Origin: Paracoccaceae bacterium
GTDB lineage: Bacteria; Pseudomonadota; Alphaproteobacteria; Rhodobacterales; Rhodobacteraceae
Reading direction: 5' to 3'
Length of the DNA stretch: 64,000 nt
Assembly: GCA_024636555.1 (NCBI GenBank)
Contig: JAGXGW010000056.1
Span: 1-64,000, forward strand
The translations under genes and the position numbers were made by a program. Below, one piece after another: positions 1 to 64,000 of this stretch. Position 1 is the stretch's first letter; each line of letters opens with the position of its first letter. The notes below the pieces were generated by a model. The model saw only the letters and a program-made list of their open reading frames with translations, was not told the DNA's origin and did not search any database.

Positions 1-402
1 GCGTGCCGGCAGGCGTAACTGCACCCCCAGAAGCTGCACCCCACAGAACCCGACGACCGGCACACCGATCATCAGCAAAAGGGTCTCCTGCGGCAGAAAG
101 CGGACAAGCTGCGCGCTCACCAGCATCGCGACGAGTCCGATCGCCATGAACAGCCGGAATTGCTTGATCGACAGCCAGGCTTGCCGCCAGCCCTGCCGCA
201 AAGCCTGCATCCCGTTGGTGACCAGTGTCGGCAAGATCAGCCCCGCAAGTGCCACATCGGGTGCGACAAATGAGCCAAGCAGCGAGATCATGATCATCGG
301 CATGGCAAAGCCGACCATACCCTTGACGATCCCCGCCAAAAGAGCGACCAACAATGAAAAGCCAAGTATTTCAGGGGTCATCAGGGTTAACAGCGCATCC
401 AT
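1..402 (-). CDS. Sulfite exporter TauE/SafE family membrane protein, 3' part missing
   Basis: The reverse strand from the ATG at 402 is open to the left edge for 134 codons without a stop, so the gene is cut by the window. The N-terminus is very hydrophobic and reads like a TauE/SafE (DUF81) permease: a first membrane helix, then a glycine/methionine-rich segment (KGMVGFAMP, residues about 24-32), then further helices. This family exports sulfite, sulfoacetate or related organosulfur anions across the inner membrane. The gene is divergent from mcd. Substrate cannot be read from this fragment. Confidence 0.8.
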   Translation of the reverse strand, partial: MDALLTLMTPEILGFSLLVALLAGIVKGMVGFAMPMIMISLLGSFVAPDVALAGLILPTLVTNGMQALRQGWRQAWLSIKQFRLFMAIGLVAMLVSAQLVRFLPQETLLLMIGVPVVGFCGVQLLGVQLRLPAR

Positions 403-444
403 GACGATCTCATATCACGCCGGTCGTCAGCCGCTAGTGCCGCA

Positions 445-519
445 GCGCAATAATTCAATGCGCAACTTTCAGTTATCCAGCTGACCGGAATGGGTATTTT
501 TGTTGCGCTGCAACTGCAA
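445..519. promoter_or_regulatory. GCGCAA/TTGCGC repeats and TTGC-N3-GCAA dyad upstream of mcd
   Basis: GCGCAA occurs at 445-450 and 460-465, and its complement TTGCGC at 503-508. The last copy is part of a TTGC-GCT-GCAA inverted repeat (503-513), followed by another GCAA half-site (516-519). All lie between the divergent tauE-like and mcd starts. Similar TGC/GCA dyads are bound by PhaR-type regulators of polyhydroxyalkanoate genes; that link is inference. Confidence 0.4.
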
Positions 520-559
520 AATGGCTAGGACAGGGTCCAGCAAAAAAAGGATGTGAATC

Positions 560-2245
560 ATGGCCCATGACGGACAAGATATTGCAATGAACCCTGTGGT
601 GATTCTGCCCGATCTGCTCCGCCTGACCGGCGCGGCGCTCAAGCCTGTCGAGAAACTCTTCGACACGGCCAAGGCGTCCGTGCGTGCCCGCGTGAGCGAG
701 GGCGGCAAAGTCTCCGGCGCACTGCTGGAGGCGGAACAGACAGCGGCCCACGGTCTGGCTTGGCTGGCCACCTATGTGGAATCCCTGCGCCAGATGCAGA
801 AATGGGCCGAGGGGCTGGAGACTCAGGGCAAGTTCGGTGAAGTCGAGCAACTGATCCAGCAGATCGCCTTCGGGGAATACCTCTGGCAGATCTACGGTGG
901 CATCCAGATGAACCAGGGCGAAGTCGTGCGCCTGCAGGATCTGGGCCTGTCGCAGGACGAGATGCGCGGCCTGATGTCCCCAGCGGTGATGAGCCTGACG
1001 CAGGGTGGCAACACCCAAGCCGCCCGCTCGCGGCTGGTCGAACTCATGCAGGAGCAATCCGCGAATGTCACCGTCGGCGCCTCGGGCCTTGACGAAGAAC
1101 TTGAGATGATCCGAGAGCAATTCCGCCGCTTCGCGCTCGAAAAGGTCGAGCCTTTCGCGCATGAGTGGCACCTCAAGGACGAGCTGATCCCGATGGAAAT
1201 CATCACCGAACTGGCCGAGATGGGCGTGTTCGGCCTCACCATCCCGGAGGAATACGGCGGTTTCGGCCTGTCCAAAGCCTCGATGGCGGTGGTCTCCGAG
1301 GAACTGTCGCGCGGGTATATCGGCGTGGGAAGTCTTGCCACGCGATCCGAGATTGCAGCAGAGTTGATCCTGTGCGGCGGGACCGATGCGCAAAAGGAAA
1401 AGTGGCTTCCGGGCATCGCCAGCGCGGAAATCCTGCCCACCGCCGTGTTCACCGAGCCGAATACAGGCTCCGATCTTGGCAGCCTGCGGACCCGTGCGGT
1501 CAAGGATGGCGATGATTACCGCGTCACCGGCAACAAAACATGGATCACCCATGCGTCACGCACCCACGTCATGACGATGCTGGCCCGCACCGACCCCGCC
1601 AGCACCGATCACCGCGGCCTGTCCATGTTCCTCGCCGAGAAGATCCCCGGCACGGACGAGGCCCCTTTCCCGACCGAAGGCATGACCGGCGGCGAGATCG
1701 AGGTGCTGGGCTATCGCGGCATGAAGGAATACGAACTTGCCTTCGACAATTTCCACGTGAAGGGCGAGAACCTGCTGGGCGGGGAGGAAGGCAAAGGCTT
1801 CAAGCAGCTGATGCAGACGTTTGAGTCCGCCCGTATCCAGACAGCCGCCCGAGCTGTTGGCGTGGCGCAGGCCGCACTTGACGTGTCGATGCAATATGCG
1901 CTCGACCGCAAGCAGTTCGGTAAGGCGCTGATCAACTTCCCCCGCGTCTCCGGCAAGCTCGCGATGATGGCGGTGGAGATCATGGTGGCGCGGCAGCTCA
2001 CCTATTTCTCCGCTTTCGAGAAGGATAACGAGCGTCGCTGCGATCTTGAGGCAGGCATGGCCAAGCTGCTGGGGGCCCGCGTCGCTTGGGCCGCAGCCGA
2101 CAACGGATTGCAGATCCACGGCGGCAACGGCTTCGCGCTGGAATACAAGATCAGCCGTATCCTGTGTGACGCCCGCATCCTCAACATCTTCGAAGGGGCC
2201 GCCGAGATTCAGGCACAGGTCATCGCGCGCCGCCTGCTCGACTGA
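560..2245 (+). CDS. mcd: (2S)-methylsuccinyl-CoA dehydrogenase, ethylmalonyl-CoA pathway
   Basis: The 561-residue product is an FAD acyl-CoA dehydrogenase with an unusual N-terminal extension of about 175 residues before the standard fold (core begins near residue 177). The C-terminus carries the catalytic-loop motif FEGAAEIQ. Ordinary acyl-CoA dehydrogenases have about 380-400 residues; the extended form of about 550-560 residues is typical of Mcd, which oxidises (2S)-methylsuccinyl-CoA to mesaconyl-CoA during C2 assimilation. An AAAGGA ribosome site lies 8 bases before the ATG. It is a single-gene unit closed by a strong terminator. meaB, also needed for C2/C3 metabolism, lies 2.3 kb away. 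Confidence in the Mcd assignment rests on length and extension, not on a search. Confidence 0.88.
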   Translation: MAHDGQDIAMNPVVILPDLLRLTGAALKPVEKLFDTAKASVRARVSEGGKVSGALLEAEQTAAHGLAWLATYVESLRQMQKWAEGLETQGKFGEVEQLIQQIAFGEYLWQIYGGIQMNQGEVVRLQDLGLSQDEMRGLMSPAVMSLTQGGNTQAARSRLVELMQEQSANVTVGASGLDEELEMIREQFRRFALEKVEPFAHEWHLKDELIPMEIITELAEMGVFGLTIPEEYGGFGLSKASMAVVSEELSRGYIGVGSLATRSEIAAELILCGGTDAQKEKWLPGIASAEILPTAVFTEPNTGSDLGSLRTRAVKDGDDYRVTGNKTWITHASRTHVMTMLARTDPASTDHRGLSMFLAEKIPGTDEAPFPTEGMTGGEIEVLGYRGMKEYELAFDNFHVKGENLLGGEEGKGFKQLMQTFESARIQTAARAVGVAQAALDVSMQYALDRKQFGKALINFPRVSGKLAMMAVEIMVARQLTYFSAFEKDNERRCDLEAGMAKLLGARVAWAAADNGLQIHGGNGFALEYKISRILCDARILNIFEGAAEIQAQVIARRLLD

Positions 2246-2266
2246 TCCTTTGCAACTTCAAACCTC

Positions 2267-2298
2267 AAAGCCCCGCAGCACCAACTGCGGGGCTTTTT
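2267..2298 (+). terminator. Rho-independent terminator of mcd
   Basis: A GC-rich stem (AGCCCCGCAG pairing with CTGCGGGGCT) with a loop of about six bases is followed by TTTTT, 22 bases after the mcd stop codon. Confidence 0.9.
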
Positions 2299-2417
2299 CG
2301 TATCCCACATACGATCACAAAACCGTTGAACCGCTTCCAACGCTGTCTCTTCACGCCATACTCTAGACTCGCGCTTCATGAAGCGTACTTCCGACATTCC
2401 CGACAGGAGAGTCCGGC

Positions 2418-2933
2418 ATGACCCAAGACCACCAGCCCACGCGCCGCAATTTGCTTCTCACAGGCTGCGCCATCACCGGCGCAGTCCTCACAACCGGCAT
2501 CTCGGGCCTGCTGGTGCCCGCGCGCGCGCAGACCTTGGCCCCCACCCCGACCATGCGCGGCGGGGCTAACAACTACCGCCCCGGCGCCCCTGTCGTGGAA
2601 CGGATCGGCGGCGGCGGATTCTGGATGACCGGCACAGTCCGCCGCGCCGGGGACGGTACGCCTTTGCAAGGTATCCGTATCCAGATCTGGGCCCATACAA
2701 CCGAAGGCCACGAACGCGACGCCCATAGCCACGGGGCCACTCTGACCGCTGCCGATGGCACCTTCCGGCTGGAGATGCCGCAGATCGTGCCCGCCTTCGG
2801 ACAAGCACATGGCCATCTGGCCTATGACCGCGAGATCGACAGCAGCCCGTTCAAGACGGTATTCCTGCGCCCCGTGATGCGCAGCCCGAACGACACCACG
2901 CTCAACGCCGATTTCGTGCTGGGAACCGCCTGA
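2418..2933 (+). CDS. Tat-exported intradiol-dioxygenase-like protein
   Basis: This 171-residue protein starts with a twin-arginine signal (R9 R10 in TRRNLLL), a hydrophobic stretch and an ARA cleavage site near residue 37, so it should be folded in the cytoplasm with a cofactor and then exported. The mature part resembles the beta-sandwich of intradiol ring-cleavage dioxygenases: a GTPLQGIRIQIW strand, an AADGTFRLEMP turn and an H131-G-H133 pair at the place of the two iron-binding histidines. The region where the family normally supplies an iron-binding tyrosine (after the IQIW strand) is histidine/acid-rich instead. The next gene, a heme-binding membrane protein, starts 4 bases after the stop. 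Catalytic activity is uncertain. Confidence 0.75.
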   Translation: MTQDHQPTRRNLLLTGCAITGAVLTTGISGLLVPARAQTLAPTPTMRGGANNYRPGAPVVERIGGGGFWMTGTVRRAGDGTPLQGIRIQIWAHTTEGHERDAHSHGATLTAADGTFRLEMPQIVPAFGQAHGHLAYDREIDSSPFKTVFLRPVMRSPNDTTLNADFVLGTA

Positions 2934-2937
2934 CCTC

Positions 2938-3549
2938 GTGCCGCGCCTCCGCTCCATCCTGATCTGGGCGGCGCTGGCGCTTGCCATAGCCCTGCCGCTC
3001 CTTGTCGCGGCCACAAGCCCGCTTCTGCAATGGCGCGAACCTGTCTATATCGTCGCGGCCTTCGCGGGTGTTGTCGGCATGGCCTTGATCCTGCTGCAAC
3101 CCTTGCTCGCAGGCGGCTACCTTCCCGGCTTGGGGATGCAACGTGGTCGCCGCCTGCACCGCTGGATCGGCGCGGCCCTTGTGCTGAGCGTGATCATCCA
3201 TGTTGGAGGCCTCTGGATTACCAGCCCGCCTGATGTGATCGACGCGCTTCTTTTCGGCTCGGCCACGCCGTTTTCCCTCTGGGGCGTGATCGCCATGTGG
3301 GCGATCTTCGCAACCGTCATACTGGCCATCCTGCGATCACGCCGCGCGGTGCGGCCCCGCCTCTGGCGGCTGGGTCATTCTGTACTGGCCCTGATCATCG
3401 TGTTCGGCACAGTCCTGCATGCCCTTCTGATCCAAGGCACGATGGGAGAAGTCTCGAAGATCGCCCTCGCCGCGCTCGTCATCGCGGCCACAATCAAAGC
3501 GCTCGCCGACTTGCGCGCCTGGGTGCTGCTCCGCCGCCCCAAAGGCTGA
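2938..3549 (+). CDS. Ferric-reductase-like (MsrQ/YedZ-type) heme b membrane protein
   Basis: The 203-residue protein is almost entirely membrane helices. It has two histidine pairs with identical spacing, H74-x13-H88 and H147-x13-H161, the bis-histidine pattern of two heme b groups in ferric reductase/NOX/MsrQ membrane domains. There is no flavin or NAD-binding domain, as in MsrQ, so it probably passes electrons across the membrane to a partner. The likely partner is the Tat-exported protein immediately upstream: the start is a GTG only 4 bases after that stop, implying translational coupling. No MsrP-like molybdopterin protein is adjacent. True electron donor and acceptor are unknown. Confidence 0.8.
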   Translation: MPRLRSILIWAALALAIALPLLVAATSPLLQWREPVYIVAAFAGVVGMALILLQPLLAGGYLPGLGMQRGRRLHRWIGAALVLSVIIHVGGLWITSPPDVIDALLFGSATPFSLWGVIAMWAIFATVILAILRSRRAVRPRLWRLGHSVLALIIVFGTVLHALLIQGTMGEVSKIALAALVIAATIKALADLRAWVLLRRPKG

Positions 3550-3657
3550 CATCGTCCTTCATCGTTCTTCAAATACTCAATCTTCACCCGCTCTTGCCCG
3601 GCGCGCCACTTATGTGGCAGTGTCAACCAAATCACGTGCAACGGGAAAGACCTGACC

Positions 3658-4488
3658 ATGACGAAACCCTGCATCATCTGCGTCGCCATCACCGGCTCTG
3701 TCCCGACCAAGGCTGATAATCCTGCCGTACCGATCACGGTCGCGGAACAGGTCGAAAGCACGCAGGAGGCATTCGAGGCAGGTGCCACGATCTGCCATGC
3801 CCATGTCCGCAACGATGACGGCACGCCCTCGGCGGATCCCGAGAAGTTTGCCCGCCTCAAGGAAGGTCTGGAAAAGCACTGCCCCGGAATGATCATCCAG
3901 TTCTCGACGGGCGGGCGCTCTGGTGCGGGCAAGACACGCGGCGGGATGCTGAGCCTGCGGCCCGACATGGCCTCGCTCTCGGTCGGGTCCAACAACTTTC
4001 CCACCCGCGTCTACGAGAACCCGCCCGATCTGGTGGATTGGCTGGCTGCCGAGATGGTCACTTACGGGGTGAAGCCTGAAATCGAGTGCTTCGATCTCAG
4101 CCATATCCATCAAGCGGCGAAAATGGCACGCGACGGGCGCATTCCGGGCCCGCTCTATGTTCAGTTCGTGATGGGTGTGAAAAACGCCATGCCGGTGGAC
4201 CGCGAGACATTCGATTTCTACATCAAGACGGTCGAGCGTCTGCTGCCCGATGCCGAATGGTGCGCCGCCGGAATCGGGCCGGGGCAGATCGTGCTGAACG
4301 AATGGGTCGTGGCCGCAGGCGGCCATGCGCGCGCGGGGCTGGAGGACAACATCCGGCTGGACCGCGATACGCTGGCCCCGTCGAATGCCGCGCTGATCCG
4401 CCGCGTCACCGACCTTTGCGAGAAACACGAACGCCCCGTCGCAACACCCGCGCAGGCGCGTGAGATTCTCGGGCTTCGCCCCGCCTGA
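3658..4488 (+). CDS. Beta-keto acid cleavage enzyme (BKACE, Kce family)
   Basis: The 276-residue protein matches the 3-keto-5-aminohexanoate cleavage family: N-terminal ITGSVPTK, the metal-binding HAH in ICHAHVR (about residues 46-48), and the C-terminal AGIGPGQ segment. Family members are zinc enzymes that split a beta-keto acid with acetyl-CoA into acetoacetate and a new CoA thioester. Substrates range from the lysine-fermentation intermediate to dehydrocarnitine. No lysine-fermentation or carnitine genes are adjacent, so the substrate is unknown. It is read towards meaB, which is on the opposite strand with about 19 bases between the two stops. Confidence 0.85.
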   Translation: MTKPCIICVAITGSVPTKADNPAVPITVAEQVESTQEAFEAGATICHAHVRNDDGTPSADPEKFARLKEGLEKHCPGMIIQFSTGGRSGAGKTRGGMLSLRPDMASLSVGSNNFPTRVYENPPDLVDWLAAEMVTYGVKPEIECFDLSHIHQAAKMARDGRIPGPLYVQFVMGVKNAMPVDRETFDFYIKTVERLLPDAEWCAAGIGPGQIVLNEWVVAAGGHARAGLEDNIRLDRDTLAPSNAALIRRVTDLCEKHERPVATPAQAREILGLRPA

Positions 4489-4507
4489 CGCAACAGGGTT
4501 GTGTGCC

Positions 4508-5491
4508 TCAGCGGGAGGCGCGCAATTCCGCGAGCATGTCCAGAGATGCTGCGGTCGGTGTGATCCGCCCCTGCGCCACCTCTCTGCCGATGGTCTGCAT
4601 GCGGGCGCGCACCTCTGGCGCGTCCAGTTGTGCCAGCAGTCCCTGCCGCACCTCCTGTCCGAACCAGTATTCCGCCTGTCCCGCGCGACGGGCATCGAAA
4701 TGGCCGGTCTCGCGCCGCCATGCGACCAGCTTTTGCATTTCCGCCCAGGCAACCTCCAACCCTTCGACCTGCAGGGCCGAGACCGTCATCGCCTTCGGGT
4801 AACCCTCGGGGTCTTGCGGGCGTTTGCGCAGCAGCCGCAAGGCTCCGGCATAATCCGCGCAGGTGCGCTGCGCAGCCGGTTTCAGATCACCATCGGCCTT
4901 GTTCACAAGGATCAGATCGGCCATCTCCATGATGCCGCGCTTGACGCCTTGCAACTCGTCCCCCCCTGCCGGGGCCAGCAGCAGCAGGAACAGGTCCGAC
5001 ATCTCGGCCACCACGGTTTCGGACTGGCCCACACCGACCGTCTCGATCAGCACCACGTCAAAGCCTGCCGCCTCGCACAGAGCCACCGCCTCGCGCGTGC
5101 GCCGCGCCACACCGCCCAGATGCGAACTTGCCGGAGAGGGGCGGATGAACGCATCGGGTTCGCGACTCAGATATTCCATCCGCGTCTTGTCACCCAGAAT
5201 CGAGCCGCCTGAGCGCGCCGAAGAGGGATCAACGGCCAGCACCGCCACGCGCAGGCCCTCGCGCAGCAGCATCAGGCCGAAGCTTTCGATAAACGTGGAT
5301 TTGCCGACGCCCGGCGTGCCCGACAGCCCGATCCGCAGCGCCTGCTTGTCGGATTTCGCGCGCAGGATCTCGATCAGTTCGGTGGTCTGGGCGCGGTGAT
5401 CGGCTCGGCGGCTTTCCACCAGCGTGATCGCACGGGCCAGCGCGCGGCGATCCTGCGCCATGATACGCGCGGCAAGCTCGGTCATGTCCAT
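4508..5491 (-). CDS. meaB: Methylmalonyl-CoA mutase-associated G-protein chaperone MeaB
   Basis: From the ATG at 5491 (MDMTELAARI) the product has 327 residues, the usual length. An upstream in-frame extension exists but has no family character. G1 is GTPGVGKST (residues 58-66), followed by LIETVGVGQSE (switch/G3) and VNKADGD (G4). MeaB loads adenosylcobalamin into methylmalonyl-CoA mutase and protects it from inactivation. In this lineage the related ethylmalonyl-CoA mutase is also a client candidate. The mutase itself is not in the window. The gene is divergent from hrpB. Confidence 0.92.
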   Translation of the reverse strand: MDMTELAARIMAQDRRALARAITLVESRRADHRAQTTELIEILRAKSDKQALRIGLSGTPGVGKSTFIESFGLMLLREGLRVAVLAVDPSSARSGGSILGDKTRMEYLSREPDAFIRPSPASSHLGGVARRTREAVALCEAAGFDVVLIETVGVGQSETVVAEMSDLFLLLLAPAGGDELQGVKRGIMEMADLILVNKADGDLKPAAQRTCADYAGALRLLRKRPQDPEGYPKAMTVSALQVEGLEVAWAEMQKLVAWRRETGHFDARRAGQAEYWFGQEVRQGLLAQLDAPEVRARMQTIGREVAQGRITPTAASLDMLAELRASR

Positions 5492-5589
5492 GGTTTGTCC
5501 TTCGTCTGGTCCGGTCTTCATGCCTTGACAGGCAGAGCCTGTCCAGTCGGGCGATGGACGCGGCAGGCGAAATCCCCGATAAGACGGCG

Positions 5590-8052
5590 ATGCAAAGCAA
5601 CCTTCCCATTCAAGATGCGCTGGAGCCACTGATCACCGCTTTGCGGGCGCATGGCCGCGCCGTACTGCAAGCGCCCCCCGGTGCGGGCAAGACAACGGTG
5701 GTGCCGCTGGCGATGCTGGAGGCGGGGCTGACAAAGGGACGCATCCTGATGCTGGAGCCGCGCCGCCTGGCCGCCCGCGCCGCTGCCGAGCGGATGGCCA
5801 GTACCTTGGGCGAGAGCGTGGGCCAAACCGTCGGCTACCGGATCAGGGGTGATAGCAAGGTTGGCAAGACCACACGGATCGAGGTGGTGACCGAAGGCAT
5901 CCTGACGAGAATGATCCAGTCCGATCCGGAACTGACCGGCGTAGGCGCCGTGGTCTTTGACGAATTCCACGAGCGGTCGCTCAATGCCGATCTGGGACTG
6001 GCCCTGTGTCTGGAAATCGCGGATGCGCTGCGCGACGATCTGATCCTGCTGGCGATGTCGGCCACGCTGGACGCCGCCCCCGTTGCGGCCCTGATGGGCG
6101 ACACTATCCCCGTCATCACCTCGGAAGGGCGCAGCTATCCCGTTGATCTGCGCTGGCTGGAGGCTCCTCTGCCCAAAACCGCAAGGCTGGAGGAGGCCTG
6201 CGCCGATCTGGTGCTGCAGGCTTTGGCCGAAACCGAAGGCGGCGTTCTGGTATTCCTGCCCGGTGAGGGGGAGATCCGGCGCGTCGAGACGATACTGGCG
6301 AAGCGATTGCCCGCAGATTGCGCCATCCGCCCCCTCTATGGCGCGATGGATTTCGCCGCCCAGCGCGCAGCCATCTCCCCGGTTGCGCCGGGCGAGAAGC
6401 GCAAGATCGTGCTGGCCACCTCCATCGCGGAGACCTCGCTCACGATCGAGGATATCCGCGTGGTCGTCGATGCGGGCCGGTCGCGCCGCGCAAGGTTTGA
6501 TCCGGGCGCAGGCATGTCGCGGCTGGTCACCGAACGCGTCACACGGGCCGAGGCGACCCAGCGCGCAGGCCGTGCAGGACGCGTTGCGCCGGGCCTGTGC
6601 TACCGCCTCTGGACAAAGGGCGAGGAAGGCGCGCTTGCCCCCTACCCGCCCGCCGAGATCGAGGCGGCGGACCTGTCCCCGCTTGCGCTGGAACTGGCGC
6701 TGTGGGGCGCGGCACCGGACCAACTGGCCTTTCTGACCCCGCCCAATCCCGGCAGCTATGCCGAGGCGCAGGCGCTGTTGCAGCTGCTAGGCGCGCTTGA
6801 TGCCGCAAACCGGATCACCGCGCATGGTCGCGCCTTGGCAGCCCTGCCGCTGCATCCGCGTCTGGCGCATATGCTGACCGTCGCGGGCAAACAGGCGGCC
6901 CCGCTTGCCGCCTTGCTGGCAGAGCGTGATCCCCTGCCGCGCGCCGCCCCCGTCGATCTGACCCTCAGGCTGGAGGCGATTGCGGACCTTCGCCGCTATA
7001 CCGAGACGCGCCCAAACCCGGCCAATCGCGCCGCTGTCGAACGGATCAAGACCGAGTCAAAGCGCCTGTCTTCAGGTCTCGGCCAAGGCAGCGCCGGCCC
7101 GCTGTCTGCCGCCGAGATGGCCGCGCTGGCCTATCCCGATCGGATCGGCCAGCGCCGCAAGGGCGATGCCGCACGCTTTGTGCTCTCCGGTGGCAAGGGC
7201 GCGGTGCTGGATGACCACGATCCGCTGGCGGGGGCACGGCTGATCGTGGCGACCGATCTGGACGGCAATCCGCGCGAGGCGAAAATCCGGCAGGCTGCCG
7301 CGATAGCGGAGAGCGCTTTGCGCGGGTTATTTGCGGATCAGATCGCATGGGTCGATATCTGCGACTGGTCCCGCCGCGACCGCCGCGTGATCGCGCGCCG
7401 TCAGGAACGTTTCGGCGCGGTGGTGCTGGATGACCGCATCTGGTCCGACGCCCCCGTCGATCTGATTGCCCGCGCCATGCTCGACGGTGTGCGCGATCTG
7501 GGACTGGCGCCGTCGGCTGCGGCGCAGCGTTTCCGTGCGCGGGTTGCTCTTGCCCGCAAGGGTGGGCTGGACCTGCCCGACATGACGGATGCGGCGCTCA
7601 TGGCGCGGCTGGAAGATTGGCTGCTGCCGCATCTGACGGGTGTAAGAACCGCCGCCGACTGGAAAGCCTTCGACCTGCTGCCGCCGCTGCGCGCCATGCT
7701 GGACTGGGACGCACAGCAGCGGCTCGACACAGCGGTGCCTGCGCATTTCACCACACCGCTGGGGCGGCGTATTCCCATCGACTATGACGGCGACATCCCC
7801 TCTATCGAACTGCGTCTACAAGAGATGTTCGGCCAGACCACGCATCCTACGGTGGCGGGCCAACCGCTGCGCGTGACGCTGCTGTCACCCGGACAGCGCC
7901 CGGTGCAGGTCACGATGGACATTCCGGGCTTTTGGGACAGCTCTTATGCAGATGTGCGGCGCGACATGCGTGGCCGCTATCCACGCCATCCTTGGCCCGA
8001 AAACCCGCGCGAGGCAGATCCGACGCTGCGCGCCAAGCCACGCGGCTCATAG
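5590..8052 (+). CDS. hrpB: ATP-dependent RNA helicase HrpB
   Basis: The 820-residue protein has the full DEAH-type order: Walker A APPGAGKTT (residues 28-36), DEFHERS (about 124-130, a variant of DEAH), SAT, TSIAETSLTIEDI, then QRAGRAGR (near 320). The C-terminal HrpB-specific domain follows. This is the normal size for HrpB. The start is taken as the ATG at 5590 (MQSNLPIQ), which fits family N-termini; an ATG 36 bases upstream in the same frame is possible. The physiological RNA target of HrpB is not well known. The gene stands alone and is divergent from meaB. Confidence 0.93.
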   Translation: MQSNLPIQDALEPLITALRAHGRAVLQAPPGAGKTTVVPLAMLEAGLTKGRILMLEPRRLAARAAAERMASTLGESVGQTVGYRIRGDSKVGKTTRIEVVTEGILTRMIQSDPELTGVGAVVFDEFHERSLNADLGLALCLEIADALRDDLILLAMSATLDAAPVAALMGDTIPVITSEGRSYPVDLRWLEAPLPKTARLEEACADLVLQALAETEGGVLVFLPGEGEIRRVETILAKRLPADCAIRPLYGAMDFAAQRAAISPVAPGEKRKIVLATSIAETSLTIEDIRVVVDAGRSRRARFDPGAGMSRLVTERVTRAEATQRAGRAGRVAPGLCYRLWTKGEEGALAPYPPAEIEAADLSPLALELALWGAAPDQLAFLTPPNPGSYAEAQALLQLLGALDAANRITAHGRALAALPLHPRLAHMLTVAGKQAAPLAALLAERDPLPRAAPVDLTLRLEAIADLRRYTETRPNPANRAAVERIKTESKRLSSGLGQGSAGPLSAAEMAALAYPDRIGQRRKGDAARFVLSGGKGAVLDDHDPLAGARLIVATDLDGNPREAKIRQAAAIAESALRGLFADQIAWVDICDWSRRDRRVIARRQERFGAVVLDDRIWSDAPVDLIARAMLDGVRDLGLAPSAAAQRFRARVALARKGGLDLPDMTDAALMARLEDWLLPHLTGVRTAADWKAFDLLPPLRAMLDWDAQQRLDTAVPAHFTTPLGRRIPIDYDGDIPSIELRLQEMFGQTTHPTVAGQPLRVTLLSPGQRPVQVTMDIPGFWDSSYADVRRDMRGRYPRHPWPENPREADPTLRAKPRGS

Positions 8053-8156
8053 CACAGGTCGAGCGGCCGGTTTTCTTTGCGTTTTTGCGGAAATCGGGTA
8101 TAAACGAACACTAACGAAAAAAATCGGCTTAAGCCGGTCAGGCGCAGGACAATGAT

Positions 8157-8615
8157 ATGCTCACTCAACTTAAGGCTGCCTGGTCAGGCATGGTGCAACC
8201 TATGTTGACGCGCCCCAAGCGATTGCAAGTCGCTGCCTTGTGCTTGCGCGGACACGGGCAGAAACGTGAGGTTCTGCTGATCACATCACGCGATACCGGC
8301 CGCTGGATTCTCCCCAAAGGCTGGCCCATCGACGGGCTCACCGCGCCGGATGCCGCGCTGCAGGAGGCGTGGGAAGAAGCCGGGGTGAAATCCGGCACCG
8401 TCAGCAACACACCACTGGGCAGCTACGACTATGACAAGCGGATGGAGGGGGGCGTACCCGTCGCCGTGGAGGTCAAGGTCTATGCGGTCGAGGATGTGAA
8501 GATGTCCGACACCTATCCCGAAGCCGATGAACGCAATCGCCGCTGGATGCCTCCCGCCGAAGCGGCCTCACTTGTGGACGAGCCGGGCCTGCGCGAGATG
8601 CTGCGGCGTTTGTAA
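8157..8615 (+). CDS. Nudix hydrolase with variant Nudix box
   Basis: The 152-residue protein has a Nudix fold with PKGWP (residues 53-57) and the box ending QEAWEEAGV (69-77). Against the consensus G-x5-E-x7-R-E-U-x-E-E-x-G-U, the first Glu is Leu61 and the Arg is Gln69. The metal-binding E70, E73 and E74 are kept. The PKGWP signature resembles diphosphoinositol/dinucleoside polyphosphate phosphohydrolases. The next gene is a phosphate permease in the same direction, 119 bases on, so a link to phosphate or polyphosphate metabolism is plausible but inferred. Confidence 0.85.
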   Translation: MLTQLKAAWSGMVQPMLTRPKRLQVAALCLRGHGQKREVLLITSRDTGRWILPKGWPIDGLTAPDAALQEAWEEAGVKSGTVSNTPLGSYDYDKRMEGGVPVAVEVKVYAVEDVKMSDTYPEADERNRRWMPPAEAASLVDEPGLREMLRRL

Positions 8616-8734
8616 CAGAAACATCACAAATTTATGACACCCGCCTTGTGGCGCGAGGTAATCCACTTTAGGTGCGTTTTCCGGTAGAGGCGGCCTTTCC
8701 ACGTGGATTCGGCCAGTGTCGAAGGTGCCTTTAG

Positions 8735-10210
8735 ATGTCAGAAACCGGCAAAAGCTGGGCAACGCTGGACAAGGACCTGAACCGCATTTCGCGGGTTGAA
8801 TCCGCCACGGCCTATGTATCGCGCCCGCTTGTCGGTCCGGGGATCGCGCTGGCCTTTGTCGTTGTCGCCGGTCTGGCAGCCGCCCTTCTGATGGACACGG
8901 CCAACCTGAACTACGTTGTGGTCGCAGCCGCCGTATTCGGGGCCTATATGGCGCTGAATATCGGGGCCAACGATGTGGCCAACAACATGGGGCCAGCCGT
9001 CGGGGCCAATGCGCTGACCATGGGCGGTGCGATCCTGATCGCTGTCATCTTTGAGAGCGCAGGCGCCTTGCTGGCAGGCGGGGACGTGGTCTCAACCATC
9101 TCGCGCGGGATCATCGATCCGGCGGGCATCGCAGAGCCACGCATCTTCATCTGGGCGATGATGGCCGCGCTCATCTCCTCGGCGCTCTGGGTCAATCTGG
9201 CAACATGGGTCGGCGCGCCGGTCTCGACCACCCATTCCGTGGTGGGCGGCGTCATGGGCGCGGGGATCGCCGCCGCGGGCTTGGCCGCCGTCAACTGGCC
9301 CAGCATGGGGGCCATCGCGGCAAGCTGGGTCATCTCGCCAGTGTTGGGCGGGGCCATCGCCGCTGGTTTTCTGGCGCTGATCAAAAGCCGGATCATCTAC
9401 CGCGAGGACAAAATCGCCGCGGCCCGCGTCTGGGTGCCGATCCTGCTGGGCATCATGGCCGGGGCGTTCGGAACCTATCTGGCGCTGAAGGGGCTCAACA
9501 AGGTCATCCGGATCGACATCGGCCTCGCCCTGCTGATCGGACTGGGCGTCGGCATCGCTTGCTATGTGCTCTGCGTGCCCCTGATTCGGCGACAGTCGCG
9601 CGGGATGGAGAACCGCAACAAGTCGCTCAAAGCCCTATTCGGGTTGCCGCTTGTCTTCGCGGCGGCGCTGCTGTCCTTTGCCCATGGCGCGAATGACGTG
9701 GCCAACGCGGTCGGCCCGCTCGCCGCCATTGTCCACGCGATCGAGGATGGCGGCGCGTCGGACCGCGTCACCATCCCGACATGGGTCATGGTGATCGGCG
9801 CATTCGGCATCTCCTTCGGGCTGTTCCTGTTCGGACCGAAACTGATCCGCATGGTGGGCAGCCAGATCACCAAGCTCAACCCGATGCGCGCCTATTGCGT
9901 ATCCCTCTCCGCAGCGATCACCGTGATCCTTGCAAGCTGGCTCGGCCTGCCGGTCAGTTCCACCCATATCGCGGTCGGCGCGGTCTTCGGCGTCGGTTTC
10001 TTTCGCGAATGGGATCATGAACGCCGCCTGAAAAACGGCACCTATGTGCCTGCCGAGGCCAAACGCATCGCCCCGGAAGAGCGCCGCCGCCGCAAACTTG
10101 TGCGCCGCTCGCATTTCCTGACAATCATTGCGGCCTGGGTCATTACCGTTCCCGCTGCAGCCCTGCTGTCGGGCGGCATCTTCCTGCTCCTGTCACTGAT
10201 CGAGACTTGA
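8735..10210 (+). CDS. pit: PiT-family inorganic phosphate transporter
   Basis: The 491-residue protein has the internal duplication typical of PiT/PHO4 permeases: GANDVANNMGPAVG near residues 77-90 and GANDVANAVGPLA near residue 318, each followed by a hydrophobic block with an STTHS or SSTHI motif. These transporters import metal-phosphate with protons or sodium. There is a hydrophilic N-terminal extension of about 30 residues and a basic loop (EERRRRKL) before the last helix. It follows the Nudix gene, and a repeat element begins 11 bases after the stop. Confidence 0.93.
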   Translation: MSETGKSWATLDKDLNRISRVESATAYVSRPLVGPGIALAFVVVAGLAAALLMDTANLNYVVVAAAVFGAYMALNIGANDVANNMGPAVGANALTMGGAILIAVIFESAGALLAGGDVVSTISRGIIDPAGIAEPRIFIWAMMAALISSALWVNLATWVGAPVSTTHSVVGGVMGAGIAAAGLAAVNWPSMGAIAASWVISPVLGGAIAAGFLALIKSRIIYREDKIAAARVWVPILLGIMAGAFGTYLALKGLNKVIRIDIGLALLIGLGVGIACYVLCVPLIRRQSRGMENRNKSLKALFGLPLVFAAALLSFAHGANDVANAVGPLAAIVHAIEDGGASDRVTIPTWVMVIGAFGISFGLFLFGPKLIRMVGSQITKLNPMRAYCVSLSAAITVILASWLGLPVSSTHIAVGAVFGVGFFREWDHERRLKNGTYVPAEAKRIAPEERRRRKLVRRSHFLTIIAAWVITVPAAALLSGGIFLLLSLIET

Positions 10211-10220
10211 CGCCTGAGCG

Positions 10221-10297
10221 CTTCTTCTTGCCGCAAATATCCCGGGGGGGGGCGCGTTCAACGCAGGTGAACGCGGGGGGCTGGCCCCCGCCCTCCG
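10221..10297 (+). repeat. Post-stop palindromic repeat element, copy 1
   Basis: CTTCTTCTTGCC (10221-10232), then AAATAT, then a C/G run, then a GCGTTCA...TGAACGC hairpin (10254-10274) and a GGGGGC-TG-GCCCCC palindrome. It sits just after the pit stop in the sense direction, and the facing argF gene ends a few bases later. The arrangement matches copy 2 closely. Confidence 0.75.
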
Positions 10298-10307
10298 CCC
10301 AAGATAG

Positions 10308-11234
10308 TCAGACCCCGAGACACCAGCGCATGATCGCCTTCTGGGCGTGCAGACGGTTTTCCGCCTCGTCAAAGATGACCGATTGCGGGCCATCCATGAC
10401 GGCGCTGGTCGCCTCGTCGTCGCGATGTGCGGGCAAGCAATGCATGAACAGGGCGTCGGGCTTGGCGCGGGCCATCAAGGCCTCGTTGACCTGATAGGCG
10501 CGCAGCTGGTTGTGACGCCGCTCGCGGGCGGATTGGGGATCATGCATGCTGACCCACGTATCCGTCACAACCAGATCGGCGCCCGCGACGGCCTTGTGCG
10601 GATCGCGCTCGATGGTGACGCTGACACCCCTGGCGCGGGCTTCTTCCATGAAGCTGCTTTCCGGGTCCAGTGGCGGCGGGCCTGTAAACATAAGATCGAA
10701 GCCGAATTGCCCCGCCGCCTGCGCGAAACTGGCAAAGACATTGTTGCCATCGCCGGACCAGACCACCTTGCGCCCCTTGATCGGGCCGCGATGCTCCTCG
10801 TAGGTCATGATATCGGCCATGATCTGGCAGGGATGGGTGCGGTTTGTCAGCCCGTTGATCACCGGCACGCTGGCATGTTCGGCCATTTCCAGCAGCGTGG
10901 CCTCCTCGAAGGTGCGGATCATGATCATGTCGACATAGCGCGACAGCACACGCGCGGTATCGGCGATGGTCTCGCCGTGCCCAAGCTGCATATCCGCGCC
11001 GGACAGTACCATCGTCTGCCCGCCCATCTGGCGCACGCCCACGTCAAAGGAGACGCGGGTGCGGGTCGAGGGTTTCTCGAAAATAAGCGCGACCATCTGC
11101 CCTGCCAGAGGCTGCGTCGCGTCGGACGCACCTTTCGGGAGGCCGTTGCGGGCATCCTTGATGGCGCGCGCATGGTCGATCATCTGGCGCAGATCAGCGG
11201 GTGAGGTTGTGTTGATGTCGAGAAAATGTGGCAT
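10308..11234 (-). CDS. argF: Ornithine carbamoyltransferase
   Basis: The 308-residue protein carries the carbamoyl-phosphate loop STRTR (residues 56-60), the HPCQ motif (about residue 139) and the ornithine-binding HCLPAHR (about residue 263). It converts ornithine and carbamoyl phosphate to citrulline in arginine biosynthesis. It lies downstream of argD on the same strand; the 91-base gap holds repeat copy 2. Length and motifs are normal for a catabolic/anabolic OTC; the argD linkage points to the biosynthetic enzyme. Confidence 0.96.
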
Positions 11235-11252
11235 GGTTTACAAATCCTGAAA

Positions 11253-11324
11253 CCGGGGTCCGGGGGCCAGCCCCCGAAGTTCAGCTTCGCTGAACACCCC
11301 CGGAATATTTATGGCAAGAAGAAG
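11253..11324 (-). repeat. Post-stop palindromic repeat element, copy 2
   Basis: Read on the minus strand it starts with CTTCTTCTTGCC one base after the argD stop, then AAATATTCCGGGGG, then a GTTCAGC..GCTGAAC hairpin and a GGGGGCTGGCCCCCG palindrome. It lies between argD and argF, so it may attenuate or terminate argD transcription. Confidence 0.75.
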
Positions 11325-11325
11325 C

Positions 11326-12507
11326 TCAGGCGCGCTGTGCCTCCAAAGTGGTGGCGGCACGGTCAAGGCGGTCGATAGCCTCGGCGATTTCCGCGTCCGT
11401 GATGTTCAGCGGCGGCAGCAGGCGGATCACGTTGTCGCCCGCAGGCACGGTGATCACCTGCGCGTTATAGCCCGCCGAGACCACGTCGAGGTTGGAGACC
11501 TTGCAGGTCAGCCCCAGCATCAGCCCAGCGCCCCGCACGCCGGTGAAGACATCGGGATGCGCGGCGACCAGTCCTTCAAGTTTCTGGCGCAGGGCGGCGG
11601 CGCGGCTGCGGACCCCGTCGAGAAAGGCAGGCTCTGTCATGATCTGCATCACGGCAGACCCAACAGCGCAGGCGAGCGGATTGCCGCCATAGGTCGAGCC
11701 ATGCGTGCCCGCTGTCATACCGGAGGCGGCGTTTTCGGTGGCGAGAACCGCCCCCAGCGGGAAACCTCCGCCGATGCCCTTGGCGACCATCATGATATCG
11801 GGTGTCACGCCGGCCCATTCATGGGCGAAAAGGCGGCCCGTGCGCCCCATACCGCATTGCACCTCATCGAGGATCAGCAGCGTACCCGTCTCGTCGCACA
11901 GCGCGCGCAAACCCTTGAGGCAGTGATCAGGCAAGGGGCGGATACCGCCTTCGCCCTGGATGGGTTCGATCAGGATGGCAGCGGTGCGCGCGTTGATGGC
12001 GGCATGCAGCGCGTCGTGATCACCCCAGTCCAGATGCACGAACCCCGGCAGCAGAGGCCCGAATCCCTTGACCATCTTCTCGGAGCCTGCCGCCGCAATC
12101 CCGGCAGAGGAGCGTCCATGGAAAGAACCGTTGAACGCGATGATGTCGGTCCGCTCCGGCTGGCCTTTGTCATACCAGTACTTGCGGGCCATCTTGACCG
12201 CCAGTTCGCAGCTTTCCGTGCCGGAATTGGTAAAAAAGACCGTATCGGCAAAGGTGGCCTCGACCAGCCGGTCCGCCAGATCCTGCTGTTGCGGGATCTG
12301 GTAAAGGTTCGAGACATGCCACAGCTTTTCCGCCTGTTCGGTCAGGGCAGCCACCAGCGCGGGATGGGCGTGGCCCAGTGCATTTACCGCGATCCCTGCG
12401 CCCAGATCGAGAAAGCGTCGTCCATCCGCCTCGATCAGCCAGCTGCCTTCGCCTTTCACGAATTGAAGGGCGGCGCGGTTATAGGTTGGCAAAACGGACG
12501 GGATCAT
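11326..12507 (-). CDS. argD: Acetylornithine aminotransferase
   Basis: The 393-residue PLP enzyme of the class III aminotransferase family has the aspartate of [14 protein letters not shown] and the Schiff-base lysine in [13 protein letters not shown]. Start and length agree with bacterial ArgD; AAGGAAG precedes the ATG by 8 bases. It transfers an amino group from glutamate to N-acetylglutamate semialdehyde and probably also to the succinyl-diaminopimelate intermediate. It is the first gene of an argD-argF transcription unit. Confidence 0.94.
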
Positions 12508-12825
12508 GGCGATCTTCCTTATCTGGCAAGGCTCTGTGAGTGCAACACGCGGGGCCTCAAGTCAATAATCTCGACACGAAGGCACCCGGCAACGCAACAT
12601 TTGGCAAGCGAAAGCCCGTAACGGGCGGTTTTCTGGAGGGGAACCGCTCAAGCGCGGGAGACAAAAGGCGGCGGGACGTCAGGCGCGGATGCGTCGGCGT
12701 CGGATCACTACGAAGGGGCGAATGCTTTTGCTCATGCCGTTTGCATACGACCAATCGCGGCAAAGGCCAAGCCGGAATTGCGGCATGGCCCCTTCGAACT
12801 GTGACTTGCGGAAACCACGCGGCCG
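12508..12825. other. Intergenic region without a convincing gene
   Basis: It holds the argD promoter side on the right of argD and the 3' end of the ABC-2 permease unit. A small GCCCG-TAA-CGGGC hairpin followed by GGTTTT lies at 12614-12632 in the plus direction with no plus-strand gene before it. Open frames here lack family character or codon bias. Confidence 0.5.
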
Positions 12826-13629
12826 TCAGACCTTCAGGCGATACCCGGTGCGGAACATCCACCATGCCAGCAGGCAGACAGCCAGCGTTGTGGAACTGCA
12901 TACAAGCAACCCCAGCCAGGGCGAGCTGTCCGAGACGCCCAGAACGCTGAAACGCACACCGTCGATCAGGTAGAAGACCGGATTGAGGTGGGTGATTTCA
13001 AACAGTACTGGCGGCAGGGCCGCGACCGAGTAGAACGTGCCGGACAGGAATGCCAGCGGCGTGACAATGAAGTTGGTGATGGCGGCAATCTGGTCGAACT
13101 TGTTGGCGAATACGCCCGCCACGATACCAACCGCGCCCATCATCGCCGAGCCAAGCAGCACGAAAACCAGCGCCCAGAGCGGATGCGCCACCGGAATGCC
13201 CAGCACCAGCAGGATGCCAAGCCCGATTGCCATGGCCACAACCAGCCCGCGCACGATCCCGCCTGCGAGGTAGCCCAGCACCAGTTCTCCGGCAGACAGC
13301 GGCGGCATCAGCGTGTCCACGATATTGCCCTGCACCTTGGAAATGACGATCGACGAGGATGTGTTGGCAAAGGCGTTCTGGATCACCGTCATGGTCAGAA
13401 TGCCCGGCGCGATGAAGGCGGTGAAGGATACGCCCATCACATCGCCGCGAGCCGGACCGATGGCGATGCTGAAGATGACCAGAAACAACGCGGCCGTCAC
13501 CAGCGGGGCCAGCAGAGTCTGGGTCCAGACCGACACGAACCGCATCACCTCGCGCATGGCCAATGTGTAAAGGCCAAGCCAGTTCACGCGCCCGAAACGG
13601 CGGCTTCCCATGCCAAGTGTCTGACGCAT
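12826..13629 (-). CDS. ABC-2 type transporter permease
   Basis: From the ATG at 13629 (MRQTLGMG) the product has 267 residues with six predicted membrane segments. It has the ABC-2 pattern seen in YadH/NodJ-like permeases: a cytoplasmic amphipathic N-terminus, a conserved FAPGI-like segment (FIAPGILTM), and a PLAFLSGTFY motif before the last helices. An 18-residue upstream extension in frame is unlikely to be translated. No ATP-binding subunit is adjacent, so the partner ATPase must be encoded elsewhere. Substrate unknown; relatives move polysaccharides, lipids or drugs. Confidence 0.85.
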   Translation of the reverse strand: MRQTLGMGSRRFGRVNWLGLYTLAMREVMRFVSVWTQTLLAPLVTAALFLVIFSIAIGPARGDVMGVSFTAFIAPGILTMTVIQNAFANTSSSIVISKVQGNIVDTLMPPLSAGELVLGYLAGGIVRGLVVAMAIGLGILLVLGIPVAHPLWALVFVLLGSAMMGAVGIVAGVFANKFDQIAAITNFIVTPLAFLSGTFYSVAALPPVLFEITHLNPVFYLIDGVRFSVLGVSDSSPWLGLLVCSSTTLAVCLLAWWMFRTGYRLKV

Positions 13630-13715
13630 GATGGCTTCTCCTGCTCTGCTTGATATATGCGGACCCGGAAGCGTCCCGCACATGGCCTGCCCGTGACGTC
13701 ACCGGACCCGATTGT

Positions 13716-13754
13716 GATTCGATCCCTTGTAACTCGGCACCGGTTGTTTAGAAT
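13716..13754 (+). promoter_or_regulatory. gcrA promoter with GANTC methylation site
   Basis: TTGTAA (13727-13732) and TAGAAT (13749-13754) are 16 bases apart and resemble a sigma-70 promoter. A GATTC at 13716-13720, a CcrM (GANTC) site, lies just upstream of the -35. GcrA is known to act with sigma-70 at methylated GANTC promoters, so autoregulation is possible. Confidence 0.45.
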
Positions 13755-13774
13755 AGGAAGCTCAAAGATGACAG

Positions 13775-13804
13775 GGCGGCCTCGATCAATGCGGGCCGCC
13801 TTTT
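13775..13804 (+). promoter_or_regulatory. Terminator-like hairpin in the gcrA leader
   Basis: GGCGGCC (13775-13781) pairs perfectly with GGCCGCC (13794-13800) and is followed directly by TTTT, 16 bases before the gcrA ATG and just ahead of its AAGGAAA ribosome site. It has the shape of an intrinsic terminator inside the 5' leader. Confidence 0.55.
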
Positions 13805-13819
13805 GGGTAAGGAAACACC

Positions 13820-14470
13820 ATGTCCTGGACCGATGAGCGCGTCGAGCTGCTTAAGAAAATGTGGGGCGAAGGCCAGTCGGCCAGCCAGATCGCCAAGGAA
13901 CTCGGCGGCGTCACACGCAATGCCGTGATCGGCAAGGTACATCGGCTGGGCCTGTCGAACCGCGCCGGTGCCGCCCCTGCCCCTGCGGCGGACGCTTCCG
14001 CGGCACCTGCTTCTCCCGCTGCTGCGGCAAAGCCCGATGCGAAACCCAAGCCTGCGGCAAAGCCCGCCGAGGTAAAGGCCCGCCCGGCCCCTGCCAAGCC
14101 CGCGCCACGTGCTGTGCCGGAAGAGAGTGCTGTCGAAGATGCGGAAGAGGTCGAGGTGGAAACACGTCAGGTGACCGTGCCGCATGTCCGCAAGGCGATC
14201 ATTCCCGCAGGCCAGCCGCTGCCACCGCAGCCCTCTGCCAACGAGATCAGCCCCGAAGCGCTGGCCAAGGTGTCCGAGATCGAGAAGAAGGCACGCCGCC
14301 TGACGCTGATGGAACTGACCGAGCGGACCTGCAAATGGCCTGTGGGTGATCCCGCGACCGAGAACTTCTGGTTCTGTGGTCTGCCCACACAGACGGGCAA
14401 GCCCTATTGCGAGGCGCATGTCGGCGTGGCGTTCCAGCCAATGTCGTCCCGGCGCGATCGCAAGCGGTAA
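13820..14470 (+). CDS. gcrA: Cell-cycle regulator GcrA
   Basis: The 216-residue protein has the GcrA N-terminus MSWTDERVELLKKMW with a helix-turn-helix (ASQIAKELGGVTRNAVIGKVHRLG split over residues 21-45). A long Ala/Pro/Lys linker (about 50-110) follows, then the C-terminal TCKWP...FCG...YCEAH segment that contacts sigma-70. In alphaproteobacteria GcrA activates sigma-70 promoters carrying CcrM-methylated GANTC and controls division genes. It is longer than Caulobacter GcrA (about 173) because of the linker. A GCGGA/TCCGC hairpin at 14493-14507 and a later T-run may terminate it. Confidence 0.95.
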   Translation: MSWTDERVELLKKMWGEGQSASQIAKELGGVTRNAVIGKVHRLGLSNRAGAAPAPAADASAAPASPAAAAKPDAKPKPAAKPAEVKARPAPAKPAPRAVPEESAVEDAEEVEVETRQVTVPHVRKAIIPAGQPLPPQPSANEISPEALAKVSEIEKKARRLTLMELTERTCKWPVGDPATENFWFCGLPTQTGKPYCEAHVGVAFQPMSSRRDRKR

Positions 14471-14741
14471 TCCGACTGGATCTTGACGCGCCGCGGAAGT
14501 GATCCGCATGGGGATTTTTCACGGCGCTCTTTTTCATTGGGTTACGGCAGGGATATTTTAATAGTCCAGCTACGGATCGTACGCTTTGTGTGCCCTCTGC
14601 AAAGCCTGCTGTGCGATGCGGCAACATCGCGCTTGCCTGTGTTTAATGACTGCTTTGCGCACGTGGTGGACCTGCGCGCCGGACTTAAAGTAGAAGCCAT
14701 TTCAAAAACTGGAATCCAATGTTTTTTGAGCTGTTTTCGCT

Positions 14742-15851
14742 TTATATCCGAGCGCCACACTCCCGGAAGAAGGCAAGCATCTCGTCGCTCAAGAGTCCTT
14801 TCCCTGTGGCCATCTGCATGATTTCAAAAGCACAGCCCGTGTTGACCTCGACAACGACCGGGCCATCCTTGGTCAGCGCAATATCCGTTGAGCCGTACCG
14901 GTTCGCCCCGTGCAAAAGCGCAACCTTTTCATTGAGCGCGCGCAAATCAGACCACATGGGGAGTTGCTCACCGACCAGCTTGCGCGCAGAATCCGGCAGG
15001 CTGTCATACGCGACACGCGTACCATCTTGTTTGTCCACGATCGTCAAAACTGTTCCGGTCTCGCAGTCAAGTTGACAAAGCAAATTGCCCGGACGCCAGA
15101 AATTATCGGCCACGTTGTTCTGCAATGGCAGCTTCAGCGCCGCGAATGGGACGCTGAGTCCGTTTTTTCCAATAAGATTTAGTGATCTGACGGTGCCGAT
15201 CGCATCCGTTAGCCCATCAAAAAAACGATGCGGGGTCAGGCACTCCTGAATTATGTAGCTCCGGTCACCAAAGACCTTTTCCGCCAGTTCCGCGAATGTG
15301 ACGGGATCCTGACCTTCAATCAACACATGCGTCGCGTTACAGCCATTGATGCGGAAGGCACCTGCGCTCCACATGCCTGTCATCGGCTTGGCGAAAAGTG
15401 GAAAAGCCGGTTCTGTGTCAAAGAAAGATCTGAGATCTTGCGCAGTTTCCAACTTCGGCACATCGGGAAAACTGCGCGGCCCGCGGTCAAAAACGGCGGC
15501 GGTAGTGGGAACGGGCAGATCATGCTGACGCAAAAAGCATGACGACAACCATTTGTCTTCAGTCACTGCCCACCAGTTGGTGTCGTTACAGGCATTGGAA
15601 ATCGGCCAGTGGATATGTGCTGAAACAAACCGATTGCGCTGCTCGTCGCTCCAGCGACTTTTGTCATAAAGTTCATAGAGCATGTATTCGTAAAAGCGCA
15701 GTTTGCCCTGTCCACGCTTCAATTTGATGTAGTCAAACCAGATAGATACCGGATTCTTACCGGTCTTTCGCGCCGCTTTAACAAGCGCCGGAGCAATCTC
15801 AACCTGCTGCTTGTTTCCGATCAATCCAATGTCTTTTGCCTGTGCTGTCAT
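14742..15851 (-). CDS. Sugar-transfer-associated ATP-grasp protein
   Basis: The 369-residue protein looks like the ATP-grasp superfamily, nearest in style to the alpha-L-glutamate ligase-related, sugar-transfer-associated group. It has a TEDKWLSSCFL segment (about residues 96-107), the ATP-binding FPLFAKPMTG, YIIQE (hinge), and the metal-binding VVVEVNTGCAFE near the C-terminus. Such enzymes join a carboxylate to an amine or similar using ATP; related genes often sit in surface polysaccharide loci, but no glycosyltransferase is adjacent here. The gene is visibly less GC-rich than its neighbours and sits alone between two AT-richer spacers, which suggests acquisition by transfer. An imperfect AT-rich hairpin at 14704-14729 may terminate it. 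Confidence 0.7.
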   Translation of the reverse strand: MTAQAKDIGLIGNKQQVEIAPALVKAARKTGKNPVSIWFDYIKLKRGQGKLRFYEYMLYELYDKSRWSDEQRNRFVSAHIHWPISNACNDTNWWAVTEDKWLSSCFLRQHDLPVPTTAAVFDRGPRSFPDVPKLETAQDLRSFFDTEPAFPLFAKPMTGMWSAGAFRINGCNATHVLIEGQDPVTFAELAEKVFGDRSYIIQECLTPHRFFDGLTDAIGTVRSLNLIGKNGLSVPFAALKLPLQNNVADNFWRPGNLLCQLDCETGTVLTIVDKQDGTRVAYDSLPDSARKLVGEQLPMWSDLRALNEKVALLHGANRYGSTDIALTKDGPVVVEVNTGCAFEIMQMATGKGLLSDEMLAFFRECGARI

Positions 15852-16253
15852 TTTTTTAACTCGTGCATTTGGTTAATCAGCTCAATTGATACACAACTTG
15901 CACGAAAATAGGAAAATATTAGGGGGAGAACTTGGTGTGATTGCGGCATCCGGGACTCCTCGCAGCAGTAATCAATTTCTGCTTCAAGGCTTTCCCTCCC
16001 CAATTTCCGCTGTGGTTTCGGAGGCCACCCAGCTGCATGATCGCCAACACGCGCGGCGCGGTACGACGGATGCTTGTGGCAGTTTATCCCTGCCGTGTCT
16101 TTGGTCACAGGATCATACACACGGCTGCAAAATCGCTGCAGCCGTTTTGGTTGTTAGGTGTAGCCCACTGATCGCTGCGGCACAGCTTCATTCCGCGCAG
16201 GGGTTGAGGCGGAGGCAGCGCATGATTGATGCGTCACCCCCGCCTTGGATGCT
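15852..16253. other. AT-richer intergenic region, no supported protein gene
   Basis: About 400 bases between the ATP-grasp start and the acyl-CoA dehydrogenase stop. Open frames exist on both strands (one overlaps the ATP-grasp ATG with its stop), but their translations are rich in His, Cys and Arg and look random. The only strong structure is a plus-strand terminator-like hairpin at 16122-16148. Confidence 0.5.
16122..16148 (+). terminator. Orphan intrinsic terminator
   Basis: CGGCTGCA (16122-16129) pairs with TGCAGCCG (16137-16144) and is followed by TTTT. No plus-strand gene precedes it for more than 1.6 kb (gcrA ends at 14470), so it may end a small RNA. Confidence 0.55.
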
Positions 16254-17327
16254 TCACGCCGCTTTCAGCCCTGCGATCACACGCGACAGGTGGTAATCGG
16301 TATCGCCCAGTTGGGCGTCCAGCATCACCAGACGTTTCGCGTAATGCGAGACCGGATATTCCCATGTCATCGCGATGCCGCCGTGCATCTGGATCGCCTC
16401 TTCCGCCACCAGACGCGCGGCGCGGCCGATCAGGTTTTTCGCCATCGACACAAAGCGCGCGGCCTCAGGGCCGTCCAGTTCGGACGCGGCCTTGATCGTG
16501 ATCGAGCGGGACTGCTCGATCTCGGTCAGCATGTCGACAGCGCGGTGCTGGAGCACCTGAAACTTGCCGATCGGCACGCCGAACTGCTTGCGCGTCCGCA
16601 GGTAGTCGAGCGTGATCGCGTGGGTGACTTCCATCACGCCCACAGCCTCGGCGCACAGGGCCAGCGCGCCTGCGTTCAGCGCGTCGTTCAAAGCCTCGGT
16701 CGCGTCGGCGATCAACAGCTTGGCGGGCGTATCATCCAGCAGAACCTCGGCGGCACCGCCGCCATCCATCATCGGATAACCCGCGATCTGCGCGTCGCTT
16801 GCCTGCACCTCGAACACCGCCGGTTTGCCATCCAGCATCGCCGCGACAAGAATCACATCCGCCGCCTGCCCGCCGTAGACCGACGATTTGCGCCCCGACA
16901 GCACATGACCATCGCCCTTGGCCATGGCGGTGCTGGCGATCTCGTCCAGCTCGTAGGGCGCCTCGACCTCGCCTACAGCCACGGCGTATTTCGTGGCACC
17001 TGACAACAGCGCCTCCTGATCCGCGCCTGCCTTTGTCAGCAGGCGGCTGGCCATCGCGGCACCCAGCATCGGCTCGGGGTTCAAGGCACGGCCCAAGGCC
17101 TCGAAAACAACCATCAGGTCGAAACCTGTGCCGCCAAAACCGCCCGCATCCTCGGGCGCGAGCGCAAAGAGCGTACCCAGTTCGGCCATCTCGCCCCATT
17201 TGGCGGGATCGTGGCACGGCAGTTCGTATGCCACCTTGTTGCGGTGATCGACGGGATATTTATCGCCCAGATAGCGTGTCAGGCTGTCTTGCAGCATCCG
17301 GCGGTCTTCGGTGAGATTGAAATCCAT
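16254..17327 (-). CDS. Acyl-CoA dehydrogenase, small partner (PimD-like)
   Basis: The 357-residue protein has the acyl-CoA dehydrogenase fold, but several catalytic-core segments are degenerate (for example LSGRKSSVYGG where active enzymes have a NGxKxWIT-type loop). It pairs with the 395-residue acyl-CoA dehydrogenase immediately upstream (TGA and ATG three bases apart), the arrangement of heteromeric pimeloyl-CoA dehydrogenase PimC/PimD. The ATG at 17327 (MDFNLTED) is a typical N-terminus. The substrate is probably a medium-chain dicarboxylyl- or branched acyl-CoA; this is inference from the neighbours. Confidence 0.8.
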   Translation of the reverse strand: MDFNLTEDRRMLQDSLTRYLGDKYPVDHRNKVAYELPCHDPAKWGEMAELGTLFALAPEDAGGFGGTGFDLMVVFEALGRALNPEPMLGAAMASRLLTKAGADQEALLSGATKYAVAVGEVEAPYELDEIASTAMAKGDGHVLSGRKSSVYGGQAADVILVAAMLDGKPAVFEVQASDAQIAGYPMMDGGGAAEVLLDDTPAKLLIADATEALNDALNAGALALCAEAVGVMEVTHAITLDYLRTRKQFGVPIGKFQVLQHRAVDMLTEIEQSRSITIKAASELDGPEAARFVSMAKNLIGRAARLVAEEAIQMHGGIAMTWEYPVSHYAKRLVMLDAQLGDTDYHLSRVIAGLKAA

Positions 17328-17330
17328 GGA

Positions 17331-18518
17331 TCAGAGCTCCAGCATTGTCTTGGTCAGGATATTGCGCTGGATCTCGTTCGATCCGCCGAAGATCGAGGTC
17401 TTGCGGTTGTTGAAATAGCGCGCGGCATTGTTGGCGGTGCCCTCCGGCCCGAACATGATGTTGCCATCGGTCATCGCGCCGGGGAACGGGGCGGCAACAG
17501 GGCCAAGTGCGCGCCGCGCCAGATCCTTGAGTTCCTGATGGATCACCGTGCCCTTGATCTTGAGGATCGAAGTTTCGGGTCCGGGTGCGCCCTGCTGCTG
17601 CGCCTTGAAGAGCATCCGCAGGTTGGTGATTTTCATCGCCTCAAGGTCAATCTCTGCCTGTGCGATGCGCGCAGCGAACAGCGGATCTTCGATCAGCGGA
17701 CGGCCATTGCGGCGGATCTTGCGGGCCAGCGCCTTGACCTCTTCCAGCGATTGCATGGAGAAACCGACGCCAGCAATACCCGTGCGCTCATGCGTCAGCA
17801 GGAACTTGGCGATGGTCCAGCCCTTGTTCTCCTCGCCCACAAGATTGGCGACAGGCACGCGGACATCGGTAAAGAACACCTCGTTCACCTCGTGGCCGCC
17901 CTCGATCAGGCGGATCGGGCGCATCTCGATGCCGGGTGTGTCCAGATCGACGAGGATGAAGCTGATGCCCTCCTGCTGCTTCACTTCCGTATCGGTGCGG
18001 CACAGGCAGAAGATCTTGTTTGCGTGCTGGCCCAGCGTGGTCCATGTCTTCTGGCCGTTAATGACATATTCGTCGCCCTCGCGCACGGCGCGTGTCTTGA
18101 GGCTGGCAAGGTCGGAACCTGCACCCGGCTCGGAGTAGCCCTGACACCACCAGTCGGTGCCGTCCAGAATGCGCGGCAGGTAGTAATCCTGCTGTTCCTT
18201 GGAGCCGAAAGCCTGCAGCACCGGCCCCAGCATGTTCAGACCGAAAGGTACGATGCGCGGCGCATAGGCACGGCAGCATTCTTCCTCGAAGATATGCTTT
18301 TGCACCGGAGTCCAGCCGGGGCCGCCGAATTCGACACCCCATGTCGTGGCGAGCCAGCCCTTGGCGTTCAGGATGGCGTGCCATTCCTCGGCCATTTCCT
18401 TGGTCTGTTCGCCGCCGTTGCGAACGGCATCCGAAATCCGCTTGGGCAGATTCTCGGCCAGATAGCTGCGGACTTCTTCACGAAATGCGTTGTCTTCTGC
18501 GGAAAAACTCAGGTCCAT
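17331..18518 (-). CDS. Acyl-CoA dehydrogenase, large partner (PimC-like)
   Basis: This 395-residue FAD enzyme is complete: N-terminal MDLSFSAEDNAFREEVR, the substrate/FAD loop YSEPGAGSDLASL, NGQKTWTTLGQ, and the C-terminal FGGSNEIQRNI. It resembles the large subunit of pimeloyl-CoA dehydrogenase. Its ATG lies one base after the stop of the upstream fadB-like gene, and its own stop lies three bases before the small-partner ATG, so the three genes form a tight operon. It should introduce the alpha-beta double bond that the upstream multifunctional enzyme then hydrates and oxidises. Confidence 0.87.
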   Translation of the reverse strand: MDLSFSAEDNAFREEVRSYLAENLPKRISDAVRNGGEQTKEMAEEWHAILNAKGWLATTWGVEFGGPGWTPVQKHIFEEECCRAYAPRIVPFGLNMLGPVLQAFGSKEQQDYYLPRILDGTDWWCQGYSEPGAGSDLASLKTRAVREGDEYVINGQKTWTTLGQHANKIFCLCRTDTEVKQQEGISFILVDLDTPGIEMRPIRLIEGGHEVNEVFFTDVRVPVANLVGEENKGWTIAKFLLTHERTGIAGVGFSMQSLEEVKALARKIRRNGRPLIEDPLFAARIAQAEIDLEAMKITNLRMLFKAQQQGAPGPETSILKIKGTVIHQELKDLARRALGPVAAPFPGAMTDGNIMFGPEGTANNAARYFNNRKTSIFGGSNEIQRNILTKTMLEL

Positions 18519-18519
18519 G

Positions 18520-20619
18520 TCAGGCCTCCTTGTTCATATCAGCGAATGATGTGCCGTTCACGGCCATCTTTTCAAGCAGTGCGGGGACCTGCCAATAGGT
18601 CGCATCCTCGGCTGCATAGGCTTTGATCCGGTCAACGAGGGCTGCCGCACCGATCGTATCGGCGTAATGCAGCGGACCACCGCGATGACGCGGGAACCCG
18701 TAGCCGAACAGGAATACCATATCAACATCCAGCGGCCGCTTGGCGGTGCCATCCTCAACGACGCGGGCGGCTTCGACGATCATCGCGGTCATGTAGCGGT
18801 CCACGATCTCCTGATCGGTGAAGCTGCGCGGGGAGATGCCGGCCTTCTCGCGCTCCTCGGCGATGAAGGTCTCGACCGCCGGGTTGGGCGAGATGTCGCG
18901 GCCTTCATAGACGTAATAGCCCCTGCCGGTCTTGCGCCCGAACCAGCCTTCCTCGCAGATCCGGTCAGCTACGGCACCGGCGTAACGCTCGTTCGGGTCG
19001 CGGTTCGCCGCTTTGCGCTTGCGGGTCATCCAGCCGATATCGAGCCCCGCCAGATCGCCCACCTTGTGCGGCCCCATGGCAAAGCCGAACCCCTCAAGCG
19101 CGCGATCGACCTGCTGCGGTGTCGCGCCGTCCAGCACGAGATAGGAGGCGGTTTTGCTGTAATGCGCCAGAATGCGGTTGCCTATGAAGCCGTCACAAAC
19201 GCCCGCGCGCACGCCGACCTTGCCCAGCTTCTTGGCCAGCGCAAAGCCACTGGCGATCACATCGGGGGCGGTCTTGTCGGCAACCACGATTTCCAGCAGG
19301 CGCATCACATGGGCGGGGCTGAAGAAGTGCAGCCCGATCACATCCTGCGGGCGCGAGGTGGAGGCCGCGATCTCGTCCACATCCAGATAGGAGGTGTTGG
19401 AGGCGAGGATTGCCCCCGCCTTGCAGATCGTGTCGAGCTTGCCGAAAATGTCCTTCTTGACGGCCATGTCCTCGAACACGGCCTCGATCACCAGATCGAC
19501 ATCGGCCAGCGCCTGCATATCCAGCGAGGGCGTCAGCATCGCCTGCGTGGCGTCGCGCTTCTCAGCCTTGAGCTTGCCGCGTTTGACCGCACCATCCAGA
19601 TTGCCGCTGATCGTGGCGATACCGCGATCCAGACCGTCCTGCTTCACCTCGATCAGTGTGACCTTGAGGCCCGCCAGTAGACAGGCGGTGGCGATGCCCG
19701 ACCCCATCGTGCCGCCACCGATGACGCCGACATGCGCGATCTCGCGGGCCGGGCCTTTGGCCTCGGGAATATTGCTCACCGCACGCTCGCCGAAAAAGGC
19801 GTGGATCAGGCCGCTGCGCTGGGGCGTGTCCATACATTCCATGAAGGCGGCGCGCTCGATGGCCAGCCCCTCCGACAGGGGTTTGGTGGACGCGGCGACA
19901 GCCTCGACGCATTTATGCGGCGAGAACAGATGCGCGTGGGTCTTGCGGAGCTTGTCCGCGGTCTCGGTCAGGGCGGCGTCATCGGGAACCGTCGCGATCT
20001 GGTCGGTGCGCCGTGTCTTGAGCGACCCGGCGACCACATCCTGCGCCGCTTTCAGCGCCACCTCGCGGGGATCGCCCGCTTCCAGCCGGTCGATGATGCC
20101 CGCCTTGAGCGCCTCGTCCGCACGGACCTGACGACCCGACAGGATCATCTCCAGCGCGAAGGGAATACCCGTCAGACGCGGCAGGCGCTGCGTGCCCCCT
20201 GCCCCCGGCAGCAGACCCAGCAGGATTTCCGGCAGACCGACCTTCAACCCCTCGATCCCGATACGGGCATGGGTGGACAAAGCCAGTTCCAGCCCGCCGC
20301 CCAAAGCGGTGCCATGCAGGACCGATATGACGGGGATTTTGGAGGCTTCGATGATGTTGAACACATCAGGCAGCGCAGGCGGGACAAAGGGTTTGCCGAA
20401 TTCGCGGATATCGGCACCGGCGACGAACGTGCGGCCCGCGGCATAAATGGCAATCGCGCGGGCGCTGCCCTCCGCCGACAGGCGTTCGATCGCGTCCTGC
20501 AAGCCTTGGCGCACGGCCTGACCTGTCGCATTGACCGGCGGGTTATCGATGCAGATCAAGGCAACGTCACCTGTCCGCTCAATTGAAATGCAATCGTTGA
20601 TGGCTGTGGTATCAGTCAT
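18520..20619 (-). CDS. Enoyl-CoA hydratase/3-hydroxyacyl-CoA dehydrogenase (FadB/FadJ/PimF-like)
   Basis: From the ATG at 20619, preceded by GGGAGG, the product has 699 residues. Residues 1-200 are an enoyl-CoA hydratase/isomerase domain (oxyanion-hole [13 protein letters not shown], then [21 protein letters not shown] split over two motifs). Next is an NAD-binding domain with [10 protein letters not shown], and two C-terminal 3HCDH helical domains ([21 protein letters not shown]). It catalyses hydration and NAD-dependent oxidation in beta-oxidation. It is the first gene of the operon with the two acyl-CoA dehydrogenases. A thiolase is not present. Confidence 0.9.
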
Positions 20620-20746
20620 GGTATCCTCCCGAATTGCACCGGACGGTAGTGCCTCGGGCCACACCCGTCAATCAGTGGAATGCCATTTTGCCATGCGGAA
20701 TAAGCGCAGTGACGCAACGATTTTTGGTGCCATATGGCAGAACGGG

Positions 20747-22441
20747 TCAGCCGATAATCTCGAATTTTATCACATCGACCAGCCCGCGATCCGTGATTTT
20801 GAGCGCGGGTATGACCGGCAGCGCCAGAAAGGCCAGTTGCAGGAAGGGCTCTTCCAATGTCACGCCAAGGCTGCGGGCGGCGGCGCGAAGATCGACCAGA
20901 CGGTCGCGCACTACCTCGAACGGCTCGAGACTCATCAAGCCAGCGACAGGCAGCGCCAGTTCGGCCAGAACCTTGCCGTTCCTGACCACGACAAACCCGC
21001 CCTCGATCTGCCCCAGATGATTGGCTGCGCGCGCCATATCGTCATAGTCCACGCCGACCACGGCGATGTTGTGGTGATCGTGGCACACGGTCGAGGCGAT
21101 GGCACCGGCCTGTAGCCCGAAGCCGCGCACAAATCCGGTGGCGATATTGCCGTTCTTGCCGTGCCGTTCGATCACCGCGATCTTGATCAGGTCGCGGGCC
21201 GGATCGGGGCGTTTGTCGCCATCGGTGATCGGGATCACCTCGTGCAGATGTTCGGTGATGATCTTGCCTTCGCGTATGCCGATCACATCCGTTGTTTCGC
21301 GGTTGCCGCCAGTGCGGAAATCCCGCGCCGTGACAGGCGGGGCCTTGACGGAGGACCGCCCGACGGGCGGGACCGAGGGGCGTGCAGCAAAGGCGGCATC
21401 GCTCACCTGCACGCCGCCGCAAAAGACCATTCGTGCGTGGCATCCCTCAAGACTGTCCAGCGCCACGATATCGGCGCGTTTGCCCGGCGCGATAAGGCCG
21501 CGATCCTTCAACCCGAACGCCTCTGCCGCAGACAGGCTGGCGGCGCGGTAAGCAGCCAGCGCAGGCACACCACGCGCGATCAGGCTACGGATCATGTAAT
21601 CGAGATGACCATGCTCCGCGATATCCAACGGATTGCGGTCATCGGTACACAGGCACATGTAAGGCGCCGTCAGATCGTCGAGCAGTGGCGCGAGAGCGTC
21701 CATATCCTTGCTGACAGAGCCTTCGCGGATCAACACCCGCATGCCCTTTTGCAGCTTCTCGCGGGCCTCTGCGGCGGTTGTCGCCTCGTGTTCGGTGCGG
21801 ATACCCGCAGCAATATAGCCGTTGAGATCACGGCCCGTCAGCTGCGGAGCATGGCCGTCGATATGGCCGCCCCTGAACAGGTCGAGCTTGGCCAGCAGCC
21901 CCGGATCGGCGGCCAATACGCCGGGGTAGTTCATCATCTCGGCCAATCCGATGCCCGAAAGGTGGTCCATCAGCGCCGCCAGTTCCGCAGCCTCGATCCG
22001 CGCGCCTGCGGTTTCCATCTCGGTCGAGGGCACGCAGGAGGACAGTTGCACGCGAATATCCATCAGCGTGTGTTCGGAGGCCTGCTGGAAATAGCGGATG
22101 CCGTCAGAGCCGATAACATTGGCAATTTCGTGAGGGTCGCAGATCGCCGTGGTGACCCCGCGCGGCGCAACGCAGCGGTCGAACTCGAACGGCGTGACCA
22201 GCGAGCTTTCGATATGCAGATGGGTGTCGATAAAACCCGGCACAAGGATCAGCCCGGTCACGTCGATGACCTGCCGCCCCTCGTAGCTGGCACAGGTACC
22301 CACGATGGTCTCGCCGCAGATGGCGACGTCGCCCTCAAGCAGCGCGCCGGTAACCAGATCCAGCACCTTGCCGCCCCGCAACACGAGATCGGCGGCGGTT
22401 TGCCCGCGGCCCTGTGCAATCAGATCGGATAGCGGTGTCAT
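20747..22441 (-). CDS. ade: Adenine deaminase
   Basis: From the ATG at 22441 (after GGAGG) the protein has 564 residues. It has the amidohydrolase metal site DTHLHIESS (residues 72-80), [11 protein letters not shown], and the family-specific C-terminal [12 protein letters not shown]. Adenine deaminase (Ade/YicP type) converts adenine to hypoxanthine and ammonia. It lies downstream of an M20-type amidohydrolase on the same strand with 69 bases between, so a purine-nitrogen unit is likely. Confidence 0.93.
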
Positions 22442-22481
22442 GCTATATATCCTCCGCGCTTGGTGCATCCGCCCCATAAAG

Positions 22482-22505
22482 CCGGATATCTGAGGCAAGA
22501 AGAAG
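22482..22505 (-). repeat. Degenerate copy of the post-stop repeat element
   Basis: On the minus strand CTTCTTCTTGCC (22505-22494) starts five bases after the amidohydrolase stop and is followed by TCAGATATCCGG, but the hairpins seen in copies 1 and 2 are missing. Confidence 0.5.
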
Positions 22506-22510
22506 CAGGG

Positions 22511-23716
22511 TCATCGCACGTTTGCAAGCGCGGGCAAGGCGCGGGCCATGACGTTGAGGCCAGCGACCAGATCATCCTCCGCCGTGTCCTCGGTGAAAGC
22601 ATGGCTGATCCCGCCGATGGAGGGCACGAACATCATCGCCGCAGGCATCAGCGCGGCGACATTGGTGGCATCATGCAAGGCGCCGGATTGCATATCGCGC
22701 CAGCGTCCGGGGACCAGTTCGGTGGCAGCGGCGCTGAGAGCCGCGCGCAGCGCTGGGTCCATCGCCACAGGCTCCAGCCCCAGCATGCCGGAAAAGGACA
22801 GCGTCATGCCATGCTCAGCCGCGATTTCTGCGGCGGTCTGGCGTATGACGTCCTCCATCCGTTTCAGGCGGGTGCTGTCACCGTCGCGCCACTGCATCGA
22901 GAAGGTGACCCGCCCGGGCACGATGGAATGGGCGCCGGGATGCAGGCTGACATGGCCGATGGTCCAGACCGATTGCGGGGTGACGATGTTGCGGAGCCGG
23001 TCGTTGAGCGCGGTGTTGAACGCCGACAGCGCCTGAAACGCATCGCGACGGCGGTGCATCGGGGTGGTGCCCGCATGGTTCTGCTCGCCCTCCATTGTGA
23101 CGGTCATGTCGCGGATGCCGACGATATCCGTTACCACCCCGATAGCCTCGCCGGCCTCGTGCAGCCAAGGCCCCTGCTCGATATGGCACTCCACAAAGCC
23201 GGTGAAGCGTGCGGGGTCGATGCGCTCGCCTGCCAGATGCGCCATACCGGCGCGCGCCTGCGCGAAGCTGACACCTGCGCTGTCGGTCAGGGCGTCCGCG
23301 CGGTCCAGCGGCAGGTGTCCCGCCCAGATCGCGCTGCCTGTGGTGACGCCGAGACGGCCCTCCTCGTCCTGAAAATTGGCCACGGAAACAGCCGGTCCGC
23401 CCGCCTCTTGCGAGGCCCGCGCCACTTCCAAGGCCATGACGACACCCAGCGCGCCGTCAAGCCAGCCGCCTTCGGGCTGGCTGTCGCTATGCGACCCCAT
23501 CAGCAGCGAGCGCCCCTCGGCCAGACCGAACAGATTGCCCACCGCATCAAAACGCGGCTCCAGCCCCGCCGCGCGCATCCGTTCGGCCAGCCATTCCCGC
23601 GCCGCAATATCGGCGGGCGAGAACGCTGGCCGCACAACGCCTTTGCCCACGCCGGAGGCCCCGAATTGCCGCAGGTCGTGGAGATCCTGTAGAAACCGCT
23701 CGCTGTTCACCTGCAT
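22511..23716 (-). CDS. M20-family hydantoinase/carbamoylase-type amidohydrolase
   Basis: The product is 401 residues from the ATG at 23716. This start is chosen over the one at 23722 because AGGAG is 8 bases from it and only 2 from the other. It has the dinuclear metal site of allantoate amidohydrolase/N-carbamoyl-amino-acid hydrolase: [30 protein letters not shown], and HAGTTPM with the MHRRRDA segment. These enzymes hydrolyse ureido or carbamoyl groups. The downstream adenine deaminase favours a ureide/purine role, but an N-carbamoyl-amino acid substrate cannot be excluded. Confidence 0.85.
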
Positions 23717-23852
23717 TGCCATATCTCCTGTCCGCGTGACCCCTTGCCCCGTACAAAACCTTGATCCGCAGGGGATGTCCATCCGCCGCTTTGCCGGTTG
23801 TCTTGGTCTGCGCTCTGTCCTAGGTCTGCCGCGCAGCAAGGCGGAGGCCCCG

Positions 23853-24512
23853 ATGTCACAGATCACACTTGTCCGTCACGGGCAGGCCCAAACCGGGGCG
23901 CGGGATGAACACGCCTATGACAGCCTCAGCCCTTTGGGTCATCAGCAAGCCGCATGGCTGGGTGAACATCTGACCGACACCCGCGAGACGATCGAGCGGG
24001 TCTATTGCGGCACCCTGATCCGCCATATCGAGACCGCAGCGGCGATGGGCGCGGGCCAGCATGCCGAGATCGTGCAGGATGCCCGGCTCAACGAGATGGA
24101 GTTCTTCACCCTCGCACAGCTTTACGGCACGCAGCACGGCGCGGCGCTGCCCGACACGCGCGAAGGGTTCGTGACCTATATGCCGCGCCTGCTGGCCGCG
24201 TGGGAAGCAGGCGAGATCGACACGCCGCCCGAGACCTTCACCGCGTTCCAAAGCCGCGTCGCCGATGCCATGGCCGAGATCGCAGCGGGGCGCGGGCCTG
24301 CGCTGGTGGTCACCTCCGGCGGGCTGATCGGGATGGTATTGCGCCAGACGATGGGGCTTGGCACGCCAGCCTTCGCAAAGGCCTGTATCGCGATCATGAA
24401 CACCTCTGTGCATCGCCTGCACCGTCTGGGCAGCGAGATGGCGCTGACGCAGTTCAACGCCGTGCCGCATCTGGATCATCCTGACCGGCAATATGCACAA
24501 ACGCATCTTTAA
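23853..24512 (+). CDS. Histidine phosphatase family protein
   Basis: The 219-residue protein begins [12 protein letters not shown], the RHG catalytic motif of phosphoglycerate-mutase-like phosphatases (His9 phosphoacceptor). A second conserved histidine is replaced in position by the [13 protein letters not shown] segment, so the usual SHG-type second histidine is not obvious. The start is the ATG at 23853 after GGAGG. It is divergent from the amidohydrolase and 57 bases ahead of the saccharopine operon. Substrate unknown. Confidence 0.82.
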
Positions 24513-24569
24513 GCCGCGCATACCCTTGGCTATGCTGCGCGCAACATCACCTGCTGAAAGACACATCAC

Positions 24570-25625
24570 ATGACGCATCTCTGGGTCCGCGCCGAGCAGC
24601 GGGAGAACGAGGAACGGGTTGGTCTGACCCCGGATGGCTGTGCCGCCCTGATCGCGGCAGGCATCCGCGTCACGGTCGAGGAGAGCGATGTGCGGGCCAT
24701 TTCCATCGAAGGCTATCGCAAGGCCGGAGCCGAGATCGCAGCACAGAACTCTTGGCCGCAAGCACCCCAGGATGCGATCATCTTTGGCCTCAAGGAACTG
24801 CCCGAGGATGGCACACCCCTGCCACATCGCCACATCATGTTCGGCCATGCGTTCAAGGGTCAGCCTGCGGGGCAGGACCTGCTCCGCCGGTTCAAGGCGG
24901 GCGGCGGCACGCTCTATGATCTGGAATATCTGGTCGACACATACGGACGCCGTGTTGCGGCGTTCGGCTATTGGGCGGGGTTTGCCGGAGCGGCGGTCGC
25001 GCTCAAATGCTGGCTGGCCCAGCAGCGCCACGAGATCTGCGGCCCTGTCGGGGTGTATGCCGGACGCGATGCGCTGGTGGCGGACCTGACCGAGGAGATG
25101 CGCCGCATCGAGGAGGCCCCGCCCCGCGCCATCGTGATCGGTGCGCTGGGGCGTGTTGGCACCGGCGCTTCCGATCTGTGCGAGGCGATGGGCATGAAAG
25201 TGACACGCTGGGACATGGCCGAAACGGCCGGCGGTGGCCCCTTCCCGCAGATCATGGACCACGAGATCTTTCTCAACTGTATCCTCGCACGGCCCGGCAC
25301 ACCCGTTTTCGTGCCAGCAACTGCCGCGCAAGAGCCGCGCCGCCTGACCGTGATCGGTGATATCGCCTGCGATCCGACCAGCGACTTTTCCCCCATCAAG
25401 TTCTATGACCGCACAACCACATGGGCCGCGCCCGCCCTGCGCGTGCATGACGCGCCGCCACTGGATGTGACCGCGATCGACAATCTGCCGTCGATGCTCC
25501 CGGTGGAAAGCTCTCAGGATTACGCGGCACAGCTTTTGCCCAGCCTGACGACACTCACGGATCTGGAAAGTGGTGTCTGGGGGCGGGCCCGGGACACCTA
25601 TGTGACTCATCTGGCAAAGGTCTGA
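24570..25625 (+). CDS. Saccharopine dehydrogenase (lysine-forming type, LYS1-like)
   Basis: The 351-residue protein has the alanine dehydrogenase/LYS1-type N-terminus (WVRAEQRENEERVGLTP) and a Rossmann segment VIGALGRVGTGA near residue 190. This family interconverts saccharopine and lysine plus 2-oxoglutarate with NAD(P). In bacteria of this group the saccharopine route works in lysine degradation. Its stop and the SemiSWEET ATG are one base apart, and a second saccharopine dehydrogenase follows, so the two steps of the pathway are encoded together as separate proteins. Confidence 0.88.
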   Translation: MTHLWVRAEQRENEERVGLTPDGCAALIAAGIRVTVEESDVRAISIEGYRKAGAEIAAQNSWPQAPQDAIIFGLKELPEDGTPLPHRHIMFGHAFKGQPAGQDLLRRFKAGGGTLYDLEYLVDTYGRRVAAFGYWAGFAGAAVALKCWLAQQRHEICGPVGVYAGRDALVADLTEEMRRIEEAPPRAIVIGALGRVGTGASDLCEAMGMKVTRWDMAETAGGGPFPQIMDHEIFLNCILARPGTPVFVPATAAQEPRRLTVIGDIACDPTSDFSPIKFYDRTTTWAAPALRVHDAPPLDVTAIDNLPSMLPVESSQDYAAQLLPSLTTLTDLESGVWGRARDTYVTHLAKV

Positions 25626-25626
25626 C

Positions 25627-25878
25627 ATGACACCCCTTTACATCGGCTATGCCGCTGCCATGCTGGGCACGATCTGCTGGATCCCGCAGGCGTTACAGGT
25701 CTGGCGTACGCGCGACACGCGCAGCCTTTCGCTGAGCGCGCAGGTGCTGTTTCTGGCCACGGTCACCCTATGGCTCGCCTACGGGGTCATGATCATGGAT
25801 TGGCCTTTGATCCTGGCGAATATCGTATCGGTATCGGCGATGATCGCCATCGTGACGGCCAAACTGAAATTCAAGTAA
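25627..25878 (+). CDS. SemiSWEET (PQ-loop) small transporter
   Basis: The 83-residue protein has three membrane helices and the PQ-loop motif CWIPQALQVWRTRDTRS (P20, Q21), the SemiSWEET design in which a dimer forms a six-helix pore. Known SemiSWEETs carry sugars. Here the gene lies inside the saccharopine operon, one base after the first dehydrogenase and 14 bases before the second, with the AAGGAAAGG of the next gene directly behind it. A role in moving lysine, saccharopine or another operon metabolite is therefore possible but untested. Confidence 0.85.
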   Translation: MTPLYIGYAAAMLGTICWIPQALQVWRTRDTRSLSLSAQVLFLATVTLWLAYGVMIMDWPLILANIVSVSAMIAIVTAKLKFK

Positions 25879-25892
25879 GGAAAGGAAAGCCC

Positions 25893-27038
25893 ATGACAAT
25901 CCATTGGTGCGGAACCGGCCTGTCAGCCGTCCCCGGCCTGCGTCGCCTGATCGAGGCGGGGCATGACGTGACCGTCTGGAACCGTTCGACGGACAAGGCG
26001 CAGGACGCCGTGGGCGATCTGACGGACCGGATCAAGGCCTTCGACATCGAGGCACTGGGCGCAGACCTGCAAAAGGGCGATGTCGTCGTGTCCATGCTGC
26101 CCGCCGACTGGCATGTGCCTCTGGCGCAGCTTTGCCTTACGAAGGACGCGCATTTCGTCTCCTCCTCCTATATCGCGCCCGAAATGCGCGCGCTGGACGA
26201 GGCATTCCGCGAGAAGGGCCTGCACTCGGTCAACGAGGTCGGGCTTGACCCGGGCATCGACCATCTGATGGCACATCATCTCGTGGCCGCCTACCGCGCC
26301 TCGGATGCCTATGATGCGGGCAATGAACTCTCGTTCTTGTCCTACTGCGGCGGTGTGCCCAAGATCCCGAACCCGTTCCGGTACAAATTCAGCTGGTCGC
26401 CGCTGGGCGTGCTCAAGGCTTTGCGCTCGCCATCACGCTCGGTCCGCGACTTCTCCGAACTGCGGGTGGATCGTCCGTGGAATGCGCTGAGCAGCTATGA
26501 TGCGCCATTGCCCACGCCCGAGACATTCGAGGTCTATCCGAACCGCGATTCCGTGCCGTTCATGCAGGACTACCGCTTTGACCCGGAATGGCCCGTGCGC
26601 GACTTCGTCCGCGGCACCTTGCGCCTGAACGGCTGGTCCGAGGCGTGGGCCGATGTTTTCGCCGAGATCGAGCGCCTTTCCGGCCCCGAAGGCGATGCGC
26701 GCCTCAAGGAGATGTCCGATCAGTTCTGGGCCGAGAATGCCTATGATGAGGGCGAACCGGACCGTGTGGTGTTGTGCGTCGAACTGAAGGCTGAAAAAGA
26801 CGGCCAAACCGTGTGGCACAAATCCTATGTGATGGATGCATGGGGCGATGCACACAGCACGGCCATGGCGCGCCTTGTCTCGGTGCCGGTCTCGCTGGCT
26901 GTCGAGGCCGTTCTTTCGGGCGAGGTGCCGACAGGCGTGACCGCCGCGCCGCATGATCCCAAGCTGATCGAGAGCTGGATGGCAGAAATCGGCAAACTGG
27001 CCCAGCATCTGCAGATCGTGGACCGCACGGCGGCCTGA
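25893..27038 (+). CDS. Saccharopine dehydrogenase (glutamate-forming type, LYS9-like)
   Basis: The 381-residue protein starts MTIHWCGTGLSAVPGL, a short Rossmann loop. It contains the NEVGLDPGIDHLMAHH region (near residue 120) and a YCGGVPKIPNPFRYKFSWSP-like segment (split here) typical of saccharopine reductase/LYS9. It forms glutamate and 2-aminoadipate semialdehyde from saccharopine. ATG at 25893 is preceded by GGAAAGG. It is the last gene of the operon and is followed by a strong terminator. Confidence 0.9.
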   Translation: MTIHWCGTGLSAVPGLRRLIEAGHDVTVWNRSTDKAQDAVGDLTDRIKAFDIEALGADLQKGDVVVSMLPADWHVPLAQLCLTKDAHFVSSSYIAPEMRALDEAFREKGLHSVNEVGLDPGIDHLMAHHLVAAYRASDAYDAGNELSFLSYCGGVPKIPNPFRYKFSWSPLGVLKALRSPSRSVRDFSELRVDRPWNALSSYDAPLPTPETFEVYPNRDSVPFMQDYRFDPEWPVRDFVRGTLRLNGWSEAWADVFAEIERLSGPEGDARLKEMSDQFWAENAYDEGEPDRVVLCVELKAEKDGQTVWHKSYVMDAWGDAHSTAMARLVSVPVSLAVEAVLSGEVPTGVTAAPHDPKLIESWMAEIGKLAQHLQIVDRTAA

Positions 27039-27080
27039 TCAATCGCGTCCGGCCCTATGAAACCACCTTCAAGATGAAGA

Positions 27081-27116
27081 AAACCCCGCCCCGGACGAAC
27101 CGGAGCGGGGTTTTTT
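27081..27116 (+). terminator. Terminator of the saccharopine operon
   Basis: AACCCCGC-C-CCGG pairs with CCGG-A-GCGGGGTT (one internal mismatch) around a five-base loop, followed by TTTTTT, 43 bases after the stop. Confidence 0.92.
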
Positions 27117-27171
27117 GAACAACGGGAAGCTGTCCATAGACGCGGGGGAGGAACCGCGCCGGTTGGTGCGA

Positions 27172-27474
27172 TTACCGGGGGCCGAACGTCACGGCGCTGT
27201 TGTCGGACGTAGAGGCAAAGCTGTAGACGGTCACCTGACCGTTTTCGGCAATTGCCTGATCGCGTGGCACCAGGATCAGGCCGGCATTGACCATCGAGGG
27301 TGCACCGGCGGTGGCCGTTGCCGTGTCGCTGCCGTTGATGCCGCGGTCACGCTCGAATACGGTCACGGTTGCCGGCTCCGAACGGGTCATCAGCGTATCT
27401 GTCGTAGCGGGTGTAGCATAAGCGGCCGAACCGAATGTGGCGGCGGCGATCGCGGTCATGATAATGCGTTTCAT
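27172..27474 (-). CDS. Small secreted protein of unknown function
   Basis: The 100-residue product has a clear Sec signal peptide (MKRIIMTAIAAATFGSAAYA, cleavage after residue 20). A Thr/Ser/Ala-rich, polar mature part of about 80 residues follows, without cysteine. I do not recognise the family. The gene stands alone, facing the end of the saccharopine operon, with a long AT-rich upstream region. A short extracytoplasmic protein is all that can be stated. Confidence 0.7.
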   Translation of the reverse strand: MKRIIMTAIAAATFGSAAYATPATTDTLMTRSEPATVTVFERDRGINGSDTATATAGAPSMVNAGLILVPRDQAIAENGQVTVYSFASTSDNSAVTFGPR

Positions 27475-27824
27475 CGTGTAACTCCTTTAACGTTTACGAT
27501 CGTTTTTGATCTGACACCAATATGCCTATGCATCAGCGCACAATCAAAACACGGCTGCTCAAGGGAATGTGTAGCCGTGCGATCCTGAAGGTTGAAACTA
27601 ATTGAAAAATCGACGCTTATCTATTTTTTTATTATTTTAATCATATACTTATGATTTACACCTGGATCCGGGACTGAAATATTCTTCACAAATACCCGCG
27701 TCTTTCTGCAAAAGATTTACCGGGATCACTGACCTGACGACACGTCAGATTCGACCGTATTATCAAAGCATGCACGAAATTAGTGCGGAAATGCACAAAT
27801 CACCGTTTCATGGAGTCCAAAAGG
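27475..27824. other. AT-rich intergenic region with inverted repeats
   Basis: This 350-base spacer upstream of the small secreted protein has no gene. It includes a strongly AT-rich stretch (about 27590-27660), a CACGGCT/AGCCGTG pair (27561-27590), a perfect CTGACG-ACA-CGTCAG dyad at 27734-27748 next to a GATTC site, and three GCAC/GTGC half-sites between 27770 and 27800. These could be regulator sites; no known family is recognised. Confidence 0.45.
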
Positions 27825-28151
27825 CTAACCACCTCGAATCAAATCATCTTCTTCGTCGGCGGCGGACAGCCCAAGCGCGTCCAGTCCGTTTTCCAGATGA
27901 TCGGACAGATGCGGCGTTCCCAACAGGTAGTCAGCCGTCGGTGTTGTCGCCTCTTCGGCAGCGGTGCGAATTGCCTCGGCCAGTTCCTCGGGCTCGAATG
28001 CGCCACGGCCAATCCACATCAGCGCGACGAGGCTGGTCTGCTCTTCCTCGTTCAGGCGTTCGAGAAAGGCGCGCAATTCCCCTTCAGCGCGATCCAGTTC
28101 GCGCGACATCAGGATCACATGGGCGATTTTGGTAATGGAAATTTCCAGCAT
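27825..28151 (-). CDS. DUF3775 domain-containing protein
   Basis: The 108-residue acidic protein starts MLEISITKIAHVI and resembles DUF3775. It has a central LVALMWIGRG segment and a tail ending in an acidic EEDDLI. AGGAGG precedes the ATG, and a TGGCAT-T-ATGCCA palindrome (28168-28180) lies 17 bases upstream. Function is unknown. It is 67 bases downstream of the SDR gene on the same strand, possibly part of that transcript. Confidence 0.8.
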   Translation of the reverse strand: MLEISITKIAHVILMSRELDRAEGELRAFLERLNEEEQTSLVALMWIGRGAFEPEELAEAIRTAAEEATTPTADYLLGTPHLSDHLENGLDALGLSAADEEDDLIRGG

Positions 28152-28218
28152 GGCGGGGTCCTCCTGTTGGCATTATGCCAGACAGAGATGACCCCTCCAA
28201 ACAGAAGCGTCTTTGACC

Positions 28219-28953
28219 TCACGCAAACAAACGGTAATACATCCAGTCCGGCATGAATTGTGAAGCGCGGAACAGCAGGCTGAACGCCCTTGGAAAGCTG
28301 CGCTTGAACGTGCCCTCGTCGTTCATCAGTTCAAAGACTTCCTGTGCCGCGTCTTCCGGCTCCATCAGGAAGGGCATCTTGAAATCGTTCTTGTCGGTCA
28401 GGCGGGTCCGGATGAAGCCGGGATTGGCTATCTGAACGCGCACACCCGTTTTCCGCAGGTCCGCATGCAGGCTTTCCGCCAGTGCCATGGTGCCCGCCTT
28501 GGAGGCCGAATAGCCGATCGCGCCGGGTAGCCCGCGAAAGCCCGAGAGCGAGCCTGTAATCACGATATGGCCGGCATCACGCGCCACCATTGCTGGTACC
28601 ACGGCCCCCACGGAACGCATTGCGCCGGTGAAATTCACATCGGCCATCGCTTCGGCCTGTTCGGCATTCCATTCTTGCGCCTTCATCGGCCAGTAGACAC
28701 CTGCGAGGTAAACCATACCGTCGATCTGACCCACTTTTTCCGCAGCCGCCTCGACGCTGGCGCGGTCACTGACATCGACTGTCACATAGGAGGCGACGCC
28801 GGGAAGTTCCGCGACCAGTTCTTTGAGACGGTCCTCGCTGCGCGCGGACACGATCACCTCGACCCCCGCGCTGCTCAGCTTGCGGGCCAATGCCGCGCCG
28901 AGGCCCTCGCTTGCACCGATCAGCCAGTACCGCTTGCCTTGCCAGTTCATCAT
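28219..28953 (-). CDS. Short-chain dehydrogenase/reductase (RpoE-ChrR operon type)
   Basis: The 244-residue SDR has an N-terminal GASEGLGAALA nucleotide loop (the usual TG replaced by GA), a serine in ITGSLSGF and the catalytic YSASK (about residues 150-154). It is the last of five tightly joined minus-strand genes: its ATG overlaps the stop of the DUF3833 gene (ATGA). The five-gene order matches an operon known in Rhodobacter sphaeroides (RSP_1087-1091, from memory) controlled by RpoE under singlet oxygen. The substrate is not known; a lipid-derived carbonyl is a guess. Confidence 0.88.
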   Translation of the reverse strand: MMNWQGKRYWLIGASEGLGAALARKLSSAGVEVIVSARSEDRLKELVAELPGVASYVTVDVSDRASVEAAAEKVGQIDGMVYLAGVYWPMKAQEWNAEQAEAMADVNFTGAMRSVGAVVPAMVARDAGHIVITGSLSGFRGLPGAIGYSASKAGTMALAESLHADLRKTGVRVQIANPGFIRTRLTDKNDFKMPFLMEPEDAAQEVFELMNDEGTFKRSFPRAFSLLFRASQFMPDWMYYRLFA

Positions 28954-29516
28954 ACTGCGTCTACCCTTCGCATTGTTGCCACCAGTTCTGCTACAGGAAC
29001 TCCGAACTTACGGAACTGGCTCCGGTTTATAATCGTACCATTGGGAGCAAGGTACATCCAGTCAACGGTGTCCAACACGTGTCCACCCGCATCTTCCGGC
29101 ATCCGGATTGTGTAATTCAGTTGCACTGCCGAGCCGCGCATCTGTCCGTGACCGGGCCGCACAAGATCATCCGCATCTGCTTTGATGTTGCCGTCATTGC
29201 CCAATTCCAGACGCCATTCGCGTTCTTGCGTTGCGCCGCTGTCATAGATGAAATGCTCACGCATCACACCGCGGTTACCCTCCCAATGTGCCTCGAACTT
29301 TCCGACGAACCGGGAAGTGACGCGCCCGAGCGGGCCGTATATGACCCCTTCGCACAGGATCGGCCCGCGCAAATGTTCACGCAAATCGAAATGCGTATCG
29401 GCTTGAGCATAATCCTGCGGCCTCTGCGCCGCGAAGGACCAGAAGCGCGCTTTTGCCCAGAAAAGTACCAATACGCAAAGCACACCAAGGGCAAAAAATA
29501 GGATTGGATCGGTCAT
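28950..29516 (-). CDS. DUF3833 family protein
   Basis: The 188-residue protein has one N-terminal membrane anchor (residues 4-22) and then a beta-rich, charged domain of the DUF3833 type, probably outside the cytoplasm. It starts immediately after the MFS stop (TAGATG) and overlaps the SDR start, so it is translationally coupled on both sides. Function unknown; conserved presence in the singlet-oxygen operon suggests a role in the membrane response. Confidence 0.85.
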   Translation of the reverse strand: MTDPILFFALGVLCVLVLFWAKARFWSFAAQRPQDYAQADTHFDLREHLRGPILCEGVIYGPLGRVTSRFVGKFEAHWEGNRGVMREHFIYDSGATQEREWRLELGNDGNIKADADDLVRPGHGQMRGSAVQLNYTIRMPEDAGGHVLDTVDWMYLAPNGTIINRSQFRKFGVPVAELVATMRRVDAV

Positions 29517-30731
29517 CTACTCGTCCTTCCAGTGAGTGGTGGCCAAAAGGCCGATCGCAAGCAATTTAAGGATGCATGGCACCAAACCGTAAGCGAGGCT
29601 CAGCGCCCAAAGCGCGCTTTCGCTGTTCTCGGCCCCGGCGCGATAGCCCGCCATTTCCAGAGAGGGCAACAAGGCGATGGCCGCGAAGGCGAGCGAGAGT
29701 TTGGAGACGAAGGACCAAAGCCCGAAGGCACCGGATGCACCCGGCGCGATCTTGGCCATGCGGGAGGCAAACACAGCCGGCAGGATCGTCAGATCAGCGC
29801 CCAGCGCCGCCCCCGATGCGATGCAGATCGCCGCGAAGGCCCAGACATCGCCCGCCCCCAGCACGATTGCAAAGCCGAAGGCGATGATGGCGAGCACCAT
29901 CGCGGCCAACAAAACCCGCTTGGGGCCGTAAATCTCGGCCGCGCGCCCCCAGAACGGAGCCGCGACAGCCGCGGACAGGAAAAACAACAACAGGAAAGGC
30001 CCTTCCCAGCCGGGAGCTGCAAGGCGGCTTTCCACGAAAAACAAGAACAATGTGGAACTCACCGCGACAGGGGCGGCGTTAACAAGGGCGATCAGCAGCA
30101 GGCGGCGCGCGACCTTGTCTCGCAGAACCGGCGCGAAACCGGCTTCGGGGATATCGCCTTTGCTGCCCCATTCGCCGCGCATCATCCACAGAGCCGTCAC
30201 GCCCAGAATGGCGAAACCGAGCGCGAATCCCGCGAAGCCGCCCAGCGCCACGGGCATCACCGCCGCCACGCAAACGCCCAGAAGCGCGCCGGTCTCGCGC
30301 CAGCGCGCCAAACGCAGGTGTCCCGCACCCGCCATCTCCCCGGCTGTCTGAACACCTTGGGCGTAAAAGCAGATCGTCAGGAAGCTGAAGGCCGAGAACA
30401 CGCCGGCGAGCATGATGGCGAACCAGACCAGAGGCGAGATCGGCGGGACAACGGCAAACAGCCCCAGCATGGCTAGAACCATAAGGGTCACCCCGCCGGT
30501 CACCGCCACCGCGCGCTGATGCCTGAGAAGACCGGCCAGCCTGCCAAGCAGCGGGTCCTGGATCACATCGAACAGGCGCAGGCCGAACAGCACAGCCCCC
30601 AATGCGGCCAGCGATACACCGTATTCATCGACATAGGCTTTGGGCGCGTGAATATAGATTGGCAGTCCAGCCGCAGCGAGAAGCGCCGCGAACACTGCAT
30701 AGGCTGGCAGGGAAGTCCGGCGTGTGCTCAC
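29517..30731 (-). CDS. MFS transporter of the glycoside-pentoside-hexuronide type
   Basis: From a GTG at 30731 that overlaps the DUF1365 stop (GTGA), the product has 404 residues and about 12 membrane helices. It carries GPH/MFS features such as the RLFDVIQDPLLGRL loop between helices 2 and 3. AGAGG precedes the start by 7 bases. An upstream ATG in frame (30791) lies inside the DUF1365 gene and is less likely. Its place in the RpoE-linked operon suggests transport of a lipid or stress-related compound; the substrate is unknown. Confidence 0.85.
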   Translation of the reverse strand: MSTRRTSLPAYAVFAALLAAAGLPIYIHAPKAYVDEYGVSLAALGAVLFGLRLFDVIQDPLLGRLAGLLRHQRAVAVTGGVTLMVLAMLGLFAVVPPISPLVWFAIMLAGVFSAFSFLTICFYAQGVQTAGEMAGAGHLRLARWRETGALLGVCVAAVMPVALGGFAGFALGFAILGVTALWMMRGEWGSKGDIPEAGFAPVLRDKVARRLLLIALVNAAPVAVSSTLFLFFVESRLAAPGWEGPFLLLFFLSAAVAAPFWGRAAEIYGPKRVLLAAMVLAIIAFGFAIVLGAGDVWAFAAICIASGAALGADLTILPAVFASRMAKIAPGASGAFGLWSFVSKLSLAFAAIALLPSLEMAGYRAGAENSESALWALSLAYGLVPCILKLLAIGLLATTHWKDE

Positions 30732-31483
30732 CGGCTGACCTCTTCTACCGGCGGTTCGGGACGCGGGCGATACGCGGCCCCTTTCCACCATAACCTGAGC
30801 GCCTGCCAGTGGATCAGCGCCAGCACGCGGCGCGATCCGAAGGGACGGCGCAGCACGGCGCCCAGAATACCGGCATTGCTAAGCGGCTTGCGGTCTCCGA
30901 CCAAAGTGGCGATCACGCCACCATTGCCGGCGGTATAATCGATCCAGATTCCGATCCGGTCCGGCCGGATATCAAAGCGGAACGCATACCCACCCTCGAC
31001 CGGCTGGAACGGGCTCACATGCATCAACTTGGTCGCCATAAGCCGGTCCTCGGTGGTGATCACGCCGTGATCCTGCCGATGCACCAGATAGGAATGGCGG
31101 TCCCCGAACGTATTCGTCACCTCGGCGATGACCACGCGTAACATCTCGTCCGCGTCACGGCACAGCCAGAACGACACGGGGTTGAACACATGCCCCAGCA
31201 CACGCGGCTGTGTCAGCAACTCGATACGCGCAGGCGGTTCCATCCCGTTCGCGGCCAGCACCGCACGCACCCAAGGCGCACCCCTACCCTGTTTGGGTGG
31301 CCCGCCATGATCGCTGTCCCAGACAGAGGTCAGCCCGCCCTTGTTGCGCTTGAAAAGCGCAGGCATCGGCTGCGGCCTCTCGGCGTCGAGAAGCAAGTAA
31401 TCGACCCCGTAGCGAAAGGCATTCTCGACCGCGCCCTTGCGCCCGTGCCAGGTGTAGCCCGCGATATGGTCGATCCTGTTCAC
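30728..31483 (-). CDS. DUF1365 domain-containing protein
   Basis: The 251-residue product from the GTG at 31483 begins VNRIDHIAGYTWHGRKG and contains LTQPRVLGHVFNPVSFWLC and SPFQPVEGGYAFRF, the DUF1365 signature. The GTG overlaps the stop of the FAD gene (GTGA) and its stop overlaps the next start. DUF1365 genes regularly sit with amine-oxidase-like FAD proteins and cyclopropane/methyl-transfer fatty-acid enzymes. A function in phospholipid acyl modification is the best inference. Confidence 0.9.
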   Translation of the reverse strand: MNRIDHIAGYTWHGRKGAVENAFRYGVDYLLLDAERPQPMPALFKRNKGGLTSVWDSDHGGPPKQGRGAPWVRAVLAANGMEPPARIELLTQPRVLGHVFNPVSFWLCRDADEMLRVVIAEVTNTFGDRHSYLVHRQDHGVITTEDRLMATKLMHVSPFQPVEGGYAFRFDIRPDRIGIWIDYTAGNGGVIATLVGDRKPLSNAGILGAVLRRPFGSRRVLALIHWQALRLWWKGAAYRPRPEPPVEEVSR

Positions 31484-32778
31484 TGGGCGGCCACCATGGC
31501 AACGTCGGTGCGCTGCAGGGCTTCCACTACGTCCACCGCGCTCGCAAGACCGTCTTCGTGGAAACCGTGGCGCATCCAAGCCCCGCAGAACCATGTGTTG
31601 TGGGTCCCGTTCGTGGCGCGCACCCTTTTTTGCGCTTCCAGTGCCGTGAGGTCGTAGACAGGATGGCGCAGGGTCACGCGGTCATAGATCAGCTCTTCCC
31701 GGATCGGTCGCGTGCTGTTCAGCGTCACGAAATGCGGATCATCCTTCGGGATCGGCTGCAACGAGTTCATCCAGTAGGTCAGATCGATCTTGTCGGTCTG
31801 CTTGCCCATGATTTCAGTGTAGTTCCACGAAGACCACACAACCTTGCGCTGCGGCATAACCGCGGGGTCGGCATGCAGCACGATATCATTGGGCTGATAA
31901 GCGATAGCGCCGAGATTGGCCCGTTCCTGCGCCGTCGCATCGGACATCAGGGACAGGGAATCATCGGAATGTGTGGCAAAGATCACCTCGTCGAAATGCT
32001 GCCACTCCCCGCCCCGCACCTTGATTTCGACGCCCAGATCGGGGCGGCGCACCGCATCCACAGGTGTGCCAAGGCGGAAGGTCACGCCCTGTGCGCGCAA
32101 GGCATCGCCGAGACGACGGACATATTCGACCGATCCGCCCTGCACCGTATACCATTGATGCTGGCCGGTCGTATTCAGCAGCGCATGGTTCTCGAAAAAC
32201 TGGATCATCGCATGGGCGGGAAATTCCATGATCTGCTCCACCGGGGTAGACCAGATCGCACCGGACAGCGGCAGAAGATAGTAATCGCGGAACCAGTCTC
32301 CCGTGCCGAGCTTCTGCAAAAACTGGCCTGTCGTCAGCGTCCGGTCCTGTGCCACGTCCAGCGCGCGGGCGTTGAACCGCATGATGTCACGCACCATGCC
32401 GAGAAACTTGGGGTTCGCGATATTGCGTTTCTGCGCAAACAGCGCGGAAAGGCTGGTCAGCGCATATTCCAGCTGCCCGCCCCTGAGCGAGGCGCCGAAA
32501 CTCATCGTCGATTTGACAACGGGCACGTCCAGCCGCTCGAACAAGGCGGCCATATGCGGATAGTTGGCATAGTTGAAAACGATAAACCCCGTATCGACCG
32601 GCTGGTCACCACGCTTTCCGGCGATGATGGTGCGGGCATGTCCGCCCAGTCTGGGTTCTGCTTCGAACAGGGTGACATGATGGGTATCAGCCAACATATG
32701 TGCTGCCCCCATACCTGAAATACCTGCACCAATGACGGCTATTTTTTTTGGGGCAACACGACCCGCTTCAAATGGCAT
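31480..32778 (-). CDS. FAD-dependent amine-oxidase/desaturase-like protein (RpoE regulon type)
   Basis: The 432-residue flavoprotein has an N-terminal FAD loop VIGAGISGMGAAHML (residues 15-29), the second motif EAEPRLGGHARTI, and a C-terminal FAD-binding stretch GLASAVDVVEAL. It is the first gene of the five-gene operon, and the promoter copy at 32801-32828 lies 22 bases upstream. In R. sphaeroides a homologous gene of this operon has been tied to furan fatty acid formation (desaturation of methylated acyl chains); that identity is from memory and uncertain here. Members act on membrane lipid chains, not amines. Confidence 0.85.
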   Translation of the reverse strand: MPFEAGRVAPKKIAVIGAGISGMGAAHMLADTHHVTLFEAEPRLGGHARTIIAGKRGDQPVDTGFIVFNYANYPHMAALFERLDVPVVKSTMSFGASLRGGQLEYALTSLSALFAQKRNIANPKFLGMVRDIMRFNARALDVAQDRTLTTGQFLQKLGTGDWFRDYYLLPLSGAIWSTPVEQIMEFPAHAMIQFFENHALLNTTGQHQWYTVQGGSVEYVRRLGDALRAQGVTFRLGTPVDAVRRPDLGVEIKVRGGEWQHFDEVIFATHSDDSLSLMSDATAQERANLGAIAYQPNDIVLHADPAVMPQRKVVWSSWNYTEIMGKQTDKIDLTYWMNSLQPIPKDDPHFVTLNSTRPIREELIYDRVTLRHPVYDLTALEAQKRVRATNGTHNTWFCGAWMRHGFHEDGLASAVDVVEALQRTDVAMVAAQ

Positions 32779-32800
32779 CTAGCTTTGACTCCGGCTTGTC

Positions 32801-32828
32801 ATAACGTTCATGGGTGGAATACGCATCA
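32801..32828 (-). promoter_or_regulatory. Putative RpoE-dependent promoter of the FAD/DUF1365 operon
   Basis: On the minus strand TGATGC (32828-32823) and CGTTAT (32806-32801) are 16 bases apart. This matches the TGATCC-N16-CGTAAT of the divergent rpoE promoter in both elements and spacing. The -10 is 22 bases from the FAD gene ATG. Confidence 0.65.
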
Positions 32829-32870
32829 TCTTGGCTTTTGGATGTTTTCCAGAAATATTGCACGCGAAGG

Positions 32871-32898
32871 TGATCCGAAATCTGCCATCCGGCGTAAT
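32871..32898 (+). promoter_or_regulatory. Putative autoregulated rpoE promoter
   Basis: TGATCC (32871-32876) and CGTAAT (32893-32898) with a 16-base spacer lie about 117 bases before the chosen rpoE start. TGATC-type -35 elements are used by the RpoE-ChrR system. The transcript would have a leader of about 110 bases. Confidence 0.65.
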
Positions 32899-33015
32899 CC
32901 TTTCATGTTCAATGTGGTTGATCCTTCGGAACCAAATGTCGCCTCGTACCTGCCTGCCCTGCATGTTAGGAAAGAGGTGAAGACTGAATTGCCCGTGAAG
33001 GCGCAGCCCGTGGCC

Positions 33016-33561
33016 ATGAAGAAAAAATACGATCCGGGTGCATGGATCACCGAAATGTCCCTGATCAGGGATCACAAGGACCAATCGGCCTTCGCCGAGC
33101 TGTTTCAGTATTTTGCACCGCGTGTGAAGGCTTTCCTCATGCGCTCGGGTGCGGATGCAACCTTGGCGGAGGAGTGCACGCAGGAAGTGATGGCTACCTT
33201 GTGGCACAAGGCGCATCTGTTCGATCCATCGCGCGCCTCTGTCGCGACATGGATCTTCACGATCGCCCGGAACCGGAAGATTGACGCGCTCCGCAAGCAG
33301 CGCCGCCCCGAACCGGAGGATCTGGAATGGGGCCCCGAACAGGAGCCCGATCAGGAAGATGTCCTGAGCCTGCAACAGGAAAGTGAACAACTGGGGCGCG
33401 CAATCGCCGCCCTGCCCGCGAAACAAAGGGAATTGATCGAAAAGGCCTATTTCGGCGATCTGTCGCATAGCGAAATCGCAGAACAGACCGGCCTGCCCCT
33501 TGGCACGATCAAATCCCGCATCAGATTGGCGTTGGACAGACTACGCCATGCTATGAAGTGA
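33016..33561 (+). CDS. rpoE: ECF sigma factor RpoE (singlet-oxygen response)
   Basis: The 181-residue product from ATG 33016 has sigma region 2 (about 25-95, AEECTQEVMATLWHKA and ATWIFTIARNRKIDALRK as separate segments) and region 4 (about 130-180, LSHSEIAEQTGLPLGTIKSR). The sequence belongs to the ChrR-controlled ECF11 type. The next gene is its anti-sigma factor ChrR. The frame is open further up: a GTG at 32977 has a better ribosome site (AGGAAAGAG), giving 13 extra residues, so the start is uncertain. The 181-residue form matches the known RpoE length. Confidence 0.92.
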   Translation: MKKKYDPGAWITEMSLIRDHKDQSAFAELFQYFAPRVKAFLMRSGADATLAEECTQEVMATLWHKAHLFDPSRASVATWIFTIARNRKIDALRKQRRPEPEDLEWGPEQEPDQEDVLSLQQESEQLGRAIAALPAKQRELIEKAYFGDLSHSEIAEQTGLPLGTIKSRIRLALDRLRHAMK

Positions 33562-33569
33562 TAACAAAA

Positions 33570-34226
33570 ATGAGCAATGTGAAACACCACCTGACGGACT
33601 CCCTGCTGATGGCCTATTCAGCCGGTACGCTGCCCGAGGCATTCAACCTCATCGTGGCAGCGCATGTGTCGATGTGCGATGAATGCCGCGCAAGGCTGGC
33701 CAGTTTCGACAGCGTTGGCGGCGCCCTGATGGAAGACACGCAAACCGTTCCAATGGCAGAAAGCAGTTTTGCCGAAACGATGCGGCTGATCAACTCCGGC
33801 GCAGTGTCGGACATGATAAAGCCCGCAACCGCCGAACGCGGCAAATCGGTGTTGCCTGCACCGCTGCAGGAATATGTGGGGGGTGATCTGGACAAGGTGA
33901 AATGGCGCTCCATCGGGATGGGCGTAAGACAGGCGATCCTGCCGACGTCCAGACAGGCATCGGCCCGGCTTCTCTATATCCCCGCAGGTACGGCCGTACC
34001 GGATCACGGGCATCGCGGGATGGAGCTGACGCTGGTCCTGCAAGGTGCGTTCGTGGACGAGACGGATCGTTTCGGGCCCGGTGACATCGAGATTGCGGAC
34101 GAGTCGCTCAACCATACGCCGATTGCCGATATCGGTGCGGATTGTATCTGCCTTGCGGCCACCGACGCGCGGCTGCGTTTCAACAAGCTGATCCCGCGCA
34201 TTGCACAGCCGTTCTTCCGAATCTGA
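33570..34226 (+). CDS. chrR: Zinc-binding anti-sigma factor ChrR
   Basis: The 218-residue protein has the ZAS anti-sigma zinc ligands H7, H32, C36 and C39 (the H-x3-C-x2-C of HVSMCDEC), matching H6, H31, C35, C38 of R. sphaeroides ChrR. The C-terminal cupin keeps its metal site: HGHRGMELT (H-x-H-x3-E) and the later NHTP histidine. ChrR holds RpoE until singlet oxygen triggers its release. A GTG at 33558 overlapping the rpoE stop (GTGA) would add four residues and is an alternative start. It forms an operon with rpoE. Confidence 0.95.
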   Translation: MSNVKHHLTDSLLMAYSAGTLPEAFNLIVAAHVSMCDECRARLASFDSVGGALMEDTQTVPMAESSFAETMRLINSGAVSDMIKPATAERGKSVLPAPLQEYVGGDLDKVKWRSIGMGVRQAILPTSRQASARLLYIPAGTAVPDHGHRGMELTLVLQGAFVDETDRFGPGDIEIADESLNHTPIADIGADCICLAATDARLRFNKLIPRIAQPFFRI

Positions 34227-34290
34227 ATCAAACGCTCTGACAGTTTTGCAGGCGGTCCGTGTGGCCGCCTGTTTTCGTGTCGCCCGCCGC

Positions 34291-35478
34291 TCAGCCGTCC
34301 TGACGCATCGTCGGGGCGAGAACGAGCGGCCGGGTGGCGGGATCAACCTCCGGCACCACATCCTCGAAATCGAAATTATCCAGCCGCTTGGCCCGCCGCC
34401 CGGCCTTCTCGGCGCTGATCTTGATATCGGCGATATCGCGGCTGGCCTGACCGAAATGCCGGTCCAGATTCTCGACCCGCGTGCCCAATCGGTCCATATC
34501 CTGCGCCAGCAGCCCCAGTTCGCGCCGGATCGCGCCCGCCTGTTCGCGCATCCGTGCATCCTTCAGTATCGCGCGCATCGTATGCAGCGTGGCCATGCAG
34601 GTGGTGGGCGAGACGATCCAGACGCGGGCGGCGAAACCCTCGCGCACCAGTTCGGGGAAATTGGCGTGCAATTCGGCATAGACCGCCTCGGAGGGCAGGA
34701 ACATCAGGGCACCGTCAGCGGTCTCTCCCTCGATGATATAACGCTCGGAGATTGCCTTGATATGCGCCCGCACGGACTGGCGCAGCAGGCTGGCGGCGCG
34801 ATTCAGATCGTTCGGATTATCGGCGCGGCGCAATGCCTCATAAGCCTCCAAAGGAAATTTGCTGTCCACCACGATGGGTCCGGGCGGATTGGGCAGATGG
34901 ATCAGGCAATCGGCGCGCCTGCCGTTCGAGAGCGTCGCCTGCATCTTGTAGCTGTCCGAGGGCAGCGCCTTGCCCACGATGTCATGCAACTGGATCTCGC
35001 CAAACGCCCCGCGTGTCTGCTTGTTGGACAGGATATCCTGCAACGACAACACATCGCCGGACAGCTTGGTGATATTGTCCTGCGCCTTGTCGATGGCGGC
35101 AAGGCGTTGCTGCAACTCGCCAAGGGACTGCGCGGTGCGGCGCGCGGAACCGTGCAGCGTTTCGGTCATCTGTCCGGTCACATTGGCCAGACGCTGCTCC
35201 ATCAGGCGCATCATCTGCGCCTGCGACGCCGCCTGCGCCTCGGCCACATGCGTCAGCCCGCCGGAGAGCTGTTGCTGTCCGTCGCCAAGGCCCTGCACAC
35301 GCGCCGCCATATAGGCCATCTGCTGTGCCAGAGGTTCCGCCAGCTTGGCTGAACGCGCCGCCGCGCGCAGGGCGAGGATCAGCAGAAACACGACAAGAAA
35401 GGCAAGGCCCAGCCCCGCGAGCGCCAGCATCACCGCCGGATCATCCAGCGCATAGTTCTGATCGCCAAGGGTAATCAT
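34291..35478 (-). CDS. rmuC: DNA recombination protein RmuC
   Basis: From the ATG at 35478 the product has 395 residues: one N-terminal membrane helix (about 20-42), a coiled-coil segment rich in Gln and Ala (about 60-165), then the RmuC nuclease-like core with [26 protein letters not shown] and [15 protein letters not shown]. The ATG overlaps the mutL stop (ATGA). RmuC limits recombination at inverted repeats; its exact biochemistry is not settled. No gene follows before the chrR end (convergent). Confidence 0.93.
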
Positions 35479-37319
35479 CTGCGCCCGAACAGCCGTTCGA
35501 TATCGGCCAGTTTCAGTTCGACATAGGTGGGACGGCCATGGTTGCACTGGCCGGAATGCGGCGTTGCCTCCATCTCGCGCAGCAGGGCGTTCATTTCCTC
35601 GGCCCGCATCCGGCGACCGGAACGGACGGAGCCGTGACAGGCCACACGACTCAGGATCGCCTCGAGCCGGGTCTGGAGGCCCGTGCTTTCCCCCTGATCA
35701 GCCAGTTCGTCAAGGATATCGAGCACCATCGCGCGGGCATTGACAGGCCCCAGCAGCGCCGGGGTTTCGCGGATGGCGATGGCCCCGCCGCCAAAAGGCT
35801 CGATCCCCAGACCAAGGCGGGCCAGATCACCGGCATGCTCCAAAAGACGCGCGCAATCACCGGGGGAAAGCTCGACGATTTCGGGGATCAGCAGCGCCTG
35901 CGCGGCGATGCCGGTTTCGGCCATCTGGCGTTTCAGGCGCTCGTAGACCAGCCGCTCGTGTGCTGCGTGCTGGTCAACGATGACCATGCCGGTATCAGTC
36001 TGGGCAATGATGTAATTCTCGTGCACCTGCGCGCGGGCCGCCCCCAAGGGCAGCCTCGTCTCCTCGACCTCCGGCAAGGTCTCCTCGACCCGCGCGGCAT
36101 AGCTGCTGGCAGGCATATCCGCAAAACCGGGCGCTTGCGCGGCATAGGATGCCTGCCGCGCGCCGAGGCTGGGGCGATCCATCTGGTAGATGCGGGCGGG
36201 TTGATGCGGCTGGGTTGGTTCGGGGCGGAACGCGCCGAGCGTGTCAGCCGCGACCGTGTTGGAGGCGCGGTGCCCCGCTTCGGCCAAGGCGTGCCGCAGG
36301 GCGGTCACGATCAACCCGCGCGCCATGGCGGGATCGCGGAAGCGTACCTCGGATTTCGCGGGATGGACATTCACATCGACCATCTGCGGATCACAGTCGA
36401 GAAACAGCGCTGCCGCCGGATGCCTGTCACGGCCGAGAAAATCGCTATAGGCCCCGCGCAACGCGCCGATGAGCAAACGGTCTTGCACCGGGCGGCCGTT
36501 GACGAAAAGGAACTGCGCCACGGAGGAACCACGCGAATAGGTGGGCAAAGCGGCATAGCCGGTAAGGTGGAACCCCTCGCGCGCCGCATCTATCCGCAGG
36601 GCGTTATCGGCAAACGCGCCGCCCAGAACGCGGGCCAGCCGCGCGTGCAGCGCATCGAACAGATCACCCGTTTCGCCATCGGCACGGAACAGCACGCGGC
36701 CCTCGCCGCCGCCTGACACGTCGCGCAGCGTAAAGCTGACGAAAGGTTCGGCCATCGCCAGACGCTTGATCACCTCGGAGACGGCCTGCTGTTCGGCGCG
36801 GTCCGTTCGCATGAACTTGAGCCGCGCAGGCGTTGCGTAGAAGAGATCGCGCAATTCGACCACAGTGCCCGCCGTCAGGGCCGCAGGCTTCACAGGTCCG
36901 GCCTGACTGCCCGCGACCATGATCTGCGCCGCATCATGCCCTGCGGCGCGGCTGGTGATCGTCAGCCGCCCGACAGCGCCCAGAGAGGGCAGCGCCTCGC
37001 CACGGAAGCCGAAGCTGTTGATATTGAGCAGATCGGAGCCGTCAATCTTGGAGGTCGCATGGCGCGACAAGGCCAGCGGCAATTCCGCAGGTGTCATGCC
37101 GCAGCCGTCGTCGCTAACGCGGATCAGGGTCTTGCCGCCATCGGCCATGGCAATGTCGATGCGGCGCGCGCCTGCGTCCAGCGCGTTCTCGACCAGTTCC
37201 TTGACCGCAGAGGCGGGACGTTCCACCACCTCGCCCGCCGCGATCCGGTTGATCGCGGCCTCGTCCAGTTGCCGGATAACAGGGCGAGTCTCGCCTATAT
37301 TGGGGTTCGGTTGAGCCAT
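35475..37319 (-). CDS. mutL: DNA mismatch repair endonuclease MutL
   Basis: The 614-residue protein has the GHKL ATPase motifs: [19 protein letters not shown] (about 24-42), [14 protein letters not shown] and [10 protein letters not shown]. The C-terminal endonuclease site [12 protein letters not shown] fits DQHA-x2-E-x4-[10 protein letters not shown] and the CNHGRP (variant of CPHGRP) metal motifs are also present, so this is a nicking MutL. A Pro/Gln-rich linker joins the domains. rmuC follows with a 4-base overlap. Confidence 0.96.
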
Positions 37320-37379
37320 GCCCCTAGACCTAGCATGGAGCGATCCGATTCGACCATGGCGCAGATTGCACTTTGGCGC

Positions 37380-38603
37380 TCAGCCGCCAGTTGCCGCCTT
37401 GTACCACGCCACGATCGCCGCGCGCTCCTCCTCGGCCATATAGGACAGGTTCGCGGGCGGCATGGCATGGCTGATGCCGGACTGCAGATAGATCGCCTTG
37501 GCCGCGCTTGCAATATGCGCCTCGGTGTCCAGACGCACGCCTTTGGGCGCCCACAAAAGCCCCTCCCAGAACGGCTCTGCCGCATGGCACATGGAGCAGC
37601 GGCCCATGACGATATCATGCACCTGCTCGAACCCCTCAGCCTGCGCGAAACGCAGCGCCGTGCCCTGCACCTGCTGCGGAGCATCATTGCGGAACATCGG
37701 CGCGGTGCTGAGCCACATGATCACAAGGAAAATGATCGTGGTGGCCGCCCATGTCCATGTCGGGTTGCCTTTGCGCGCATGCAGCGAGTTGAAGTAATGC
37801 CGGATCGTCACCCCCATCAGAAAGACAAGGCTTGCGATGATCCATGTGGCCTCTGTCGCAAAGGCCAGCGGATAATGGTTCGACAGCATCAGGAAGATCA
37901 CGGGCAGCGTCAGGTAGTTGTTATGCGTGCTGCGCTGTTTGGCGATCTTGCCGTATTTCGGATCGGGCTTGCGGCCTGCGATCAGATCGGCGACCACGAT
38001 TTTCTGGTTGGGGATGATGGTGAAAAACACGTTCCCGCTCATGATCGTGGCGGTAAAGGCCCCCAGATGCAGCATCGCGGCGCGGCCTGCGAAGACGCTG
38101 GCATAGAAATAGGACATCGCCACAAGCACCACGAACAGCGCCAGCATCAGCCCTGTCTGGTTGGCATCGACGAACACGCGGCACAGCGTGTTGTAGATGA
38201 CCCAGCCAAAGGCCAGCGAGGCCACCGAGAGCGCCACAGCCTGCCAGACCGCCAGATCCATCACGGCAGGGTCGATCAGATAGAATTCCGCGCCCAGATA
38301 ATAGACCAGCACCAGCAGGATGAACCCGCTGATCCATGTCCAGTAACTTTGCCATTTGTGCCAAATCAGACCGTCGGGCATGTTGTCGGGCGCGACCAGA
38401 TATTTCTGGATGTGGTAAAAGCCCCCGCCATGGACCTGCCACTCCTCGCCATCCGCCCCGGAAGGCAGGTTGCGGTCGCGGTGCAGGCCAAGATCCAGCG
38501 CGATGAAGTAGAAAGATGCGCCGATCCACGCAATAGCAGTGATCACATGCAGCCAGCGGACGGCAAATTCGAGCCATGCGCCCATCGCAGCCAGATCATA
38601 CAT
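37380..38603 (-). CDS. puuD: Membrane urate oxidase with cytochrome c domain (PuuD)
   Basis: From the ATG at 38603 (after AAGGAG) the protein has 407 residues. The N-terminal 300 residues form about eight membrane helices (AIAWIGASFYFIALD, HIQKYLVAP). The C-terminal cytochrome c domain has CSMCH at 336-340 and a likely distal Met in HAMPP. PuuD oxidises urate to 5-hydroxyisourate while feeding electrons to the respiratory chain through its heme, without making peroxide. It is a single gene divergent from a LysR regulator. No HIU hydrolase or OHCU decarboxylase is in the window. Confidence 0.92.
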   Translation of the reverse strand: MYDLAAMGAWLEFAVRWLHVITAIAWIGASFYFIALDLGLHRDRNLPSGADGEEWQVHGGGFYHIQKYLVAPDNMPDGLIWHKWQSYWTWISGFILLVLVYYLGAEFYLIDPAVMDLAVWQAVALSVASLAFGWVIYNTLCRVFVDANQTGLMLALFVVLVAMSYFYASVFAGRAAMLHLGAFTATIMSGNVFFTIIPNQKIVVADLIAGRKPDPKYGKIAKQRSTHNNYLTLPVIFLMLSNHYPLAFATEATWIIASLVFLMGVTIRHYFNSLHARKGNPTWTWAATTIIFLVIMWLSTAPMFRNDAPQQVQGTALRFAQAEGFEQVHDIVMGRCSMCHAAEPFWEGLLWAPKGVRLDTEAHIASAAKAIYLQSGISHAMPPANLSYMAEEERAAIVAWYKAATGG

Positions 38604-38702
38604 CGCGCTCTCCTTCGGACAGGGTTTCAATCAGGCTACCCTTAGCGTGACTTGTTTGTTAATCCTTCCAATCAGCGCAAGAGTTTCAAGCAAAGACTGA
38701 TA

Positions 38703-39656
38703 ATGGCTTATGTGAACAATATCCGGATGTTCCTGCGTGTCTATGAATTGGGCAGCATGAGCGCGGCAGCGCGGGATCAGCGCACATCTCCCGCTGTGGC
38801 CTCCTCGCGAATTGCCGAGTTGGAGAAGCATCTGGGCGTGCGTCTGTTCAACCGCACCACGCGGGCGCTGAACCCCACGGATCACGGGCGGCTGTTCTAT
38901 GACGGGGCGACACGAATCCTGCAAACTATCGACGAGGCCGAGGCCGAGGTGATGGCCGCCACCCGCTCGCCGCGCGGCACGCTGTTTGTCGCCGCCCCCT
39001 TGGGCGTGGGGCGGCGGTTCATCGCGCCTGCCGTGCCAGGGTTCAAGCGGGACTATCCGCAGATCGATATCCGCCTGCGCCTGTCGGACCGCGTGATCGA
39101 CGTCACGGGCGAAGGGCTTGATCTTGTCTTTCACCTTGGGCCGCTGACGGATAGCGACCTGAAGGTGCGCGTCATCGCCGATTGTCCGCGCGTTCTGTGT
39201 GCAGCGCCCGACTATATCGCGCGGCGGGGGATGCCTGCTGACGGGGCCGCGCTGTTGCGTGACCGGCATGACTGCCTGAACCTGCGCTTTCCCGGGGCCA
39301 AGGAGTTTCAATGGACCCTCAAAACCCCGGACGGCCCGAAACGTTTCGATATTTCCGGCCCGCTTGAATCCGACGACGGTGATGTGCTTACCGGCTGGGC
39401 GCTGGACGGGGCAGGCATCGTGATGAAACCGATATTCGAGGTTGCCGAGCATCTGCACACAGGCCGCTTGGTGCCCGTGGCAACGGCAACACCGCCCGTC
39501 GCCACGCAGCTTGCATGCCTGTCGCCAAGCCGGAAATACCGTGATCCGAAGGTCCAGCGCTTCTCCGATGTGATGATCGCCCATTGCAAAGAGGCTCTTG
39601 CGCGCCTTGATAGATACACACCAGCTACCGAAATCACAGAAGGACTGATGCCATGA
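38703..39656 (+). CDS. LysR-family transcriptional regulator
   Basis: The 317-residue protein has an N-terminal winged helix-turn-helix (SMSAAARDQRTSPAVASSRI and LEKHLGVRLFNRTTR) and a LysR substrate domain. The start is taken as the ATG at 38703 (MAYVNNIR); ribosome site is weak. It is divergent from puuD with 99 bases between, the usual setting for a LysR controlling the neighbour. The rhodanese gene overlaps its stop and must be cotranscribed, so that gene is another target or partner. Confidence 0.9.
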   Translation: MAYVNNIRMFLRVYELGSMSAAARDQRTSPAVASSRIAELEKHLGVRLFNRTTRALNPTDHGRLFYDGATRILQTIDEAEAEVMAATRSPRGTLFVAAPLGVGRRFIAPAVPGFKRDYPQIDIRLRLSDRVIDVTGEGLDLVFHLGPLTDSDLKVRVIADCPRVLCAAPDYIARRGMPADGAALLRDRHDCLNLRFPGAKEFQWTLKTPDGPKRFDISGPLESDDGDVLTGWALDGAGIVMKPIFEVAEHLHTGRLVPVATATPPVATQLACLSPSRKYRDPKVQRFSDVMIAHCKEALARLDRYTPATEITEGLMP

Positions 39657-40027
39657 AAACCGAAACAATCGACGGTGCCGTTTTTGAAACGTGGACTCCG
39701 GCCGAGCTTTCCGCAGCCTTCGCGCGTGACGAGGTGGTCGTGATAGATGTCCGCACACCGCAGGAATATATGTTCGAGCATATCGAGGGCGCGCTGCTGA
39801 TGCCTATGGCCTTTTTCAACGCGAAGAAGCTGCCGGGGCAGTCGGACAAGAAAATCGTGTTCCATTGCGGCTCGGGCGCGCGGAGCGAGCGCGTCAGCCG
39901 CGCGGCGATTGCGGCGGGCGTCACGCATATCGCGCATCTTGAAGGTGGCTTTGCTGCGTGGAAAGCCGAGAAGCTGCCTTACATCGGCACGAACATGGCT
40001 ACAGGTGCGCCGCAACCCGTCACCTGA
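39653..40027 (+). CDS. Single-domain rhodanese-like protein
   Basis: The 124-residue protein has one rhodanese domain: VIDVRTPQEYMFEHIEGA and the active-site loop HCGSGARS with catalytic Cys near residue 72. Its ATG overlaps the LysR stop (ATGA). Such proteins transfer sulfane sulfur, for example in sulfide or thiosulfate handling or tRNA thiolation. Coupling to a LysR gene is uncommon and does not define the substrate. Confidence 0.9.
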   Translation: MKTETIDGAVFETWTPAELSAAFARDEVVVIDVRTPQEYMFEHIEGALLMPMAFFNAKKLPGQSDKKIVFHCGSGARSERVSRAAIAAGVTHIAHLEGGFAAWKAEKLPYIGTNMATGAPQPVT

Positions 40028-40157
40028 GCCCTGCAAGGCAACCCGCCACCGCTTACGGCTACAAAAGCAACGCGGGCATTGCCCGCGCCGCGAGAGCATT
40101 GCCGGTAGGGCAAAAACCACCTCCCCTGCAGTGTTGCGGGAAAAGTCTCTTTGGTTT

Positions 40158-40182
40158 GGAACATTCTGTGAGAGTCCGCGTT
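40158..40182 (+). promoter_or_regulatory. GGAAC-N16-CGTT motif without a following gene
   Basis: GGAAC at 40158-40162 and CGTT at 40179-40182 have exactly the spacing of the two motifs that precede the PRC-barrel and CsbD genes. The nearest start is 300 bases away, so it may drive a small RNA or a long leader. Confidence 0.4.
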
Positions 40183-40408
40183 GATGGGTTGATCGGTGCG
40201 GCTGCAAAGATTGCCGTGCTATCTGTGTCATTTTAAACGGTACTGATGCAAAACTTTCAGAAAGAATAATCTGAGGTTGCCGCTTAATTGAAAATAAATA
40301 CGCTATTAAACCATCAGGATCAGAAATTGATTTTGGTGATGAGCGTCTCATATTTTCCACTAAATACTTGATTTACAAAAATTAAAATCAAACTTGATGG
40401 ATTTAATA

Positions 40409-40433
40409 GGAACCGTTCCTGTCTGGAAGCGTT
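40409..40433 (+). promoter_or_regulatory. General-stress-type promoter of the PRC-barrel gene
   Basis: GGAAC (40409-40413), 16 bases, CGTT (40430-40433), the consensus of alphaproteobacterial EcfG/RpoE2 promoters. It is 47 bases before the ATG at 40481. Confidence 0.6.
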
Positions 40434-40480
40434 TTCCATTCAGAGCCTTTGAGAGGCCGAAACTATTTAGGAGACGCGAA

Positions 40481-41476
40481 ATGAAACATCTTATGATGAC
40501 GACCGCAATTGTCGCTATAACGTCCATGGGTGCCGTTGCGCAGACCACTGACACGACCACAAGCACGATTGCGCAGCAGAATGCCGAAGCAAACAGGACA
40601 GGCCAGAACGTGCCGGCCTTTGTCGTGTCGAACTTCACTGGCAAGAACCTGTACACATTGCAGAGCGAAACAGCGCAAAACCTGCGCAGTGACGAGATGC
40701 GGGCGAACGAGAATTTACGATGGGAAAGCAGCCCGATATTCGCAGGCGAGCGTGACGCTTGGGAAGACGTCGGCAGCATCGCTGACGTCGTCATCTCCAA
40801 GGACGGCGAAGTCCGCGGTGTTCTGATCGACGTGGGCGGATTCCTTGGTCTGGGCGCACGGACCGTGATGGTCGACATCGAGCAACTGTATTTCGTGGCC
40901 GACGATACGACAGGCACAGACACCGTCGAAGGTGTTGAAGATTTTTCTGTTGTGGCAACGATGACCGAAGAGCAACTGGAAGCACTGCCCGAATGGGACG
41001 AGAATCGCCTGAGCGAAGGTTTCCAAACGCGTACAACCGTTGACAACGCCAGCATGACCAGGCCCACCGGTGCCGCCACAGACCTCACCGCGCAGACTGG
41101 CACCAACCAGGTTCAAACCGAACAGGTTCAGACGGACACAGCCGTTCCCGCTGACCGCATGGGTGCAGCCGAGGCACCTGAAGGCTACGCACAGATGAAC
41201 CCGGAGGATCGCACGGCCGAGCGCCTGATCGGGGCGAACGCCTACGGCATGCAAGGCGAGGACATCGGAAATGTTGACGATCTGGTTCTCGACGCCGAAG
41301 GCGCCGCAACTCACGTGATTATGGACGTGGGCGGCTTTCTGGGCATGGGCGAGCACACTGTGGCCATCGAGATCGAACAGGTCGATATCCTGTGGAACGA
41401 TCAGGATGGTGACGTGATGGTTCAGGTCCCGATGACGGAAGACCAACTGCGCGAAATGCCTGCCTACGAGGGGTAA
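40481..41476 (+). CDS. Exported protein with two PRC-barrel domains
   Basis: The 331-residue product starts at ATG 40481 after AGGAGA and has a signal peptide (MKHLMMTTAIVAITSMGAVA). Two PRC-barrel domains follow, near residues 95-150 and 250-320. They share the signature DVGGFLGLG / DVGGFLGMG followed by an EIEQ/DIEQ segment, so they arose by duplication. A Thr/Gln/Val-rich linker joins them. PRC-barrels of this kind are frequent in exported stress proteins of alphaproteobacteria. With CsbD downstream and matching promoters it forms a stress block; molecular function unknown. Confidence 0.85.
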   Translation: MKHLMMTTAIVAITSMGAVAQTTDTTTSTIAQQNAEANRTGQNVPAFVVSNFTGKNLYTLQSETAQNLRSDEMRANENLRWESSPIFAGERDAWEDVGSIADVVISKDGEVRGVLIDVGGFLGLGARTVMVDIEQLYFVADDTTGTDTVEGVEDFSVVATMTEEQLEALPEWDENRLSEGFQTRTTVDNASMTRPTGAATDLTAQTGTNQVQTEQVQTDTAVPADRMGAAEAPEGYAQMNPEDRTAERLIGANAYGMQGEDIGNVDDLVLDAEGAATHVIMDVGGFLGMGEHTVAIEIEQVDILWNDQDGDVMVQVPMTEDQLREMPAYEG

Positions 41477-41516
41477 TTTACCCGTCTGTCCAAGGTAACC
41501 CTCGCGAGGGAACCGC

Positions 41517-41548
41517 GAATGCCCGTCGGGAAACCGGCGGGCATTTTT
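41517..41548 (+). terminator. Terminator of the PRC-barrel gene
   Basis: ATGCCCG-T-CGG pairs with CCG-G-CGGGCAT across a GAAA loop and is followed by TTTT. Confidence 0.9.
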
Positions 41549-41658
41549 ATGCGGCGGCCGGTCTTTTTACACGCGTCAGCAAGCAGAAAGGCGGCCGGCA
41601 CAGCTTCCCGTGACGCTGAATTTCCATGGACCGCGCCCTGAAGCTGCCCTGATTTTAA

Positions 41659-41683
41659 GGAACCGAAAGCGGCAACAGACGTT
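41659..41683 (+). promoter_or_regulatory. General-stress-type promoter of the CsbD gene
   Basis: GGAAC (41659-41663), 16 bases, CGTT (41680-41683), identical in layout to the motif upstream of the PRC-barrel gene; 36 bases before the CsbD start. Confidence 0.6.
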
Positions 41684-41719
41684 GTTTTTATGTGCATCTT
41701 GAAACGAAGGAGTTGTCAA

Positions 41720-41917
41720 ATGAACTGGGATATCGTGCAAGGCAAATGGAAGCAGTACAAGGGCTCCGCGAAAGAGAAGTGGGGCGAATTGACGGACGAC
41801 GAACTGGATCAGGCAGGCGGTCAGCGTGACCAGTTGATTGGAAAGATTCAGGAGAAATACGGGGTCGGCAGAGACGAAGCTGAAAAGCAGGTCGACGAAT
41901 GGTCGGCAAAGCTCTGA
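41720..41917 (+). CDS. CsbD-family general stress protein
   Basis: From ATG 41720 (after GAAGGAG) the product is 65 residues: MNWDIVQGKWKQYKG, AKEKWGELTDDELDQ, then a GRDEAEKQVDEW tail, the standard CsbD pattern of a small, charged four-helix protein. CsbD proteins accumulate in general stress; biochemical function unknown. The GGAAC-N16-CGTT motif upstream supports stress control. An upstream ATG giving 10 more residues lacks a ribosome site. Confidence 0.93.
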   Translation: MNWDIVQGKWKQYKGSAKEKWGELTDDELDQAGGQRDQLIGKIQEKYGVGRDEAEKQVDEWSAKL

Positions 41918-41946
41918 TCACTGAAGACTATTTTATAAATAAACAG

Positions 41947-41974
41947 AAGGCCCGCCCCGCGCGGGCCTTTTTTT
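41947..41974 (+). terminator. Terminator of the CsbD gene
   Basis: AAGGCCCGC pairs with GCGGGCCTT around CCCGC, followed by a run of seven T. Confidence 0.92.
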
Positions 41975-41997
41975 AAACCTGCCCGTGCCACCACATG

Positions 41998-42027
41998 AAA
42001 AAAACCCGGGCGTTTGCGCCCGGGTTT
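41998..42027 (-). terminator. Terminator of the glnK-amtB operon
   Basis: Read on the minus strand, AAACCCGGGCG pairs with CGCCCGGGTTT around CAAA and runs into TTTTTTT, 25 bases after the amtB stop. Confidence 0.92.
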
Positions 42028-42051
42028 CCATCCGTTGATGCTGAAAGGAAG

Positions 42052-43392
42052 TCAGCCTTTGGTAAAGTCGGGATAGGCTTCCATGCCCAGCTCTGCCGTA
42101 TCCAGCCCGGCGATCTCTGCCTCTTCCGAGACGCGGATGCCGACGATCATTTTCAGGATGATCCAGACAACCGCCGTGGCAACAGCCGCGAAAGCACCGA
42201 TCACGAAGATGCCGTAAATCTGCGCGCCGAAAGACGCATCCCCGTTGGTCAGCGGCACAGCCAGCGTGCCCCAGATACCGGCGAACAGGTGCACGGGGAT
42301 CGCGCCGACAACATCGTCGATCTTGAGCTTGTCCAGCATCGGGACAGCAAAGACCACGATCACGCCACCCACGGCACCAATCAGCGTTGCAGCGCCAAGG
42401 GTCGGGGTCAGCGGCTCTGCGGTGATCGCCACCAGACCGGCCAGCGCGCCGTTCAGCACCATGGTAAGGTCAGGCTTCTTGTAGAGAAGCTGGGTCACCA
42501 GAAGCGCCGCAATCGCGCCACCTGCAGCCGCAGCATTGGTGTTCGAGAAGATCCGGCCAATATCGGCCACATCGCCCGCCGAGCCCATCGCAAGCTGCGA
42601 CGCACCGTTGAAGCCGAACCAGCCCATCCACAAGATGAACGTGCCAAGTGTCGCCAGCGCCAGATTGGAACCGGGCATCGGGATGGTGCGGCCATCCTTG
42701 TACTTGCCAAGACGCGGGCCAAGGATCAACGCACCTGTCAGAGCTGCCCAGCCGCCCACCGAATGCACGATGCTGGAGCCTGCGAAATCGGAGAAACCTG
42801 CCTCGCTCAGGAAACCACCGCCCCAGCTCCAGGATGCCTGCAGCGGATAGATGATGGCGGTCAGGACAACCACGAACGCAAGGAAGGGCCACAAGCGAAT
42901 CCGCTCGGCCAGTGCACCCGACACGATGGAGGCCGTGGCGGCCACGAACATCAGCTGGAAGAAATAGTCCGAGCTGGTCGAGGCATATTCGGGATCATCC
43001 GCATCTGCCAAGGCGATGCCGACATCCTCAAGCACAGCGACCATCGGGAACAGCGCCGAGAAGACGCCCTCGATCGCCCAGTCTCCCAGCGGATACATCA
43101 GGTTGTAGCCGATCAGGTAATACATGATCGCGGCCGTCGAGAAGAGCGCGATATTCTTGGTCAGCTGCATGGTGACGTTCTTGGAACGCACAAGTCCTGC
43201 CTCAAGCATGGCAAAACCGGCCGCCATCCAGAAAACCAGAAAGCCGCCGATCAGGAACAGCAACGTGTTGAAGATCCAGACGACCTCAGGAGAAACGGCG
43301 GCGGCCACTTCTTCAGTGGTCTCCTGCGCCAGACCCAGGCTTGGCAAAGCGATCAGCGCCGCCGCAAGTCCCAGTTTCGTGATACGATTCAT
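42052..43392 (-). CDS. amtB: Ammonium transporter
   Basis: The product has 446 residues from the ATG at 43392, preferred because AAAGGA is 8 bases before it; the ATG at 43398 would add two residues. A cleavable signal peptide (to about LGLAQ) is followed by 11 membrane helices with Amt motifs: MLEAGLVRSKN, SWSWGGG, and VGAIPVHLFAGIWGT carrying one of the pore histidines. It imports ammonium and is blocked by GlnK, encoded just upstream on the same strand. Confidence 0.95.
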   Translation of the reverse strand: MNRITKLGLAAALIALPSLGLAQETTEEVAAAVSPEVVWIFNTLLFLIGGFLVFWMAAGFAMLEAGLVRSKNVTMQLTKNIALFSTAAIMYYLIGYNLMYPLGDWAIEGVFSALFPMVAVLEDVGIALADADDPEYASTSSDYFFQLMFVAATASIVSGALAERIRLWPFLAFVVVLTAIIYPLQASWSWGGGFLSEAGFSDFAGSSIVHSVGGWAALTGALILGPRLGKYKDGRTIPMPGSNLALATLGTFILWMGWFGFNGASQLAMGSAGDVADIGRIFSNTNAAAAGGAIAALLVTQLLYKKPDLTMVLNGALAGLVAITAEPLTPTLGAATLIGAVGGVIVVFAVPMLDKLKIDDVVGAIPVHLFAGIWGTLAVPLTNGDASFGAQIYGIFVIGAFAAVATAVVWIILKMIVGIRVSEEAEIAGLDTAELGMEAYPDFTKG

Positions 43393-43418
43393 GTTCATTA
43401 TCCTTTCCCCCGGCGCGG

Positions 43419-43757
43419 TTAAACCGCGTCCTCATTGGTCTCGCCGGTCCGCACGCGCACGGTTTGCGCCACATCAAGCACGAAAATCTTGCCGTCGCCG
43501 ATTTTCCCGGTCTTGGCAGTAGCGGTGATCGTATCGACAACCTGATCGGCCATCGCGTCATTCACCACGATTTCAAGTTTCACCTTGGGCACGAAATTCA
43601 CGGCATATTCGGCGCCACGATAGATTTCCGTATGCCCGGATTGCGATCCGAAGCCCTTGATTTCAGTGACCATCATACCGCGCACGCCGATATCGGTCAG
43701 TGCTTCACGGACCTCCTCGAGCTTGAACGGCTTGATCGTTGCAATGATGAGTTTCAC
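43419..43757 (-). CDS. glnK: Nitrogen regulatory P-II protein
   Basis: The 112-residue product begins at GTG 43757 ([20 protein letters not shown]), with AAGGGG six bases upstream. The T-loop [10 protein letters not shown] places the uridylylated tyrosine at residue 51. It senses 2-oxoglutarate, ATP and nitrogen status and gates AmtB; gene order glnK-amtB with 20-odd bases between is universal for this pair. The upstream spacer to 44014 is AT-rich; I found no convincing sigma-54 -24/-12 site. Confidence 0.95.
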
Positions 43758-44014
43758 CTTGGTCCCCTTCGTCCTGGAGCGGGATGAGGCCCGCATGTTG
43801 CAGTTGCAGCAAAACGGGCGAAACCTTGTGAAAGGAAGTCTGTGACCGGAAAAGCGACGCGCTTTCCCGTATTTCAGCACAAAAATTATGCAATTTTTAA
43901 AAAAAGCATATTTTTTAGGCTAAACAAAAAGCCCAAGCGCATCGGGTATGGGTCAACATTCCCATCAAGGACCGCTATATTACCCAAAAGAACAAACGTC
44001 GGGCATGGCTAAGC

Positions 44015-46219
44015 ATGAGTGATTCAGGTCGCAGGAAACCACCCTTGGTGGCGGATAAACGCGCGCGCGCGAAACCGGCTGCTGTTGCGGCCAAGCCTGC
44101 ATCGGCAAAAACCGCAAAGCGCAAGCCGAGAGCGCGGCGTCAATCAACCCATCGTAATCCGGTGATCCGCTTCATCGCCGGGTTCTTCCATCTGATCTGG
44201 CGCGTGATCTGGGGCTTCACGTGGCGCGTAGGTCTGATCATCGGTCTGATCCTTGCCGGAGCCGTCGGCTATTTCTACACAACCCTGCCGGAGGCGAACG
44301 CGCTGCTGGATGGACGCCAGCGCGGCTCGGTCACGCTGCTTGACGCGGAAGGCCGCGTTTTTGCGTGGCGCGGTGACCAGTTCGGTGGCGTGGTGACCGC
44401 CAGCTCCATCTCGCCGCATCTGAAAAATGCCGTCATCGCAACAGAGGATCGGCGCTTTTACAGCCACCTCGGTGTCTCGCCGCGCGGGATCGCCGGTGCG
44501 ATGCGGATCAACCTGCGCGAAGGACGCGGGCCGTTTTCCGGCAACGGCGGCTCCACGATCACGCAACAGACAGCCAAACTGCTCTGTCTCGGCGTGCCCT
44601 ATGATAAGGAACAGTGGGAATCCGAAGCGGCCTATGAGGCGGATTGCCGTCGCGGATCGCTTTCGCGCAAGCTCAAGGAAGCGGTCTACGCTCTCGCGCT
44701 TGAGACCAAATATACCAAGGACGAAATCCTCGCGATCTATGTCAACCGCGCCTATCTCGGCGGCGGGGCCTTCGGTGCGGAGGCCGCAGCCCAGCGCTAC
44801 TTCGGCAAGACCTCCGGACAGGTCACGCCCGCAGAGGCCGCGATGCTGGCCGGGTTGCTGACCGCGCCCACAAGCCTCGCGCCGACCAACAATCTCCAGC
44901 GCTCGCAGAACCGCGCCGCCACGGTGGTCCGCCTGATGGAGCAGCAGGGCTATCTGACTGCCGCACAGGCCCGTGACGCATTGGACAATCCCGCGCGCCT
45001 GTCCGAAGCCGCCGAAGCCCGCGCAGGCGGATTTTTCGCGGATTGGGTCATGTCTTCGGGGCCGGAATTCTTTACCCGCAACACGACAGAGGATGTGGTG
45101 ATCCGCACCACGCTCGACCCGCGCATCCAAAGCGCATCCGAAGAGGCGATGCAGTTCATCTTCGACAACAAGGTGCGCGACGGGTCCGAGGCGCAGGCCG
45201 CGATTGTCGTGATGTCCTCGGACGGGGCCGTGCGCGCCATGATCGGCGGGCGCGACACCAAGGTTGTTGGCGCGTTCAACCGTGCCACACAGGCACGACG
45301 GCAGACCGGCTCGGCCTTCAAGCCCTTCGTTTTCGCCGCCGCGCTGGACCTTGGCTATTCACCCTATGACATCATCGACGACTCGCCCTATTGCGTGAAC
45401 ATTCCCGGGTCGGGAGAATGGTGCCCCAACAACTACGACCGTTCGTTCAACGGACCTGTCACGATGGTCGATGCCTTCGCCCGCTCGCTGAACATTCCGG
45501 CGGTCAAGGTGGCGCAGACCGTGGGGCTTGAAAGGGTCAGAACCATTGCCGGCCAGTTCGGCATCCAGTCCGATCTCGCCGCTGGCCCCGCGCTGGCGCT
45601 GGGTGCTTCCGATTCGACACTGATCGAAACAACCGGCGCTTTCGCGGGCATCCTCAACGGTGGCTCGGCGGTAACGCCTTACGGCCTGATCGAATTGCGG
45701 ATGCAGGGCGAGGACGAGCCGATGATGAGCGCGACAGGCGGTATGGGCGAGCGCGTGATCCGCCAGGAAGCCGCAGAGCAACTGACATGGATGATGCATC
45801 AGGTCACCACACGCGGCACCGGAACGCGCGCCAATCTGGAAGACCGCGAGGTTGCGGGCAAGACCGGCACAACGCAGGCAGCGCGCGATGCGTGGTTCAT
45901 CGGCTATTCGGCTGACTATGTGACAGGCGTCTGGATGGGCTATGACGACAACACCCCCCTGACAGGGGTGACAGGCGGCGGACTGCCCTCCGAAATCTGG
46001 CACGAGGTCATGGTCCGCGTCCATCAGGGTATGCCTGCACGTCCGTTGCCGATGCAGGCCCCTTTGCAGGGCGCGCCGCAAGTCTCGCAAGAGCAAAATC
46101 AGGGCCAACCGTGGCGACAGGAACAGGCCCAGCCACGTCCCTCGAACAACGGCCAGCCGGAAACGCAGAATGCCATCGAGCAACTGTTCCGGGATCTGTT
46201 CGGCGCCGGACGCAACTGA
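44015..46219 (+). CDS. Class A penicillin-binding protein (bifunctional glycosyltransferase/transpeptidase)
   Basis: The 734-residue protein has a Lys/Ala-rich cytoplasmic N-terminus (1-50), one membrane helix (about 70-90), a GT51 domain with EDRRFYSH (catalytic E144) and GGSTITQQ, then a transpeptidase domain with SAFK, SLN and KTGTTQ. The tail after about 690 is Gln/Pro-rich. It polymerises and cross-links peptidoglycan in the periplasm. Size and motifs fit PBP1-type enzymes. It stands alone, divergent from glnK. Confidence 0.93.
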   Translation: MSDSGRRKPPLVADKRARAKPAAVAAKPASAKTAKRKPRARRQSTHRNPVIRFIAGFFHLIWRVIWGFTWRVGLIIGLILAGAVGYFYTTLPEANALLDGRQRGSVTLLDAEGRVFAWRGDQFGGVVTASSISPHLKNAVIATEDRRFYSHLGVSPRGIAGAMRINLREGRGPFSGNGGSTITQQTAKLLCLGVPYDKEQWESEAAYEADCRRGSLSRKLKEAVYALALETKYTKDEILAIYVNRAYLGGGAFGAEAAAQRYFGKTSGQVTPAEAAMLAGLLTAPTSLAPTNNLQRSQNRAATVVRLMEQQGYLTAAQARDALDNPARLSEAAEARAGGFFADWVMSSGPEFFTRNTTEDVVIRTTLDPRIQSASEEAMQFIFDNKVRDGSEAQAAIVVMSSDGAVRAMIGGRDTKVVGAFNRATQARRQTGSAFKPFVFAAALDLGYSPYDIIDDSPYCVNIPGSGEWCPNNYDRSFNGPVTMVDAFARSLNIPAVKVAQTVGLERVRTIAGQFGIQSDLAAGPALALGASDSTLIETTGAFAGILNGGSAVTPYGLIELRMQGEDEPMMSATGGMGERVIRQEAAEQLTWMMHQVTTRGTGTRANLEDREVAGKTGTTQAARDAWFIGYSADYVTGVWMGYDDNTPLTGVTGGGLPSEIWHEVMVRVHQGMPARPLPMQAPLQGAPQVSQEQNQGQPWRQEQAQPRPSNNGQPETQNAIEQLFRDLFGAGRN

Positions 46220-46227
46220 CCGCCCGC

Positions 46228-46261
46228 CCAAAGGGCGCGCCGTGACTGGCACGCCCTTTGG
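46228..46261 (+). terminator. Inverted repeat after the penicillin-binding protein gene
   Basis: CCAAAGGGCG (46228-46237) and CGCCCTTTGG (46252-46261) form a perfect 10-bp stem. There is no T-run, so termination is likely but not certain. Confidence 0.6.
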
Positions 46262-46412
46262 CCTCGGAAAGGCGCATCCGGTGCAGAGTGCGAGAACAGG
46301 CTGATGCCGCTCTTGCCAAATTCCCTGTGGTATTTCTAAACTTTTTCCGCCTATCGTCCGCGCCAGAAGGCGGAAATGTTTGGTTCTGGTAAAAAGTGGC
46401 AGTTTGGGTGCG

Positions 46413-48155
46413 ATGGTAAAAGACAATTCCGAGGCTGGTCTGAACGAATTGCGGGCGATACGGCGCGAGAGCCGCCATCTCTACTGGACCGTCGCCATCT
46501 TCAGCTTTTTCGCAAACCTGCTGATGCTGACCGGACCGATCTACATGCTGCAGGTCTATGACAGGGTGCTGGGCAGCCGGTCGGTGTCCACGCTGATCGC
46601 CCTGACACTGCTTGTCGCTTTTCTTTACGGGATGATGGGTATTCTCGACCACGCACGCGCCCGCATCATGGGGCGCGTCGGGGCGCGGTTTCAGGCGCGG
46701 CTGGACAGACGCGTGTTCGATGCTGTCCTGCGCAAGTCGTCAACCAGACCCGAACAGCGCAGTGCAACAGGCCTGCGCGATCTTGAATCCGTCCAGCGTA
46801 TGATGACCTCGCCCGCGCTGATGGCCCTGTTCGATATACCTTGGACTCCGGTCTTCCTGATCGGCATCGCGATCTTCCACCCGTGGCTCGGTTATCTGGC
46901 CTTGGTGGGAGGCGCCATGCTGATCCTGATTACCATCGCCAACCAGATCGCCACCCGCAACGCGGTGAATGCCGCCAACAGCTCCGGCTTTGCCTCCGAC
47001 GCGATGGCGGACCAGATCCGCAGCGAGGCCGAGCTGGTGCAATCGCTCGGCATGCGCGATGCGGCCTTTGCGCGGTGGCAACTGTCGCGCAAGGCCAGCC
47101 TGCAAGCGCAGCTTCACGCAGCCGATCTGGGCGGGACCTTCAGCACAACCTCCAAAACGTTCCGGCTGTTCCTGCAATCGGCGATGCTGGGCCTGGGGGC
47201 ATGGCTCGTCATTCTGGATCAGGTCACGCCCGGTGCGATGATCGCGGCCTCGATCCTGATGGGCAGGGCACTGGCCCCGCTGGAACTGGCCATCGGTAAC
47301 TGGGCACTGGTACAGCGCGCCGCCAAGGGTTGGACGGATCTCGCGCAATTGCTCGGCGAGGTGCCCGAGGAACGCCAGCGCACCGCGCTGCCGCAACCGC
47401 GTGCCCATCTGGATGTACAGCAGATCACCGTCGTGCCGCCCACCGAGATGCAGGCTGCGCTGAAAATGCTCAGCTTCACGGTGGCACCCGGTCAGGCGAT
47501 CGGCGTGATCGGCCCCTCCGGTGCCGGAAAATCCACGCTGGCGCGGGCACTCACGGGTGTCTGGCCCACGATGTCGGGCAAGATCAGGCTGAATGGCGCG
47601 GCGCTGGACAATTACGATCCTGCCACCCTTGGCTTGCTGATCGGTTATCTCCCCCAGCGTGTGCAGTTGTTTGACGGCACGATCGCCGAGAATATCGCCC
47701 GTCTGGCGCTGCAACCGGACCCCGCCTTGGTGGTGGAGGCCGCGCAAAAGGCGGGCGCGCACGAGATGATCCTGAAACTGCCGGACGGCTATGACACGAT
47801 GGTCACCGCCGCGGGCGGGCGTCTTTCGGGCGGACAGATCCAGCGGATCGGGCTGGCCCGCGCGCTTTACGGCAAGCCCGTGATCCTTGTGCTGGACGAG
47901 CCGAACTCGAACCTCGACAATGACGGATCGCAAGCCCTGAACCTCGCGATACGCGCGCTCAAGGCCGAGGGCAGGTCCGTCCTGATCATGGCGCACCGGC
48001 CCGCGGCGATACAGGAATGCGACATGATCCTTGTGCTGGAAAACGGCATGCGCGCTGCATTCGGCCCGAAAGACGCTGTTCTCAAGCAGGTTCTGGCCAA
48101 CCATCAGGAGGTCCGGAGCGGCACAGATCAAGGCCAGATCGGAGGCGTACGATGA
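46413..48155 (+). CDS. Type I secretion ABC transporter (PrtD-like permease/ATPase)
   Basis: The 580-residue protein has an N-terminal six-helix ABC exporter domain (PIYMLQVYDRVL, FDIPWTPVFL) and a C-terminal ATPase: Walker A GPSGAGKST, signature LSGGQIQRIGLARAL, Walker B VILVLDEPNSNLDNDG. This is the PrtD/AprD/RaxB type without a C39 peptidase domain. The ATG at 46413 is chosen by family N-termini; a TTG at 46380 with a better ribosome site would add 11 residues. The HlyD partner overlaps its stop. No RTX or other substrate and no TolC are in the window. Confidence 0.9.
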   Translation: MVKDNSEAGLNELRAIRRESRHLYWTVAIFSFFANLLMLTGPIYMLQVYDRVLGSRSVSTLIALTLLVAFLYGMMGILDHARARIMGRVGARFQARLDRRVFDAVLRKSSTRPEQRSATGLRDLESVQRMMTSPALMALFDIPWTPVFLIGIAIFHPWLGYLALVGGAMLILITIANQIATRNAVNAANSSGFASDAMADQIRSEAELVQSLGMRDAAFARWQLSRKASLQAQLHAADLGGTFSTTSKTFRLFLQSAMLGLGAWLVILDQVTPGAMIAASILMGRALAPLELAIGNWALVQRAAKGWTDLAQLLGEVPEERQRTALPQPRAHLDVQQITVVPPTEMQAALKMLSFTVAPGQAIGVIGPSGAGKSTLARALTGVWPTMSGKIRLNGAALDNYDPATLGLLIGYLPQRVQLFDGTIAENIARLALQPDPALVVEAAQKAGAHEMILKLPDGYDTMVTAAGGRLSGGQIQRIGLARALYGKPVILVLDEPNSNLDNDGSQALNLAIRALKAEGRSVLIMAHRPAAIQECDMILVLENGMRAAFGPKDAVLKQVLANHQEVRSGTDQGQIGGVR

Positions 48156-49450
48156 GCAGGGATTTCTCGGTCCGCCGCCCGATGATGATCGGGATTGCGG
48201 GGCTGGTCGTGTTGCTGGGCGGTTTCGGCACATGGGCTGCGTTGTCCAATATCGCGGGGGCTGTTGTGGCGAACGGGCGGATCGAAGTGGATCAGAACCG
48301 CCAGGTCGTCCAGCATCCCGATGGCGGTGTGGTGGCGGAAATTCTGGTGACAGAGGGGATGCATGTCGCCGAGGATCAGGTTCTGATCCGGCTTGATCAG
48401 GCCGCACTGGTCTCGGAAATCGCCATCATCGAGGGGCAATTGTTCGAGCTGATGGCCCGTCGCGGGCGGCACGAGGCAGAGCGCGACAACCGCGCGGAGG
48501 CCGTGTTCGATCCCGTTCTGGTGGCGGCAGCAGCAGCCAATCCGGACACCGCTCTTTTGATGGACGGCCAGACACAGCTTTTGCAGGCGCGCGCCACGTC
48601 TCTGGCCAGTCAGGTCGAGCAACTGAACAAGCGTGGCGAGCAGATCGGGAACCAGATCGCGGGGATCGCCGCCCAGCGCGAGGCTTTGGCGCTGCAGGTC
48701 TCGTTGATCGAACAGGAACTGACCGATCAGCAAAGCCTGCTGGATCGCGGTCTGGCGCAGGCCAGCCGGGTTCTGGGCCTGCAACGCGAACTGGCGCGGC
48801 TGAACGGCCAGATCGGGGCGCTGAGCGCCGAGGCTGCGGAGGCCGAGAGCCGCATCACCGAAACCACAATCGAGATTCTGCGGCTGTCGGAAGCACGGCG
48901 CGAAGAAGCGATCACCCGTCTGCGCGATCTGCAATTTCGCGAACTCGAACTGGCCGAACAGCGCCGCGCCTTGGTGCAACGGCTCGAGCGTATGGATATC
49001 CGCGCGCCTGTGTCGGGCATCGTCTACGGCTTGCAGGTGTTCGCCCGCCGCGCCGTTCTTCGCCCAGCAGAGCCGGTGCTGTTCCTCGTGCCGCAAGACC
49101 GGCCCCTGATCATCATGGCGCAGGTGGACCCGGTCAATATCGATCAGGTCGCCGCCGGACAGGATGTTTCCTTGCGGTTCTCGGCGCTGGATCAACGCCG
49201 GACACCGGAACTGATTGGCCGCGTTGTACGGACCTCGGCAGATGCATTCTCGGATGACAGTGCAGGCACATCCTATTACCGCGCGGAAATCGTGCTGGAC
49301 GAAGGCCAGTTGAACCGCTTGCCCGAAGTGACAGTGCTGATCCCCGGCATGCCGGTGCAAGCATTCATCCGCACACGGGACCGCAGCCCGCTGGACTATC
49401 TGGTCAAGCCGCTTGCGGATTACTTCAGCACCGCGCTGCGGGAAGACTAG
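48152..49450 (+). CDS. HlyD-family type I secretion adaptor (PrtE-like)
   Basis: The 432-residue membrane fusion protein starts at an ATG overlapping the ABC transporter stop (ATGA). It has a short cytoplasmic N-terminus, one membrane helix (about 14-36), a lipoyl half-motif (QHPDGGVVAEILVTEG), a long alpha-helical coiled-coil hairpin (about 110-300) and the second lipoyl half (IRAPVSGIVYGL). It should bridge the inner-membrane exporter to an outer-membrane TolC. Length is normal for PrtE/HlyD types. Confidence 0.92.
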   Translation: MSRDFSVRRPMMIGIAGLVVLLGGFGTWAALSNIAGAVVANGRIEVDQNRQVVQHPDGGVVAEILVTEGMHVAEDQVLIRLDQAALVSEIAIIEGQLFELMARRGRHEAERDNRAEAVFDPVLVAAAAANPDTALLMDGQTQLLQARATSLASQVEQLNKRGEQIGNQIAGIAAQREALALQVSLIEQELTDQQSLLDRGLAQASRVLGLQRELARLNGQIGALSAEAAEAESRITETTIEILRLSEARREEAITRLRDLQFRELELAEQRRALVQRLERMDIRAPVSGIVYGLQVFARRAVLRPAEPVLFLVPQDRPLIIMAQVDPVNIDQVAAGQDVSLRFSALDQRRTPELIGRVVRTSADAFSDDSAGTSYYRAEIVLDEGQLNRLPEVTVLIPGMPVQAFIRTRDRSPLDYLVKPLADYFSTALRED

Positions 49451-49566
49451 GCCCGTATCCTGCGCCGGTGCGCCTTGTCTTTGCGGTTTCAATCCACCGC
49501 GAAGCCCGATAGCGTCCGGTTCAAATCACCCTTCGACAAACTCACCCTTCGATACGGAGCGTTCCC

Positions 49567-50031
49567 ATGACCAGCACCCTTGAAGCCCGCCTTGCAGACC
49601 TCGGCGTCACCCTCCCCGATGCACCGGCACCTGCGGCCAACTACGTGCCATTCGTCCAGAGCGGCGATCTGGTGTTTGTCTCGGGTCAGATTTCCAACGG
49701 GCCGGACGGGTTCATCACCGGCAAGCTGGGCGCGGATATGGATGTGGCTGCCGGTGCTGCTGCCGCGAAAACATGCGCGATCAGCCTTCTGGCGCAGCTC
49801 AAAGCCGCTTGCGGCGGCGATCTGGACCGTCTGGTGCGGGTCGTGAAGCTGACAGGCTTCGTGAACTCGACGCCGGATTTCACCGATCAGCCAAAGGTGA
49901 TCAACGGCGCATCCGATTTTCTGGTCGAGGCGCTGGGTGATATCGGGCGGCATTCCCGTTCCGCCGTGTCCGCCGCCTCGCTGCCACTGGGCGTAGCTGT
50001 CGAGATCGAAGCGATCTTCCAGATAAAATGA
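49567..50031 (+). CDS. RidA-family protein (YjgH-like)
   Basis: The 154-residue protein has the RidA fold with VFVSGQISN (residues 36-44) and the C-terminal HSRSAVSAASLPLGVAVEIEAI pattern (split). The deaminase-linked arginine is conserved in GRHSRSAV. RidA proteins hydrolyse reactive enamine/imine intermediates released by PLP enzymes. It is the first of a run of four coupled genes; its stop overlaps the GDPD ATG. Confidence 0.88.
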   Translation: MTSTLEARLADLGVTLPDAPAPAANYVPFVQSGDLVFVSGQISNGPDGFITGKLGADMDVAAGAAAAKTCAISLLAQLKAACGGDLDRLVRVVKLTGFVNSTPDFTDQPKVINGASDFLVEALGDIGRHSRSAVSAASLPLGVAVEIEAIFQIK

Positions 50032-50795
50032 ACACCCTGCCTGCTGCCTTTCTGAAGGCCCCGATTGCCCATCGCGCCCTGCACGATCTCGGTGCCGGAC
50101 GCCCCGAGAACTCGCCCGCCGCGATCGAGGCCGCCTGCACCGCGGGCTACGGGATCGAGATCGACCTGCAACTGTCCTCGGACGGGGCGGCGATGGTGTT
50201 TCACGATTACGACCTCAAGCGTCTCACCGGCCAGAAAGGTCCGGTGCGCCAGCGCATCGCGGCGGACCTGGGACAGATCACCCTGACAGGCGGCACAGAT
50301 ACGATTCCCACACTGGCGCAGGTTCTGGAACAGGTGGCGGGCCGCGTGCCGCTGCTGATCGAGATCAAGGATCAGGACGGCGCGATGGGTGCGAGCGTCG
50401 GCGCGCTGGAGGCGGCAACGGCCGGCACCCTGAAAGGCTATGACGGTGCCGTTGCTGTGATGTCGTTCAACCCCCATTCCATGATCGCCATGGCGGGACT
50501 GGCCCCTGACATCCCCCGTGGTCTGACGACCTGCAACTACAGCGAAACGGACTGGCCGCTGCTGCCTGCGGGCACACGCAAACGGCTGCGCGAGATACCG
50601 GACTTTGATGCGGCGCGCGCCTGTTTTATCAGCCATCAGGCCAGTGATCTTGCTGCGGCGCGTGTGGCCGACCTCAAGGCGCGCGGCGCGGCGATCCTGT
50701 GCTGGACGATCCGTTCCGCTGCGGCAGAGGCAGACGCGCGCCGGATCGCACATAATGTCACCTTTGAGGGATATGCCGCTTCGATACCGGCTTGA
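50028..50795 (+). CDS. Glycerophosphodiester phosphodiesterase
   Basis: The 255-residue cytoplasmic protein has GDPD motifs: IAHRALHDLGAGRPENS (catalytic HR and EN), GIEIDLQLSSDGAAMVFHDYDL (split; metal-binding E, D and the HD), and LLIEIK. No signal peptide. It hydrolyses glycerophosphodiesters to glycerol-3-phosphate and an alcohol. The ATG overlaps the RidA stop (ATGA). Confidence 0.92.
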   Translation: MNTLPAAFLKAPIAHRALHDLGAGRPENSPAAIEAACTAGYGIEIDLQLSSDGAAMVFHDYDLKRLTGQKGPVRQRIAADLGQITLTGGTDTIPTLAQVLEQVAGRVPLLIEIKDQDGAMGASVGALEAATAGTLKGYDGAVAVMSFNPHSMIAMAGLAPDIPRGLTTCNYSETDWPLLPAGTRKRLREIPDFDAARACFISHQASDLAAARVADLKARGAAILCWTIRSAAAEADARRIAHNVTFEGYAASIPA

Positions 50796-50847
50796 TCGGA
50801 CCTCGGACTGCTCCAGATAGTTCAGTGCACTAAGAGGGCGCGCCGTA

Positions 50848-52035
50848 ATGACAGATGACATGATCGAAATCTCGATGCTGGCCAGTCTGTCGGAGGTGGC
50901 GCAATCCGAATGGGATGCCTGCGCCTGCCCCGAAGTGGCGGACGGGCAGGCCCCGTATGATCCTTTCACCACGTGGCGGTTTCTCAAGGCGCTTGAGGAC
51001 AGCGGTTCGGTGGGCACCGGCTCGGGCTGGCAGCCACGCTATCTGGTGGCCACGAAAGACGGCCAGATCATCGCCTGCGCGCCGATGTACGCCAAGTCGC
51101 ACAGTCAGGGAGAGTATATCTTCGATCACAACTGGGCCCACGCCTATGAGCGCGCGGGCGGGCGCTACTACCCCAAACTGCAGATCGCCGTCCCCTTTAC
51201 ACCGGCCACAGGCCGCCGGTTTCTGGTCCGTCCGGGGTTCGAGGCGGCAGGACAGGCCGCTCTCGTAAAAGGCTGCGTGGAGCTTGCGGCCAAGAACAAC
51301 CTGTCCTCGCTTCATATCACGTTCTGCACAACGGAAGAGGCCGAGGCGGGTGCCCAAATGGGTTTGATGCACCGCGTGACCCAGCAATATCATTGGCAAA
51401 ACGACAACTACGCGGATTTTGACGGGTTTCTCGCCTCGCTCTCGTCGCGCAAGCGCAAGATGATCCGCAAGGAACGCGCACAAGCGCAGGGTTTCGGTGG
51501 GCAGATCGTCGCGCTGACAGGCGAACAGATCGAGCCGTGGCATTGGGAGTATTTCTGGCGTTTCTATCAGGATACAGGCGCGCGCAAATGGGGCACGCCC
51601 TATCTGTCGCGGCGGTTCTTCGACATCGCCCAAGAGAGCCTGCGCGACGACATGCTGCTGGTGCTGGCGATGCGTGACGGGGTTCCCGTGGCAGGGGCGT
51701 TGAACTTTATCGGCCGACAGGCGCTTTATGGCCGGTATTGGGGATGCGCCGAGGATCACCCCTGCCTGCATTTCGAGCTTTGCTATTATCAGGCGATGGA
51801 GTTTGCGATTGCCAAGGATATACAACGCGTCGAAGCTGGCGCACAGGGCGAGCACAAACTGGCCCGTGGCTATCTGCCGGTACCGATCCATTCGCTGCAC
51901 TGGATGCGCGACGAGAGTTTTGCCGATGCAGTAGCCCGCTACCTCACCGCCGAGCGTGCGGCCGTCGAGGAAGATATCGAAGTTCTGACGGCCTATGGTC
52001 CGTTCAGAAAAAGCCAAGTGGAGGAACAGGAATGA
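50848..52035 (+). CDS. FemAB/COG3146-type GNAT acyltransferase
   Basis: The 395-residue protein fits the COG3146 'peptidogalycan biosynthesis' group of GNAT proteins: [20 protein letters not shown] (near 95-115, given in part), [14 protein letters not shown], and the C-terminal [14 protein letters not shown]. The family's substrate is unsettled. It lies 52 bases after the GDPD gene, and its stop overlaps the next ATG. Confidence 0.87.
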
Positions 52036-52322
52036 CCGAACGCCTTAGCGATACCGGCCGCAAAGCCATGCTTTCACCATTGTTCGAGACGGGCTGGAGC
52101 ATGGCGGAGGACCGCGACGCCATCACCAAGACCTTCGAGTTCAAGGATTTCACCGAAGCCTTCGGCTGGATGACGCAGGCGGCTTTGTGGGCCGAGAAAT
52201 GGGGCCATCATCCCGAATGGTCCAATGTCTACAAAACGGTGACTGTTGTGCTGACAACGCATGATGTGGATGGTCTTTCGGCGCTGGATGCCAAGCTGGC
52301 CCGCAAGATGGATAGTATTTGA
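52032..52322 (+). CDS. phhB: Pterin-4a-carbinolamine dehydratase
   Basis: The 96-residue protein has the PCD/DCoH signature: [18 protein letters not shown] followed by [13 protein letters not shown], with catalytic HHPEW, and TTHDVDGLS. It dehydrates 4a-hydroxytetrahydrobiopterin; no phenylalanine hydroxylase is adjacent, and in many bacteria it has a pterin-recycling or molybdopterin-related role. Its ATG overlaps the upstream stop (ATGA). Confidence 0.93.
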
Positions 52323-52356
52323 ACGATTTTGACGCGCAGCAGACCAAGGAAGACCG

Positions 52357-53199
52357 ATGCAAGACCTGATGACAACCGAACTGTGGAACGAGAATACGCT
52401 TGCCGATCTGCTGACCCTGCAATTTCTGGCATCATTGGCCGGATCGGTGCTGGCCGCAGTCGTCATCATTATCGGCGGATTTCTGGTGGCCGGTTGGGCA
52501 CGCAACCGTGTTTTAGGCCTCTCGCAGCGCCACCACCGGCTGGATGCCACCTTGTTCAGCTTTCTCGGCAACCTGCTGCGCTATGTCATTCTGGCATTCA
52601 TGGCATTGTTTGTCCTGAATACTTTTGGCATCCAGACAACCTCCATTGTGGCTGTTATCGGTGCGGCGGGTCTTGCGATCGGTCTGGCGTTGCAAGGCAC
52701 CCTGTCCAACGTTGCGGCGGGGGTGATGATCATCATTTTCCGCCCCTTCAAAAACGGTGATTTCGTCGAGGTCGGTGGCCAGATGGGGACCGTAAAGGAG
52801 ATCTCGCTGAACTTCACCGAGATGTCCTCGCTTGGCAATGTGCAGGTGATCGTGCCGAACAGCAAAATCTGGGGCGATGTGATCACCAACTATTCCGTCT
52901 ACGATACGCGCCGCGCGGAATGGGTTTTTGGCGTGGGTTACGGGGCTGATCTAAAGCTGGCGGAATCCATCATCCGCGATACGATCATGGCCGACCCACG
53001 GTCCAAGACTGATCCCGCGCCGTTCATTCAGGTCAACAACCTTGGTGATTATTCGGTCGATTTTCTGGTTCGCGTCTGGTGTTCGTCCGCCGATTATTTC
53101 CAGTTTCAGGCCGATATGAAACGCGCCGTCAAAGAGGCGCTGGATCAGGCCGGTATCGAAATCCCGTTCCCGACACAAACGATGATCAACGTGGCCTGA
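52357..53199 (+). CDS. mscS: Small-conductance mechanosensitive channel (MscS family)
   Basis: The 280-residue protein has three membrane helices, with the pore-lining TM3 in GAAGLAIGLALQGTLSNVAAG (shown in part) and the MscS beta domain beginning RPFKNGDFVEV. Length matches E. coli MscS (286). It opens under membrane tension to release solutes during osmotic downshift. It follows phhB by 34 bases on the same strand and may be cotranscribed. Confidence 0.93.
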   Translation: MQDLMTTELWNENTLADLLTLQFLASLAGSVLAAVVIIIGGFLVAGWARNRVLGLSQRHHRLDATLFSFLGNLLRYVILAFMALFVLNTFGIQTTSIVAVIGAAGLAIGLALQGTLSNVAAGVMIIIFRPFKNGDFVEVGGQMGTVKEISLNFTEMSSLGNVQVIVPNSKIWGDVITNYSVYDTRRAEWVFGVGYGADLKLAESIIRDTIMADPRSKTDPAPFIQVNNLGDYSVDFLVRVWCSSADYFQFQADMKRAVKEALDQAGIEIPFPTQTMINVA

Positions 53200-53258
53200 G
53201 CCGGGCAGCGGCAACATGCCTGCATCATCTTTTCCTATCCTGACGTGTTGTAATTAAA

Positions 53259-53276
53259 TATATCGCGCACGATATA
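53259..53276. promoter_or_regulatory. Putative OhrR (MarR-type) operator upstream of ohr
   Basis: TATATCG and CGATATA form a perfect inverted repeat with a 4-base spacer (CGCA), flanked by AATTAAA and AATT. It lies 35 bases before the ohr ATG. An 18-bp AT-flanked dyad is the usual form of MarR/OhrR sites. Confidence 0.6.
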
Positions 53277-53310
53277 AATTGCAGCGATCTCAACAATGAA
53301 GGAGACGATG

Positions 53311-53739
53311 ATGTCTGTTGACGTAAAATACCGCACGAAAGCCACAGCCACGGGCGGGCGCGAGGGTCACTCCGCCACCGAGGATGGCGCTGTCGATGTC
53401 AGACTGGTGACGCCGAAGGAACTGGGCGGCGGTGGCGGCGACGGGGTGAACCCCGAGCAGCTTTTCGCAACAGGCTATGCGGCCTGCTTTCTCGGTGCGC
53501 TGAAAGCCGTGGCGGGAAAGGACAAGATCAAGGTGTCCTCTGACGCCACCGTGCAGGCGGAAGTCGGTATTGGTCCGCGTTCTGATGGCGGGGGTTTTGG
53601 TCTGGAAGTGGCGCTGACCGTCACGCTGCCCGGGATCGAGGCGGATGTCGCCGATGACCTGATCGCGCGGGCGCATGTCGTGTGCCCCTATTCCCATGCG
53701 ACACAGAACAATATCAAAGTTGACCTCAAGCGCGGCTGA
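53311..53739 (+). CDS. ohr: Organic hydroperoxide resistance protein
   Basis: From ATG 53311, six bases after AAGGAG, the product has 142 residues with the two catalytic cysteines C59 (GYAACFLGAL) and C125 (VVCPYSHATQNN), the standard Ohr spacing. It reduces organic and lipid hydroperoxides with lipoyl/dithiol electrons. Start codons at 53296 and 53308 are in frame but fit the ribosome site less well. No ohrR lies in the window. Confidence 0.95.
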   Translation: MSVDVKYRTKATATGGREGHSATEDGAVDVRLVTPKELGGGGGDGVNPEQLFATGYAACFLGALKAVAGKDKIKVSSDATVQAEVGIGPRSDGGGFGLEVALTVTLPGIEADVADDLIARAHVVCPYSHATQNNIKVDLKRG

Positions 53740-53795
53740 AGGTGGGACGATGTTCCGGCGGGGATAATTGTTTCTGCACGGTTCTCGTCAATACA

Positions 53796-53830
53796 AACCC
53801 CCGCCCGGCATAACCGGACGGGGGTTTTTT
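53796..53830 (+). terminator. Terminator of ohr
   Basis: AACCCCCG-C-CCGG pairs with CCGG-A-CGGGGGTT around CATAA, followed by TTTTTT. It lies 38 bases before the stop of the facing peroxiredoxin gene and may serve both sides. Confidence 0.92.
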
Positions 53831-53867
53831 ATTGCTTGGCCTGTTTTTCCTGCTTGACTGTCAGCGA

Positions 53868-54356
53868 TCAGATCGCGGCCAGCAGCGCCTCGCCACCCGA
53901 GACGTCACAGGTACCGGGGCTTTCCTCGGGATGGAACACGGTGACCACGCCATCATCGACCAGCATCGCATAACGCTTGGACCGCGCAACCAACCCGGCG
54001 GGCGGTGCGTCGAAATTCATTCCGATGGCTTTGGTGAACTCGCTGGAGGCATCAGACAGCATGGTGATCCCGGCCGCGGTCGCGCCTGTCGCCTCGCCCC
54101 ATGCCTTCATCACGAAGGGATCATTGACGCTGATGCAGATGATCTCGTCCACGCCTTTTGCCGCAAAATCGTCCTTGGTGCGGATGAAGCTTGGCACATG
54201 GGCGGAATGGCATGTCGGGGTAAAGGCACCCGGCACCGCGAAAAGGGCAACCTTGCGGCCTTTCAGCTTGTCGCCAAGCGCAACGGGCTCCGGCCCCTTC
54301 TCTCCCATCTTCACAAGAGTCGCATCGGGCAGCTTGGCCCCTTTGGAAATCGTCAT
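53868..54356 (-). CDS. Peroxiredoxin (Prx5/glutaredoxin-dependent type)
   Basis: The 162-residue protein from ATG 54356 has the peroxidatic Cys49 in PGAFTPTCH and a second Cys near residue 150 (SPGTCDVSGG), the atypical 2-Cys pattern of Prx5. It reduces hydrogen peroxide and alkyl hydroperoxides with thioredoxin or glutaredoxin. It lies next to ohr in convergent orientation and is divergent from a ferredoxin reductase gene, giving a small peroxide-defence group. Confidence 0.92.
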   Translation of the reverse strand: MTISKGAKLPDATLVKMGEKGPEPVALGDKLKGRKVALFAVPGAFTPTCHSAHVPSFIRTKDDFAAKGVDEIICISVNDPFVMKAWGEATGATAAGITMLSDASSEFTKAIGMNFDAPPAGLVARSKRYAMLVDDGVVTVFHPEESPGTCDVSGGEALLAAI

Positions 54357-54446
54357 GTTGTCCCTCACCTTGAGTTTGCGTTTACCTGTGACCACGATAT
54401 AGGGTGCCGCGCAACGTGAAACCAACACTTTCGAAAAGGAATGGGC

Positions 54447-55658
54447 ATGACGCATGTTGTCGTGATCGGAGCAGGGCAGGCCGGATCGTCACTTGTCGCG
54501 AAATTGCGCAATTCCGGCTTCGACGGGCGCATCACCCTGATCGGTGCCGAGGCCGTGCCACCCTATCAGCGTCCGCCCCTCTCCAAAGCCTATCTGCTGG
54601 GTGATATGGTGCTGGAGCGCCTGTTCCTGCGCCCCCAGAGCTTTTATGCCGAGCATGACATCGATCTGCGCCTGAACCAGCATGTCAGCGCGATTGATCC
54701 CGCCGCCCGCACCGTCACTGTGAATGGCGAGGTGCTTTCCTACGACCATCTGGTGCTGACCACAGGCTCCACCCCGCGCCGCCTGCCCGCCAGTATCGGC
54801 GGCGCGCTGGACGGGGTGTTCGTGGTGCGCGATCTGCTCGACGTCGACACCATGGCCCCGCATGTGCAGCAAGGACGCCGCGCGCTGATCGTGGGCGGCG
54901 GCTATATCGGGCTGGAGGCCGCTGCCGTTGCCGCCAAGCGCGGGCTGTCCGTTACGCTGGTCGAGATGGCGGACCGCATCCTGCAACGGGTGGCAGCGCC
55001 GCAAACCTCGGATTACTTCCGTGCGCTGCACCAGTCGCATGGCGTCACCATCCATGAGGGCGTCGGGCTGGACCGTTTGCTGGGCGATCGCCATGTGACA
55101 GGCGCGCGCTTCACCGATGGAACGGAGCTTCCCTTCGATCTGGTGATCGTTGGCGTGGGCATCGCACCGGCCACCGCGCTGGCCGAAGCGGCAGGCATCG
55201 CCATCGAAAACGGCATCCGAACCGACGCGCAGGGCCGCACATCGGACCCCGCGATCTGGGCGGCAGGCGATTGCGCCTCGTTCCCGTGGCGGGGGCAGCG
55301 GATCAGGCTGGAAAGCGTGCCCCATGCCATCGATCAGGCGGAATGCGTGGCCGAAAACATCATGGGCGCGGCCAAGGAATACGCGGCAAAACCGTGGTTC
55401 TGGTCGGACCAGTATGATGTGAAACTGCAGATCGCGGGGCTGAACACCGGCTATGACCGCACGATCGTCAGACCGGGAGAGAAAGCGGGCAGCCAGTCTG
55501 TCTGGTATTTCAGCGGGAACGAGTTGCTCGCGGTCGATGCGATGAACGATCCGCGCGCCTATATGATCGGCAAGCGGTTGATCGAAAGCGGCCAGTCCCC
55601 TGCGGCCGAGGATATCGCCAATCCCGATATTCCGCTCAAATCCTTGCTGCCCGCGTGA
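54447..55658 (+). CDS. Rubredoxin/ferredoxin-NAD(P) reductase family flavoprotein
   Basis: The 403-residue protein has the FAD loop VVVIGAGQAGSSL (about 4-16), PPYQRPPLSKAYL, the NAD loop VGGGYIGLEAAA (about 150) and WAAGDCA (about 272). It fits ferredoxin/rubredoxin reductases that serve oxygenases or P450s; no such partner is adjacent. ATG 54447 is used because AAAAGGA abuts the ATG at 54441. The rsmD start overlaps its stop. Confidence 0.9.
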   Translation: MTHVVVIGAGQAGSSLVAKLRNSGFDGRITLIGAEAVPPYQRPPLSKAYLLGDMVLERLFLRPQSFYAEHDIDLRLNQHVSAIDPAARTVTVNGEVLSYDHLVLTTGSTPRRLPASIGGALDGVFVVRDLLDVDTMAPHVQQGRRALIVGGGYIGLEAAAVAAKRGLSVTLVEMADRILQRVAAPQTSDYFRALHQSHGVTIHEGVGLDRLLGDRHVTGARFTDGTELPFDLVIVGVGIAPATALAEAAGIAIENGIRTDAQGRTSDPAIWAAGDCASFPWRGQRIRLESVPHAIDQAECVAENIMGAAKEYAAKPWFWSDQYDVKLQIAGLNTGYDRTIVRPGEKAGSQSVWYFSGNELLAVDAMNDPRAYMIGKRLIESGQSPAAEDIANPDIPLKSLLPA

Positions 55659-56212
55659 GAATTGTCGCAGGCCGGTTCAGGGGCCGCGCCCTCGCCGCCT
55701 TGGGCAAGGGCGATCCCGCCGCACATCTGCGCCCCACCAGTGACCGCACGCGCGAGAGCCTGTTCAACATGCTGGCGGGCGGTCGCTTCGGCGATCCGAT
55801 GACAGGGGCACGGGTGCTCGACCTGTTCGCGGGTACCGGCGCGCTGGGGCTGGAGGCGCTGTCACGCGGGGCCGCCCATGTCACATTCGTCGATGACGGG
55901 ACGAGGGCGCTGGGCCTGATCCGGCAGAACATCGCCCTATGCGACGCCGGAGCCGAGACGCGGATCATCAAGCGCGACGCCCGCAAACTGCCGCCCAATG
56001 ACGGTGAGGGCTTTGATCTGGTCTTTCTCGATCCACCCTATGGCAAAGGTCTGGGCGAAGTGGCGCTGGCCCACGCGCTGACACAGGGCTGGATTGCGGC
56101 CGGTGCGCTGATCGTCTGGGAGGAAAGCGCCGCCATCACCCCGCCGGAGGGCCTCAGCCCACTGGACAGCCGCCGTTACGGCGACACGGTCATCAGCCTG
56201 CTGCGGGCCTGA
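55655..56212 (+). CDS. rsmD: 16S rRNA (guanine966-N2)-methyltransferase
   Basis: The 185-residue protein begins at GTG 55655, overlapping the reductase stop (GTGA). Motif RIVAGRFRGRAL at the start, the SAM-binding LDLFAGTGALGLEALSRG (about 55-72) and catalytic FLDPPYG identify RsmD. It methylates G966 of 16S rRNA. Pairing with a ferredoxin reductase seems to be local, not functional. Confidence 0.93.
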   Translation: MRIVAGRFRGRALAALGKGDPAAHLRPTSDRTRESLFNMLAGGRFGDPMTGARVLDLFAGTGALGLEALSRGAAHVTFVDDGTRALGLIRQNIALCDAGAETRIIKRDARKLPPNDGEGFDLVFLDPPYGKGLGEVALAHALTQGWIAAGALIVWEESAAITPPEGLSPLDSRRYGDTVISLLRA

Positions 56213-56314
56213 TCCGCGTAAGGTGGCAAAAGACGACGCATCCCCGCGTCGGAAATGGCAAAGCGCTTGCGCGCCTGCGGGTGCAGCCTGTACGGACACC
56301 AGTCCGGAATACCC

Positions 56315-57616
56315 ATGGCCACCCGTTACATCCCCCTGTGGACCCGTTTTGCGCCCGCGCCGGGGGTGCGGGGCTTTGCCACCCTTCAGGGGTTCGAGGC
56401 TATTACCCGTGGCATCCTCATCTCTGTCTTTCCGCTGGAAATGTACCGCGCGCTCGGGGATGCCCAAAGCGTCTCGCTGGTCTATTTCATGATCGGGGTG
56501 ATCTCGTTGCTGGCTGGCCTGATGGTGCCATGGCTCAACCGTTTCGTGCCACGCCGCTGGATGTATACCACGGGGGCCGCGCTCTATCTGATCGGCTCCG
56601 GATTGGCCATTTTCGGCGGCACCGAGATGATCATGTTCGCGCTGCTGTGCAATACGCTGGCCACGGTGATCACCTTTGTCTGCTTCAATGCCTATGTGCT
56701 TGATTACATCACCCGCGCCGATCTGGGGCAGGCGGAATCGATGCGGATGTTCTATTCCGCTCTGGGCTGGACGGTGGGGCCGGTGCTCGGCGTGACCTTG
56801 ATGGCGCTCTGGCGGCCTGCGCCGTTCCTTGTGGCGGCGCTGGCATCGCTGTGCATGCTGGCCGTCTTCTGGGCGATGCGGCTGGGCAACGGCAAGCTGA
56901 TCAGCCGCGCACGTGCGCCCGCCCCCAATCCGCTGGCCTTTCTGGTGCGATTCTTTGCACAGCCACGGCTCATCGCGGGCTGGCTGTTCGCCGTGATCCG
57001 GTCCTGCGGCTGGTGGGTCTATGTGGTCTATCTGCCAATCTTCGCGGTCAAATCAGGGCTGGGCGAGGCGACAGGCGGGATCGTTTTGTCCATCACCAAC
57101 GGTACGTTGTTTCTGACACCCCTGATGTTGCGGGTCGTGCAGGCCAGTTCCATCCGCACCGCCGTGCGGTCGGGCTTCTTCTTCTCAGGCGCGTTGTTCA
57201 TTCTGGCCGGCATGGGCCAGTGGCTACCTTGGGGGGCGGTCGCGGCGCTGATGGCGGCCTCTTTCTGCCTGATCCTGCTGGATGTCTGCGGCGGCCTGCC
57301 GTTTCTGATGGCCGTCAAACCCTCCGAACGCACGGAAATGTCGGCGGTCTATTCCAGTTTTCGCGACGTGTCGGGCATTCTGACACCCGGCGTGGCGTGG
57401 CTGGTGCTGCTCGTCGCGCCTTTATCGGGTGTCTTCATCGCCTGCGGTGCTGGCCTGTGGCTGGCCTGTGGCATAGCCAGCAGGCTTCATCCACGGCTGG
57501 GGCGCGCCCGCATCCAGCTGCCTGTGCCTGAAACTGCCGCTGCCCTGGATTCGTCTTGCCTGGAATATCCCCGCACGGCACGTGTTACCGCCGCAGCGCA
57601 AGGCCCTCAGCCATAG
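56315..57616 (+). CDS. MFS transporter
   Basis: The 433-residue protein has about 12 membrane helices and starts at ATG 56315 (MATRYIPLWTRFAP); an ATG 60 bases upstream in frame is possible. No MFS subfamily motif is clear enough to name a substrate. The last about 35 residues are soluble and poorly conserved in character. Its end overlaps the end of map by 10 bases on the opposite strand. Confidence 0.82.
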   Translation: MATRYIPLWTRFAPAPGVRGFATLQGFEAITRGILISVFPLEMYRALGDAQSVSLVYFMIGVISLLAGLMVPWLNRFVPRRWMYTTGAALYLIGSGLAIFGGTEMIMFALLCNTLATVITFVCFNAYVLDYITRADLGQAESMRMFYSALGWTVGPVLGVTLMALWRPAPFLVAALASLCMLAVFWAMRLGNGKLISRARAPAPNPLAFLVRFFAQPRLIAGWLFAVIRSCGWWVYVVYLPIFAVKSGLGEATGGIVLSITNGTLFLTPLMLRVVQASSIRTAVRSGFFFSGALFILAGMGQWLPWGAVAALMAASFCLILLDVCGGLPFLMAVKPSERTEMSAVYSSFRDVSGILTPGVAWLVLLVAPLSGVFIACGAGLWLACGIASRLHPRLGRARIQLPVPETAAALDSSCLEYPRTARVTAAAQGPQP

Positions 57617-58419
57617 GTCGGGTGGAACCGTCCTGCCGGAGACAGCGTGAAGATCTCGCATCCTGTCGCAGTCACGCCGACCGAATGTTCGAACTGCGCG
57701 CTCAGCGATTTGTCGCGGGTCACCGCTGTCCAGTCATCGGCCAGCACTTTGGTCTCGGGGCGGCCCAGATTGACCATCGGCTCGATGGTGAAGAACATCC
57801 CCTCCTCCAGCACCGGTCCGGTGCCGGGACGTCCGTAATGCAGCACATTGGGTGGCGCGTGAAACACCCGCCCCAGACCATGGCCGCAGAAATCGCGCAC
57901 CACGCTCATCCGGTGACCCTCCACGAAGGTCTGGATCGCATGCCCGATATCGCCGAATGTGTTGCCCGGCTTGACCGCTTCGATGCCCAGCATCAGCGCG
58001 TCATGGGTGATATCGACCAGCCGCGCGGCTTTGCGCGGCAAGGCACCTGCGGCATACATCCGGCTTGTATCGCCGAACCAGCCATCCACGATCACCGTGA
58101 CGTCGATGTTCAGGATGTCACCGTCCTTGAGCTTCTTATCGCCCGGAATTCCGTGGCAAACCACATGGTTCAGGCTGATGCAGCTTGCATGCTGATAGCC
58201 TTTGTAGCCGATGGTCGCGGATTTGGCTCCGGCTTGATGCACCTTCTCTTCGATGATCCTGTCAAGCTCGCCAGTGGTCACACCGGGTTGCACATGCGGC
58301 GCAATGGCGTCCAGAATGCCCGCCGCCACCTGTCCGGCGCGGAGCATTCCGGCAAAATCACCGGCTTCGTGAATACGGATTCCTTCCCGCGTCAAGCGGC
58401 CGCGATGCTGATCGTTCAA
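57607..58419 (-). CDS. map: Methionine aminopeptidase
   Basis: The 270-residue type I enzyme has all five metal ligands in place: ILNIDVTVIVDGWFGDTSRM (two Asp), CGHGLGRVFH (His), FFTIEPMV (Glu) and QFEHSVGV (Glu). It removes the initiator methionine from new proteins. The ATG at 58419 (MNDQHRGRLT) is the natural start. It is a single gene divergent from the CinA-like gene. Confidence 0.95.
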   Translation of the reverse strand: MNDQHRGRLTREGIRIHEAGDFAGMLRAGQVAAGILDAIAPHVQPGVTTGELDRIIEEKVHQAGAKSATIGYKGYQHASCISLNHVVCHGIPGDKKLKDGDILNIDVTVIVDGWFGDTSRMYAAGALPRKAARLVDITHDALMLGIEAVKPGNTFGDIGHAIQTFVEGHRMSVVRDFCGHGLGRVFHAPPNVLHYGRPGTGPVLEEGMFFTIEPMVNLGRPETKVLADDWTAVTRDKSLSAQFEHSVGVTATGCEIFTLSPAGRFHPTYG

Positions 58420-58660
58420 ACCAAAACCCCGTCAATAAAACGATTTCCCTTCTATTTAGGCATATTTGGCGCCAGTTGCCAGAGCCGCCGCAAAAGCACA
58501 TGACGGCTTGCAAACCTGCGGCCTGCTTCGGGAAGCGAGGCGGCGCGCCGCAATCACGGAAACGGCAAGGCCGTTTGTCGCCATGAAGAACCGGGGGGCT
58601 TGGAAAGCGCCTTCGCTTGCGCCTATACCGTTGGGATCACAACATCCCAAGGACCGCGCC

Positions 58661-59407
58661 ATGACCGACACTTTGACGGATCACACAGCCAACCCCACCG
58701 CCGCCATGATTGTGATCGGAGACGAGATCCTCTCCGGGCGCACGCGTGACAGCAATATGCACTATCTCGCAGGCGAGTTGACCAAAGCCGGCATCGACCT
58801 GCGCGAGGTCCGGATGATCCGCGATGACGCAAGCGCCATCGTCGCCGCCGTCCGCGCCCTGTCCCTGACCAATACGCATGTCTTCACCTCCGGCGGGATC
58901 GGTCCGACGCATGACGACATCACCGCCGATTGCATCGCCGAGGCTTTTGGCGTGCCCATCGACATCCGGCAGGACGCCCGCGAGTTGCTGGCCGCCCATT
59001 ACGCCCGCAGCGGCACCGAGCTGAACGCAGCCCGCCTGCGCATGGCCCGCATCCCCGACGGGGCGCAACTGATCGAGAATCCGGTATCGGCCGCGCCGGG
59101 CTTCATTCTGGAGAATGTGCATGTCATGGCGGGCGTTCCGACTGTGTTTCAGGCCATGGTCGCCTCGGTGCTGCCAAGGATGACCGGAGGCAAGCCGCTC
59201 ATGTCCCAGACCCTGCGTATCCAACGCGGAGAAGGCGATATCGCAGGCCCGTTGGGCGAACTGGCCGCGCGCTATCCCGATCTGTCCATCGGCTCTTATC
59301 CCTATCAGGTGAACGGCGTTTACGGGGCAAATATCGTGATCCGCGGGGCGGAGGGTGCCCGCGTCGATGCCGCCATGGCAGAACTTGGCACGTTCTTTCC
59401 CGAATGA
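58661..59407 (+). CDS. Molybdopterin-binding domain protein (CinA N-terminal type)
   Basis: The 248-residue protein matches only the N-terminal MoCF-like half of CinA: IGDEILSGRTRDSN, TSGGIGPTHDD, and AGVPTVFQAMV. The C-terminal nicotinamide-nucleotide amidase domain of full CinA (about 400 residues) is missing and no fragment follows, so it is a stand-alone form known in many alphaproteobacteria. Start at ATG 58661 after AAGGA. The GNAT gene overlaps its stop (ATGA). Confidence 0.9.
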   Translation: MTDTLTDHTANPTAAMIVIGDEILSGRTRDSNMHYLAGELTKAGIDLREVRMIRDDASAIVAAVRALSLTNTHVFTSGGIGPTHDDITADCIAEAFGVPIDIRQDARELLAAHYARSGTELNAARLRMARIPDGAQLIENPVSAAPGFILENVHVMAGVPTVFQAMVASVLPRMTGGKPLMSQTLRIQRGEGDIAGPLGELAARYPDLSIGSYPYQVNGVYGANIVIRGAEGARVDAAMAELGTFFPE

Positions 59408-60135
59408 AGCCGGATGTCGCACAGCTTTACGATGTGATCGACGGCACATGGCCAGCGGCACAGACGCGCCGCCTTGGCCCCTTTCTGCTTCGTCAGGGCG
59501 ATGGCGGCGGCCAGCGGGTCTCGGCGGCCACAGCCCTTGCTCCGGTGAACCCGCCGCAGATCGAGGCCGCAGAGGCGGCGATGCTGGAGATGGGTCAGCC
59601 GCGCCTGTTCCAGATCAGGCAGGGCGACGCGGCGCTGGATGCAATGCTGCAACAGCGCGGTTACGGGATCAAAGACCCCGTCAACCTCTATGTCGCCCCT
59701 TTGGACATGCTGCTCACGCAACGTCCGCCACCAGTAATGACCTTCTGCATCTGGGAACCGCTGGCCATCCAGATCGACATCTGGGCCAAAGCCGGGATCG
59801 GACCGGCGCGCATCGCCGTGATGCGCCGCGCCAAGGGGCCGAAAACGGCCATTCTGGGACGGATCAACGACCATCCCGGCGGCACGGCCTTCGTGGCGAT
59901 CCATGAGCACATCGCGATGGTCCATGCGGTGGAGGTGCTGGCGGATCAACGCAAGCAGGGCATGGCGGGTTGGTTCATGCGGACGGCTGCCCACTGGGCA
60001 CAGCAGCATGGCGCCACGCATCTGTCGGTTGTCTGCACGCAGGCCAATGCGGGCGCGAATGCGCTCTATGCTTCCCTCGGGATGGCGCTTGTGGGACAGT
60101 ACCACTACCGCAAACATCCAGACGACATGAAATGA
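59404..60135 (+). CDS. GNAT-family N-acetyltransferase
   Basis: The 243-residue protein starts at an ATG overlapping the CinA-like stop. The C-terminal half carries the acetyl-CoA fold: a VEVLADQRKQGMAGWFM motif A (Q/R-x-x-G) and ANALYASLGM motif B. The N-terminal half is a less conserved GNAT-like repeat. Substrate unknown. It is followed by an AhpD-like gene after seven bases. Confidence 0.88.
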   Translation: MKPDVAQLYDVIDGTWPAAQTRRLGPFLLRQGDGGGQRVSAATALAPVNPPQIEAAEAAMLEMGQPRLFQIRQGDAALDAMLQQRGYGIKDPVNLYVAPLDMLLTQRPPPVMTFCIWEPLAIQIDIWAKAGIGPARIAVMRRAKGPKTAILGRINDHPGGTAFVAIHEHIAMVHAVEVLADQRKQGMAGWFMRTAAHWAQQHGATHLSVVCTQANAGANALYASLGMALVGQYHYRKHPDDMK

Positions 60136-60142
60136 GCCGCAT

Positions 60143-60715
60143 ATGAGCAACCAAGACCTGCCCACCGCCCTGAACCTGCCTGCCGTCGATCCGCTGCCGA
60201 CAGCCACGCAGAAATATTTCGATATCTGTCAGGAAAAGCTGGGGATGGTGCCCAATGTGCTGCGCGCCCATGCTTTCGATATCGACAAGCTCAACACTTT
60301 CTCTGCGCTTTATAACGATCTGATGCTGGCCGAAAGCGGCCTCAGCAAGCTGGAGCGCGAGATGATCGCGGTCACTGTGTCGTCGATCAACCGCTGCTTT
60401 TATTGTCTTACCGCGCATGGCGCGGCGGTGCGGCAACTCTCCGGTGATCCCAAACTGGGCGAGATGCTGGTGATGAACTACCGCGTCGCCCCGCTGGATG
60501 CGCGCCAGCGCGCGATGCTGGATTTCGCGGCACTGGTCACAACCGCCTCGGCCACGATCGGGGAAGAGCATCGGCAGGCCCTGCGCGATGTCGACTTCAG
60601 CGATCGCGACATCTGGGATATCGCCAATGTCGCGGCCTTCTACAACATGACCAACCGCGTCGCCTCGGCTACTGATATGCGACCGAACGAGGACTATCAT
60701 GCACAGGCAAGGTAA
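60143..60715 (+). CDS. Peroxidase-related AhpD-like protein
   Basis: The 190-residue protein has the carboxymuconolactone decarboxylase/AhpD motif E-x-..-C-x2-C-x3-H in EREMIAV...CFYCLTAH, with both cysteines and the histidine present. Such proteins are alkylhydroperoxidase-like. It begins seven bases after the GNAT stop, so the cinA-like, GNAT and AhpD-like genes probably share a transcript. Confidence 0.9.
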   Translation: MSNQDLPTALNLPAVDPLPTATQKYFDICQEKLGMVPNVLRAHAFDIDKLNTFSALYNDLMLAESGLSKLEREMIAVTVSSINRCFYCLTAHGAAVRQLSGDPKLGEMLVMNYRVAPLDARQRAMLDFAALVTTASATIGEEHRQALRDVDFSDRDIWDIANVAAFYNMTNRVASATDMRPNEDYHAQAR

Positions 60716-60730
60716 CGCACCGGATTGCGG

Positions 60731-61747
60731 ATGATCCGGCGTGCGGCATCACCTTTCCAGCCCGCGCTGATTTGCACGGCATTGCTCGCGTTCCTGCTGG
60801 CAGGCCCGGTCCGCGCGCTTGATCTGACCTTGCCATTCAGCAGCCAGATCACGGCGCAGGTGATCACCGCACCGGACAGCCACGCGCTGGCTACCGGCCC
60901 CTTCACGGCTGGCGGCGTGCCCTTGCAGGTTCTGGAGGGGCGCGTTGAACGGCAGGTCCACCGGATGCCAGGCCAGTCGCTCACAACCCTGCAATTGCTG
61001 TCGCCCTTGCGCGAACAGCTTGAAGCGGCGGGCTACGAGATACTGTTCGAATGCTATGCTGCGGCCTGTGGCGGTTTTGATTTCCGCTTCGGAATCGAAG
61101 TGCTGCCCGCACCGGATATGTATGTTGACCTCAACGATTTCCGCTATCTGGCCGCGCGCAATGGTGCGCAAGATTACCTCGGCCTGCTGATCAGCGCCTC
61201 TTCCAATGCAGGCTTCATTCAGGTGATCCGTGTCATATCCGATCCTGAGGCGGCATCCTTGCGGATCAATGCGCCAGATGGCACGCCCAGTGCCACCGAC
61301 AACGGAACCCCCGCGCCCGCGATCCCCCCGGAATCCGTTCCCGAAACGCCACTGCCCCCCACAGGGCCGGTCACACTGGCCGACAGCCTGATGCAGCGCG
61401 GGCATGTCATCCTGTCGGACCTGACTTTCGACACAGGCGCGGCGCAACTGGCGCCGCGGCGCTTTGCAACACTGGAGAAGCTGGCCGATTTCCTGCTGTC
61501 AGACCCGTCCCTCCGGATCGCGCTGGTGGGTCATACCGATGCTGTGGGCGCGCTGCCCGTCAATATCAACCTGTCGCGCCAACGCGCGCGATCCGTTCTC
61601 GACCGTCTTGTTGCGGATTACGGGGTTCCGGCCTCGCAACTTGAAGCCGAGGGCATGGGCTACCTCTCCCCCATCGCACCCAATACCAATTCCGCAGGAC
61701 GCGAGGTCAACCGCCGGGTCGAGGCTGTGCTGCTCAATACGGAATAA
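60731..61747 (+). CDS. OmpA-family outer-membrane/periplasmic protein
   Basis: The 338-residue product starts at ATG 60731 with a signal peptide (MIRRAASPFQ... cleaved near residue 29). The N-terminal 160 residues form a beta-rich domain with a few Cys. A Pro/Thr-rich linker (about 170-215) follows, then the OmpA peptidoglycan-binding domain: LTFDTGAAQL, VGHTDAVG, LSRQRA and an NRRVEAV end. It should anchor peptidoglycan to the envelope; the N-terminal domain is not one I recognise. Confidence 0.88.
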   Translation: MIRRAASPFQPALICTALLAFLLAGPVRALDLTLPFSSQITAQVITAPDSHALATGPFTAGGVPLQVLEGRVERQVHRMPGQSLTTLQLLSPLREQLEAAGYEILFECYAAACGGFDFRFGIEVLPAPDMYVDLNDFRYLAARNGAQDYLGLLISASSNAGFIQVIRVISDPEAASLRINAPDGTPSATDNGTPAPAIPPESVPETPLPPTGPVTLADSLMQRGHVILSDLTFDTGAAQLAPRRFATLEKLADFLLSDPSLRIALVGHTDAVGALPVNINLSRQRARSVLDRLVADYGVPASQLEAEGMGYLSPIAPNTNSAGREVNRRVEAVLLNTE

Positions 61748-61760
61748 CCGCCTCATCCGG

Positions 61761-61805
61761 CTTCGTCTTGCCCGAAATATCCCGGGGTGTGGGGCAGCGC
61801 CCCAC
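61761..61805 (+). repeat. Post-stop palindromic repeat element, copy 3
   Basis: CTTCGTCTTGCC (61761-61772), CGAAATATCCCGGGG, then a GTGGGGC-AGC-GCCCCAC hairpin. It starts 13 bases after the OmpA-family stop in the sense direction, like copies 1 and 2, and may act as its terminator. Confidence 0.65.
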
Positions 61806-61819
61806 AAGGCCCTCACCGC

Positions 61820-63088
61820 TCATTCGCGGATCAGGATCGCGCGGAGATCGTTGACATTGGTGCCCGTCGGGCCGGTGACGAACAGCGCGTTGATCGCATC
61901 GAAGGCCGTCCATGCATCATGCCCGGCCAGCAAGGCCGCAGGATCCAGCCCCGCCGCCCGCATCCGCGTGGCTGTTCCGCCATCGGCAAAAGCACCTGCA
62001 TTCTCCTCGGACCCGTCGATGCCGTCCGTATCGGCGGCGAGCGCCGCAATGCCCGCTTGGCCCTCGATATCCAGTGCAAGTGACAGCAGGAACGCGGTGT
62101 TGCGCCCGCCGCGCCCGCTTGTGTCCCGGATCGTCACAGTCGTCTCGCCACCCGACAGCATCACCACGGGGGCTTTGAACGGTCGTCCGCGCCGCGCAAC
62201 CTCCCGCGCCATGGCCGCATGCATCTTGGCAATCTCCCGCGCCTCGCCCTCGATGGCATCGGACAGGATCACCGCCGTAACACCCGCCGCCTCCGCTACC
62301 TCTGCTGCAGCCTCCAGCGAGCGTGCGGCCGAGGCGATGACATGCACCTCATGCCGGTCGAACCGTCCATCATCGGGGCGCGGCGCATCCTCGGCGCTCT
62401 CGTCGAGAAACCGCGCAATACGCTCGGGCAAGGCAATCCCATGATCACGGATCGCAGCCCGCGCCTCTGCCCGCCCCACCGCATCCGGCACCGTCGGGCC
62501 CGAGGCCACCTGCGCCGGATCATCCCCCGGCACATCCGACACGATCAGGCTGACCATCCGCGCGGGCAATGCCGCCGCGGCCAGCCGCCCGCCCTTGATC
62601 CGGCTGATCTGCTTGCGGATCGCGTTCATCGCGCCAATCGGCGCGCCCGAGGATAACAGCGCCTCGTTCAGCGCCACCTCGTCAGCGAGCGTCAAACCCT
62701 CTGCCGGGGCCGCCAGCAAGGCCGATCCGCCCCCGCAGATCAGGGCAACGACCAGATCATCCGGCCCCAACCCGGCCACAGCCGCAAACAATGCCTCGGA
62801 CGCAGCCAACCCCGCCTCGTCCGGCACCGGATGCGCGGCTTCCAGCACGCGCACATCCCGCGTGGCACAGGCATAACCGTAGCGGGTGACGACCACACCC
62901 TCTACCGGAGCCTCCCACAGATCCTCGAACGCTGCTGCCAGTTGTGCCGCACCCTTGCCCGCCCCGATCACGACGGTCCGCCCCTTGGGGCGTTCCGGCA
63001 GATACGCGGCAAGCGCCTTGTGCGGGTCAGCCGCATCGACGGCGGCTTTGAACAATGACGCCAGAAAGGCGCGGTCCTGCGGGGTCAT
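61820..63088 (-). CDS. Type-2 glycerate kinase (DUF4147/TtuD family)
   Basis: The 422-residue protein from ATG 63088 has the GckA/TtuD signature: VVIGAGKGAAQLA (about 52-64), ICGGGSALLAAP, DVPGDDPAQVASGPTVPD and the C-terminal FVTGPTGTNVNDLRA. These enzymes phosphorylate D-glycerate to 2-phosphoglycerate, usually in glyoxylate, serine-cycle or tartrate metabolism. It starts 49 bases downstream of the TauC-like permease stop on the same strand. Confidence 0.9.
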   Translation of the reverse strand: MTPQDRAFLASLFKAAVDAADPHKALAAYLPERPKGRTVVIGAGKGAAQLAAAFEDLWEAPVEGVVVTRYGYACATRDVRVLEAAHPVPDEAGLAASEALFAAVAGLGPDDLVVALICGGGSALLAAPAEGLTLADEVALNEALLSSGAPIGAMNAIRKQISRIKGGRLAAAALPARMVSLIVSDVPGDDPAQVASGPTVPDAVGRAEARAAIRDHGIALPERIARFLDESAEDAPRPDDGRFDRHEVHVIASAARSLEAAAEVAEAAGVTAVILSDAIEGEAREIAKMHAAMAREVARRGRPFKAPVVMLSGGETTVTIRDTSGRGGRNTAFLLSLALDIEGQAGIAALAADTDGIDGSEENAGAFADGGTATRMRAAGLDPAALLAGHDAWTAFDAINALFVTGPTGTNVNDLRAILIRE

Positions 63089-63137
63089 GGGCTTGCCTTC
63101 ATCAGACGCTCGGACGTGCCCTTTCAAGGGCACGGGT

Positions 63138-64000
63138 TCAGATGCGCCCTTTCCAGGGTACCAGCCACTTTTCCGCGATCCGCATCAGAATGTCGATGGC
63201 ATAGCCGATGATCCCGATCAGGATGATTCCCATGATCACCACATCCGTCAGCTGGAACCGGCTGGCCACCATGATCATCATGCCCGCCCCCTTCTCTGCC
63301 GCCACAAGTTCGGCAGCGACCACGGTGCCCCAGCACACCCCCATCGCCACACGCGCGCCGGTGAAAATCTCGGGCAGGGAGTTCGGTACGATCACATGCC
63401 GCAGGATCTGCCACTTGCTGGCACCCAGCGAATAGGCGGCATGGACCTTGGCAATCGCCACGCCCGACACACCCGACCGCGCCGCGATGGTCATGATCCA
63501 GAGCGCCGCCAGAAACAACAGGATGATCTTGCCCGCCTCCCCGATTCCCGCCCAGATGATCACTAGCGGGATCAGCGCGAGGGGCGGCACGGGGCGCATG
63601 AATTCCACAATGGGATCGAACCAGCCGCGGAACCAGTCCGACAGCCCCATCGCATAGCCCAGCGGGATCCCCACCAGCGCGCCCAGCGCAAAGCCTGCGA
63701 TCACACGGTACAGCGACCAGCCCAGATGCTCCCACAGGGTGAAATTCTGGTACCCCGTCGCCGCGATTTCTCCCGCCCGTGCGAGAACAGTTTCAGGCGC
63801 GGGCAGCCAGATCGGCTCCATCTGCATCCCCTTGGCGGGGGCAAAGTTCAGCGTCCCCCGCGCGGTCAGGGTCACGTCACCTGCCTGTGTGTTCACTGTC
63901 GCGCCCGGAGCCACGGCCTGTCCTTCAACCGCCACGACCCGCGCACCATCCGTGCGGTTGATCGCGTCATTCTCGTCCCATATCACAAGGCTGGAGCGCA
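63138..64000 (-). CDS. TauC-like ABC transporter permease, N-terminal part cut by window edge
   Basis: The frame is open through position 64000, so the real start lies outside; a GTG at 63986 is only the first possible start inside. The last about 230 residues are a membrane permease with the binding-protein-dependent EAA loop (AAYSLGASKWQIL then VIVPNSLPEI). Similarity is to taurine/aliphatic sulfonate/nitrate permeases (TauC/SsuC). The first about 50 visible residues are a polar extension not usual for TauC. The partner ATPase and binding protein should lie beyond the right edge. Confidence 0.85.
   Translation of the reverse strand, partial: RSSLVIWDENDAINRTDGARVVAVEGQAVAPGATVNTQAGDVTLTARGTLNFAPAKGMQMEPIWLPAPETVLARAGEIAATGYQNFTLWEHLGWSLYRVIAGFALGALVGIPLGYAMGLSDWFRGWFDPIVEFMRPVPPLALIPLVIIWAGIGEAGKIILLFLAALWIMTIAARSGVSGVAIAKVHAAYSLGASKWQILRHVIVPNSLPEIFTGARVAMGVCWGTVVAAELVAAEKGAGMMIMVASRFQLTDVVIMGIILIGIIGYAIDILMRIAEKWLVPWKGRI

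Follow-up and report, generated by a model that had tools for sequence, protein, structure and literature searches.

A gene for an exported protein followed directly by one for a membrane heme protein raises the question of what the two products do together. In the window, which denotes here the whole 64,000-nucleotide stretch of DNA analysed, such a pair had been described in an earlier note as a Tat-exported intradiol-dioxygenase-like protein, here called P1, coupled to a membrane protein, here called P2. The ORF list of the window places both frames exactly where they had been reported, with P1 starting on an ATG and P2 on a GTG that lies, as claimed, 4 bases past the TGA stop of P1 (2931-2933). 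The HxH noted in P1 is likewise present, the codons of H131 and H133 occupying 2808-2810 and 2814-2816, and the two exact H-x13-H pairs noted in P2 are H74/H88 and H147/H161 (Table 1). The reading that we favor, at a probability of roughly 0.55, is that P1 and P2 form a self-contained transmembrane electron-transfer system that feeds a Glu/His metal site of the exported P1.

Table 1. Coordinates of the P1-P2 locus and its parts in the window.
Feature	Position	Strand	Basis or remark
Operator-like site ATCACAAAACCGTTGA, motif nTCACGAAnCCGTGag, 88 bases upstream of P1	2314..2329	+	EM motif search
P1, predicted exported intradiol-dioxygenase-fold protein, 171 aa	2418..2933	+	ORF, model, fold search, profile comparison
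P1 Tat signal peptide (predicted), residues 1-37, R9R10, A35-R-A37	2418..2528	+	cleavage point placed by eye
P1 E99, candidate metal ligand near the site of the first iron-tyrosine	2712..2714	+	invariant 81/81, kept in divergent clade
P1 H105, candidate metal ligand	2730..2732	+	80/81 rows, Gln in L042; kept in divergent clade
P1 H131-x-H133, counterpart of the two iron histidines of intradiol dioxygenases	2808..2816	+	81/81; aligned to family HxH
P2, six-helix ferric-reductase-domain membrane protein, 203 aa	2938..3549	+	PF01794, model, fold search
P2 H74 and H88, heme-type histidines, helix 3	3157..3201	+	81/81; helix = 67-95
P2 loop between helices 3 and 4, residues 96-110, assigned periplasmic	3223..3267	+	most conserved loop; putative docking face for P1
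P2 H147 and H161, heme-type histidines, helix 5	3376..3420	+	80/81, one gap; helix = 140-164

Separation of the two genes in other genomes had been named beforehand as an argument against their coupling; P2 was instead found beside P1 in 80/80, 20/20 and 16/16 cases in three sets. The first set came from a scan with one genome per species, which gave at least 590 stretches, at least 563 of them encoding a P1 relative; the best 80 of these at least 563 were fetched and kept as loci for analysis, and each of them has P2 after P1 in the same orientation, P2 running off the contig end in L062. The second was a phylum survey of 398 genomes, in which the 20 genomes with P1 all belong to the class of the window and P2 matched in 21, namely these 20 and G313, where the one match without P1 is weak (27 bits) and lies inside a 500-residue frame. 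In the third, a survey of 61 relatives, P1 was found in 16 genomes and P2 in the same 16, the listed places adjoining in every case; the two surveys overlap in some genomes, G000 among them. Eight plasmid records also matched P1, with P2 adjoining it in all six that were fetched, and one named relative (L071, a metagenome-assembled genome) is labelled Granulosicoccus. Of 96 loci with a placeable P2 start, all on the plus strand, 36 have 4 or 5 bases between the P1 stop and the P2 start and 88 a spacing of -4 to 20. P1 and P2 are a real gene pair, beyond chance. Mean pairwise distances are 0.18 for P1 and 0.42 for P2, P1 being the better conserved, and the distances of the two correlate weakly (mirror-tree r 0.23), which we counted against the coupling model. 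A stop breaks the P2 frame on a Pseudosulfitobacter plasmid (L140:6363-7043), and in one genome (L096:1814-2302) P2 is truncated, P1 being open in both. Selenocysteine at an in-frame TGA was considered for two P1 relatives and rejected, the TGA being the natural end of the gene in L105 and the frame ending at the matching profile position in L106. Searches of phage records, viral contigs, PHROGs and NCBIfam gave nothing useful, nor did a PDB sequence search with P1 and P2 singly and with the P2 profile.

The pair is a self-contained two-gene unit whose surroundings vary from locus to locus. At most 4 of its 129 immediate neighbors share a Pfam family, these 129 being the neighbor stretches out of 149 that were given to Pfam after omission of 20, mostly short or from near-duplicate loci. 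Membership of a wider operon was rejected, as the commonest other ORF cluster was present in 9 of 81 loci, counting clusters in at least 5 loci and excluding the pair and ORFs antisense to it. In the window, Pfam identifies an acyl-CoA dehydrogenase gene upstream of the pair and a beta-keto acid cleavage enzyme gene downstream; the former is common to the window and the close relative L003, and since L004 and L005, left out of the Pfam set, have a neighbor stretch of the same length, an acyl-CoA dehydrogenase neighbor appears to be common to the closest relatives of the window. The upstream dehydrogenase (560-2245) has 561 aa, of which about 178 N-terminal residues lie outside its Pfam domains, and 3' of its gene, at 2271-2297, an inverted repeat followed by T (AGCCCCGCAG/CTGCGGGGCT) looks terminator-like by eye; a scan of the window did not list this repeat and gave no sigma-70 promoter.

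P2 matches the Ferric_reduct family (PF01794, E 2.8e-11, 44 bits against a cut-off of 28), and its model (pLDDT 95.1, pTM 0.90) has six long helices, with H74 and H88 in the third (67-95) and H147 and H161 in the fifth (140-164). The first two histidines are invariant in 81/81 rows and the last two present in 80/81, the exception being a gap in L062 at its contig end. The closest solved folds were cytochrome b561 (Z 16.3, rmsd 3.0, 175 residues aligned), SpNOX (15.6), Dcytb (15.0) and NOX5 (13.9), all of which, whether four-histidine ferric-reductase-domain proteins (SpNOX and NOX5) or fold neighbors (b561 and Dcytb), share with P2 the six helices and the placing of two pairs of histidines in helices 3 and 5; no b561 Pfam match was obtained up to E 1. 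P2 is a ferric-reductase-domain protein with four heme-type histidines, which presumably bind heme, and the ferric-reductase-like membrane partner proposed earlier is borne out by family match, model, fold neighbors and histidines alike. It differs from NOX proteins in two respects. Only PF01794 scored above the cut-off, and P2, at 203 aa, stops shortly past helix 6 and therefore lacks the FAD/NADPH domain of NOX. The second is the residue four positions after the second helix-3 heme histidine, where the NOX signature histidine (the His-119 equivalent) is located according to a survey of ferric reductase domains (PMC3591440), and where P2 has an invariant leucine, L92, four residues after H88. 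In the same survey, Arg takes the place of the first heme histidine in short YedZ-type forms, and the few short forms with all four histidines fall near long NOX-like forms (PMC3591440). The positive charge of P2 is mostly at the ends assigned to the cytoplasm. Mean column conservation was 0.80, 0.89 and 0.85 in the loops assigned to the periplasm vs 0.74 and 0.63 in those assigned to the cytoplasm and 0.42 in the C-terminal tail, the best conserved loop (0.89) being that between helices 3 and 4 (96-110), in which region T95, S96, D99 and D102 are invariant.

The layout of the pair had been likened to that of the MsrP-MsrQ methionine sulfoxide reductase, and this likeness held at the level of architecture but not in the detail of the membrane protein. 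MsrP-MsrQ (YedY-YedZ) likewise combines in one operon a Tat-exported soluble protein with a short ferric-reductase-domain membrane protein, and MsrQ is reported in two papers to hand electrons to the exported MsrP (PMC5676040, PMC5449189). However, MsrP is a molybdenum enzyme of a fold other than that of P1, which gave no match to the molybdopterin domain PF00174 up to E 1, and in MsrQ an Arg replaces the first heme histidine, whereas P2 has His there (H74) in 81/81 rows. P2 is therefore not an MsrQ. The alignment showed the same Arg in the genome's own MsrQ, with which BLASTP of P2 gave nothing significant and which the P2 profile scored at 5 bits. That MsrQ is encoded on contig C10, where adjoining Oxidored_molyb and Ferric_reduct genes answer the question, raised in the earlier note, of whether msrPQ is present elsewhere in the genome. 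Thus, the P1-P2 pair is additional to msrPQ and does not replace it.

The region upstream of the pair carries a shared promoter motif. An EM motif search of 76 non-redundant upstream regions out of 81 found nTCACGAAnCCGTGag in 57 of the 76, the window included, with a best log-likelihood of 278.6 vs 77-84 in five dinucleotide-shuffled sets; sites above 8 bits occurred in 56/76 regions vs 6.6% of shuffles, the matrix having been trained on these same regions. A strict longer form, TCACRAANNYGTGR-N4-8-TTT, gave 9 matches in 8 of 18 pair-holding genomes and none in the other 10, and by position 8 of the 9 matches are the pair's own promoter and one lies elsewhere (L172), so that the strict site is nearly private to the operon where it is present; a reversed control of the pattern gave 3 matches. 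A 15-mer form with one mismatch allowed was found at 6 places in 7 genomes, of which 4 are pair promoters, with none in the controls, and the search also gave L162 in Hoeflea, where no iron gene was seen. By eye, the motif looks like the E. coli CusR/HprR box CATTACAAAATTGTAATG, which drives hiuH-msrPQ and answers to copper and HOCl (PMC9302797); we take this as a lead.

The motif bears on the possibility, which we regard as unlikely, that the two proteins make up a ferric or cupric reductase of the periplasm, P1 binding a metal ion or metal chelate as its substrate, in place of a cofactor, and P2 reducing it so that it can be taken up or detoxified. The membership of P2 in the ferric reductase superfamily, with L92 in place of the NOX histidine, would suit such a role, as would the copper and HOCl response of the E. 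coli box and two extra copies of the motif (L161:1501-1515 and L172:1501-1522), which precede genes resembling those of ferric-binding proteins (FutA/FbpA type) in genomes of Roseibium and Hoeflea. A regulon shared with ferric-iron uptake nevertheless did not hold up, since a site above 12 bits was present in 3 of 18 such genes, two of these three being the ones that first raised the iron idea, against 1 of 72 controls. By name, no metal-uptake family appeared among the 25 of 151 neighbor Pfam families listed, which also speaks against the reductase reading.

For P1, the alignments and the model point to an exported protein of a known fold. By sequence it carries a Tat-type signal, in which R9, R10 and A37 are invariant in a 72-row alignment, as H131 and H133 are farther along P1. 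P1 had no Pfam family above the cut-off and no match to the intradiol family PF00775 up to E 1, and its model, built from 72 relatives, had a pLDDT of 77.1 and a pTM of 0.69, being poor in the signal and falling to a mean pLDDT of 62 at residues 91-100, around E99, and of 67 at 121-130, before the HxH. Foldseek with this model placed intradiol dioxygenases at the top (E 5.1e-8), and in VIA-align the best 28 rows were all intradiol enzymes (Z 10.9-13.5 over 124-133 residues), among them the phage catechol dioxygenase 9yh9 (Z 13.5, rmsd 3.7, 133 aligned) and the hydroxyquinol dioxygenase 8r2x (Z 13.3, rmsd 2.6, 126 aligned), whereas the best non-intradiol row had Z 9.1 over 80 residues. Comparison of the P1 profile with one of 31 intradiol domains from alphaproteobacterial genomes, 30 of them with HxH, gave a probability of 91.7% over 126 columns and of 87.0% in global mode. 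An intradiol-dioxygenase fold for P1, guessed earlier as an intradiol-like beta-sandwich, is therefore supported by structure prediction, fold search and profile comparison. The closest folds (Z 12.9-13.5) fall within a family of catechol, hydroxyquinol and protocatechuate types that also includes the small secreted SACTE_2871 domain (4ilv) and the phage enzyme 9yh9; from these P1 differs in always standing, in the loci studied here, beside a heme membrane protein. The fold data also bear on the suggestion that P1 has no redox role and is a structural or hydrolytic partner (chaperone, sensor or transthyretin-like hydrolase) whose part is to stabilise either P2 or the true substrate of P2. We consider this rather improbable: a transthyretin-type match is present (5-hydroxyisourate hydrolase 3qva, Z 7.6, rmsd 3.0 over 93 residues), CarboxypepD_reg appeared below the cut-off, and the E. 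coli hiuH gene shares an operon with msrPQ (PMC9302797), but the intradiol enzymes match far better, and the invariant E99, H131 and H133, the near-invariant H105 and the Tat export suggest a cofactor.

The putative metal site of P1 departs from that of the family it resembles. H131 and H133 align to the HxH common to intradiol dioxygenases and W91 meets the family Trp in the 31-domain profile comparison, in which, of the two iron-tyrosines of the family, the second is aligned with V124 and the first falls opposite a gap of three residues immediately ahead of H98-E99. E99 itself stands opposite the first tyrosine in an alignment with 4ilv that is weak (E 6.1), and likewise in a profile comparison with 30 partly mis-oriented ORFs, 12 of them lacking the HxH (probability 3.9%), in which the second tyrosine is deleted. 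The three alignments thus differ as to whether the first tyrosine stands opposite E99 or a gap, but none of them offers a tyrosine of P1, and on this basis both tyrosine iron ligands are absent from P1, as had been proposed. Ordinary ring cleavage by P1 is unlikely with both iron tyrosines gone. The His/Glu-rich stretch said to stand in their place is real: E99, like H131 and H133, is invariant in 81/81 rows, and H105 is kept in 80/81 (Gln in L042). Four divergent sequences (L105, L106, L139, L152), which have WAATTLGGEREPRNHG in place of WAHTTEGHERDxxSHG, lose H93 and E96, both invariant in the 81 rows, and keep E99, H105, H131 and H133. Given this conservation in the 81-row alignment and persistence in the divergent clade, we propose H131, H133, E99 and probably H105 as the ligands of the putative metal site. 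That P1 might instead be an oxygenase, to which P2 supplies single electrons for a metal-oxygen species attacking an aromatic or other periplasmic substrate, is likewise rather improbable: its scaffold does come from an oxygen-using family, but intradiol enzymes are not known to need outside electrons, both mechanistic tyrosines are missing, and no aromatic catabolism genes recur among the 25 neighbor families listed save dienelactone hydrolase (2/129).

Under the favored reading of a transmembrane electron-transfer system, P2 would hold two b hemes in the inner membrane, one between H74 and H147 near the cytoplasm and the other between H88 and H161 near the periplasm. Electrons would enter P2 at its cytoplasmic face, supplied by quinol or by a separate flavin reductase, the respiratory chain and a cytosolic flavin reductase being equally plausible as donor, and leave it at the conserved periplasmic loops, where P1, exported by Tat to the periplasm, may dock; this route is modelled on that from MsrQ to MsrP. 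The Tyr2His2 iron site of the scaffold would have been turned into a Glu/His site, the metal of which would be reduced by these electrons, and P1 would in turn probably reduce, or less likely oxygenate, a periplasmic substrate. What P1 reduces may be an oxidised side chain of a protein, a metal or its chelate or, if the reaction is that of an oxygenase, O2. Against this reading stand the weak P1-P2 distance correlation, the low pLDDT around E99 and before the HxH, the differing placement of the first tyrosine, the Gln at H105 in L042, the damaged P2 of L096 and L140 and the absence of the strict operator from 10 of 18 genomes.

The pair is probably an undescribed machine that supplies an exported protein with electrons from the other side of the inner membrane. 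No description of it was found in open-licence full texts; transcriptome tables may include the two genes under the names of their annotation. The superfamily survey cited above, published in 2013, names YedZ as, to its authors' knowledge, the sole characterised member of 1,755 bacterial homologs (PMC3591440). We give about even odds to the wider proposal that P1 and P2 represent a new class of periplasmic redox enzyme, in which a Glu/His site has replaced the iron-tyrosinate of an intradiol scaffold and a heme-b membrane protein with four histidines, dedicated to this partner, connects it to cytoplasmic or respiratory electrons, the whole being a stand-alone unit with a nearly private operator, scattered in alphaproteobacteria and their plasmids. 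If this is true, a second, strictly paired system built on an unlike fold would suggest that ferric-reductase-domain heme proteins serve as general power lines for exported enzymes, and an intradiol scaffold would have been re-used for an electron-requiring reaction, in a pair that is common, with at least 563 related stretches. In four of the eight plasmid records the annotation reads only 'twin-arginine translocation pathway signal' and 'ferric reductase-like'. On the Rhodovulum plasmid pRGUI02 (L136:5160-8165) the pair is flanked, as annotated, by a cytochrome b/b6 domain protein and a c-type cytochrome, and on a Qingshengfaniella plasmid (L139:1351-2328) msrB and msrA precede it by about 3.6 kb.
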